Translations under genes and position numbers: made by a program | IMG/VR virus record: IMGVR_UViG_3300042525_000286 | Span: 1-30,599 of that record | DNA length: 30,599 nucleotides | From: a virus | Direction: 5' to 3' (one strand) | In this document: positions 1-30,599 of the stretch, piece by piece | Layout: every line of letters starts with the position of its first letter | Position numbering within the stretch: position 1 is the first letter of the stretch | The notes under the pieces: model-generated | Seen by the model: the letters and a program-made list of their open reading frames with translations, nothing else | The model's database searches: none | What the model was told of the DNA's origin: nothing

Positions 1-127
1 AAGAAGCTAACGATAAAGCTATTGAATTAGCAAAACAAAAAGCGGATGCACTTGAAAGAATTAGACAAGGCGAAATTGATACAGAAGCGGAACGAAGAGC
101 AGAAGAATTATTGCAAGTTCAAAAACA
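1..127. repeat. Terminal direct repeat, left copy
   Basis: Bases 1-127 are identical to 30473-30599. The repeat falls inside the tape measure reading frame, and the frame continues across it without a stop. An exact 127-bp overlap is what a de Bruijn assembler using k=127 leaves on a circular contig, so it is more likely an assembly signature of a circular or circularly permuted genome than a biological terminal repeat. The unique circle is 30472 bp. Confidence 0.95.
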
Positions 128-923
128 ATATACTGATTTAATTGCAGAAGCGGAAAAATATTATGGTGAAAATTCTGCAAAAGTTTTATCTTTAAAAGAA
201 GCACAAAGAACAAAAGAGAATGAGTTACAAGCTAAATTTGATTTAGAAGATAAAGAAAAAGCAGATAAAAAAAAGCAAGAAGAAGAGGATTATTGGAATA
301 CAGAAGCAGAAAAGGCAATTGCAAGAGATGAAGAAGCAAAGAAAAAAAGAGAAGATGATGCTGCTAAAGAAATAGCATTTCAAAAAGCAAAAGACGATGC
401 TATTGCAAGTTCAAAAGAAAACTTAACAAATATTATATCGGGATTAGAAGAAACAGGTTTAGCAAAAACAAAAGCGGGTCAAGGTTTATCAAAAGCTATT
501 GCTTTAACTCAAATTGGTATTGATAGTGCGGTTGCTATTTCAAAAGCATCTACTTTAGCAAATGCTGAAGGTGTGGCTGCTCAATTAGCATTTCCAACTG
601 TTCCTGGAATTGGTACTGCTGCAAGGATAATTTCATACGCATCTACTGCTTTATCAGTCGCTTCTAACATAGCAAGAGCTAAAAAATTATTATCAAGTGG
701 TGGTTCATCTTCGGGTGGTAGTTCAAGCGGTGGCGGTGGTTCTGCTCCAACAGGTGGCGGTGCACCCGCACCGAGTTTCAACGTTGTAGGTAATAGTGGA
801 GTAAATCAAATTGCTCAAACGTTAGGAAATCAGCAACCTGTTCAGGCGTATGTAGTTGCTAACAATGTAACAACTGCTCAAAGTTTAGACAGAAATATAG
901 TTCAAAACGCAAGTTTAGGTTAA
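1..923 (+). CDS. Tape measure protein, C-terminal part (gene continues from window end)
   Basis: This is the 3' part of the tape measure gene that starts at 29308. Joining the ends through the 127-bp repeat keeps the frame and gives a protein of about 695 residues. The segment is a long charged helical stretch rich in Glu, Lys and Ala. Next comes a hydrophobic helical part (around bases 430-690), then a Ser/Gly-rich linker, and a tail resembling the ends of other Bacteroidetes phage tape measure proteins. Tape measure proteins set tail length and sit in the tail tube lumen. At the usual 0.15 nm per residue the tail would be roughly 100 nm; this is inference. Two hairpins follow the stop codon. 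An ATG at 111 is internal and is not the true start. Confidence 0.9.
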   Translation, partial: EANDKAIELAKQKADALERIRQGEIDTEAERRAEELLQVQKQYTDLIAEAEKYYGENSAKVLSLKEAQRTKENELQAKFDLEDKEKADKKKQEEEDYWNTEAEKAIARDEEAKKKREDDAAKEIAFQKAKDDAIASSKENLTNIISGLEETGLAKTKAGQGLSKAIALTQIGIDSAVAISKASTLANAEGVAAQLAFPTVPGIGTAARIISYASTALSVASNIARAKKLLSSGGSSSGGSSSGGGGSAPTGGGAPAPSFNVVGNSGVNQIAQTLGNQQPVQAYVVANNVTTAQSLDRNIVQNASLG

Positions 924-937
924 GGTTATAGCCTTAA
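920..937 (+). other. Short palindromic hairpin after the tape measure stop
   Basis: TTAAGG and CCTTAA flank a 6-base loop, with one further possible T-G pair. It begins at the stop codon and lies just before the terminator-like hairpin at 944-968. It could protect the 3' end or help termination. Confidence 0.4.
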
Positions 938-943
938 AACAAA

Positions 944-968
944 AAAGCCACTCGTTAAGGGTGGCTTT
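944..968 (+). terminator. Terminator-like hairpin after tape measure gene
   Basis: AAAGCCACTC pairs with GGGTGGCTTT (one T-G wobble) around a 5-base loop. The following T tract is short and interrupted. It separates the tail block from the head block that starts at 1063. Confidence 0.65.
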
Positions 969-1039
969 AATGATTAATAACTAAAAAACTTAAACTATGA
1001 AAAAACTCAAAGCACAAATATAACAAAAAATATTAATTG

Positions 1040-1054
1040 TTGTTTTTAAATAAA
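1040..1054 (+). promoter_or_regulatory. Late-module motif TTGTTTTTAAATAAA, copy 1
   Basis: The exact 15-mer TTGTTTTTAAATAAA ends 8 bases before the ATG of the head protease. Exact copies lie before the scaffold (2252) and tail chaperone (24302), with a variant before the 112-aa structural gene (4445). It lies downstream of a terminator-like hairpin, as expected if transcription restarts here. It could be a late promoter or a translation-enhancing leader. Confidence 0.5.
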
Positions 1055-1062
1055 GAAAAAAA

Positions 1063-1656
1063 ATGAATTTAATCGAATTAATTATAGACGATAAAGATGA
1101 GTTAAGCGGAGTAGATGCTATTTCAGTAGTAGAAACTCCTGCAATTGAATCTAATTTCGTAGCATTAAAGTCAGAAGAAATTAAACTTGCAGAAGTTAGT
1201 AATGAAAAACGTATCTTAATGGGTGCAGTTTTAATTCCTGAAAAGCCTATTTACAGACGTAATGGTGAAGATGAGTACTACATATACTTTTCAAAAGATA
1301 CAGTTAACAAAGCGAGTCAATTATTCTTTAAAAATGGTAATCAGAACAATTGGACTTTAGAACACGGAAAAGAAATAAAAGGATTGACAGTTGTTGAAAG
1401 TTGGATTGTTGAAGATAACACAAAAGATAAGTCAGCAATTTACAATTTAAGTGTTCCTGTTGGTACTTGGATGGCTTCTGTAAAAGTTGAAGATGAAACA
1501 ATATGGAATGACTATGTTAAAACGGGTAAAGTAAAAGGTTTTTCATTAGAGGGTTATTTTGCTGATAAGTTAGAAGAAAAAAAGCAGTTAAGTAAAAACG
1601 AAAGTATTGTTGAACAAATTAAATCTTTAATAAATGAGTACGAAAACAAAAAGTAA
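1063..1656 (+). CDS. Prohead protease, XkdF-like serine protease family
   Basis: The 197-aa protein has the layout of the XkdF-like putative serine protease domain found next to scaffold and capsid genes. Residues 50-75 hold the 'RILMGAVLIPEKPIYRR' type opening. His101 lies in TLEHGKE, VESWIVED follows at 111-118, VPVGTW at 131-136, and Ser161 lies in GFSLEGYF. His101 and Ser161 are the likely catalytic pair, with an acidic third residue probably in the VESWIVED-DKS stretch. It should cleave scaffold and perhaps capsid N-termini during head maturation. Its place two genes before the scaffold and three before the capsid supports this. The C-terminal 30 residues are charged and helical. The ATG start follows a repeated late-module motif. 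Confidence 0.8.
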   Translation: MNLIELIIDDKDELSGVDAISVVETPAIESNFVALKSEEIKLAEVSNEKRILMGAVLIPEKPIYRRNGEDEYYIYFSKDTVNKASQLFFKNGNQNNWTLEHGKEIKGLTVVESWIVEDNTKDKSAIYNLSVPVGTWMASVKVEDETIWNDYVKTGKVKGFSLEGYFADKLEEKKQLSKNESIVEQIKSLINEYENKK

Positions 1657-1828
1657 AACGAGTCCAACGGGCGGTAAGCGTGGTTGTCTATGTGATGACA
1701 ACACTTATAAACAAGAATGTTGTAATGGTGATTTACAAAATCAAGGCATTGGTAAAACAAGCGGTGTTGATAACGTAACCATTACAGAAAACAACGGAAC
1801 AAGAGTAATAACAAGAATTAACGGATAA
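1634..1828 (+). CDS. Small Cys-rich conserved phage protein
   Basis: This 64-aa protein overlaps the protease gene end by 23 bases. After a basic N-terminus it carries GCLCDDNTYKQECCNGDLQ (four Cys within about 14 residues), then QGIG and a C-terminus predicted to be beta-rich. Small proteins with this RGCLC...CC..QGIG pattern are familiar from Bacteroidetes phage structural regions, but no function is known to me. The paired Cys could bind metal or form disulfides. The overlap suggests coupled translation with the head genes. Confidence 0.65.
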   Translation: MSTKTKSKTSPTGGKRGCLCDDNTYKQECCNGDLQNQGIGKTSGVDNVTITENNGTRVITRING

Positions 1829-1847
1829 ACAATTAAATAAATTAAAA

Positions 1848-2225
1848 ATGACACCACAAGAAAAAAACGTATTTGGAAAATTATTTGCTAATACAGAATT
1901 ATCAAGTCACAAAATTGAATTAGCACGTATTAGCGTAGATGAAATTAAAAAATCATACGATTTAGTGCAAACTGCAAGAAATGAATCTACTGCTTCTTTA
2001 AGAAAAGCAACAGAAGCAGCTACTTCTATTGAATCAGCAGCTAAATCTTTATCAGTAAAATCAGGAGAATTTTTAAAAAATTATGAAGTTTTTATGAATG
2101 ATGTGAAAGCATTAGGTTTAGAAATTCCTGCAAATTTACAAGGGTTAAACAAAGTAGTAAATGACGATGTTAAATTGTCTGCAAAATTATTTAAAAGTGC
2201 TTCTACTATTAAAAGTTTAGTTTAA
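1848..2225 (+). CDS. Hypothetical protein in head module
   Basis: The 125-aa protein is strongly helical, rich in Ala, Lys, Glu and Ser, and has no Cys or Trp. The central part (about residues 25-85) could form a coiled coil. It lies between the small Cys-rich gene and the scaffold. It may be a head-assembly or minor virion protein, but that rests on position only. Confidence 0.65.
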   Translation: MTPQEKNVFGKLFANTELSSHKIELARISVDEIKKSYDLVQTARNESTASLRKATEAATSIESAAKSLSVKSGEFLKNYEVFMNDVKALGLEIPANLQGLNKVVNDDVKLSAKLFKSASTIKSLV

Positions 2226-2251
2226 CAAAATACAACAACATTAAACAAACC

Positions 2252-2266
2252 TTGTTTTTAAATAAA
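2252..2266 (+). promoter_or_regulatory. Late-module motif TTGTTTTTAAATAAA, copy 2
   Basis: This is an exact copy of the 15-mer at 1040 and 24302, preceded by CC as at 24302. It ends 10 bases before the scaffold ATG. No clear terminator separates it from the gene upstream, so here it could provide an extra start for scaffold and capsid. Confidence 0.5.
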
Positions 2267-2276
2267 TATTATTAAT

Positions 2277-2825
2277 ATGTCAAACGTACTAACAGAAATC
2301 AAAAAGCTTTTAGGGATGCAAATCCAATTAGAGCAAATGACTTTAGATAATGGTACTGTTATCGAAGCGGAAATCTTCGAAGCAGGTCAACCTGTGTTTA
2401 TAGTTAATGGTGAAGATAGAGTAGCACTTCCAATAGGTGAGTATATTCTTGATAACGGAATGATTTTAGTTGTTGCAGTTGAGGGTGAAATTGCTGAAAT
2501 CAAAGAAGCTACACCTACACAAGAGGAAACTCCTGAAGTAGAAGTAGAAGTTGAACAAGCTGCTGAACCTACTGCACCTAAAAAGGTAATTGAATCAACA
2601 GTAAGAGAATCACATTTTTCAAAAGAAATTGAAGATTTAAAAGCTGAAATTGAATCTTTAAAAACAGAATTAGCAAAACAAACAGAAGTTAAAGAAGTAG
2701 TTGAATTATCAGCTGAACCATTAACACACAATCCTGATGCTAAACAAAACGTTGAAAAAATCCTTTTCTCACAAGGTAGAGAAATGACAACTTTCGACAG
2801 AGTAATGAGTAAAATCGCAAATTAA
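2277..2825 (+). CDS. Capsid scaffold-like protein
   Basis: The 182-aa acidic protein lies immediately before the major capsid gene. Residues 1-75 look beta-rich (including DNGTVIEAEIF and VNGEDRVALPIGEY). Residues 78-100 are a Glu/Pro/Thr-rich linker. Residues 117-148 form a coiled coil with heptad Leu/Ile (IEDLKAEIESLKTEL). The C-terminus ends in a short basic helix (FDRVMSKIAN). Beta domain, acidic linker, coiled coil and C-terminal basic helix, with protease upstream and capsid downstream, fit an assembly scaffold. A minor head protein is the main alternative. Confidence 0.65.
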   Translation: MSNVLTEIKKLLGMQIQLEQMTLDNGTVIEAEIFEAGQPVFIVNGEDRVALPIGEYILDNGMILVVAVEGEIAEIKEATPTQEETPEVEVEVEQAAEPTAPKKVIESTVRESHFSKEIEDLKAEIESLKTELAKQTEVKEVVELSAEPLTHNPDAKQNVEKILFSQGREMTTFDRVMSKIAN

Positions 2826-2838
2826 TTAAATAAAAAAA

Positions 2839-3771
2839 ATGGCTACTACAACAAGTATCACAACAACCTATGCAGGTGAGTTTTCAAAGAAATACATATC
2901 TGCAGCATTATTATCGGCTACTACTATTGAAAATGGTGGAATCGAAGTAATGCCAAACGTAAAGTATAAATCAGTTATCAATAGAATTGCTACAGATGCA
3001 ATTGTAAAAGATGCTACTTGTGCTTTTGACCCTACTTCAACTGTAACAATTACAGAAAGAGTAATTACCCCGCAGGAATATCAGGTAAATTTGGAATTGT
3101 GTAAAAAAGATTTCAGAAATACATGGCAAAGCATTGAAATGGGGATGTCAGCTTTTGACACTTTACCAAAATCATTTGCTGATTTCTTAATCGGACACGT
3201 TGCAGCGAAAGTTGCAGAGAAAAACGAGACTAACATTTGGAGAGGAGTAGATGCAAACGCAGGTGAATTTAACGGATTTGTTCCTTTAGCTACTGCTGAT
3301 TCAACTGTAATCGATGTAGTAGGTACTACAATTACTGCTGCAAATGTTATCACAGAATTAGGAAAAGTAGTTGACGCTATTCCTGCTGCACTTTACGGAA
3401 AAGAAGACCTGTATATATATGTCTCTAACTCGGTGGCACGTGCATACGTAAGGGCTTTGGGCGGTTTTGGAGCTTCAGGTTTAGGAGCAAACGGAACTAA
3501 CGCAATGGGTACACAATGGTTTAACAATGGTTCATTGTCTTTTGATGGTGTTAAAATCTTTGTTGCAAACGGATTGGCTTCTAACTATATGATGGCTGCT
3601 CAAAAATCAAACTTATACTTTGGTACAGGTTTATTATCAGACCAAAACGAAGTTAAAGTAATTGATATGTCAGAAATCGATGGTTCTCAAAATGTTAGAA
3701 TTGTAATGAGATTTACTGCAGCGGTTCAATATGGTATCGGTTCTGAAATCGTATTATATACTCCAGCGTAA
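2839..3771 (+). CDS. Major capsid protein, HK97-fold type expected
   Basis: The 310-aa protein starts 13 bases after the scaffold stop. It has the usual features of a Bacteroidetes phage major capsid protein: a Thr/Ser-rich N-terminus, a middle part with ITERVITPQEYQVNLELCKKDF, and a helix with SFADFLIGHVAAKVAEKNETNIWRG in two pieces (about residues 110-136). A C-terminal stretch (MRFTAAVQYGIGSEIVLYTPA) is typical of the last strand. Size and place after protease and scaffold agree. It is followed by a strong hairpin and T tract at 3794-3823. The HK97 fold is inferred from the family context. Confidence 0.85.
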   Translation: MATTTSITTTYAGEFSKKYISAALLSATTIENGGIEVMPNVKYKSVINRIATDAIVKDATCAFDPTSTVTITERVITPQEYQVNLELCKKDFRNTWQSIEMGMSAFDTLPKSFADFLIGHVAAKVAEKNETNIWRGVDANAGEFNGFVPLATADSTVIDVVGTTITAANVITELGKVVDAIPAALYGKEDLYIYVSNSVARAYVRALGGFGASGLGANGTNAMGTQWFNNGSLSFDGVKIFVANGLASNYMMAAQKSNLYFGTGLLSDQNEVKVIDMSEIDGSQNVRIVMRFTAAVQYGIGSEIVLYTPA

Positions 3772-3793
3772 TTAATTAAATATTAACTTTAAG

Positions 3794-3823
3794 AAGGGGA
3801 GGTAAAATGCCTTCCCTTTTTTT
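3794..3823 (+). terminator. Terminator after major capsid gene
   Basis: AAGGGGAGG pairs with CCTTCCCTT (one G-T wobble) around a 7-base loop and runs into a T tract. Only 16 bases separate it from the next ATG at 3840, so expression of the tail tube gene probably depends on read-through. Confidence 0.85.
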
Positions 3824-3839
3824 ATAAAACATAAATAAT

Positions 3840-4367
3840 ATGGCTTGTGATTTATCATTAGGAAGATTAGAAGTTTGTAAGGATTCAGTAGGTGGTTTAA
3901 AAAACGTTTACTTCGTTAATTATGGCGATGCAACAGGATACACTTACGACGCTACAAATACGGATGTTATCGATGCGGTAGCAGGTACTCCAACTGCTTA
4001 CAAATATGAGTTAAAAGGTACAAGTACCTTTACTCAAAATATTAATAGTTCACGTGAAAACGGAACTACATTTTACGAACAAGTTTTGGAATTAACTTTT
4101 AAGAAATTAACTGTTAAAGACCATAAAGAATTGAAGTTAATGGCGTTCGGAAGAAGTCAGGTTATCGTAGAAGATAACAACGGAAATTTCTTCTACGCAG
4201 GTTTAAAACACGGATGCGAGGTTACGGGTGGTACAATTGTTACGGGGGCAGCAATGGGTGACTTAAGCGGTTATACATTAACGCTTACAGGACAAGAACA
4301 AGCACCTGCTAACTTTATCGGTGACACTTTAACGGCTGCAGGATTCACAGTGGTTTCAGGTTCTTAA
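3840..4367 (+). CDS. Probable major tail tube protein
   Basis: The 175-aa protein is rich in beta-forming residues and Gly/Thr, as tail tube proteins are. Conserved-looking parts include GRLEVCKDSVGGLKNVYF (residues 8-25), KYELKGTSTFTQNINSSREN (about 55-75), FYAGLKHGCEVTGG and GDLSGYTLTLTGQEQAP. This resembles the tube protein of Flavobacteriia siphophages. It lies between two terminators, so its transcript level may differ from that of the capsid. It is far from the tail chaperone and tape measure, which is unusual. A head decoration protein is the alternative. Confidence 0.6.
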   Translation: MACDLSLGRLEVCKDSVGGLKNVYFVNYGDATGYTYDATNTDVIDAVAGTPTAYKYELKGTSTFTQNINSSRENGTTFYEQVLELTFKKLTVKDHKELKLMAFGRSQVIVEDNNGNFFYAGLKHGCEVTGGTIVTGAAMGDLSGYTLTLTGQEQAPANFIGDTLTAAGFTVVSGS

Positions 4368-4387
4368 TTTTTCATAGTTTTGAATTT

Positions 4388-4421
4388 AAAAAGCGTATCT
4401 TAATTGGTACGCTTTTTTTTT
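4388..4421 (+). terminator. Terminator after tail tube gene
   Basis: AAAAAGCGTATC pairs with GGTACGCTTTTT (one T-G wobble) around a 6-base loop and is followed by an uninterrupted T tract. It is one of the strongest terminators in the window. Confidence 0.9.
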
Positions 4422-4444
4422 ATCTTAACAGAAATGTTAAATTC

Positions 4445-4460
4445 TTGTTTTTATAATAAA
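4445..4460 (+). promoter_or_regulatory. Late-module motif, variant copy 3
   Basis: TTGTTTTTATAATAAA differs from the 15-mer at 1040, 2252 and 24302 by one inserted T. It lies between a strong terminator and the ATG at 4469, so transcription of the portal block most likely begins at or near it. Confidence 0.45.
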
Positions 4461-4468
4461 TAAGTAAT

Positions 4469-4807
4469 ATGATTATTTTAAAAGAGCAAGAAACCGCACA
4501 AACATTAAACGCTATTATCTATGGTAGCGATGCGGATACTATTGTTTTGCGTGATGAAGAAACAAATATTGAAACTGAAATTGAAGCAGTTTTTTCAATT
4601 GATAAATATTTTGTTACTACTTCTGTTATTTTTCCAATTAAAGAAAGTAAATATTATACTCTAACAATTAAAGATTCAACAATGGGCGATAATATAGTTT
4701 ATAGAGATAAAATATTTTGTACTAATCAAAATTTACAAACGTATAGTATAAACAAAGATGCTTACGCTGAACACGTGACAACAAACGAATATAAAATATT
4801 TGAATAA
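4469..4807 (+). CDS. Conserved structural-region protein, function unknown
   Basis: The 112-aa protein is mostly beta by composition. It has a C-terminal pattern (about residues 75-111: IVYRDKIFCTNQ, YSIN, NEYKIFE) seen in small proteins of Bacteroidetes phage structural regions. Only two bases separate it from the portal gene, so they are probably cotranslated. A virion or neck role is plausible from context but not shown by a motif. Confidence 0.65.
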   Translation: MIILKEQETAQTLNAIIYGSDADTIVLRDEETNIETEIEAVFSIDKYFVTTSVIFPIKESKYYTLTIKDSTMGDNIVYRDKIFCTNQNLQTYSINKDAYAEHVTTNEYKIFE

Positions 4808-4809
4808 TT

Positions 4810-6591
4810 ATGTATGTATTAAATTTAAGTGCTTATACAAGTCCACAAATTAACGAAAGTAAAAAAGGTGATTTTGTGGAATATGGAGCAGACAATAACT
4901 ACTTTCAATTTTTAATTGATAGGTATTTATATAGCACCACAAATAACGCTATTATTACAGGTTGTAGTAATATGATTTACGGAAAAGGTATATCAGCATT
5001 AGACGCTAATAAAAAACCTGACGAGTACGCTAAAATGATTTCTATTATAAAGCCAAACGCATTAAAGAAAGTGGCTTTAGAACGTAAACTTTTAGGAATG
5101 GCTGCTATGCAGGTTGTTTATGAAAAGGGCGAAGTAAAATTTATAGAGCATTTTCCAATGCATACTTTACGTGCTGAAAAATGCAACGATAAAGGCGAAA
5201 TAGAAGCATGGTATTATCATCCTGATTGGGCGAATAAAAAACCGAGTGATGAATTAAAAAGAATACCTGCATTTGGTTTTGGAAATAAAAAAGAAGTTGA
5301 ACTTTATGTTGTAAGACCTTATGTAAGCGGTTACCATTATTATACACCGATTGATTATTCGGGTGCGTTACCTTATGCAAAGTTAGAAGAAGAAATTTCT
5401 GATTATTTGATTAACGATGTAATGAATGGTTTTAGTGGTACTAAAGTTGTAAACTTTAATAACAATATACCACCTGAAGAAAAAAGAGAAGAAATTTCAG
5501 CTGATGTAAAACGTAAATTAACAGGTGCTAAAGGTCAAAAAGTAATTGTATCTTTTAATAGTAGTAAAGAAAATGCAACGGAAGTAACTGATATACCATT
5601 AAACGATGCACCGCAACACTATGAGTATTTAGCAAAAGAATGTTTTGAAAAATTAGTTGTAGGGCATAGAGTAACAAGTCCAATGCTTTTAGGAGTTCGT
5701 GATTCAGGTGGTGGATTTTCTAACAATGCAGACGAAATTAAAACTGCAACTTTGTTATATGATAATTTAGTAATTAAACCTTATCAGATTGAAATCATTG
5801 AAGCGTTAGATACTATTTTAGCGGTTAATAATATCAAATTGAAATTATACTTTAAAACGATACAACCTTTAGAGTTTACCGATTTAGAAAATGCACAAAC
5901 TTCGGAACAAGTAGCAGAAGAAACGGGAACGCAATTATCGGCTCATACTTGTCCAAGTTTAGCAGATGCTTTAATTGACAAAGGCGAAGTTTTAAGCGAA
6001 GATTGGCATCTAATAGATGAAACGGAAGTTGATTATGATTCTGAAAATGAATTGGATTTAGAAATTGAAACTTTAAATAATAAAAATAAAAAAGAATTAA
6101 GTTTATTATCTAAAATGATAAATTTAGTTAGTACAGGTACTGCAAGACCAAGAACAAAATCTGAACAAGATGAAAATATTGATGGTGTTCAGTTTATAAC
6201 TCGTTATGTTTATAGTGGCGATACAATAGGCGAAAGGGATTTTTGTAATAAAATGTTAAGTGCAGATAAAGTATATAGAAAAGAGGATATTTTGGCTATG
6301 GATGACGTAGTGGTTAACGCTGGTTTTGGTAAAGGTGGTGCAGATACTTATTCTATATGGTTGTACAAAGGCGGTGCGAGATGTTCCCATAAATGGCTTC
6401 GTAGAACTTATGCAAGTTTTGATACTAAAATAGACCCTACAAATCCAAATGCAAAACCTTTATCTATTGCAAAAGCCGAAAAATATGGTTATCGTTTAAG
6501 AAATCCAAAAGAGGTAGCTATGAAACCAAAAGATATGCCGTATAAAGGTTATACAGAGGAGTATTGGAATAAACGAGGATTTAAAAACTAA
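4810..6591 (+). CDS. Portal protein with fused C-terminal domain
   Basis: The 593-aa protein has a portal-like body in residues 1-360. It begins with residues around a bound-site pattern (GDFVEYGADNNYFQFLIDRY) and has the helical core PQHYEYLAKECFEKLVVGHR and SPMLLGVRD. The portal forms the dodecameric ring at the head vertex through which DNA passes. Residues 440-560 form a second module with ERDFCNKML (Cys479), VYRKEDI, GFGKGGADTYSIWLYKGG and RCSHKW (Cys525, His527). That module resembles the C-terminal part of Mu-F/SPP1 gp7-type minor head proteins, or an extra domain found on Bacteroidetes head proteins. The fusion probably replaces a separate minor head gene. The gene is far from terminase, unlike the common order. 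Confidence 0.8.
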   Translation: MYVLNLSAYTSPQINESKKGDFVEYGADNNYFQFLIDRYLYSTTNNAIITGCSNMIYGKGISALDANKKPDEYAKMISIIKPNALKKVALERKLLGMAAMQVVYEKGEVKFIEHFPMHTLRAEKCNDKGEIEAWYYHPDWANKKPSDELKRIPAFGFGNKKEVELYVVRPYVSGYHYYTPIDYSGALPYAKLEEEISDYLINDVMNGFSGTKVVNFNNNIPPEEKREEISADVKRKLTGAKGQKVIVSFNSSKENATEVTDIPLNDAPQHYEYLAKECFEKLVVGHRVTSPMLLGVRDSGGGFSNNADEIKTATLLYDNLVIKPYQIEIIEALDTILAVNNIKLKLYFKTIQPLEFTDLENAQTSEQVAEETGTQLSAHTCPSLADALIDKGEVLSEDWHLIDETEVDYDSENELDLEIETLNNKNKKELSLLSKMINLVSTGTARPRTKSEQDENIDGVQFITRYVYSGDTIGERDFCNKMLSADKVYRKEDILAMDDVVVNAGFGKGGADTYSIWLYKGGARCSHKWLRRTYASFDTKIDPTNPNAKPLSIAKAEKYGYRLRNPKEVAMKPKDMPYKGYTEEYWNKRGFKN

Positions 6592-6598
6592 TTAAATT

Positions 6599-7108
6599 AT
6601 GTACGCATTACTTATATCAACCGAAGACGTAAAGAAATTTACAATAGCAAATGGCAATTTAGATGCTGACGATTTCATCGAATACATCAAAATTAGTCAA
6701 GACATTACAATACAAAATTATTTAGGAAGTCAATTATACAAAAAGTTACAAGATTTGATTTTAAGCGACGAAATAAATAATAATGAGTTTGCAGATTATA
6801 GAAGTCTTTTAGTGACTTACATTAAACCTATGCTCGTGCATTGGGCAATGGTTTACTATTTACCTTTCGCAGCTTATACGTTAAGTAATAAAGGATTGTT
6901 TAAACATAGTTCTGAAAGTGCTACAAATGTAGATAAAGCCGAAGTAGATTATTTAGTTGAAAAAGAAAGGGATATTGCAGAAAGCTATACTCAAAGGTTT
7001 ATTGATTTTATGTGTTTTAATCAAAGTACATATCCTGAATACAATAGTAATTCAAATGAAGATGTAAATCCTGATACAAACAATTTTTATGGTGGCTGGC
7101 AAATATAA
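6599..7108 (+). CDS. Head-tail connector (adaptor) protein
   Basis: The 169-aa protein is largely helical and starts 7 bases after the portal stop. It has the typical opening of Bacteroidetes phage adaptors: a short strand (LLISTEDVKKFT), then an acidic helix ending in DITIQNYLGSQLYKKLQDL (residues 34-52), then a Trp/Tyr-rich helix (VHWAMVYYLPFAAYTLSN). Such proteins bind under the portal ring, like the gp6/gp15 adaptor class. The C-terminal 25 residues are Asn-rich and probably disordered. Confidence 0.7.
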   Translation: MYALLISTEDVKKFTIANGNLDADDFIEYIKISQDITIQNYLGSQLYKKLQDLILSDEINNNEFADYRSLLVTYIKPMLVHWAMVYYLPFAAYTLSNKGLFKHSSESATNVDKAEVDYLVEKERDIAESYTQRFIDFMCFNQSTYPEYNSNSNEDVNPDTNNFYGGWQI

Positions 7109-7214
7109 TAAACCTAAAATAGAGAATTTTAAAAAGTTAAATTTATATTTAGCTAAAGTTGAACAATTAAAAAAAGTACAAAATGAGCGATTGGGGACAA
7201 GGAGCGAAAAATAA
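7089..7214 (+). CDS. Small basic ORF between connector and tail protein genes
   Basis: The 41-aa frame starts at an ATG inside the end of the connector gene and ends inside the start of the next gene. The product is basic and helical (YNKPKIENFKKLNLYLAKVE) and ends in KK..R..K. It fills a 74-base gap otherwise empty of coding sequence. Overlapping small genes are common in this genome. No motif is recognised. Confidence 0.4.
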   Translation: MVAGKYNKPKIENFKKLNLYLAKVEQLKKVQNERLGTRSEK

Positions 7215-8040
7215 TAATATAGGTTGGGGGCAAGGTGCAGTCAATAATAATATCAGTTGGGGTGCTATTCACGAGGATAGTTGGGCAGGTGATACTAATA
7301 TTGTTGGTTTTGCTTACGATGCAGATTATCAAGCCATTTTAGATTACGCAACTACGCAAGGTTATACTTTACCGAGTGAATCACAACGATTGAAACAAAA
7401 CACTTTGTTAATTGCTTTAAAAGACGCAGGAGTTTGGAGTAAACTTGATACGTTTGCAAACTTTGCTACTGATGGAAGTAGTCAATTTGCTTTAATTGAT
7501 TGGAAAAGATTAACACAATATAACGCTTCTACAAGTCCAACTTTTACAACAAACGAGGGATTTATGGGTAATGGAACAAGTAGTTATATAGATACGAATT
7601 TTAATGCGGTTACTCAAGGAGTTAATTATACTTTAAATAATGCAAGTCGTTATTTATTTATGTATATGGCAAGTGGTACAAGTGCATTAGATGGTCGTAG
7701 TGCTGCAAGTATAAATAACTCTTTAAGAGCAAGTTCTTCAAATCAAAGAATCAATCAAAGTACAACTCCATTAGTTGGTGGTGCTTTTGATTTTACCGCA
7801 ACTCGTGGAATGAAATCTATACACAGAACAAGTAGCACAAATGTTGAGTTATTTAACGACACAACGCAAGGAAGTAGAACTGCTTTATCTGCTTCAATGA
7901 CTTCATCAAATCAATTTATATTGCGTTCAGGTAGTTCTTATGGAGCTCACGAAATATCTATGTATGCAATGGGTGCTAATTTAGTTTCTGAAAACGCTGC
8001 TTTTGTAACTGCTTATAATAATTATATAACATCGCTATGA
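7183..8040 (+). CDS. Tail or receptor-binding structural protein with WGQGA repeats
   Basis: The 285-aa protein starts with tandem Trp-Gly-rich units (WGQGAKNNNIG, WGQGAVNNNIS, WGAI; residues 4-29), an N-terminal attachment signature often seen in Bacteroidetes phage tail proteins. Residues 40-100 look globular (YDADYQAILDYATTQGYTLP, WSKLDTFANFATDG). The rest is Ser/Thr/Asn-rich and beta-like, as in lectin-type or fiber-tip domains. Position after the connector and before lysis genes fits a tail-tip adhesin. Host receptor binding is inference. Confidence 0.6.
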   Translation: MSDWGQGAKNNNIGWGQGAVNNNISWGAIHEDSWAGDTNIVGFAYDADYQAILDYATTQGYTLPSESQRLKQNTLLIALKDAGVWSKLDTFANFATDGSSQFALIDWKRLTQYNASTSPTFTTNEGFMGNGTSSYIDTNFNAVTQGVNYTLNNASRYLFMYMASGTSALDGRSAASINNSLRASSSNQRINQSTTPLVGGAFDFTATRGMKSIHRTSSTNVELFNDTTQGSRTALSASMTSSNQFILRSGSSYGAHEISMYAMGANLVSENAAFVTAYNNYITSL

Positions 8041-8237
8041 TAGTACTACACCCTAACACAGAACAATACAACGCATTAAATGGCTATTTTAATGATTGCT
8101 ATAAACTTGAATTTGCTAAAGATGGTTCAGATAGATGGATTGCAGGTCTTGAAGTTTTAGACTGCAAAGAATTCGAAGCAATACACGACCAACTAAATGA
8201 ATTACAAAGGATTGAATATACACCAACAAATGAGTAA
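8037..8237 (+). CDS. Small conserved phage protein before the lysis genes
   Basis: The 66-aa protein overlaps the tail protein by 4 bases (ATGA) and the next gene by 8. It has LHPNTEQYNALNGYF at the N-terminus and FEAIHDQLNELQRIEYTP near the C-terminus. Proteins with this ending occur beside tail fiber and lysis genes in Bacteroidetes phages, but the role is unknown to me. A chaperone for the adjacent tail protein is possible. Confidence 0.6.
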   Translation: MIVLHPNTEQYNALNGYFNDCYKLEFAKDGSDRWIAGLEVLDCKEFEAIHDQLNELQRIEYTPTNE

Positions 8238-8427
8238 AAAAGAACAAATAGACTTATTCCTATCAAAATGGGTGAGTAGAAAATTATCAGTTTTTGTAGT
8301 AGCGTCTGCTGGGTTATTCGGAGGAGTTATTACTTCAACTGATTGGGTAATTATTGCAACATCATACATAGCTATTGAGGGAGCAACTAATATTGTTGAA
8401 CGTTTAATGAAAGTTAAAAATGTCTGA
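8230..8427 (+). CDS. Small membrane protein, candidate holin
   Basis: The 65-aa product from the ATG at 8230 has a hydrophobic segment (about residues 19-44: VFVVASAGLFGG, WVIIATSYIAIEG), with basic residues near both ends. It overlaps the upstream stop by 8 bases (ATGAGTAA), which favours this start over an upstream one at 8197. The gene lies two genes before the endolysin. Size, membrane segment and place suit a holin, but sequence alone cannot separate a holin from another small membrane protein. Confidence 0.55.
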   Translation: MSKKEQIDLFLSKWVSRKLSVFVVASAGLFGGVITSTDWVIIATSYIAIEGATNIVERLMKVKNV

Positions 8428-9046
8428 TTTACTAAAACTAATTGAATTACTTATAAAGTCTAAATGGTGGCTTGTTTTAATATTGTTTTTTTCTTTTTTA
8501 ACCTATATTTTTTCAAGCGAAATTAAAAGGTTATTGGATTTAAAGATTCTAAATAGCGACATAGTATTGAATTCTATAAACGATGACGTAATAATTGAAA
8601 CTGCTCTTAATGATTTAATGGTTAAAACCAAAGCAGACAGAGCATATATTTTCAGGTTTCACAATGGGGATATTTACTACAATGGTTCGCACAAATCTAA
8701 AATGAGTTGTGATTATGAAGTTGTAAATGATGGAGTTAGTCGTGAGGCAGAAAGATTACAAGATATACCAACTGCGTTATATTCAAGATGGTTAAAAGAC
8801 GTGATTGAATATAAAATGTTTATCGATAACGTTTCTGAAATTGACGATATAAGAACTAAACAAATGTTAGAATTGCAAGGCATTAACGCTTTGTCTGTTG
8901 TGCCTTATTATCGAAATGGTAAGATATTCGCTTTAATCGGGATTGATTATATAAATGAAGTACCCCAAAATAATAATCAAAATAAAAAGCAAAAGATAAA
9001 CGAAATGAAAAGAATGTCTAACGAAATAGGAAGTCTATTAAAATAA
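8420..9046 (+). CDS. Membrane-anchored GAF-like protein in lysis cassette
   Basis: The 208-aa protein has one N-terminal membrane segment (about residues 14-30, WWLVLILFFSFLTYIF). A soluble domain from about residue 48 to 195 follows and resembles GAF domains: a helix (ETALNDLMVKTKADRAYIF), a strand with FRFHNGDIYYNG, a second helix and a closing strand pair (ALSVVPYYRNGKIFALIGIDYI). GAF domains bind small ligands or pack as dimers. It overlaps the candidate holin by 8 bases and the amidase starts 2 bases after it, so all three are surely coexpressed. It might sense or time lysis, or act as an antiholin; that is inference. Confidence 0.55.
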   Translation: MSDLLKLIELLIKSKWWLVLILFFSFLTYIFSSEIKRLLDLKILNSDIVLNSINDDVIIETALNDLMVKTKADRAYIFRFHNGDIYYNGSHKSKMSCDYEVVNDGVSREAERLQDIPTALYSRWLKDVIEYKMFIDNVSEIDDIRTKQMLELQGINALSVVPYYRNGKIFALIGIDYINEVPQNNNQNKKQKINEMKRMSNEIGSLLK

Positions 9047-9047
9047 T

Positions 9048-9461
9048 ATGAGAAAAATTTCTTGGATAGTAATTCATTGCACCGCTTCCCAACCAACTGC
9101 AACAAAGCAAAGTATTTTAGACTATTGGAAAAATGTTTTAAAATGGAAGTCGGTAGGTTATCATAGATTGATTGACGCAAACGGAGTTATTCACGAATTG
9201 GCAAAATATGAACAAGTTACTAATGGCGTAAAAGGTTATAATAGTGAGTCAATCCATTTTAGTTATATTGGTGGCATAGATGAAAAAGGAAAACCAAAAG
9301 ACACTAGAACATTAAAACAAAAAGAAAGTCTTTTATATTTGATAAAACAAGCTAAAAAACAATTTCCTAATGCTATTGTACAAGGTCATAGGGATTTTGG
9401 AGTAAATAAGGCGTGTCCGAGTTTTGACGTAAAGAAATGGTTAAAAGAAGTAAATTTTTAA
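9048..9461 (+). CDS. Endolysin: N-acetylmuramoyl-L-alanine amidase
   Basis: The 137-aa protein is a single amidase_2/PGRP domain of T7-lysozyme size. It cuts the amide bond between muramic acid and the peptide in peptidoglycan. The zinc ligands are visible: His10 (WIVIHCTA), His114 (VQGHRDFG) and Cys123 (KACPSFD). Tyr38 (VGYHRLID) and Lys121 match the catalytic Tyr and Lys of T7 lysozyme. There is no signal peptide or wall-binding domain, so release needs a holin. It follows the GAF-like gene by 2 bases. Confidence 0.9.
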   Translation: MRKISWIVIHCTASQPTATKQSILDYWKNVLKWKSVGYHRLIDANGVIHELAKYEQVTNGVKGYNSESIHFSYIGGIDEKGKPKDTRTLKQKESLLYLIKQAKKQFPNAIVQGHRDFGVNKACPSFDVKKWLKEVNF

Positions 9462-9486
9462 ATATTTTTTTTATATGTGGTTTTTT

Positions 9487-9507
9487 TTATTACTTTTGTT
9501 GTAATAA
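9487..9507. promoter_or_regulatory. Palindrome overlapping a promoter, possible operator
   Basis: TTATTAC and GTAATAA are perfect 7-base inverted arms with a 7-base spacer. The palindrome covers the TACTTTTG box at 9491-9498. A dimeric regulator bound here would block the promoter of the metallophosphoesterase gene. It could equally be an RNA hairpin if transcription passes through. Confidence 0.4.
9491..9498 (+). promoter_or_regulatory. Promoter -7 box TACTTTTG
   Basis: TACTTTTG matches the Bacteroidetes -7 consensus TAnnTTTG and lies 27 bases before the ATG at 9525. No convincing -33 TTG is visible, only a GT-rich stretch at 9476-9480. Confidence 0.5.
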
Positions 9508-9524
9508 CCTACTAAATAAAAATT

Positions 9525-10661
9525 ATGTCAAATTCAAAATGGTCACAATACGATTCAGAAATATTTGAATTAATACAAAGTATTGAAAGTGATACCGAAA
9601 TAGCCAAAACTATTTTAAAAACAAAATCAACTAAATCTGATGTTGATTTATTAAGAACTTATGTAAAAAGATACAAAGAAAAAAACAAAGGTATTTTAGA
9701 CGCTTGTACTAATGTTGGAATAAGTCCAGAAAGTACTCCAATGTTATGGCTAAAAACAAAGAACGAAAGCGTACGTGTTACAAATCCATTATACAAAGCA
9801 CCGAAAGAATTTAACTTTGAAACATTAGCTAAAGAAGTAATTGAAGATTTAAAAAATTACGTTCCTAAATACAATAAAATAGTTTACGAAGATAAAAAAG
9901 ACGCTCATTTATTAGTTATTGATCCAGCAGATATACATATAGGTAAGTTATGTAGTTCTTTTGAAGTCGGGGAAACATATAATAATCAAATAGCAGTACA
10001 AAGAGTACTTCAAGGCGTAAAAGGAATACTTAATAAAGTAAAAGGTTTTGAAATTGACCAAATAAACTTAATTATTGGTAATGACATTTTACATATTGAT
10101 AGTCCGAAAAGACAAACTACATCAGGAACGCCACAAGATACTGATGGAATGTGGCATACTAATTTTATAATAGCAAAAAAATTATATGTAGATGTTATTG
10201 AAATTCTTATGCAAATAGCACCTACACACGTTACTTATAACCCATCTAATCACGATTATACACATGGTTTCTTTTTAGCACAAGTAATTGAAACTCATTT
10301 TAGAAATTGTGAAAACGTAACTTTTAATGTTGATATAGCACATCGTAAATATTATACTTACTTTAATAATTTAATAGGCTCAACTCACGGAGATGGTGCA
10401 AGAACGGAAAATTTAGCTTTATTAATGGCTCACGAATCGGATAGTTGGCAATCGTGCAAACATAAATATTTTTATACACATCATTTGCATCATAAAGTAA
10501 GTAAGGATGTTATGGGAGTTTGTGTTGAAACTTTAAGAAGTCCAAGCGGTACTGATTCGTGGCATCATAGAAATGGTTATCAACACGCACCTAAAGCAAT
10601 AGAGGGATTTTTACATCATAAACTTAACGGACAAATTGCCCGAATTACACATTTATTTTAA
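9525..10661 (+). CDS. Calcineurin-like metallophosphoesterase
   Basis: The 378-aa protein has all the metal-binding motifs of the calcineurin-like phosphoesterase superfamily: DIHIGK (Asp136, His138), GND (185-187), NHD (242-244), STHGDG (His288) and THHLHH (His319-His323). The N-terminal 120 residues are helical and basic, with a small-HTH look (SDTEIAKTILKTKSTKSDV), and may bind nucleic acid. Relatives in phages are annotated as phosphoesterases or nucleases, often of unknown substrate. It stands alone behind its own promoter-like box between lysis genes and the spanin-like gene. DNA or nucleotide cleavage is likely but not proven. Confidence 0.8.
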   Translation: MSNSKWSQYDSEIFELIQSIESDTEIAKTILKTKSTKSDVDLLRTYVKRYKEKNKGILDACTNVGISPESTPMLWLKTKNESVRVTNPLYKAPKEFNFETLAKEVIEDLKNYVPKYNKIVYEDKKDAHLLVIDPADIHIGKLCSSFEVGETYNNQIAVQRVLQGVKGILNKVKGFEIDQINLIIGNDILHIDSPKRQTTSGTPQDTDGMWHTNFIIAKKLYVDVIEILMQIAPTHVTYNPSNHDYTHGFFLAQVIETHFRNCENVTFNVDIAHRKYYTYFNNLIGSTHGDGARTENLALLMAHESDSWQSCKHKYFYTHHLHHKVSKDVMGVCVETLRSPSGTDSWHHRNGYQHAPKAIEGFLHHKLNGQIARITHLF

Positions 10662-10672
10662 ATTATTTAATT

Positions 10673-11221
10673 ATGGCAGATATAACAAAATGTTCAGGTT
10701 TTAATTGTCCTTTAAAAGACAATTGCAAAAGATACAAAGCAATAGATGGAATGTGGCAAAGTTACTTTACAGAAGCACCATACAAAGATGGTAAATGTGA
10801 GCATTTTTTAGGTGATGAATCTAAAAGTACATTAGCAAAATTGCTTTTAGGTTGCTTGGTTTTAACTTTGTTTTCTTGCGGAAGCATTAAAAAGTCAAGC
10901 GAAGAAACTGAAATTAAAAGCGAAACCGAAACCGACATAACAAAATTTAGTAACTCCTTTACATTAGAACCTGTTGATTTGGATAAACCTATTCTTTTAG
11001 GAAAAGACACAATCTATAACACAAGGGTAATTTATAACAATTCAAAGGAAACTATTAAGGAAAAGCAAAACATTGATTTTAAAGAAGAAAAAAAAGAAAA
11101 GCAAGTTGACTATTCAGAAACTATTAAAATCGTCGCAAATAGGTTTATGTGGCTTGTGGGAATACTATTTGTATTGTTTATTGTATTAAATTGGATAAAA
11201 AATAAAACCACCTTGTTATAG
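10673..11221 (+). CDS. Lipoprotein with C-terminal membrane anchor; unimolecular-spanin-like, with N-terminal Cys module
   Basis: The 182-aa protein joins two parts. Residues 1-48 form a Cys module (Cys7, Cys12, Cys18, Cys42; CPLKDNCKRY, YKDGKCEHF) found in small Bacteroidetes phage proteins and possibly zinc-binding. Residues 55-69 look like a lipoprotein signal (KLLLGCLVLTLFSC, lipobox Cys69). A charged stretch predicted to be helical follows, and then a C-terminal membrane segment (about 157-174, MWLVGILFVLFIVLNW) with a basic tail. Lipobox, periplasmic rod and C-terminal inner-membrane anchor is the layout of a unimolecular spanin, which fuses the two membranes at lysis. The 55 residues before the signal are odd; TTG codons within the signal might be alternative starts. 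The terminator overlaps its stop codon. Confidence 0.6.
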   Translation: MADITKCSGFNCPLKDNCKRYKAIDGMWQSYFTEAPYKDGKCEHFLGDESKSTLAKLLLGCLVLTLFSCGSIKKSSEETEIKSETETDITKFSNSFTLEPVDLDKPILLGKDTIYNTRVIYNNSKETIKEKQNIDFKEEKKEKQVDYSETIKIVANRFMWLVGILFVLFIVLNWIKNKTTLL

Positions 11222-11231
11222 GTGGTTTTTT
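11204..11231 (+). terminator. Terminator at end of the late/lysis block
   Basis: AAAACCACC pairs with GGTGGTTTT around an 8-base loop and runs into T residues. It ends the rightward genes before the convergent leftward block. It overlaps the stop codon of the spanin-like gene. Confidence 0.85.
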
Positions 11232-11246
11232 AATTAAGTTATTGCT

Positions 11247-11432
11247 TTATAATTTAAAATGATTATAAACATAATCTAATAAGGCTTCATCTGATTTTAA
11301 TGCAGCTTCTTTTAATTTTTTTCTTAACTTTTCTTTTTTAATATTTATTATTTCTTTAATAATAATAAACCATAATAAAAAAATTGAAGGTATTAAAACC
11401 AACACAAAAAGTATTATTGTAATTATATTCAT
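11247..11432 (-). CDS. Small membrane protein
   Basis: The 61-aa product starts at the ATG at 11432. A longer version with a TTG start at 11468 would overlap the HTH gene stop. Residues 3-27 form one strong membrane segment (IITIILFVLVLIPSIFLLWF), followed by a basic amphipathic helix (KKEKLRKKLKEAALKSDE). It is the last gene of the leftward block. A role in exclusion or in regulation with the HTH protein is possible, but nothing shows it. Confidence 0.55.
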   Translation of the reverse strand: MNIITIILFVLVLIPSIFLLWFIIIKEIINIKKEKLRKKLKEAALKSDEALLDYVYNHFKL

Positions 11433-11460
11433 AGCTTTTCTATTTCGTTTTTTAATTAAG

Positions 11461-11667
11461 TTACCCAATTATAATATGGATTTCTACTCCGTTAGCATTT
11501 CCTTTCAATTCTTTTTTACCTAAAATCTTTGCGTAATTGTACGCTGGTAATAATGGATTCTTTGACTTTACCTGTGCGTTAATTGTTTGCGGTGTTTCAC
11601 CTACAAGTTTAGCGAATTGATTTTTATTTTTCGCATTTTCTGAAATCAGTTTTTCTAATATGTTCAT
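11461..11667 (-). CDS. Small HTH DNA-binding protein, possible repressor
   Basis: The 68-aa protein has a Cro/CI-like helix-turn-helix in residues 15-50 (KNQFAKLVGETPQTINAQVK, then NYAKILG). The C-terminus (GNANGVEIHIIIG) looks like a beta strand, as in small dimeric repressors. It is read leftward, opposite to the early and late genes, and stands close to a spaced inverted repeat at 11685-11712 just upstream of its start. It could repress its own gene or the divergent early promoter. No integrase was seen, so full lysogeny is uncertain. Confidence 0.65.
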   Translation of the reverse strand: MNILEKLISENAKNKNQFAKLVGETPQTINAQVKSKNPLLPAYNYAKILGKKELKGNANGVEIHIIIG

Positions 11668-11684
11668 ATTATTTGTTTTTAAAT

Positions 11685-11712
11685 GTCAAGTTTTTTTTAT
11701 TGTTTACTTGAC
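11685..11712. promoter_or_regulatory. Inverted repeat upstream of the HTH gene, candidate operator
   Basis: GTCAAGT and ACTTGAC are perfect 7-base arms separated by 14 bases. The repeat lies 18 bases before the HTH gene start. Read on the minus strand it contains CTTGACATTT. Spacing fits two half-sites for a dimer on neighbouring turns of the helix. Confidence 0.45.
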
Positions 11713-11740
11713 TTTTTTGTTAAATTATAAATCACTATTT

Positions 11741-11854
11741 TCATATCTTATTTATTTTTAGGTCACAATCTTTACATCTGTAATATTTCTTTTTATAGTT
11801 GTAAGCCCATCTGTGCGTACAAAATAGTTGTTTAAAAAATTCAATTATCTTCAT
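11741..11854 (-). CDS. 37-aa zinc-ribbon-like protein
   Basis: This small leftward frame has the pattern FCTHRW then YYRCKDCDLKI: Cys12, His14, Cys28, Cys31, a plausible four-ligand zinc site. It starts inside the end of the upstream gene with a 14-base overlap, as many genes do here. The strong Cys/His pattern in so short a frame makes it likely real. Function is unknown; nucleic acid or protein binding is possible. Confidence 0.55.
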   Translation of the reverse strand: MKIIEFFKQLFCTHRWAYNYKKKYYRCKDCDLKINKI

Positions 11855-12032
11855 TGTTATTTTGTTTTAATTCATCTGCCCATTCTATTATATATTGTTC
11901 TATTGTACTATAATGCCAAGTTAATGCCACAAGGTGTGATTTAAACGCATTAAATAATTCTTCTAAAGATACATTCACATTCTTAAACTCGGTGATGTAT
12001 AACTGCTCTTTTGTTTCTGTTGTTATTTTCAT
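11841..12032 (-). CDS. Hypothetical protein, first gene of leftward block
   Basis: The 63-aa product begins at the ATG at 12032, which has the TTAATTAT context common before starts in this phage. A start 8 codons upstream would run into the -7 box. It has an acidic C-terminus (EWADELKQNNNEDN) and a helical middle (SLEELFNAFKSHLVALTWHY). It is the first gene behind the leftward promoter. Confidence 0.6.
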   Translation of the reverse strand: MKITTETKEQLYITEFKNVNVSLEELFNAFKSHLVALTWHYSTIEQYIIEWADELKQNNNEDN

Positions 12033-12053
12033 ATAATTAAGTTTTGATTTCTG

Positions 12054-12061
12054 CAAACATA
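12054..12061 (-). promoter_or_regulatory. Leftward promoter -7 box TATGTTTG
   Basis: Read on the minus strand, TATGTTTG is a full match to TAnnTTTG, 21 bases before the ATG at 12032. No clear -33 TTG is seen at the usual spacing. Confidence 0.6.
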
Positions 12062-12108
12062 CAAATAACTTTTTTAATAAAAAAATTTTTTATAAAGTTT
12101 TTTCGTAA

Positions 12109-12116
12109 TACATTTG
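12109..12116 (+). promoter_or_regulatory. Rightward early promoter -7 box TACATTTG
   Basis: TACATTTG is a full match to TAnnTTTG, 20 bases before the ATG at 12137. A distinct -33 TTG is not visible. It heads the run of small early genes. Confidence 0.65.
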
Positions 12117-12136
12117 CAATATCAAAATCAAACAAT

Positions 12137-12253
12137 ATGAAAACAATTATCTTTTTATCAGTTGCAACTATCGGAATGAGTACCGATAATTTTTTAGTAA
12201 TGTCAGGAGCATTACTTATATGCGGAATATTAATCTTTAAAACTAAAAAATAA
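12137..12253 (+). CDS. 38-aa membrane protein, first early gene
   Basis: The product is two hydrophobic stretches (TIIFLSVATIGMS and FLVMSGALLICGILIF) with a C-terminal KTKK, so it is probably a small membrane protein. The ATG at 12137 lies 20 bases after the early promoter box; an upstream in-frame ATG at 12044 would precede the promoter. The stop overlaps the next start by one base (TAATG). Confidence 0.5.
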   Translation: MKTIIFLSVATIGMSTDNFLVMSGALLICGILIFKTKK

Positions 12254-12474
12254 TGAAAACACTTTGGGACAGATTATCAGAAAGAAATCAATTTAAATTA
12301 TTAAGCAACCAAATAACATATCCAACGTTATATGGTAGTATTATTACAAACCTAAAAAATACTTATGGTTGGACTAATTTAAGCGTGTCTGATGCACATA
12401 ATTTAGTTCAAGACTTAACCAAGTATGACAAAGATTTTATTACAATATTAGACGAACTTTTTAACAACAATTAA
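12253..12474 (+). CDS. Hypothetical early protein
   Basis: The 73-aa protein has a mixed composition (LWDRLSERNQFKLLSNQITY, WTNLSVSDAHNLVQDL) and looks like a small folded helical domain. It shares one base with the upstream stop. No family is recognised. Confidence 0.65.
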   Translation: MKTLWDRLSERNQFKLLSNQITYPTLYGSIITNLKNTYGWTNLSVSDAHNLVQDLTKYDKDFITILDELFNNN

Positions 12475-12476
12475 TT

Positions 12477-12629
12477 ATGAAAAAATTTAGAGTTTATTTT
12501 TGGAAAGAAACAGGTGACGAGTGCATCGATAGAGAAGTTGAAATAGTAGCTTCCAATTTTGACGAGGCATATAAATCATTTAGAGAGGCATTTAGATTAG
12601 TAAAAATAAGAGAAATAAAAGAAATATGA
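12477..12629 (+). CDS. 50-aa early protein
   Basis: The frame starts 2 bases after the previous stop and overlaps the next start by 4 bases. The product begins KKFRVYFWKETGDE, continues with VEIVASNFDEAYKSFREAF and ends in a basic helix. This beta-beta-alpha look resembles small phage proteins with a strand pair followed by a 'DEA..SFREA' helix. Function is unknown. Confidence 0.55.
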   Translation: MKKFRVYFWKETGDECIDREVEIVASNFDEAYKSFREAFRLVKIREIKEI

Positions 12630-12742
12630 AACTAACAATCGAAGTAATTAACGGAAAATGGACAGTTAACGGAAAAATATTAAACGAGTTAACACCAAAT
12701 GAAAAAAACGCATTAGACCAATTTATTAAATCATACGAATAA
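12626..12742 (+). CDS. 38-aa early protein
   Basis: The frame overlaps the genes on both sides (ATGA at the start, TAATG at the end). The product has a short beta pair (KLTIEVINGKWTVNGKIL) and a helix (TPNEKNALDQFIKSYE). Similar tiny proteins are common in Bacteroidetes phage early regions. Function is unknown. Confidence 0.55.
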   Translation: MKLTIEVINGKWTVNGKILNELTPNEKNALDQFIKSYE

Positions 12743-12960
12743 TGGAAGCAAAAGAAAAAGCAATTGAATTAATATATAGATATAATTCATTAATTGCTAA
12801 AAATACAAAATTCACAAGCGATAGTGAGTTGAAAAAATCAAAACAATGTGTATTAATAGCAGTTGATGAAATATTATTATTTATAGATGAATCAGATTTT
12901 ATAAATTTATTTTGGTTAAATTATTGGCAAGAAGTTAAAAAAGAAATAAACAAACTATGA
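12742..12960 (+). CDS. Hypothetical early protein
   Basis: The 72-aa protein is mainly helical (AKEKAIELIYRYNSLIAKN, LFWLNYWQEVKKEINK). It overlaps the following gene by 4 bases. No recognisable family; the 'AIELIYRYNSL' opening recurs in small phage proteins. Confidence 0.6.
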   Translation: MEAKEKAIELIYRYNSLIAKNTKFTSDSELKKSKQCVLIAVDEILLFIDESDFINLFWLNYWQEVKKEINKL

Positions 12961-13169
12961 TACATTTAGACGAAGCAATAGACACACCAAAACACTACGA
13001 TAATAGTAAAGGTACACTTTATAAGGTAGCAACAGAAAGAAATTGGAATCCATATCTTTTTGATATTGTAAAAAGATTAGAAAGAGCCGAAAAAAAAGGC
13101 GAATTTAAAACAGATTTGGAAAAAAGTATTAACGTTATTAAATTATGGTTACAAGAAAATGGAAACTAA
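12957..13169 (+). CDS. DUF3310-like small protein
   Basis: The 70-aa protein has a divergent form of the DUF3310 pattern: TPKHYD (residues 10-15), a middle helix (NWNPYLFDIVKRLERAEKKG), then DLEKSINVIKLWLQE. DUF3310 proteins are frequent in phage early regions and their job is not firmly known. It overlaps the next gene by 11 bases. Confidence 0.6.
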   Translation: MIHLDEAIDTPKHYDNSKGTLYKVATERNWNPYLFDIVKRLERAEKKGEFKTDLEKSINVIKLWLQENGN

Positions 13170-13527
13170 ACAAGTAACACAACAAGAATATTTAGAAATT
13201 GTATTTAACACCGCTTTAGCAAAAAGCATTTTAGCGAATCAATACGCATTACATTGTAACGAAATACTAAAGCATAGTAAATACTATAAAGGGCGTTTAA
13301 AAGAGGTTTTAAGACCCTGTATTAATATTTTAATTAATGCTGAACGTAAAGAGTTTGAAAAGGTAGATGATGTAGATACGCAAAGAGTAGATGAGGTATT
13401 TAAAAGTATGGAAAATCTTTTTGAAACTATGAGTAAAAGAGTGCTTACAGATTATCATCAAATGGATTTAATCCTAAAAGAGTATGCAAAAAGACCTGAT
13501 GAGGTAATGAAACTTTTAAAATTATAA
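13159..13527 (+). CDS. Hypothetical helical protein
   Basis: The 122-aa protein is nearly all helical, with many Lys and Glu, and Cys34 and Cys54 only. Parts such as VLRPCINILINAERKEFEKV and LTDYHQMDLILKEYAKRPDE suggest a helical bundle. It starts inside the DUF3310-like gene. Function is unknown. Confidence 0.65.
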   Translation: METKQVTQQEYLEIVFNTALAKSILANQYALHCNEILKHSKYYKGRLKEVLRPCINILINAERKEFEKVDDVDTQRVDEVFKSMENLFETMSKRVLTDYHQMDLILKEYAKRPDEVMKLLKL

Positions 13528-13529
13528 TC

Positions 13530-13733
13530 ATGAAATTAATAGAAAAAATACAAAAAGCACATAGCAATAAGCCAACTGATTATTCAAGACTTTATACGCC
13601 TACTGCTGAAATAATAGAACAAATAGCTGATGATTTTGCTATTGGGTTTGCAGAGTGGTGTCAATATCGTTGTATTCAAAAAGAAGATTTAAAAAGTCAA
13701 TTAGAAATATTCAAAAATCAAAAAGGATTATGA
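13530..13733 (+). CDS. Hypothetical small protein
   Basis: The 67-aa protein has a helical body (EIIEQIADDFAIGFAEWCQY) and a basic end. It follows the previous gene by 2 bases and overlaps the next by 4. Similar IADDFAI.FAEW segments occur in small phage proteins of unknown role. Confidence 0.6.
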   Translation: MKLIEKIQKAHSNKPTDYSRLYTPTAEIIEQIADDFAIGFAEWCQYRCIQKEDLKSQLEIFKNQKGL

Positions 13734-13816
13734 AGTATATTTTAATATGGATTGCATACGAATTTTTAAGGTCAAAAATAATTTGGCTATGGTATTACCT
13801 AATAAAAGAAAAATAA
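13730..13816 (+). CDS. 28-aa Trp-rich membrane-like peptide
   Basis: The frame overlaps the upstream stop (ATGA) and ends one base before the next ATG. The product is hydrophobic with three Trp (ILIWIAYEF, IIWLWYYLI) and basic ends. The tight spacing on both sides is the main support; it could be a chance frame. Confidence 0.35.
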   Translation: MKYILIWIAYEFLRSKIIWLWYYLIKEK

Positions 13817-13817
13817 A

Positions 13818-14339
13818 ATGACACCACACGAAATAAAAGAATTTTACGGAATAGACATCACAACAAATAAACGTGATAAATTGTTTATTTATTTGAGAGC
13901 AATTTATACTAAAGAAAATATTGAAACTATGAGTATTATAGAAATAGCTGAAAATCTTAAAAAAGATAGAACAACTGTTTTCTATATTTTAAGGACTTAT
14001 AACAATTATAAAAATGATGTTTATTTTAAAATGATTTTAGAATGTTATCAAAAAAAGGATAAATCATTACTTAAAAAATCTAACGAGTTTTTATTTTTAA
14101 AAGTTAAAGAAAAAAACGATTTTGATGCTTTAAGAATCAAGGTAAAACAATTATCAAAACCTAATATTGTAACGATTAGAAAAAATAAAACAGACGAAAT
14201 AAATTCAAAAATTAAAAGACCGCACATTTTAGAAGTGGCAAAGAATTTAAGAAACAAAAACATATATTTAAACGACAAGGTTTACATAACCTGGACTAAC
14301 GAAGATTTTAAAACATATGAGCAAATTATCCAAGCGTAA
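13818..14339 (+). CDS. DnaA-domain-IV-like DNA-binding protein
   Basis: The 173-aa protein has an N-terminal segment (residues 17-66) like the DNA-binding domain IV of DnaA: a basic lead (NKRDKLFIYLRAIYTK), then IIEIAENLKKDRTTVFYILR, where the canonical form is IG..L..DHSTV. The 'KKDRTTV' turn would contact DNA. The rest is Lys-rich and helical with no known domain. It might bind the phage or host origin, or regulate early genes. The gene ends 23 bases inside the next small frame. Confidence 0.6.
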   Translation: MTPHEIKEFYGIDITTNKRDKLFIYLRAIYTKENIETMSIIEIAENLKKDRTTVFYILRTYNNYKNDVYFKMILECYQKKDKSLLKKSNEFLFLKVKEKNDFDALRIKVKQLSKPNIVTIRKNKTDEINSKIKRPHILEVAKNLRNKNIYLNDKVYITWTNEDFKTYEQIIQA

Positions 14340-14481
14340 AAGTATAGTAATGGTAGGTAAAAGATGTCCGAATGCTTACGAAATGCAAAAAGAAAATACT
14401 TCTAAAGCTAAAGAAGTTTTAGAACAAGTTAAACAAATGGAACATATTAAAAGTAAACCTATTAAATATTTATTAAAATGA
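14317..14481 (+). CDS. 54-aa basic protein
   Basis: The frame overlaps the upstream gene by 23 bases and the next by 4. The product is strongly basic and helical with one Cys (VGKRCPNAYEMQKENTSKAK). Function is unknown. Confidence 0.5.
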   Translation: MSKLSKRKSIVMVGKRCPNAYEMQKENTSKAKEVLEQVKQMEHIKSKPIKYLLK

Positions 14482-14606
14482 AACAATCACCATTACAAAG
14501 AATTAAAAGAGTATTAGATTACTACTACAAAATGGGAACGAATAAGGAATCGGTTAATAAAGTATACCATAAAATAATTTATAATAAAAAAAATAAATTG
14601 AATTAA
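14478..14606 (+). CDS. 42-aa basic protein
   Basis: The frame starts in an ATGA overlap. The product is basic and Tyr-rich (LQRIKRVLDYYYKMGTNKES, KVYHKIIYNKKNK). It closes the run of tiny early genes before the methyltransferase. Function is unknown. Confidence 0.5.
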   Translation: MKQSPLQRIKRVLDYYYKMGTNKESVNKVYHKIIYNKKNKLN

Positions 14607-14651
14607 TAAAAGTATAATCAGTAAATCAACTTTATTTTAAAATATTAAGAA

Positions 14652-15323
14652 ATGGAAAAATATAAAATACTAAACTTATATGCTTGTTTAGGTGGTAACA
14701 GATATAAGTGGAACGAAGTAGCAAAAGATGCTAATATTGAAATTGAAGTAACTGCAGTTGAATTAGATGAAGAAGCTGCAAGATTATACCAAGAACGATT
14801 CCCAAATGATAAAGTAATAATTGCAGATGCACACCAATATTTATTAGACAATTATAAAGAGTTTGATTTTATTTGGAGTTCACCACCTTGTCCGAGTCAT
14901 AGTCGATTTCAAACATCAATGAAAACAATAAAAAAAATGAAATATCCTGATATGAAATTATATCAAGAAATAATTTTTTTAGATAATTTTTTTAATGGAA
15001 AATTTTGTGTAGAAAACGTAATACCATATTACGAACCTTTAATTGCAGCACAAAAAAGAGGCAGACATTTATATTGGACTAATTTTACTTTGCCTAATGA
15101 TATTAATGAACGTAAAAATCCTCAATTAAGCAGGGGAGCTTCAAAAGATATTATTGAAAGTTTATCAATATATCACGATTACGATTTTCATAAATACAAA
15201 GGCAAACAAGATAGAAGAAAAATGGCACGTAATTTAGTAGACTATGAAGCAGGAAGAACTATTTTTGAAACCGCTTTAGGAATTATAAACAAAAAAGAAA
15301 GTAAACAAATTGAATTATTTTAA
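14652..15323 (+). CDS. DNA C5-cytosine methyltransferase, compact
   Basis: The 223-aa protein carries SAM-binding motif I (ILNLYACLGGNRYKW, residues 6-20), motif IV with the catalytic Cys80 in SSPPCPSH, motif VI ENV (121-123), and an Arg-rich motif VIII-like part (RGRHLYW). It would transfer a methyl group to C5 of cytosine in DNA. It is shorter than most such enzymes: the target-recognition region between motifs VIII and X is small, and motif X is weak (EAGRTIFETALGI). No restriction enzyme gene is nearby, so it is an orphan. It probably protects phage DNA from host restriction or marks it. Confidence 0.8.
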   Translation: MEKYKILNLYACLGGNRYKWNEVAKDANIEIEVTAVELDEEAARLYQERFPNDKVIIADAHQYLLDNYKEFDFIWSSPPCPSHSRFQTSMKTIKKMKYPDMKLYQEIIFLDNFFNGKFCVENVIPYYEPLIAAQKRGRHLYWTNFTLPNDINERKNPQLSRGASKDIIESLSIYHDYDFHKYKGKQDRRKMARNLVDYEAGRTIFETALGIINKKESKQIELF

Positions 15324-15329
15324 AATAAA

Positions 15330-15361
15330 TTGAATTAATAAAAAAATATTTTATATCTTTG
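15330..15361 (+). promoter_or_regulatory. Promoter: TTG (15330) and TATCTTTG (15354)
   Basis: TATCTTTG at 15354-15361 matches TAnnTTTG, with TTG at 15330-15332 and a 21-base spacer. It lies 23 bases before the ATG at 15385. Confidence 0.65.
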
Positions 15362-15384
15362 ACAAAATTTAAAACTTTAAAATT

Positions 15385-15834
15385 ATGGGAAAATCTAAAA
15401 ATTTATTAATGCTAATGCAAGAACAGGAAGTTAACACTAACAACTTCTTACCAAGTCGTAAAGAATTACAACTTTCTGCAAAGAAATTCACTACCGATTT
15501 ATTAGATAGTGGTGAAATGGATAAAATGGAACTATTCGCACAAGCTGTAAGAGTGAATGAAGTACTATCAATCGTTACTGATGAACTTAAAAATAGTTTA
15601 CCAGCGGAAAACTTCGAAGCATTCGGCATCAGAGGAACGTATCGCAATGGTGGAAGTACACCGAATTATTCAGAGGATGAGAAATGGCAACAAATTAAAC
15701 AAGCATTAACAGATAGAGAAATGCTTTTAAAAGTGGCTCAAAAGTCAAATGAAACCATTTACGATAGTGAAGGAGTTGAAGTTCCAAAAGTTAGCGAAAA
15801 TATACGCAAAAGTTCTTTGAGTATATCGTTTTAA
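15385..15834 (+). CDS. Hypothetical protein preceding ERF recombinase
   Basis: The 149-aa protein has a helical N-terminal half (SRKELQLSAKKFTTDLLDSG), then EVLSIVTDEL, GIRGTYRNGG, NYSEDEKWQQIKQAL and a C-terminal VEVPKVSENI, SSLSISF. Similar proteins lie beside recombination genes in Bacteroidetes phages, so a helper role in DNA recombination or host nuclease control is possible. No motif proves it. It has its own promoter and the next gene has another. Confidence 0.65.
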   Translation: MGKSKNLLMLMQEQEVNTNNFLPSRKELQLSAKKFTTDLLDSGEMDKMELFAQAVRVNEVLSIVTDELKNSLPAENFEAFGIRGTYRNGGSTPNYSEDEKWQQIKQALTDREMLLKVAQKSNETIYDSEGVEVPKVSENIRKSSLSISF

Positions 15835-15846
15835 TTCTTATCTTTG
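15817..15846 (+). promoter_or_regulatory. Promoter: TTG (15817) and TATCTTTG (15839)
   Basis: TATCTTTG at 15839-15846 matches TAnnTTTG, with TTG at 15817-15819 and a 19-base spacer. It starts in the end of the previous gene and serves the ERF gene at 15878. Confidence 0.7.
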
Positions 15847-15877
15847 AAAATCTTAATTAATTAAATATCTTTATCTT

Positions 15878-16381
15878 ATGAAACAAATTGCAACCGCCTT
15901 AATTAAGGCACAATCAGAAATGGCAGATGCTAAAAAAAATGCCAAAAATCCTTTCTTAAAAAATTCTTATGCGGACTTAAACGCAATTCGAGAAGCAGTT
16001 ATTCCTGTACTTAACGAAAACAAAATTGCAGTATTACAACCTATGGTTGAAATGAATGGCGAAATGTACATTAAAACGCTTTTATTACACGAATCAGGTG
16101 AAAGTATAGAGAGTGTTACAAAAGTGGTTATATCAAAGCCAAATGATGCTCAATCGCAAGGAAGTGGTATTACATACGCTAGAAGATACGGACTTCAAAG
16201 TTTATTAAATGTCGGAGCGGTTGATGATGATGGGCATAGTGCATCTGTTCAACCAACCAAACCAAATGCAACAACTGAAATTTTACTAAAGGCAAAGCAA
16301 GGTGGCTTTTCGTTGGAACAAATTAAATCTAAATATTTAGTTTCAAAAGAAATGGAAGATTACTTTAATTCTTTAAAATAA
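15878..16381 (+). CDS. ERF-family single-strand annealing protein
   Basis: The 167-aa protein has the ERF signature: KNPFLKNSYADLNAI (residues 23-37), NENKIAVLQPM, then GSGITYARRYGLQSLLNVGA and DDDGH. ERF proteins form rings on single-stranded DNA and promote annealing in phage recombination, comparable with Red beta. It lies beside an SSB-like gene and upstream of NinG, so a recombination and replication set is present. Only the core domain is present; the C-terminus is short. Confidence 0.85.
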   Translation: MKQIATALIKAQSEMADAKKNAKNPFLKNSYADLNAIREAVIPVLNENKIAVLQPMVEMNGEMYIKTLLLHESGESIESVTKVVISKPNDAQSQGSGITYARRYGLQSLLNVGAVDDDGHSASVQPTKPNATTEILLKAKQGGFSLEQIKSKYLVSKEMEDYFNSLK

Positions 16382-16383
16382 TT

Positions 16384-16394
16384 TTGTATATTTA
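16384..16394 (+). promoter_or_regulatory. Weak promoter -7 box TATATTTA
   Basis: TATATTTA at 16387-16394 matches TAnnTTTG at all but the last base. It sits 5 bases before the structured leader at 16400, the same arrangement as at 17840 and 21287. Confidence 0.4.
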
Positions 16395-16399
16395 CAATT

Positions 16400-16460
16400 C
16401 GCTACAATAAAGTTTAATTTAAAACCCTTTTTGTTTGTAGCGAGCATTAAGGGTTTTTTA
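16400..16460 (+). ncRNA. Structured leader 1: interleaved inverted repeats before HNH gene
   Basis: Arms appear in order A B A' B'. A is CGCTACA (16400-16406) and A' is TGTAGCG (16436-16442). B is AAAACCCTT (16421-16429) and B' is AAGGGTTTT (16449-16457), followed by more T. Both stems are perfect. Because they interleave, they can form an H-type pseudoknot, or the two can compete as antiterminator and terminator. The ATG at 16465 follows 4 bases after 16460. Loops are 14, 6 and 6 bases. Confidence 0.6.
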
Positions 16461-16464
16461 TATT

Positions 16465-16974
16465 ATGGAAGTATTTAAAACTATTAAAGGATTTGAAAAT
16501 TATGAAATTTCTAATTTAGGAAATGTAAAAAGTTTAAATTATAATAGAACTAAAAAAGAAAAATTATTAAAAAAATGTAATGATTCAGATGGTTATGAAG
16601 TAGTAATTTTATGTAATAAATTAGGTAAAAAAACATTAAAAGTACATAGATTAGTTGCTTTGCATTTTATAGATAATGAAGATAATAAAAAAGAAGTAAA
16701 TCATATTAATGGTATTAAAACCGATAATAGAATTGAAAATTTAGAATGGTGTACAGCATCTGAAAATCAAATACATGCATATAAAATAGGTTTACAAATT
16801 AATCCAAAAAGAAAATTAACATTACAACAAGTTGAATATATTAGACAAAATTGTAGAAAAAAATATTTAATAAATAATATTCCTGAAACTGTTATTTTTA
16901 GTCAAAAATATAATGTTTCAGTAAGTACTATTAATAAAATATTAAGAAATTATTCGTATAAAAAAACTGAATAA
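16465..16974 (+). CDS. HNH homing endonuclease with NUMOD4 domain
   Basis: The 169-aa protein has NUMOD4 (residues 3-45: KTIKGFENYEISNLGNVKS), an HNH domain (about 60-105: VHRLVALHFI, EVNHINGIKTDNRIENLEWC, HA) and a C-terminal HTH-like part (FSQKYNVSVSTINKILRN). It nicks or cuts DNA at a long target and promotes its own spread. It stands between ERF and the SSB-like gene. Its codons look even more AT-rich than its neighbours (many AAA, AAT, TTA, ATT), consistent with separate arrival. It has its own structured leader. Confidence 0.9.
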   Translation: MEVFKTIKGFENYEISNLGNVKSLNYNRTKKEKLLKKCNDSDGYEVVILCNKLGKKTLKVHRLVALHFIDNEDNKKEVNHINGIKTDNRIENLEWCTASENQIHAYKIGLQINPKRKLTLQQVEYIRQNCRKKYLINNIPETVIFSQKYNVSVSTINKILRNYSYKKTE

Positions 16975-17018
16975 CCGACAACAGTAAAAAAGGTAGGTAA
17001 AATTAAATATCTTATATT

Positions 17019-17312
17019 ATGGGAATTAAAACGAGTTATTTTGGCAGTATTGATATGTCAAAACTATTAGAACAAGCAAAATCAGGTAACAAAGCGTTTA
17101 CCAAAAACGAAAATGGTAAAATCTATTTAAACGTAAGAGTTTACGTTAACGATGAGGTGGATAAGTATGGTAACTGTGCATCTTTTCAAAGCAATTTTAA
17201 AGGTGCTACAAAGGAAGATAAATTTTACTTTGGTAATCTTAAAGAAAGCACACCTTTAGAAATACCAGTTGTAGAAGCGGACATTGTAGATGCTTCTGAT
17301 TTACCTTTTTAA
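17019..17312 (+). CDS. Probable single-stranded DNA-binding protein
   Basis: The 97-aa protein has a short beta-rich body (KIYLNVRVYVNDEVDKYGNC, then KFYFGNLKES) and ends in acidic residues closing with DASDLPF. A terminal acidic tip ending in Pro-Phe is the partner-binding tail of SSB proteins. It follows the recombination genes and precedes the replication genes. Size is below bacterial SSB, as in compact phage versions. The OB fold itself is inferred. Confidence 0.65.
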   Translation: MGIKTSYFGSIDMSKLLEQAKSGNKAFTKNENGKIYLNVRVYVNDEVDKYGNCASFQSNFKGATKEDKFYFGNLKESTPLEIPVVEADIVDASDLPF

Positions 17313-17321
17313 TTATTAATT

Positions 17322-17343
17322 AACCGCTCGAAAGGGCGGTTTT
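17322..17343 (+). terminator. Terminator with GAAA tetraloop
   Basis: AACCGCTC pairs with GGGCGGTT (one T-G wobble) around a GAAA tetraloop, with T residues after it. It lies just 15 bases before the next ATG at 17358. Confidence 0.85.
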
Positions 17344-17357
17344 AAAAACTTATTATT

Positions 17358-17783
17358 ATGAAAAAATATATATTATTATTGTTGTTATCAGCGTCAATGT
17401 ACGCTCAACAAACTGAAACAGAATTGCTTTTTAAAAGTGAATTAGGTTATAAAATTACAAAATCAGTAACAAGTAATTCAAGTTTTGTTATGTTTTATTA
17501 TGGCTATAAAAATGAAAAATATAAACACATAATAGACATTGGTTCTATTGTATTTTATAAAAAATCAACCGCTGAAGTATTTGCCAATAAATTAATTGAA
17601 TTCGCTAAAAAGCCATCAAAATCAGATGTTAGATTTGAAGCTACTAATTACAATTTATGTCTTTATGATTTTGCTGATATTATTTATATTTATGATGAAG
17701 ATTCAAAACTTAAAACATTAACAAAAGATGAAGCGTTAAAACTTGGTGAAGAAATATTGACTAAAGTATATTTAATAAATTAA
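17358..17783 (+). CDS. Secreted protein of moron type
   Basis: The 141-aa protein has a clear signal peptide (MKKYILLLLLSASMYA, cleavage likely before Gln17). The mature part is mixed alpha/beta (FVMFYYGYKNEKYKHIIDIG, then FANKLIEFAKKPSK) with no lipobox. It is the only clearly exported non-lysis protein in the window, and it lies between two terminators. That cassette form is typical of moron genes, which alter the host cell surface, for example to block superinfection. That role is inference. The promoter is not seen; the gene may be transcribed by read-through. Confidence 0.7.
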   Translation: MKKYILLLLLSASMYAQQTETELLFKSELGYKITKSVTSNSSFVMFYYGYKNEKYKHIIDIGSIVFYKKSTAEVFANKLIEFAKKPSKSDVRFEATNYNLCLYDFADIIYIYDEDSKLKTLTKDEALKLGEEILTKVYLIN

Positions 17784-17789
17784 TTTAAT

Positions 17790-17823
17790 AAAACCGCTAA
17801 TTTATTTTAGCGGTTTTGTTTTT
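17790..17823 (+). terminator. Terminator after secreted-protein gene
   Basis: AAAACCGCTAA pairs perfectly with TTAGCGGTTTT (11 pairs, 6-base loop) and leads into a T-rich tract. Confidence 0.9.
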
Positions 17824-17847
17824 TGTATTGTTTTTTTTGTATATTTG
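17816..17847 (+). promoter_or_regulatory. Promoter: TTG (17816) and TATATTTG (17840)
   Basis: TATATTTG at 17840-17847 is a full TAnnTTTG match. TTG at 17816-17818 gives a 21-base spacer; a second TTG lies at 17823. It follows the terminator directly and feeds the structured leader before the replication initiator gene. Confidence 0.7.
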
Positions 17848-17852
17848 TAAAA

Positions 17853-17945
17853 GTAATATTCGTGCAGGTTTATTACATTAAAAGAAATTTTTAAAAAGCT
17901 CGATAAAAGTAAGGACTGCACTCCTGAAATTATCGGGCATTTTTA
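17853..17945 (+). ncRNA. Structured leader 2: pseudoknot-like element before replication initiator gene
   Basis: A small hairpin GTAATA/TATTAC (17853-17858, 17871-17876) holds GTGCAG (17862-17867) in its loop. That loop complements CTGCAC (17916-17921). CTGCAC in turn lies inside the loop of a 9-pair stem, GCTCGATAA (17898-17906) with TTATCGGGC (17930-17938, one T-G wobble), followed by a T-rich tract. The order is again A B A' B', so a kissing loop or pseudoknot over a terminator-like stem can form. The ATG at 17951 follows. Confidence 0.6.
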
Positions 17946-17950
17946 TTTTT

Positions 17951-18625
17951 ATGAAACCAACAAAAAGAAAAGCATTTAATTTCTTAAGAAGTTATTTTGA
18001 TGTTTTAAATGAATTAAAAGATGACAAAGATAAACTTGATTTTTTAATTTCAATTATTAACAAACAATTTTTAAATGAAGACCCAAAAGATTTATCTTTT
18101 ATAGTAAAACTATGTTATGAAAGTCAAAGACATAGTGTTGAATCAAGTGTAAAAGGCTGGTTAAGGGTTAATAATACTGATATTTTAGGCAACATTGTAT
18201 TAGACCCTACGACTAACCCTACGACTAACCCTACGACTAACCCTATGATAGACCCCAAAGAAGAAGAAGAAGAAGAGAAAGAGAAAGTAGAAGTAAAAGA
18301 AGAAAATAATTTTTTTTTAGCTGAAATTATTGAATTTTCTTTTGATGATTTTTGGAGTTTATATCCAAACAAAACAAATAAGAAAAAAGCAGAAGAAAAA
18401 TTTAATAAGCTAACTAAAGAACAAAAACAAAAAATTGAACTTCATTTGCCTTTTTTTATAAACAACAAACCTTTTAAAGATTATAACCATCCACACGCTA
18501 TTACTTATTTAAACCAAGAGCGTTATAACGACGAAATACAAATAACAAATACTAACTTAATACCATCACAAAATGAACTTAACGACATCACAAGACAATT
18601 CAGACTTAACAACTCCAAACTCTAA
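17951..18625 (+). CDS. Replication initiator / replisome organizer-like protein
   Basis: The 224-aa protein has an N-terminal helical domain (residues 1-75: FNFLRSYFDVLNELKDDKDK, ESQRHSVESSVKGWL). A repeated linker (TTNP three times, residues 87-98) and a Glu/Lys tract follow. The C-terminal domain (about 130-195: FDDFWSLYPNKTNKKKAEEK, HPHAITYLNQERY) is typical of phage replisome organizers and helicase loaders. It likely marks the phage origin and recruits the helicase. The linker DNA contains 12-bp iterons, as lambda has its origin within gene O. It is preceded by a strong promoter and structured leader. Confidence 0.65.
   Translation: MKPTKRKAFNFLRSYFDVLNELKDDKDKLDFLISIINKQFLNEDPKDLSFIVKLCYESQRHSVESSVKGWLRVNNTDILGNIVLDPTTNPTTNPTTNPMIDPKEEEEEEKEKVEVKEENNFFLAEIIEFSFDDFWSLYPNKTNKKKAEEKFNKLTKEQKQKIELHLPFFINNKPFKDYNHPHAITYLNQERYNDEIQITNTNLIPSQNELNDITRQFRLNNSKL
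18205..18252 (+). repeat. 12-bp iterons within the replication gene; candidate origin
   Basis: CCCTACGACTAA occurs three times in a row (18205, 18217, 18229), with a fourth degenerate copy at 18241 (CCCTATGATAGA). A long purine-rich run and an AT-rich stretch ending in eight T follow at 18253-18318. Direct repeats followed by an asymmetric AT-rich region inside an initiator gene match the lambda origin plan. The repeats also encode TTNP, so a protein-level reason is possible. Confidence 0.55.
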
Positions 18626-18866
18626 CATTAAGCAATCTTTAATATTAGCTTTAGAACGTACAAACACAACTCCATTTGATTTAAGCAATATGATTTCAGA
18701 TATTGAATCAGAATTTAGTAGAATTAGTGTTCAGGATATGCAGAAAGCAATTAGAAAAGGTGCTTTAGGTGAATACGGAATAACTTATAAATTAAGTACG
18801 CAAGTAGTTTGCTTTTGGATTAGACAATATTTACAAAATAAAAACAAAAGAAATTTAGGAATATAA
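18573..18866 (+). CDS. Hypothetical protein of replication module
   Basis: The 97-aa protein overlaps the initiator gene by 53 bases in another frame. The body has FDLSNMISDIESEFSRISVQ and MQKAIRKGALGEYGITYKLS, VVCFWIRQYLQNK. The last part resembles small phage replication-region proteins with a Gly-rich turn and a Trp-containing helix. It might partner the initiator or the ATPase, as lambda P partners O, but this is position-based. Confidence 0.6.
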   Translation: MNLTTSQDNSDLTTPNSNIKQSLILALERTNTTPFDLSNMISDIESEFSRISVQDMQKAIRKGALGEYGITYKLSTQVVCFWIRQYLQNKNKRNLGI

Positions 18867-18881
18867 TTTAAAAATAAAATT

Positions 18882-19310
18882 ATGTCTTGGCAAAATAAAA
18901 AACACATAACAAAAATATTTAACGCTTTTAAACGTAACAAAGAACGTATTTACAAAGAAGATATTGAAGCACTTAAATCACTTGATGAATTTATAAACGA
19001 ATCTTCAAAGAATTTAACAAAAGATAATTTAATTTACGCTAAATTGCTATGCGTATTTTTAAGACAGAATATTCATTACTACAAAGACATTAAATTTGCA
19101 ATTAAAGAGTTAAAGTTTCAGTTAAATATTCCTTTAGATAGACAAATAGAATTATTAACTTACGATTTAAATTTAATAACTTTGCAAAATGAAACTGATG
19201 CAAAAGAAGTATTTAAAAAAATGGATAACGCTTGGAGTAAAGAACAAGTAGAAAAATCATTTTACAATTCTGCAAATGACTTATTAAAAGAAATTGAAAA
19301 CTATTCTTAA
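18882..19310 (+). CDS. Hypothetical helical protein of replication module
   Basis: The 142-aa protein is mostly helical and basic-acidic (ITKIFNAFKRNKERIYKEDI, FKKMDNAWSKEQVEKSFYN). It lies 2 bases before the RecA-fold ATPase. No domain is recognised. A helicase accessory role is a guess from position. Confidence 0.6.
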   Translation: MSWQNKKHITKIFNAFKRNKERIYKEDIEALKSLDEFINESSKNLTKDNLIYAKLLCVFLRQNIHYYKDIKFAIKELKFQLNIPLDRQIELLTYDLNLITLQNETDAKEVFKKMDNAWSKEQVEKSFYNSANDLLKEIENYS

Positions 19311-19312
19311 TT

Positions 19313-20146
19313 ATGAATTTAGACTTTAACCAATTAGAAAACATATCAAACGAAGTTGAGTTTGATTTTAATAAATTAGAAAAGGATTGTTATATTGATT
19401 TATCACTTGAATTGATACATCCTGAAACTTTAATTTCAATCGGTTCACACGAATACAAAGGTGCAATGTATCCAACTCCTGTAATGACCGCTGGAGAGTT
19501 TTCAGCAATAGTTGCTGCTTCAAAATCAAAAAAGACATTTTTAAAATCTGCCTTTTTAGGTTCTTACATCGGTGGAAACTCTAACGAATTATTTCCAAAT
19601 ATTAAAAGCCATCGTGATAAAGATTATACTATTTTGGATTTTGATACGGAACAAGGTAAATACTACACACAAAGAACTTTTAGACGTGTTATTGAAATGG
19701 TAGGCGGTAATTACGAAAACTACAAAGGTTATGCAACAAGACATTTAAGTAGTAATGAACGATTGCTTTTAATAGACCATTGCTTAAAGAATCAACAAAA
19801 GTACAAGCATCCTGTTAAACTTATTGCAATAGATGGAATAGCTGATTTAGTAGAAAATACAAATGATATTGTTATGTCAAAAGAAGCGAGTGATTATTTA
19901 ATGAAATGGACTTACGAGTATAACATTCACATTATAGCAGTTATTCACAAATCACCACAAACAAATAAACCTTTAGGGCATTTAGGTACTTATGTTTTAA
20001 AGAAAGCAGAAAGCGTTATTGATTTAACTATTGATAAAGATGGCAGTATTTTAGTTACGAATCCTTATTCACGTGGTTACAAATTTGAAGATTTTAGTTT
20101 TGATATTAATAAAAATGCATTACCTTTCTTAATAAATAACTTTTAA
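19313..20146 (+). CDS. RecA-fold ATPase, likely replicative helicase-like
   Basis: The 277-aa protein fits the RepA/DnaB-type ATPase group. The Walker A region is degenerate (AASKSKKTFLKSAF, about residues 69-82), where the usual GxxxxGKT is changed to S-K-S-K-K-T. DFDTEQGKYYTQRT follows the second strand. Walker B is KLIAIDGIADL. Later IHIIAVIHKSP carries a sensor-like His, and SRGYKFEDF is near the end. Such proteins act as phage helicases or loaders. The degenerate P-loop is common in Bacteroidetes phage relatives, so it is not clearly inactive. It lies in the replication module between the initiator and NinG. Confidence 0.75.
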   Translation: MNLDFNQLENISNEVEFDFNKLEKDCYIDLSLELIHPETLISIGSHEYKGAMYPTPVMTAGEFSAIVAASKSKKTFLKSAFLGSYIGGNSNELFPNIKSHRDKDYTILDFDTEQGKYYTQRTFRRVIEMVGGNYENYKGYATRHLSSNERLLLIDHCLKNQQKYKHPVKLIAIDGIADLVENTNDIVMSKEASDYLMKWTYEYNIHIIAVIHKSPQTNKPLGHLGTYVLKKAESVIDLTIDKDGSILVTNPYSRGYKFEDFSFDINKNALPFLINNF

Positions 20147-20148
20147 TT

Positions 20149-20493
20149 ATGACAAACTTTGAAAAAACACTTGAAAACCTTACAAGCTACATACAAGCGT
20201 ATGACGATGTAAGTTTAAACGATGGCGAAAATCTTAACTTCTTACTTCAAAAGATAAACACAACTTTATTCTATTTAGAAAGTGAACGTGCTATATTTAA
20301 AAAAAAATACGAAAATAGAATTTACGAACTCACAACTGATAAAAAAATGACAGTTGCAAGGGCGGTTAACTTTGCAGAAGTAGAAGTGCCTGAATTATAT
20401 TTATTGCGTAGGATAATGGATTCAGGTTATAGATGCTCCGACGCTATTCGTACAAACATATCATTTTTAAAATCAGAAAAAAGAAATGCTTAA
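20149..20493 (+). CDS. Hypothetical protein upstream of NinG
   Basis: The 114-aa protein is helical. A central coiled-coil-like part (NFLLQKINTTLFYLESERAI) precedes MTVARAVNFAEVEVPELY and a C-terminal helix with CSDAIRTNISFLKSEKRN. It overlaps ninG by 8 bases. Similar proteins appear in phage replication regions, but I know no function. Confidence 0.65.
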   Translation: MTNFEKTLENLTSYIQAYDDVSLNDGENLNFLLQKINTTLFYLESERAIFKKKYENRIYELTTDKKMTVARAVNFAEVEVPELYLLRRIMDSGYRCSDAIRTNISFLKSEKRNA

Positions 20494-21022
20494 AATATAC
20501 GAAAGGAAATGTTTAGTGTGCAAAGATAAGTTTACACCTAAAAATAGTACTCAAATAGTTTGCAGTCCATCTTGTGCAATAGAGTATATGAAAAAGCAAA
20601 ACGCTAAAAATTGGAAACAAGAAAAAAAAGAAATCAAAATAAAATTAATGTCAAAGTCTGATTATCTAAATATTTTGCAGAAAGTTTTTAATACTTACAT
20701 ACGCCAAAGAGATAAAGGTAAAGATTGTGTATCGTGTGATAAAAAGTTAATAGGTAATGATGTAAACGCTTCACATTTTTTTTCAGTAGGAGCTTATCCA
20801 AATTTACGTTTTAATGAAGATAATGTACATAGCAGTTGTATAAGTTGTAATCAACATAAGCACGGCAATCAAAAAGAGTATGATTTAAGGCTTCCAAATA
20901 GAATTGGAATAGAAAGATATAACAAGTTATTAGAAGATAGAAATAAACCTTTAAAAATAAGCATAGATGAAATAAAAGAATTAATATATATTTATAAACA
21001 AAAAACAAAAGAATTAAAATGA
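20486..21022 (+). CDS. ninG: NinG/Rap-like recombination protein
   Basis: The 178-aa protein has two Cys clusters characteristic of NinG: Cys9-Cys12 and Cys26-Cys30 at the N-terminus, then CVSC (81-84), ASHFFSVGAYPNLRF (95-109) and HSSCISCNQHKHGN (115-128). This HNH-like zinc domain is related to lambda Rap, which acts on recombination intermediates and favours focused Holliday junction resolution. Together with ERF and SSB-like it completes a phage recombination set. It overlaps the genes on both sides. Confidence 0.85.
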   Translation: MLKIYERKCLVCKDKFTPKNSTQIVCSPSCAIEYMKKQNAKNWKQEKKEIKIKLMSKSDYLNILQKVFNTYIRQRDKGKDCVSCDKKLIGNDVNASHFFSVGAYPNLRFNEDNVHSSCISCNQHKHGNQKEYDLRLPNRIGIERYNKLLEDRNKPLKISIDEIKELIYIYKQKTKELK

Positions 21023-21276
21023 AATTATTTTACATTGTTAAAGGTTCAAAGATATACACAGATTTAAGAAATCAAACAGCACCAAGTCAAAGACCATTCC
21101 GTTTAATAGGAGTAGTAAAAGAAACTCGTAAACCATCAAAATGGATTGATAAAAGTGAACATTGGCATTGGGTTTTAGAATATCGATACACAGACAAATC
21201 ACATTTGCAAGAGGGTTTTAATATTGAAATTGATTATGTTGATAATTTTTTTAGCTTTGAAAAAGTGATAGTTTAA
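21019..21276 (+). CDS. Hypothetical protein after NinG
   Basis: The 85-aa protein has a beta-rich look and aromatic residues (FYIVKGSKIYTDLRN, WIDKSEHWHWVLEYRY). It overlaps ninG by 4 bases and ends the early run. No family is recognised. Confidence 0.65.
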   Translation: MKLFYIVKGSKIYTDLRNQTAPSQRPFRLIGVVKETRKPSKWIDKSEHWHWVLEYRYTDKSHLQEGFNIEIDYVDNFFSFEKVIV

Positions 21277-21286
21277 AATAAATTAC

Positions 21287-21294
21287 TATATTTG
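21287..21294 (+). promoter_or_regulatory. Promoter -7 box TATATTTG before sigma-like gene
   Basis: TATATTTG is a full TAnnTTTG match, 5 bases before the structured leader. No clear -33 TTG at the usual spacing is visible. Confidence 0.6.
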
Positions 21295-21299
21295 TTAAA

Positions 21300-21368
21300 A
21301 ATAGCAACGTTCTTACAATGGCTTATATTTAAGATTGTTAATTCAGGTTTGGCTATTCCTGATTTATT
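21300..21368 (+). ncRNA. Structured leader 3 before the sigma-like gene
   Basis: AATAGC (21300-21305) complements GCTATT (21352-21357). GCTATT lies in the loop of TCAGG (21343-21347) with CCTGA (21358-21362), followed by a T-rich tract. Between them is a hairpin, ACAAT, GG bulge, CTTA, loop TATT, TAAG, ATTGT (21315-21338). Stems are shorter than in leaders 1 and 2, so this copy is less certain, but the order A B A' B' is the same. Confidence 0.45.
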
Positions 21369-21378
21369 TTAGAAAAAA

Positions 21379-21867
21379 ATGTTAGAGAAACTATTTCAAC
21401 ACCATAAACAACTAATCGAATATGCAAAGATATTTGATAAGTCTTACTGCGAGGATATAGTTTCAGAAGTATATTTAAAATTACATCAATATTCAAGCGA
21501 AGAAAAATGCTTTACAAATGGTAAACTAAACAAAGGTTATTTATTTATTGTAATTCGGTCTGTATATTTGTCCCAATTCTATAATAAATTTGGTACAGAA
21601 GAATTAATAGACACACCAATAGAAGATGACTTTGATGAGAATTACGAAATAGAATGGTATAAGTTCAGAACAAAATGCGAAGCCGAAGTAAACAGTTGGG
21701 ATATGTACGATAAAAAGCTATTCACAATTTATAGGGATAACGATATATCTATGCGTAAATTAGCAAAAGAAACTGGCATAAGTTTTGTAAGTATATTTCA
21801 TTCACTAAAAGCACATAAGAAAAAATTAAGAGAATTATTCCAAGAAGATTATAATAATTTAAAATAA
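21379..21867 (+). CDS. RNA polymerase sigma-like factor
   Basis: The 162-aa protein resembles small sigma-70 (ECF-like) factors. A region-2-like helix carries YCEDIVSEVYLKLHQY (residues 23-38). Region-4-like HTH is at 110-152 (DKKLFTIYRDNDISMRKLAK, then ETGISFVSIFHSLKAHKKKL). Between them is an acidic linker. It lies at the boundary between early genes and the terminase-led late genes, behind its own promoter and structured leader. It could direct host RNA polymerase to late promoters, possibly the TTGTTTTTAAATAAA sites. The ECF-like assignment is good; the target is inference. It could also be only an HTH regulator. Confidence 0.65.
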   Translation: MLEKLFQHHKQLIEYAKIFDKSYCEDIVSEVYLKLHQYSSEEKCFTNGKLNKGYLFIVIRSVYLSQFYNKFGTEELIDTPIEDDFDENYEIEWYKFRTKCEAEVNSWDMYDKKLFTIYRDNDISMRKLAKETGISFVSIFHSLKAHKKKLRELFQEDYNNLK

Positions 21868-21874
21868 AAAATAT

Positions 21875-22252
21875 ATGGCAAGAGGTAGAAAAGCTAAAGG
21901 ATTAGGAGACACAATAGAACAAATCACAACTGCAACGGGTATAAAAGCAGTCGTAGATAAAATTTCAGAAGTAACAGGAATCGACTGCGGTTGCAATGAA
22001 CGTAAAGAAGCACTTAACAAACTTTGGAGTTACAGACAACCAAATTGTATTTCAGAAGATAACATCACTTGGTTAACTGAATTTTTACCAAACAAACCTG
22101 AACAACTTACAATCAAAAGTCAGGAACGTTTAAAGATTATCTACAAGGAAGTGTTTAGCATTGATTTTAAAACAACTTCTTGCGGTAGTTGTTGGCGTGA
22201 TATGATAAGAGAAATTGAACGTGTTTACGAAGTGCAAACAAATGAAAAATAA
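21875..22252 (+). CDS. Conserved Cys-containing phage protein before terminase
   Basis: The 125-aa protein has GLGDTIEQITTATGIKAVVD (residues 9-28) and GIDCGCNERKEALNKL, with a second Cys pair TSCGSCWRDM near residue 101. The two Cys pairs might share a zinc. Proteins with this layout are commonly found near the terminase in Bacteroidetes phages, but their role is unknown. It overlaps the next small gene by 11 bases. Confidence 0.65.
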   Translation: MARGRKAKGLGDTIEQITTATGIKAVVDKISEVTGIDCGCNERKEALNKLWSYRQPNCISEDNITWLTEFLPNKPEQLTIKSQERLKIIYKEVFSIDFKTTSCGSCWRDMIREIERVYEVQTNEK

Positions 22253-22436
22253 TATTGACAAAGATAGGTTTAAAGAAAACTCTATTAAAGTATTAGAAGA
22301 TTTTATAACTTATATTAAGTCAGGTAAATTAGATAACGAAGATTTAAGTACAACACAAGTTAACTTTACTGATTTAAATAATGATAGTATAGTGTTGAAA
22401 TTAGAATATACTACTAAAGAAATGAGAGAAAATTAG
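22242..22436 (+). CDS. Hypothetical small protein before terminase
   Basis: The 64-aa product from the ATG at 22242 is helical at the N-terminus (IDKDRFKENSIKVLEDFITY) and beta-like afterwards (TQVNFTDLNNDSIVLKLEY). An upstream TTG start would lie deeper in the preceding gene. Function is unknown. Confidence 0.55.
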   Translation: MKNNIDKDRFKENSIKVLEDFITYIKSGKLDNEDLSTTQVNFTDLNNDSIVLKLEYTTKEMREN

Positions 22437-22456
22437 TTAACTAATTTATACTGATT

Positions 22457-22747
22457 ATGGATAAGAGAAAAGAAAATAAAGGTACTATTGGAAATAAAGG
22501 TGGTAGACCATCAGTAAAGAATGAATTGAAAGGCGTTGATTTAGCAAGTCCGCATGTAGAAAATTCATTTGCAGTATTAGCTTCTATTATGATTAATAGC
22601 GATGAAAATTCACGTGATAGAATTGCAGCAGCTAAACTATTGATTGAATATGGTTGTGGTAAACCAAAAGAAACAATTGAAACAACACACAATTTAAACG
22701 ATTTCAATATAAAAGATATATTTAAAATTGGAAATAAATCTGAATGA
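22457..22747 (+). CDS. Terminase small subunit
   Basis: The 96-aa protein starts with GNKGGRP (residues 12-18) and has ENSRDRIAAAKLLIEYGCGK in the C-terminal half, a combination seen in small terminases of Bacteroidetes phages. It recognises phage DNA and controls the large subunit. It overlaps the large terminase gene by 20 bases. It is shorter than most small terminases. Confidence 0.75.
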   Translation: MDKRKENKGTIGNKGGRPSVKNELKGVDLASPHVENSFAVLASIMINSDENSRDRIAAAKLLIEYGCGKPKETIETTHNLNDFNIKDIFKIGNKSE

Positions 22748-23933
22748 AAAATATAATCTATTAGGAAGTGATAGTAGATACTTTGTAATTACAGGGGGTA
22801 GGGGTTCAGGTAAATCTTACTCCCTTAATTCGTTTTTATTACTTCTTACTTATGAAGTAGGACACGTTATTTTATTCACACGTTATACTTTAACATCTGC
22901 TCACGTTTCTATTATTCCTGAATTTATCGACAAAATCGAAACAGCCGATTTAAGCCACGATTTTTATATTACTAAAGATGAAATCATAAATAAGATTACG
23001 GGTTCTAAAATCTTATTTAAAGGTATTAAAACGAGTTCAGGAACGCAAACCGCAAACTTAAAATCATTAGCTGGAGTTACTACGTGGGTTTTAGATGAGG
23101 CCGAAGAACTAACCGACGAAGATACATTTGACAAAATAGACTTTTCAATACGTGCAAAAGGTATTCAGAATAGAGTAATTCTTGTACTTAACCCTGCTAC
23201 AAAAGAGCATTTCATCTATAAACGTTTCTTTGAATCTAAAGGAGTAAAAGAGGGAAGTAATATAATTAAAAAAGATACTACTTACATTCACACTACTTAT
23301 TTAGATAACTACGAAAACCTTTCTGAATCTTTTATACTTCAAATAGAAGATATGAAAGCAAGAAGACCGCAAAAATATAATCATCAAATTTTAGGCGGTT
23401 GGTTAGAAAAAGCAGAGGGAGTTGTATTTACAAATTGGAGTTTTGGAAAATTCAATCCTAATGATTTACCAACTTCGTTTGGTTTAGACTTTGGATTCAG
23501 TATTGACCCTGATACACTTATTGAAGTAGCAATAGACAAAGACCATAAAAAGATTTACGTTAAAGAACATTTATATCAGAATGGTTTACGAATGGAGCAA
23601 CTTGCGGTTATCTGTTCAAACGTAGCAACAAATAAACTTATTATAGCTGATTCCGCAGAAGATAGGTTAATAGTTGATTTAAGGCACAAAGGTTTAAATA
23701 TTGAACCAATTAAAAAAGGAACTATTGAAAGCGGTGTTACTATGATGTTGGACTTTGATATTATAGTAGATGAAAGTAGTAGTAATATTGCAAAGGAGTT
23801 TAATAATTACGCTTATTTGAATAAAGGTAGTAAACTTTATATTGATTCATTTAACCACGCTATTGATGCAATACGATACAATATAACGTATCATTTAGAC
23901 AATCCAAACAAAGGTAATTACTATGTCTACTAA
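22728..23933 (+). CDS. terL: Terminase large subunit
   Basis: The 401-aa protein has Walker A GGRGSGKS (residues 23-30), Walker B WVLDEAEE (Asp123, Glu124) and a RuvC-like nuclease domain with Asp254 (GLDFGFSID), Asp308 (IIADSAED) and Asp380 (HAIDAIRY). It packages DNA into the prohead and cuts it. The first in-frame start is TTG at 22728, inside the small terminase gene; a stop codon lies just upstream and no ATG is available. Coupled translation from the small subunit is likely. Confidence 0.9.
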   Translation: MEINLNEKYNLLGSDSRYFVITGGRGSGKSYSLNSFLLLLTYEVGHVILFTRYTLTSAHVSIIPEFIDKIETADLSHDFYITKDEIINKITGSKILFKGIKTSSGTQTANLKSLAGVTTWVLDEAEELTDEDTFDKIDFSIRAKGIQNRVILVLNPATKEHFIYKRFFESKGVKEGSNIIKKDTTYIHTTYLDNYENLSESFILQIEDMKARRPQKYNHQILGGWLEKAEGVVFTNWSFGKFNPNDLPTSFGLDFGFSIDPDTLIEVAIDKDHKKIYVKEHLYQNGLRMEQLAVICSNVATNKLIIADSAEDRLIVDLRHKGLNIEPIKKGTIESGVTMMLDFDIIVDESSSNIAKEFNNYAYLNKGSKLYIDSFNHAIDAIRYNITYHLDNPNKGNYYVY

Positions 23934-24081
23934 TCAACCTACATACGGACAAATGATTGCAGTAGTTGAAATATATCTACTTAAAAAAACGGGTAGAGAA
24001 ATTAAAATAAATTTACCGAGAAACGTGGGCGAGATTAAAAAATTAATTCAAGCATATCAAACAGCAACAAATCAAATATAA
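23923..24081 (+). CDS. 52-aa small protein after terminase
   Basis: The frame overlaps the large terminase gene by 11 bases. The product has MIAVVEIYLLKKTGREIKIN and then a helix (NVGEIKKLIQAYQTATNQ). It occupies a stretch otherwise without a gene. Function is unknown. Confidence 0.5.
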   Translation: MSTNQPTYGQMIAVVEIYLLKKTGREIKINLPRNVGEIKKLIQAYQTATNQI

Positions 24082-24086
24082 AAATT

Positions 24087-24263
24087 ATGAAAGATTATAC
24101 AATAATAAATGAACTATCTAAAATGATAGGCAGCAATCAATCTATAATAGTTTCAGAAAAAATATATAATAGATATCTTGTTTTTTTAGAATTAGATATA
24201 AATAAAGAATATCAAAATATAAGATTTGATAATGTAGAAATAATTAAAATTAAGCAATCTTAA
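24087..24263 (+). CDS. 58-aa small protein
   Basis: The frame follows the previous stop by 5 bases, with the AAAATTATG start context common here. The product is TIINELSKMIGSNQSIIVSE, then a beta-rich end (YLVFLELDINKEYQNIRF). Its last codons form one arm of a terminator hairpin. Function is unknown. Confidence 0.5.
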   Translation: MKDYTIINELSKMIGSNQSIIVSEKIYNRYLVFLELDINKEYQNIRFDNVEIIKIKQS

Positions 24264-24276
24264 CGAATTGCTTTTT
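24252..24276 (+). terminator. Terminator after terminase block
   Basis: AAGCAAT pairs with ATTGCTT around an 8-base loop and leads into six T. It overlaps the last codons of the 58-aa gene. Confidence 0.7.
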
Positions 24277-24301
24277 TACTTTATACAAAAAACCTAAAAC
24301 C

Positions 24302-24316
24302 TTGTTTTTAAATAAA
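24302..24316 (+). promoter_or_regulatory. Late-module motif TTGTTTTTAAATAAA, copy 4
   Basis: This is an exact copy of the 15-mer at 1040 and 2252, preceded by CC as at 2252. It lies between a terminator and the ATG of the tail chaperone at 24322. Confidence 0.5.
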
Positions 24317-24321
24317 AGAAT

Positions 24322-24996
24322 ATGAAAATAAATATTACCATTCCTGAAACACTAAACGAAATAACACTTTACCAATATCAAAGATTTGAAAAGTTAATTT
24401 CAAATAATGAGCCGAGCGATTTCGTTAATCAAAAGACAATTGAAATATTTTGTAACATAGAATTAAAAGATGTTGCAAGAATTAGAATAGCAGAAGTAAG
24501 CGAAATATTAACGCACTTAAATAATTTATTAAAGCAAAAACCTAAACTAACTAATACGTTTAAATTAGGAGTTTATGAGTTTGGATTCATACCGAAGTTA
24601 GAAGATATTACTTCAGGTGAGTATATTGATTTAGAGGGTTATTTAAGTGATACACAAACATTACATAAAGCTATGGCGGTGCTTTACAGACCGATTAAAA
24701 ACAAAACGAAGTCTTTGTATACTATTGAAGAATACGACAAAGATTCGCAAGATATGGCAGAGGTTTTAAAGTATATGCCTTTAGATGTTGCACTTGGTTC
24801 GATGCTTTTTTTTTGGACTTTGCTCAACGATTGCGTGAACGGTTTAGCGGACTTTATACAGAGCGAAGTGGAACAATCGGAACAAGCGAAGAGCATTTTG
24901 GAAAAAAATGGGGTTGGTATCAATCTTTGTACGCAGCAGCTCAAGGCGATGTACTCAAATTTGATGCCGTTACAAGAATTCCTATCACTCAATTAA
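24322..24996 (+). CDS. Tail assembly chaperone, zero-frame product
   Basis: The 224-aa protein is helical and acidic, with KINITIPETLNEITLYQYQR at the N-terminus and LGVYEFGFIPKLEDITSGEY and EGYLSDTQTLHKAMAVLYRP later. This is the layout of the gpG-type tail assembly chaperone. At T9 (24806-24814) ribosomes can slip by -1 into the overlapping frame that ends at 25067, making a fusion of about 248 residues (gpGT-like). Chaperones hold the tape measure and recruit tube protein, then leave the tail. It heads the tail block behind a late-module motif. Confidence 0.7.
   Translation: MKINITIPETLNEITLYQYQRFEKLISNNEPSDFVNQKTIEIFCNIELKDVARIRIAEVSEILTHLNNLLKQKPKLTNTFKLGVYEFGFIPKLEDITSGEYIDLEGYLSDTQTLHKAMAVLYRPIKNKTKSLYTIEEYDKDSQDMAEVLKYMPLDVALGSMLFFWTLLNDCVNGLADFIQSEVEQSEQAKSILEKNGVGINLCTQQLKAMYSNLMPLQEFLSLN
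24806..24814 (+). promoter_or_regulatory. Slippery run of nine T, candidate -1 frameshift site
   Basis: The zero frame reads CTT TTT TTT TGG; the -1 frame reads TTT TTT TTG GAC and continues to 25067. Nine T form a canonical -1 slip sequence and lie at the start of the overlapping frame. Confidence 0.65.
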
Positions 24997-25067
24997 TGAT
25001 GTGGTTAAGTTTTGAAAAAGAAAAAACAGAAATAGAAATAAAAAATTTAAAAAGAAATGGTATATAG
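24813..25067 (+). CDS. Tail assembly chaperone, -1 frame extension
   Basis: The frame contributes 84 residues after the slip. It includes FGKKWGWYQSLYAAAQGDVL and FDAVTRIPITQLMMWLSFEK. This resembles the T-part of tail chaperones, where a W-WY...A.GD...FD pattern precedes a short helix. A start from the TTG at 24813 alone is less likely than a frameshift. It overlaps the next gene by 11 bases. Confidence 0.65.
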   Translation: MDFAQRLRERFSGLYTERSGTIGTSEEHFGKKWGWYQSLYAAAQGDVLKFDAVTRIPITQLMMWLSFEKEKTEIEIKNLKRNGI

Positions 25068-25482
25068 TTTAATAAATAAAATTAAAGAAGCGTTACTTGA
25101 TGAACCTTTTGTAAATACAGTTACAGAGGGCGACATTTTCGAAGTAGATTTAGCTAAACGTACTCTTTTCCCTTTGTCGCATATTATGATTAACTCGGCA
25201 ACGCATCAGGGGAACGTAATTCAATTTAATGTTACTATTCTTTTAATGGATTTACTTAATCAAAAAGACGAAAGTAATAAAGTTGATGTTTGGAATACAC
25301 AATTAGCTTTAGGAGTTAGGGTTATGGATAGGTTAAATCGTGGGGATTTAAGAAATGACTTTTGGGAGTTAACAGGTAGTCCAAATTTTGAGCCTTTTAC
25401 AGAACGTTTTGAAAATGATTTAGCAGGTTGGGCGTTGACATTCGATGTTGTAGTTCGTAATGATATGACTATATGCAATTAG
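25057..25482 (+). CDS. Probable tail terminator or tail completion protein
   Basis: The 141-aa protein is alpha/beta. An N-terminal helix (YSLINKIKEALLDEPFVN) is followed by strands (GNVIQFNVTILLMDLLNQ) and ends with WALTFDVVVRNDMTI. Size and arrangement resemble tail terminator proteins that cap the tube. It lies between the tail chaperone and a gp10-like gene. No decisive motif is visible. Confidence 0.5.
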   Translation: MVYSLINKIKEALLDEPFVNTVTEGDIFEVDLAKRTLFPLSHIMINSATHQGNVIQFNVTILLMDLLNQKDESNKVDVWNTQLALGVRVMDRLNRGDLRNDFWELTGSPNFEPFTERFENDLAGWALTFDVVVRNDMTICN

Positions 25483-25988
25483 ATAATAAAAACACAAAGG
25501 AATATTTAAACGCATTTGCTAAATATGTGATTCAGCAAAGTAGGAGCAATTTAACAAAGCAAGGTAAAAACGTTGATAAGAAACTTTACAACTCTTTAGA
25601 TAAAGAAATTGAAGTAGGTGCAAATAGTTTTAGAATGGCTTTTTTAATGGAAGATTACGGAACGTTTCAAGACAAAGGGGTTTCAGGAACGCAAAAGAAA
25701 TACGATACACCATTTAGTTATAAAAGCAAAAGACCACCTTTGAAACCTATACAAGATTGGGTTACAAAAAGAAGATTTCAATTTCGTAATAAAGAAACGG
25801 GAAAGTTTATGAGTTATAAATCAACTGCTTTTTTAATTACAAGAGGTATTTTTAAGAATGGTATAAAACCAAGTTTATTTTTTACTAAACCATTTGAGAA
25901 AGCATTTGAACGTTTGCCTGATGAATTAGTAGAAGCATACGGATTAGATGTTGAACAATTTTTACAATATACAATTAATAAGAAATGA
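25473..25988 (+). CDS. Neck or tail completion protein, HK97 gp10-like
   Basis: The 171-aa basic protein starts with a helix (LNAFAKYVIQQSRSNLTKQG) and has MEDYGTFQDKGVSGTQKKY, then PLKPIQDWVTKRRFQFRNKE and a C-terminal PSLFFTKPFEKAFERL. A Y-G-x-F-x-D-x-G motif and basic body are seen in gp10-like proteins of Bacteroidetes phages. It overlaps both neighbouring genes. Head-tail joining is the likely role. Confidence 0.55.
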   Translation: MQLDNKNTKEYLNAFAKYVIQQSRSNLTKQGKNVDKKLYNSLDKEIEVGANSFRMAFLMEDYGTFQDKGVSGTQKKYDTPFSYKSKRPPLKPIQDWVTKRRFQFRNKETGKFMSYKSTAFLITRGIFKNGIKPSLFFTKPFEKAFERLPDELVEAYGLDVEQFLQYTINKK

Positions 25989-26956
25989 AAAAAATATTTA
26001 TTAGAAGTCCGTATTTTATCGAGGTTAACGAGGTCGGTCAAACTTCTGCGAAGATTGAAGTTTTTTTATGGAATAAAGGCGATACAGAACCTACAACTCC
26101 AAACTATACATTTAGTAAACCAATACCAAGTCCAACGCAAACAAAGTTAGAATGGAATATTTCTAATTTAGCAATAGCATTTATAAAACCAATTGCACCT
26201 ATTAACGTATCAGCACCAGCGGAAGAAGAAGTTGATACGTGGTGTTATATGAAAGTAATACGTTATTCAGATGATGTTGAGTTAGACGATGAAACTTATG
26301 TTTGTTTAAACGGATATACTAACTATTCAAATGGTTATAATCAAGGCACAACTGCTGATATTTTACCTTTATTCAATTTAGATATTAAAAATTACGTTAA
26401 GGATTTTGATACTAATTATGTTAACTTCTTTTTGGAAATTGAAAACTATGATACTTCTTATGGTTATGTTGATGTAACTGAACGTGGAATGTGGAAGTTT
26501 CCAATATTGGAAGAAGAAGAAAATGTAGAAACTGATTTCTTTTACGCTGAAGAATTATGCGAACCAAAATACACGCCAATAGTTTGTAAATTTATTAATC
26601 GTTTTGGTGGTTGGCAATTCCTTACTTTCTTTAAGGCGAGTAGTAGCGGAATAGATGTAACTTCAAAAGATTATAACCTATTACCATCATCAATAGATTA
26701 CAATCCGTTACAAGGGCAAAAACAAAGATTTAACTTTCAAGGTAAGCAAAAAGTAAAATGTAATACGGGGTGGGTTGATGAAAACTATTCCGAGTTAATT
26801 CAAGATTTACTTTTAAGTCAAGTTGTACTTTTAGACAATAAACCAGCAGTAGTAAAATCACAAAGTGCTGATATTAAAACGCATTTAAAAGATAAAAATA
26901 TAAATTACGAGGTTGAATTTGAGTATAATTTTGGACTAATAAACGATGTGATATAA
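25985..26956 (+). CDS. Probable distal tail or tail-tip protein
   Basis: The 323-aa protein is beta-rich, begins with RSPYFIEVNEVGQTSAKIEV and includes FINRFGGWQFLTFFKAS (about residues 201-217) and CNTGWVDENYSELIQDLLLS. Proteins with the FINRFGGWQ part are common upstream of large tail-tip proteins in Bacteroidetes phages. It shares 4 bases with the previous gene and 1 base with the next. A Dit-like role is likely from position but not proven. Confidence 0.55.
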   Translation: MKKIFIRSPYFIEVNEVGQTSAKIEVFLWNKGDTEPTTPNYTFSKPIPSPTQTKLEWNISNLAIAFIKPIAPINVSAPAEEEVDTWCYMKVIRYSDDVELDDETYVCLNGYTNYSNGYNQGTTADILPLFNLDIKNYVKDFDTNYVNFFLEIENYDTSYGYVDVTERGMWKFPILEEEENVETDFFYAEELCEPKYTPIVCKFINRFGGWQFLTFFKASSSGIDVTSKDYNLLPSSIDYNPLQGQKQRFNFQGKQKVKCNTGWVDENYSELIQDLLLSQVVLLDNKPAVVKSQSADIKTHLKDKNINYEVEFEYNFGLINDVI

Positions 26957-29193
26957 TGGTAGCACTTTACATTTACATAGATGGAATTGCAAAAAGAATC
27001 GAGTTATTTGAAGACGAAAAGATAAGTCTAACTTCATCCGTACAGGATATTTCCGATGTTTCAAAAGCAAAGACTGATTTTACTCAATCGTTTACTGTTG
27101 TAGCAAGTCCGACTAATAACGAAATATTTAAGCATTGGTACGAAAGTTCTATTGATGGTGGTTTTGACCATAGAGTAAAATACAACGGATATATTGAAAT
27201 TGATACAAGGACTTTTAGAGAGGGTGCGTTTGCGTTAAACGATGTCAAGTATAAAAACGGAATGTTAGACGCTTATTCAATTGTATTCTATGGCAAAGCT
27301 AAAAACATTAAAGATATTTTAAAAGAGGATAAACTTGCTAATTTAGATTTCAGTGCTTTAAATCACAACTATACAAGTGCGGAAGTAATTAGCAGAATTA
27401 CAAGTCCGACATTAGGAGTAGCTTATCCGTTATTTGCGAATGATAGAATTTACGATTATAATACAGGCGGAAGTAATGACATTACAACTAATACAGGTTC
27501 TATAAAATGGAATAGCTTATTCCCTGCAATTCCTTTATCTGAAATATTATCGAGAATATCAACGAAATACGATTTAAATTTTACGGGTGCATTTTTAGAT
27601 TATCCACAATTTACAAAGTTATGGATGTTGTTTAAAAACGCTGAAAGTTTTAGCCAAAAGTTAACACCTTTAAGAGTAAATTTTACAAGTAAAACAGGCG
27701 GTACAAATAATGAAATTAATTTAACAACAAATGAAATAGGTTTTGAAGGCACTGGATATAGAAGGTCGAATATAAAAATTTTTACAACAAGCACACAACC
27801 TTATTATGTGTTACTTTACAAAAATGGGGTTTTAGAAAATACAACAGACCCATTAATAGGGAATAGTAGTTGGGATATTATAGGATTTAATATTACAACT
27901 CAAAACTTAAACGATAAATATACAATAGCTATACAAGGTCAAGCAGGTTTTTCTTTTACAAGTCTATTAACATATATTAAAGGTACTTCAACTCCTATTG
28001 TTTTTACCGCAAGTGGTACAAGTCAAACTATTGCAAGTACTATTGACATAGGTGGTTACGCACCTGACTTGAAATTGATTGATTTAATTACGGGACTTAT
28101 CAAAATGTTTAACCTTGTAATTATACCGCAAGATGAAACAACTTACGAGTTAATTCCTTTAGAATTATATTACAACGATGGGCGTTACAATGATATTTCA
28201 GCAAATGTAATAACTGATGAAATTGATTTAAAGAAAACTTCGATGTATAAAAACATCAATTTCAAGTATCAAAGTTCTGAAAATATCTTAAATACAAAGT
28301 TTAATGACTTGTTTTTATCAACTCGAAACTTTGCTTATGGTGATTTAGCATCCGAGCAAATTGATAGTTTAGAAAGTTCAAGTTTTAGCGTAGAGTTACC
28401 TTTTGAAAATGCAATGTATGAACGTAAATCAAATAGTAACTTTCAAACGCTAACTTTTAAAAAGATTGATTTAAGTAATTACTTACCGAAACCTTTATTG
28501 ATGTATGATAATGGGGTTCAGACAGTAACTCCAAATATTAGAATTGATTTAACAACGGGCGGACATCAGCATATTGTTCAGTACAGAAGATTTTCAAACG
28601 ATTATAGTAACGGAACTATTTTAACTTTAAATTGGGGTGAAGAAATATCAACGTGGTTTTTGTCAAACGTAGTAAACGGACTTTACAAAAGACATTATGA
28701 AAACTATTTAGGAAATATATTCAACATTAAAAGTAGATTAGTTATTGTAAAATGCTATTTTAACCCCGTTCAGTTAATCGATATTAAGTTGAATGATAGA
28801 ATTATCATAAGGGATAAAAAGTACACGATAAACAAGCTAACAACTGATTTAACAAGTGGCGAAACTACGTTAGAATTATTAACTGATTATCGTAGTGGTG
28901 AAGTACCGATTGGAAACAGATTTGCTTTTGAACCATTTTATGAAGTTGATAATACAGAGCAAACTATTGAAGTATTATTATTGCGTAATGTAAGTCCAGT
29001 TATTTCGTTACAAGCGTCGCTTTATGGGTGGATTGATTATATACCTACTGACTATTATAACGACACAACTATTAGAGTAGATATATCACAAAACACAACG
29101 GGTTCACAACGTATAGGATATATAACAGGAAAATGGGAAAACGAATTAGGAGTAGATATAAATATTGAAATACCAATTATACAAAATGCTTAA
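26956..29193 (+). CDS. Large tail-tip or baseplate hub-like protein
   Basis: The 745-aa protein is the largest uninterrupted gene here. The N-terminal part (IELFEDEKISLTSSVQDISD, then AKTDFTQSFTVVASPTNNE) is typical of Bacteroidetes phage tail proteins near the tape measure. A middle part (APDLKLIDLITGLIKMFNLV) and later YFNPVQLIDIKLNDRIII resemble hub folds. The last 100 residues look like an Ig-like or binding domain. It likely forms the tail tip. It overlaps the 49-aa gene by 8 bases. Receptor or wall contact is inference. Confidence 0.6.
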   Translation: MVALYIYIDGIAKRIELFEDEKISLTSSVQDISDVSKAKTDFTQSFTVVASPTNNEIFKHWYESSIDGGFDHRVKYNGYIEIDTRTFREGAFALNDVKYKNGMLDAYSIVFYGKAKNIKDILKEDKLANLDFSALNHNYTSAEVISRITSPTLGVAYPLFANDRIYDYNTGGSNDITTNTGSIKWNSLFPAIPLSEILSRISTKYDLNFTGAFLDYPQFTKLWMLFKNAESFSQKLTPLRVNFTSKTGGTNNEINLTTNEIGFEGTGYRRSNIKIFTTSTQPYYVLLYKNGVLENTTDPLIGNSSWDIIGFNITTQNLNDKYTIAIQGQAGFSFTSLLTYIKGTSTPIVFTASGTSQTIASTIDIGGYAPDLKLIDLITGLIKMFNLVIIPQDETTYELIPLELYYNDGRYNDISANVITDEIDLKKTSMYKNINFKYQSSENILNTKFNDLFLSTRNFAYGDLASEQIDSLESSSFSVELPFENAMYERKSNSNFQTLTFKKIDLSNYLPKPLLMYDNGVQTVTPNIRIDLTTGGHQHIVQYRRFSNDYSNGTILTLNWGEEISTWFLSNVVNGLYKRHYENYLGNIFNIKSRLVIVKCYFNPVQLIDIKLNDRIIIRDKKYTINKLTTDLTSGETTLELLTDYRSGEVPIGNRFAFEPFYEVDNTEQTIEVLLLRNVSPVISLQASLYGWIDYIPTDYYNDTTIRVDISQNTTGSQRIGYITGKWENELGVDINIEIPIIQNA

Positions 29194-29335
29194 ACTAATT
29201 ATTGAAATGCTTGAATTCCAAAAATTGGGAACAAGCGAAGCGGTCGACATCGCAAAAGGAAAATATAAAATACCAAGTAACCTACAAGAATTTAAAAACC
29301 AAGTAAAATGGCTATCACAAAGACGATTGAAATAG
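29186..29335 (+). CDS. 49-aa small protein between tail tip and tape measure
   Basis: The frame starts in an ATGCTTAA overlap with the previous stop and ends 28 bases inside the tape measure gene. The product begins LKLIIEMLEFQKLGTSEAVD, continues with PSNLQEFKNQVKWLSQRR and ends LK. It is basic and helical. The tight overlaps on both sides support a real, coupled gene. Function is unknown. Confidence 0.5.
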   Translation: MLKLIIEMLEFQKLGTSEAVDIAKGKYKIPSNLQEFKNQVKWLSQRRLK

Positions 29336-30599
29336 ATGTTAACACGCTCCAAGCAGTAGGCGGTTTAGATAATTTAGATAAGGCACTAAAGAAAGTTGAT
29401 AATTCAGTAAAAAACGTTGATGCGTCTTTTGAGGAAGTTTATGGGGATTTAAAACCTTTGACTGCTCGAATGGGTGAAGCCGAAGACAGACTTTATGAAT
29501 TAGCATTAGCAGGTCAATCAGCAAGTCAGGAGTATAAAGATTTACTTGCGTCTGTTGGTAATTATCGTAAAGTGCAAATGCAAACGGATATGGTTGTAGA
29601 TGCAGCAGCTACGACATTTGATACAAAGTTAGGCGGAGCATTACAAGGTGCTACTTCTGCTTTTGCAGGTGTACAAGGTGCAATGGCTTTAACAGGCGGA
29701 CAAAGTGAGGAACTTGAAAAAGCTATTTTAAAAGTTCAGGGAGCAATGGCACTTGCCGAGGGAGTTCGTGGTGTTCGTGAGGGAATGGTAGCTTTTAGAG
29801 CATTAGGTGTTTCTGCTAAAGTAGCACTTGCAGGAATTAGAACAGGAATCGCTGCTACGGGAATAGGTCTTTTAGTTTTAGCTTTAGGGGCAGTTGTAGC
29901 TTATTGGGATGATATAAAAGGAGCAGTAAGTGGTGTAAGTAGTGAACAAGAAGAATTAAACGAATTAGCTGCTACAAATTTAACTGCTGAACAAGGCAAA
30001 CTTGATGCAATAGGTGGGCAAGAAAATATTTTAAAATTACAAGGTAAATCTGAAAAGGATATTTTAAAATTAAAGATTGCTCAAACAGACCAAGTAATAA
30101 AAGCAACTGAAAATCAAATTGTTCAAAACGAAATAACCGCAAAAGCACAAATAACAGCGTCGCAAAGAAACAAAGATATTCTTACGGGTATTATTAGATT
30201 TATTCAAACTCCTTTAACATTATTATTAGAGGGAGTTGATGCAGTAGGTAAAGCATTAGGGCAAGATTTTGGTTTAGCACAAGGTTTCACTGATTTAATT
30301 GATAAGGGTACAAGTTTAATTTTTGACCCTGAAAACGAAAAGAAAAAAGCTAAAGAGGTACAAGATGAAGCTAAAAAAGGTTTAGAAAAATTAAAAAATG
30401 ATAGAGCAGGTTTGCAATTATCTTTAAATAATATTGACGCACAAGCAGCTAAAGATGCACAAGCAAAACAAAAAGAAGCTAACGATAAAGCTATTGAATT
30501 AGCAAAACAAAAAGCGGATGCACTTGAAAGAATTAGACAAGGCGAAATTGATACAGAAGCGGAACGAAGAGCAGAAGAATTATTGCAAGTTCAAAAACA
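29308..30599 (+). CDS. Tape measure protein, N-terminal part (continues at window start)
   Basis: The ATG at 29308 opens a frame that runs off the end of the window and continues in the same frame at the start, to 923. The N-terminal 150 residues are helical (LQAVGGLDNLDKALKKVDNS, RLYELALAGQSASQEYKDLL). The segment with LGGALQGATSAFAGVQGAMA and RTGIAATGIGLLVLALGAVV is hydrophobic and typical of the middle of tape measure proteins. The rest is charged coiled coil. Total length is about 695 residues. It follows the tail-tip and 49-aa genes. Confidence 0.9.
   Translation, partial: MAITKTIEIDVNTLQAVGGLDNLDKALKKVDNSVKNVDASFEEVYGDLKPLTARMGEAEDRLYELALAGQSASQEYKDLLASVGNYRKVQMQTDMVVDAAATTFDTKLGGALQGATSAFAGVQGAMALTGGQSEELEKAILKVQGAMALAEGVRGVREGMVAFRALGVSAKVALAGIRTGIAATGIGLLVLALGAVVAYWDDIKGAVSGVSSEQEELNELAATNLTAEQGKLDAIGGQENILKLQGKSEKDILKLKIAQTDQVIKATENQIVQNEITAKAQITASQRNKDILTGIIRFIQTPLTLLLEGVDAVGKALGQDFGLAQGFTDLIDKGTSLIFDPENEKKKAKEVQDEAKKGLEKLKNDRAGLQLSLNNIDAQAAKDAQAKQKEANDKAIELAKQKADALERIRQGEIDTEAERRAEELLQVQK
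30473..30599. repeat. Terminal direct repeat, right copy
   Basis: These 127 bases equal bases 1-127. See the left copy; the pair closes the contig into a circle of 30472 bp. Confidence 0.95.

Follow-up and report, generated by a model that had tools for sequence, protein, structure and literature searches.

Kissing-loop leader RNAs before homing-endonuclease and replication genes in Bacteroidetes phages: candidate transcription attenuators

Two interleaved inverted repeats directly upstream of a homing-type endonuclease gene raise the question of what kind of RNA precedes this gene, how it folds, and whether it is its shape or its sequence that is kept. The repeats lie in a 30.6-kb IMG/VR virus record of a Bacteroidetes-type phage (30,599 nt, analysed over its whole length and here called the window), where they occupy the space between an Erf-like gene ending at 16381 and a NUMOD4-HNH_3 gene whose ATG is at 16465 (leader 1, Table 1). 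As read from the sequence, the arms follow one another in the order A B A′ B′, and are succeeded by a T run and the ATG. Both pairs are perfect over 9 bp: the B pair is as long as the preliminary description had it, while the 7-bp A pair given there proves to be the core of a longer one. Dinucleotide shuffles give an expectation of 0.007 per window for perfect interleaved arm pairs of at least 9 bp and of 0.06 for those of at least 8 bp, a length at which leader 1 is the sole case in the window, and the repeats before the HNH gene are thus real and non-random.

Table 1. Elements of the three leaders in the window (positions counted from its first nucleotide)
Feature	Coordinates	Strand	Basis
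Leader 1, −7 promoter box TATATTTA, Bacteroidetes type TAnnTTTG	16387..16394	+	Sequence; consensus and spacing PMC6847099; at the same place in relatives
Leader 1, arm A TCGCTACAA, at predicted RNA 5′ end (+1 = 16399)	16399..16407	+	Sequence
Leader 1, arm B AAAACCCTT, 5′ strand of terminator-like hairpin P3	16421..16429	+	Sequence
Leader 1, arm A′ TTGTAGCGA, within the P3 loop	16435..16443	+	Sequence
Leader 1, arm B′ AAGGGTTTT, 3′ strand of P3	16449..16457	+	Sequence
Leader 1, T run (six T) of putative intrinsic terminator	16454..16459	+	Sequence
NUMOD4-HNH_3 homing-type endonuclease, 169 aa	16465..16974	+	Pfam PF07463 8.9e-13, PF13392 1e-12
Leader 2, whole element, before replication-initiation-like gene (P0002) at 17951	17840..17950	+	Covariance model R1, E about 8e-4; relatives with compensated changes
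Leader 2, hairpin P1 GTAATA/TATTAC; loop includes GTGCAG (17862-17867)	17853..17876	+	Sequence
Leader 2, hairpin P3 GCTCGATAA/TTATCGGGC; upper stem AGGA/TCCT; internal loop AGTA/GAAA	17898..17938	+	Sequence and relatives
Leader 3 (probable): TATATTTG 21287-21294; AATAGC 21300-21305 / GCTATT 21352-21357, the latter inside TCAGG 21343-21347 / CCTGA 21358-21362	21287..21362	+	Sequence

In F. johnsoniae the last base of the −7 box lies at position −5 (PMC6847099), and by this spacing rule the predicted +1 of leader 1 falls, at 16399, on the initial base of arm A. The promoter and start point, taken from the consensus, would therefore place arm A at the very 5′ end of the RNA, as had been proposed, and the family described below agrees: in 86 of 97 leaders no more than 4 nt separate the first paired base from the predicted +1, and relatives have the same −7 box at the same place, a −33 box being not clearly conserved. 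Further downstream, a G+C-containing stem directly followed by a T run stands between the promoter and the gene, the form of an intrinsic terminator or attenuator. When folding is modelled during synthesis, an A–A′ hairpin (−10.9 kcal/mol) is predicted to form while B′ is still to be transcribed and to give way afterwards to P3 (−16 kcal/mol), and A–A′ is in this model a possible folding intermediate; the program handles no pseudoknots and is therefore silent on whether A–A′ persists beside P3. By analogy with the family, a joint, pseudoknot-like state of A–A′ and P3 would be the most likely one.

The same arm order, with unrelated arm sequences, occurs in other phages before replication-initiation-like genes (as at P0002), HNH genes and others. 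A first descriptor scan without a promoter filter was noisy (164 matches versus 121 in the control), and the noise was removed by a promoter filter and then by a pattern confined to the 5′ hairpin, P1. Scored on arm length, P3 and P1, the scan of 35 genomes or records yielded 47 matches at a score of at least 28, versus 0 in the control. The pattern TATATTTGYATNNGTAGAN{6,9}CTAC specifies only the promoter box and the 4-bp P1 stem and is blind to the pairing partner; matches were found on 79 viral contigs, and of their 61 distinct loops 58 have a perfect 7–8 nt reverse complement of their own loop within 100 nt downstream, as against 0.9% when leaders with different loops are crossed. Among 84,980 bacterial and archaeal species this pattern, which covers the one P1 type only, matched 3 contigs; these host-genome matches lack the remaining anatomy and, by position and sequence, look like chance, including the one that has a 7-nt match (L176). 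A second pattern with another P1 stem performed more weakly, with a complement of at least 7 nt in 16 of 64 distinct matches (cross-control about 2%), most of the remaining matches being unrelated sequence.

Cultured phages carry members as well, namely Flavobacterium phages hattifnatt9-1, tooticki6-1 and 11b and Tenacibaculum phage JQ, and BLAST with the hattifnatt leader retrieved 34 Moomin phage records at 99% or more. In LoVEphage-type Bacteroides prophages (L264, L280) a 7-nt loop pair, GTAGCAG/CTGCTAC, is found where the transcript opposite the repressor gene of the phage begins; this element, whose first annotated gene lies about 650 nt downstream, is a probable family member, and its prophage copies are nearly identical, so that they offer no covariation. 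Through its presence in the cultured Flavobacterium ‘Moomin’ phages, 11b and JQ, and probably in these prophages, the family is directly testable. Neither the window nor 13 related loci contain a match to an Rfam 15 covariance model that reaches the gathering score, and relaxed thresholds gave leader 1 only chance-level matches; no description of this RNA family was found in the open-access literature, of which coverage was incomplete. What emerges, from statistics that rest on partly related metagenomic contigs, is a large and apparently undescribed family of compact structured RNAs that covary strongly, occur in dozens of variants and are absent from Rfam.

Comparison of its members provides good support for an anatomy in which a 5′ arm, usually the loop of P1, would pair over 6–10 nt (usually 7–8) with the loop of P3; both loops consist of A plus 7 nt in the main type. 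Covariation in relatives, named in the preliminary description as one check on the pairing, was found in an alignment of 46 leaders selected on the promoter and P1 stem: the loop–loop helix is paired in 100% of cells, both-sided changes occur at 4 of its 7 pairs and are always compensated, and no pair is broken. The lower P3 stem is 92.8% paired, with compensated changes at 4 of 6 pairs, and the upper stem 93.4%, with such changes at 3 of 4; the covariation score of 0.460 compares with 0.128 after shuffling and with no more than 0.11 when the partners are slid. P1 is invariant among the aligned leaders because it served for their selection; between subfamilies it differs and pairing is kept (GTAG/CTAC, GTAATG/CATTAC, GTCG/CGAC, GTGA/TCAC), and the internal loop between the lower and upper stems of P3 is UGAU/UGAU, UU/UU or AGUA/GAAA (the last in leader 2, 11b and L063). 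A covariance model that encodes P1 and P3 and omits the loop–loop pairing scored leader 1 marginally in the window (E 0.37; its relative in L013, E 0.2), and a loop complement of at least 6 nt is present in every one of the 32 members that it recovered beyond the training type, among them leader 1, as against 13% of cross pairs, related ones included.

Arms thus vary between phages and between leaders of a single phage, and their partners still match, which upholds the earlier claim that structure rather than sequence is kept. The conserved state would be a loop–loop (kissing) contact with P1 and P3 both formed, since A lies in the P1 loop, A′ in the P3 loop, and the closing stems vary compensatorily. 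Two mutually exclusive hairpins, the other folding suggested at the outset, were ruled out as the main state of the family since both loop-presenting stems covary (P1 between subfamilies). Leader 1 has the −7 box, a start at the 5′ arm, complementarity of this arm to the loop of the 3′ hairpin, the T run and a nearby start codon; it lacks a convincing P1 that would present arm A in a loop, the only possibility being 4 bp of A/U. Its A helix is longer, at 9 bp, and two other P1-less members (L065, L147) have 8–9 nt. We regard leader 1 as a P1-less, H-type-like version of the family, so that the pseudoknot reading initially offered would probably hold here, most members making instead a kissing contact with both hairpins formed.

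Two more leaders in the window had been said to share the order. Leader 2 is clearly a member of the kissing-leader family, recovered independently by the covariance model, and its P3 loop CTGCAC (17916–17921) is complementary to the GTGCAG of its P1 loop. Leader 3 shows the same order, but its arms are shorter (6 and 5 bp), it has no T run, and the covariance model did not recover it; we retain it as a probable, divergent and weaker member on the strength of L086 and L087, where this order recurs with other arms. A stretch like ACGTTCTTACAATGGCTT is conserved in leader 3 (window 21306–21323) and in L086 and L087, and is unpaired in the proposed structure. In L071–L081, orthologues of the gene at 21379 (P0003) have a nearly leaderless promoter, ACATTTGTGTA-ATG, in place of leader 3, and a protein search found no P0003 homologues in cultured phages. 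In the P3 of the leader-2 subfamily (window 17898–17938; L093 about 33680–33720; L063) the AGTA/GAAA internal loop is conserved, with covarying flanking stems and loops, and judged by eye it resembles the loop E (sarcin–ricin) motif. The replication-initiation-like gene itself contains a perfect 12-bp tandem repeat, ACCCTACGACTA (window 18204–18245), which codes for a TNP repeat.

The suggestion that one of the hairpins is a terminator fits the family, in which 82 of 99 leaders have at their 3′ end a T run of at least 5, as against 17% before 658 other gene starts; in some subfamilies the run is weak or begins 2–3 nt past the stem. For the P3 hairpins the predicted energies have a median of −16.7 kcal/mol, and several elements adjoin the terminator of the upstream gene directly. 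P3 is separated from a start codon by 8–23 nt in about nine tenths of the 99 leaders, a listing that required an ORF within 70 nt and thus favours gene-proximal leaders. The genes behind them (named partly by eye) include 20 HNH genes and 12 replication-initiation-like genes, along with genes for large proteins of primase/helicase size, helicases, GIY-YIG proteins and small proteins. Expression from the leader promoter would need read-through of P3, since a gene only 8–23 nt away leaves no room for another promoter, and a terminator-like hairpin between a promoter and a very near gene implies attenuation, provided that P3 terminates.

We consider it probable, if by no means assured, that the leader RNA is a promoter-proximal transcription attenuator with a loop–loop-tethered terminator. 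The RNA would begin at the foot of the 5′ arm or hairpin, and the arm would pair by 6–10 bp with the loop of P3, which has the terminator form of a stem and then a T run. This contact between 5′ end and loop (mostly a kissing complex, but in leader 1 a longer pairing that involves no P1) would preorganise the terminator, and might fix the share of polymerases that continue past it, or allow a factor to alter this share; the contact sequence would be free, complementarity and geometry being kept. Pairs, anatomy and T run are established here by comparison of sequences; termination and read-through are putative, and so is the sense of the contact's effect. The probable LoVEphage-type prophage member, which starts a transcript running away from the repressor, is a point for attenuation. 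Points against it are the weak or displaced T run of some subfamilies, that no family-wide conserved ligand core or competing antiterminator was found, and that about a tenth of the leaders have no gene within 25 nt (e.g. L116, L120, L125, L161); these last fit a free-standing small RNA as well.

Such a small-RNA gene would produce a stable RNA of about 60–115 nt, sealed by the contact between its 5′ and 3′ loops and acting in trans, with the next gene expressed by leak. The complete promoter–RNA–terminator anatomy speaks for it, as do the members that lack a nearby gene and the distance of the first annotated gene in the probable prophage member. We nevertheless think this unlikely, given the closely spaced ORF behind most leaders (in a listing that selected for one), arm sequences that are not conserved, so that no common target pairing is visible, and a comparison of phages in which orthologous genes occur both with and without the leader. 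The short, fixed spacing to the start codon would also suit an element of translation or mRNA stability with a compact 5′ fold that would adjust ribosome access or shield the transcript, the T run being no more than part of a U-rich untranslated region; in Flavobacterium, initiation is tuned by secondary structure close to the start codon (PMC6847099), and T4 homing-endonuclease genes are restrained by RNA structure (PMC3014915). The strong enrichment of T runs argues against this, and the start codon of leader 1 is unpaired in the predicted fold, a prediction on which we also rejected, for leader 1, a hairpin sequestering the ribosome binding site as in homing-endonuclease genes; we rate a role in translation or stability as quite improbable. 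Type III toxin–antitoxin RNA (ToxI-like) was rejected as well, there being no tandem array at the site and the gene being a NUMOD4-HNH rather than a ToxN-type toxin, and so were riboswitches with interleaved helices (preQ1, fluoride, SAM-II), which are marked by a conserved ligand-binding core, whereas here there is no Rfam match and both arms and internal loops vary between subfamilies.

The genes behind the leaders appear to be exchangeable. L013, the only close relative of leader 1 found, has an Erf protein 96% identical to that of the window and a leader 1 counterpart 97.5% identical, placed before a different HNH gene; the two endonucleases share 44% identity, limited to the first 84 residues. 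Both strands of the L013 B stem (AAAACCCTCT/AGAGGGTTTT) are changed relative to the window and pairing is kept. L018 has neither leader nor HNH gene at the corresponding place, and the two comparisons together indicate that the leader stays while the following gene is swapped, or that both are absent. L116, L120, L125 and L161 have one GTCGTCG leader, after which (about 80–190 nt) the DNA is completely different and begins TATAACG...; in two of them, L125 and L161, a long, imperfect inverted repeat (TATAACG...GGCTGG...GTTATAA) stands at its start and is like an integron attC site. From these sequences it looks as if gene cassettes were inserted behind the GTCGTCG leader. In L039, L043, L091 (about 14420–14480), L249 and L282, a small conserved hairpin (e.g. 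AGTTATCGGTAATCTTTAAACCG) follows a leader of the GTGAGACG type, in the 45–50 nt between T run and gene.

A broader reading, which we offer tentatively and hold to be doubtful, is that of shape-coded control: Bacteroidetes phages might mark replication, recombination and homing genes with a sequence-independent kissing-loop/terminator shape, read as one regulon by a phage or host factor or by RNA polymerase, with genes exchangeable behind a constant leader (the swapped HNH genes, the integron-like cassettes). The divergence of arms could be read in yet another way, as a self/non-self or copy-number device in which a foreign free leader RNA pairs in trans with the P1 or P3 loops, so that coexisting arms diverge, as with plasmid antisense RNAs. 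Indeed, arms are shared by leaders of one genome in 0 of 37 pairs, and no contig has two matches to the P1 pattern; but shuffling gives 1.9 shared pairs and zero sharing in 14% of trials (P about 0.14), which is not significant, and leaders at different loci are different lineages anyway. Arm orthogonality within genomes is thus suggestive only, and such a device seems to us highly improbable.

If the attenuator reading is true, these leaders would contain a terminator controlled by loop–loop contact with the RNA's own 5′ end, and would show how phages restrain homing endonucleases and replication genes; the free contact sequence could make them a natural set of orthogonal RNA parts. Loop–loop pairing of about 7 bp is familiar from the ColE1-type RNA I/RNA II and from the C4-type antisense immunity RNAs of P4 and P1, where it joins separate RNAs or acts in trans; in P4, early transcription is controlled by termination. 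The length of the pairing is alike and the phage leaders differ in having both loops in one short RNA, and no Rfam match links them to ColE1 or C4-type RNAs. In phage T4 I-TevI and Aeromonas phage Aeh1 mobE, RNA structures restrain homing-endonuclease genes by sequestering the ribosome binding site (reviewed in PMC3014915), and the present leaders are similarly structured RNA just 5′ of a free-standing endonuclease gene whose expression they would be expected to restrict; they differ in a start codon predicted to be free, in the T run after the hairpin and in the many other genes served. The T4 gene 32 mRNA has a 5′ H-type pseudoknot, without a terminator, that is bound by gp32 for translational repression (PMC3014915); a pseudoknot-type structure in the 5′ region of a phage mRNA is shared with the leaders described here, whereas these have free arm sequence, serve many genes and mostly take the kissing form. 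With intrinsic-terminator attenuators, finally, the family shares a terminator-type hairpin and T run between the promoter and the gene served; it differs in that neither a common leader peptide nor a common ligand core or antiterminator was found, and in that the terminator loop would be tethered to a 5′ hairpin by a 6–10 bp loop–loop contact.
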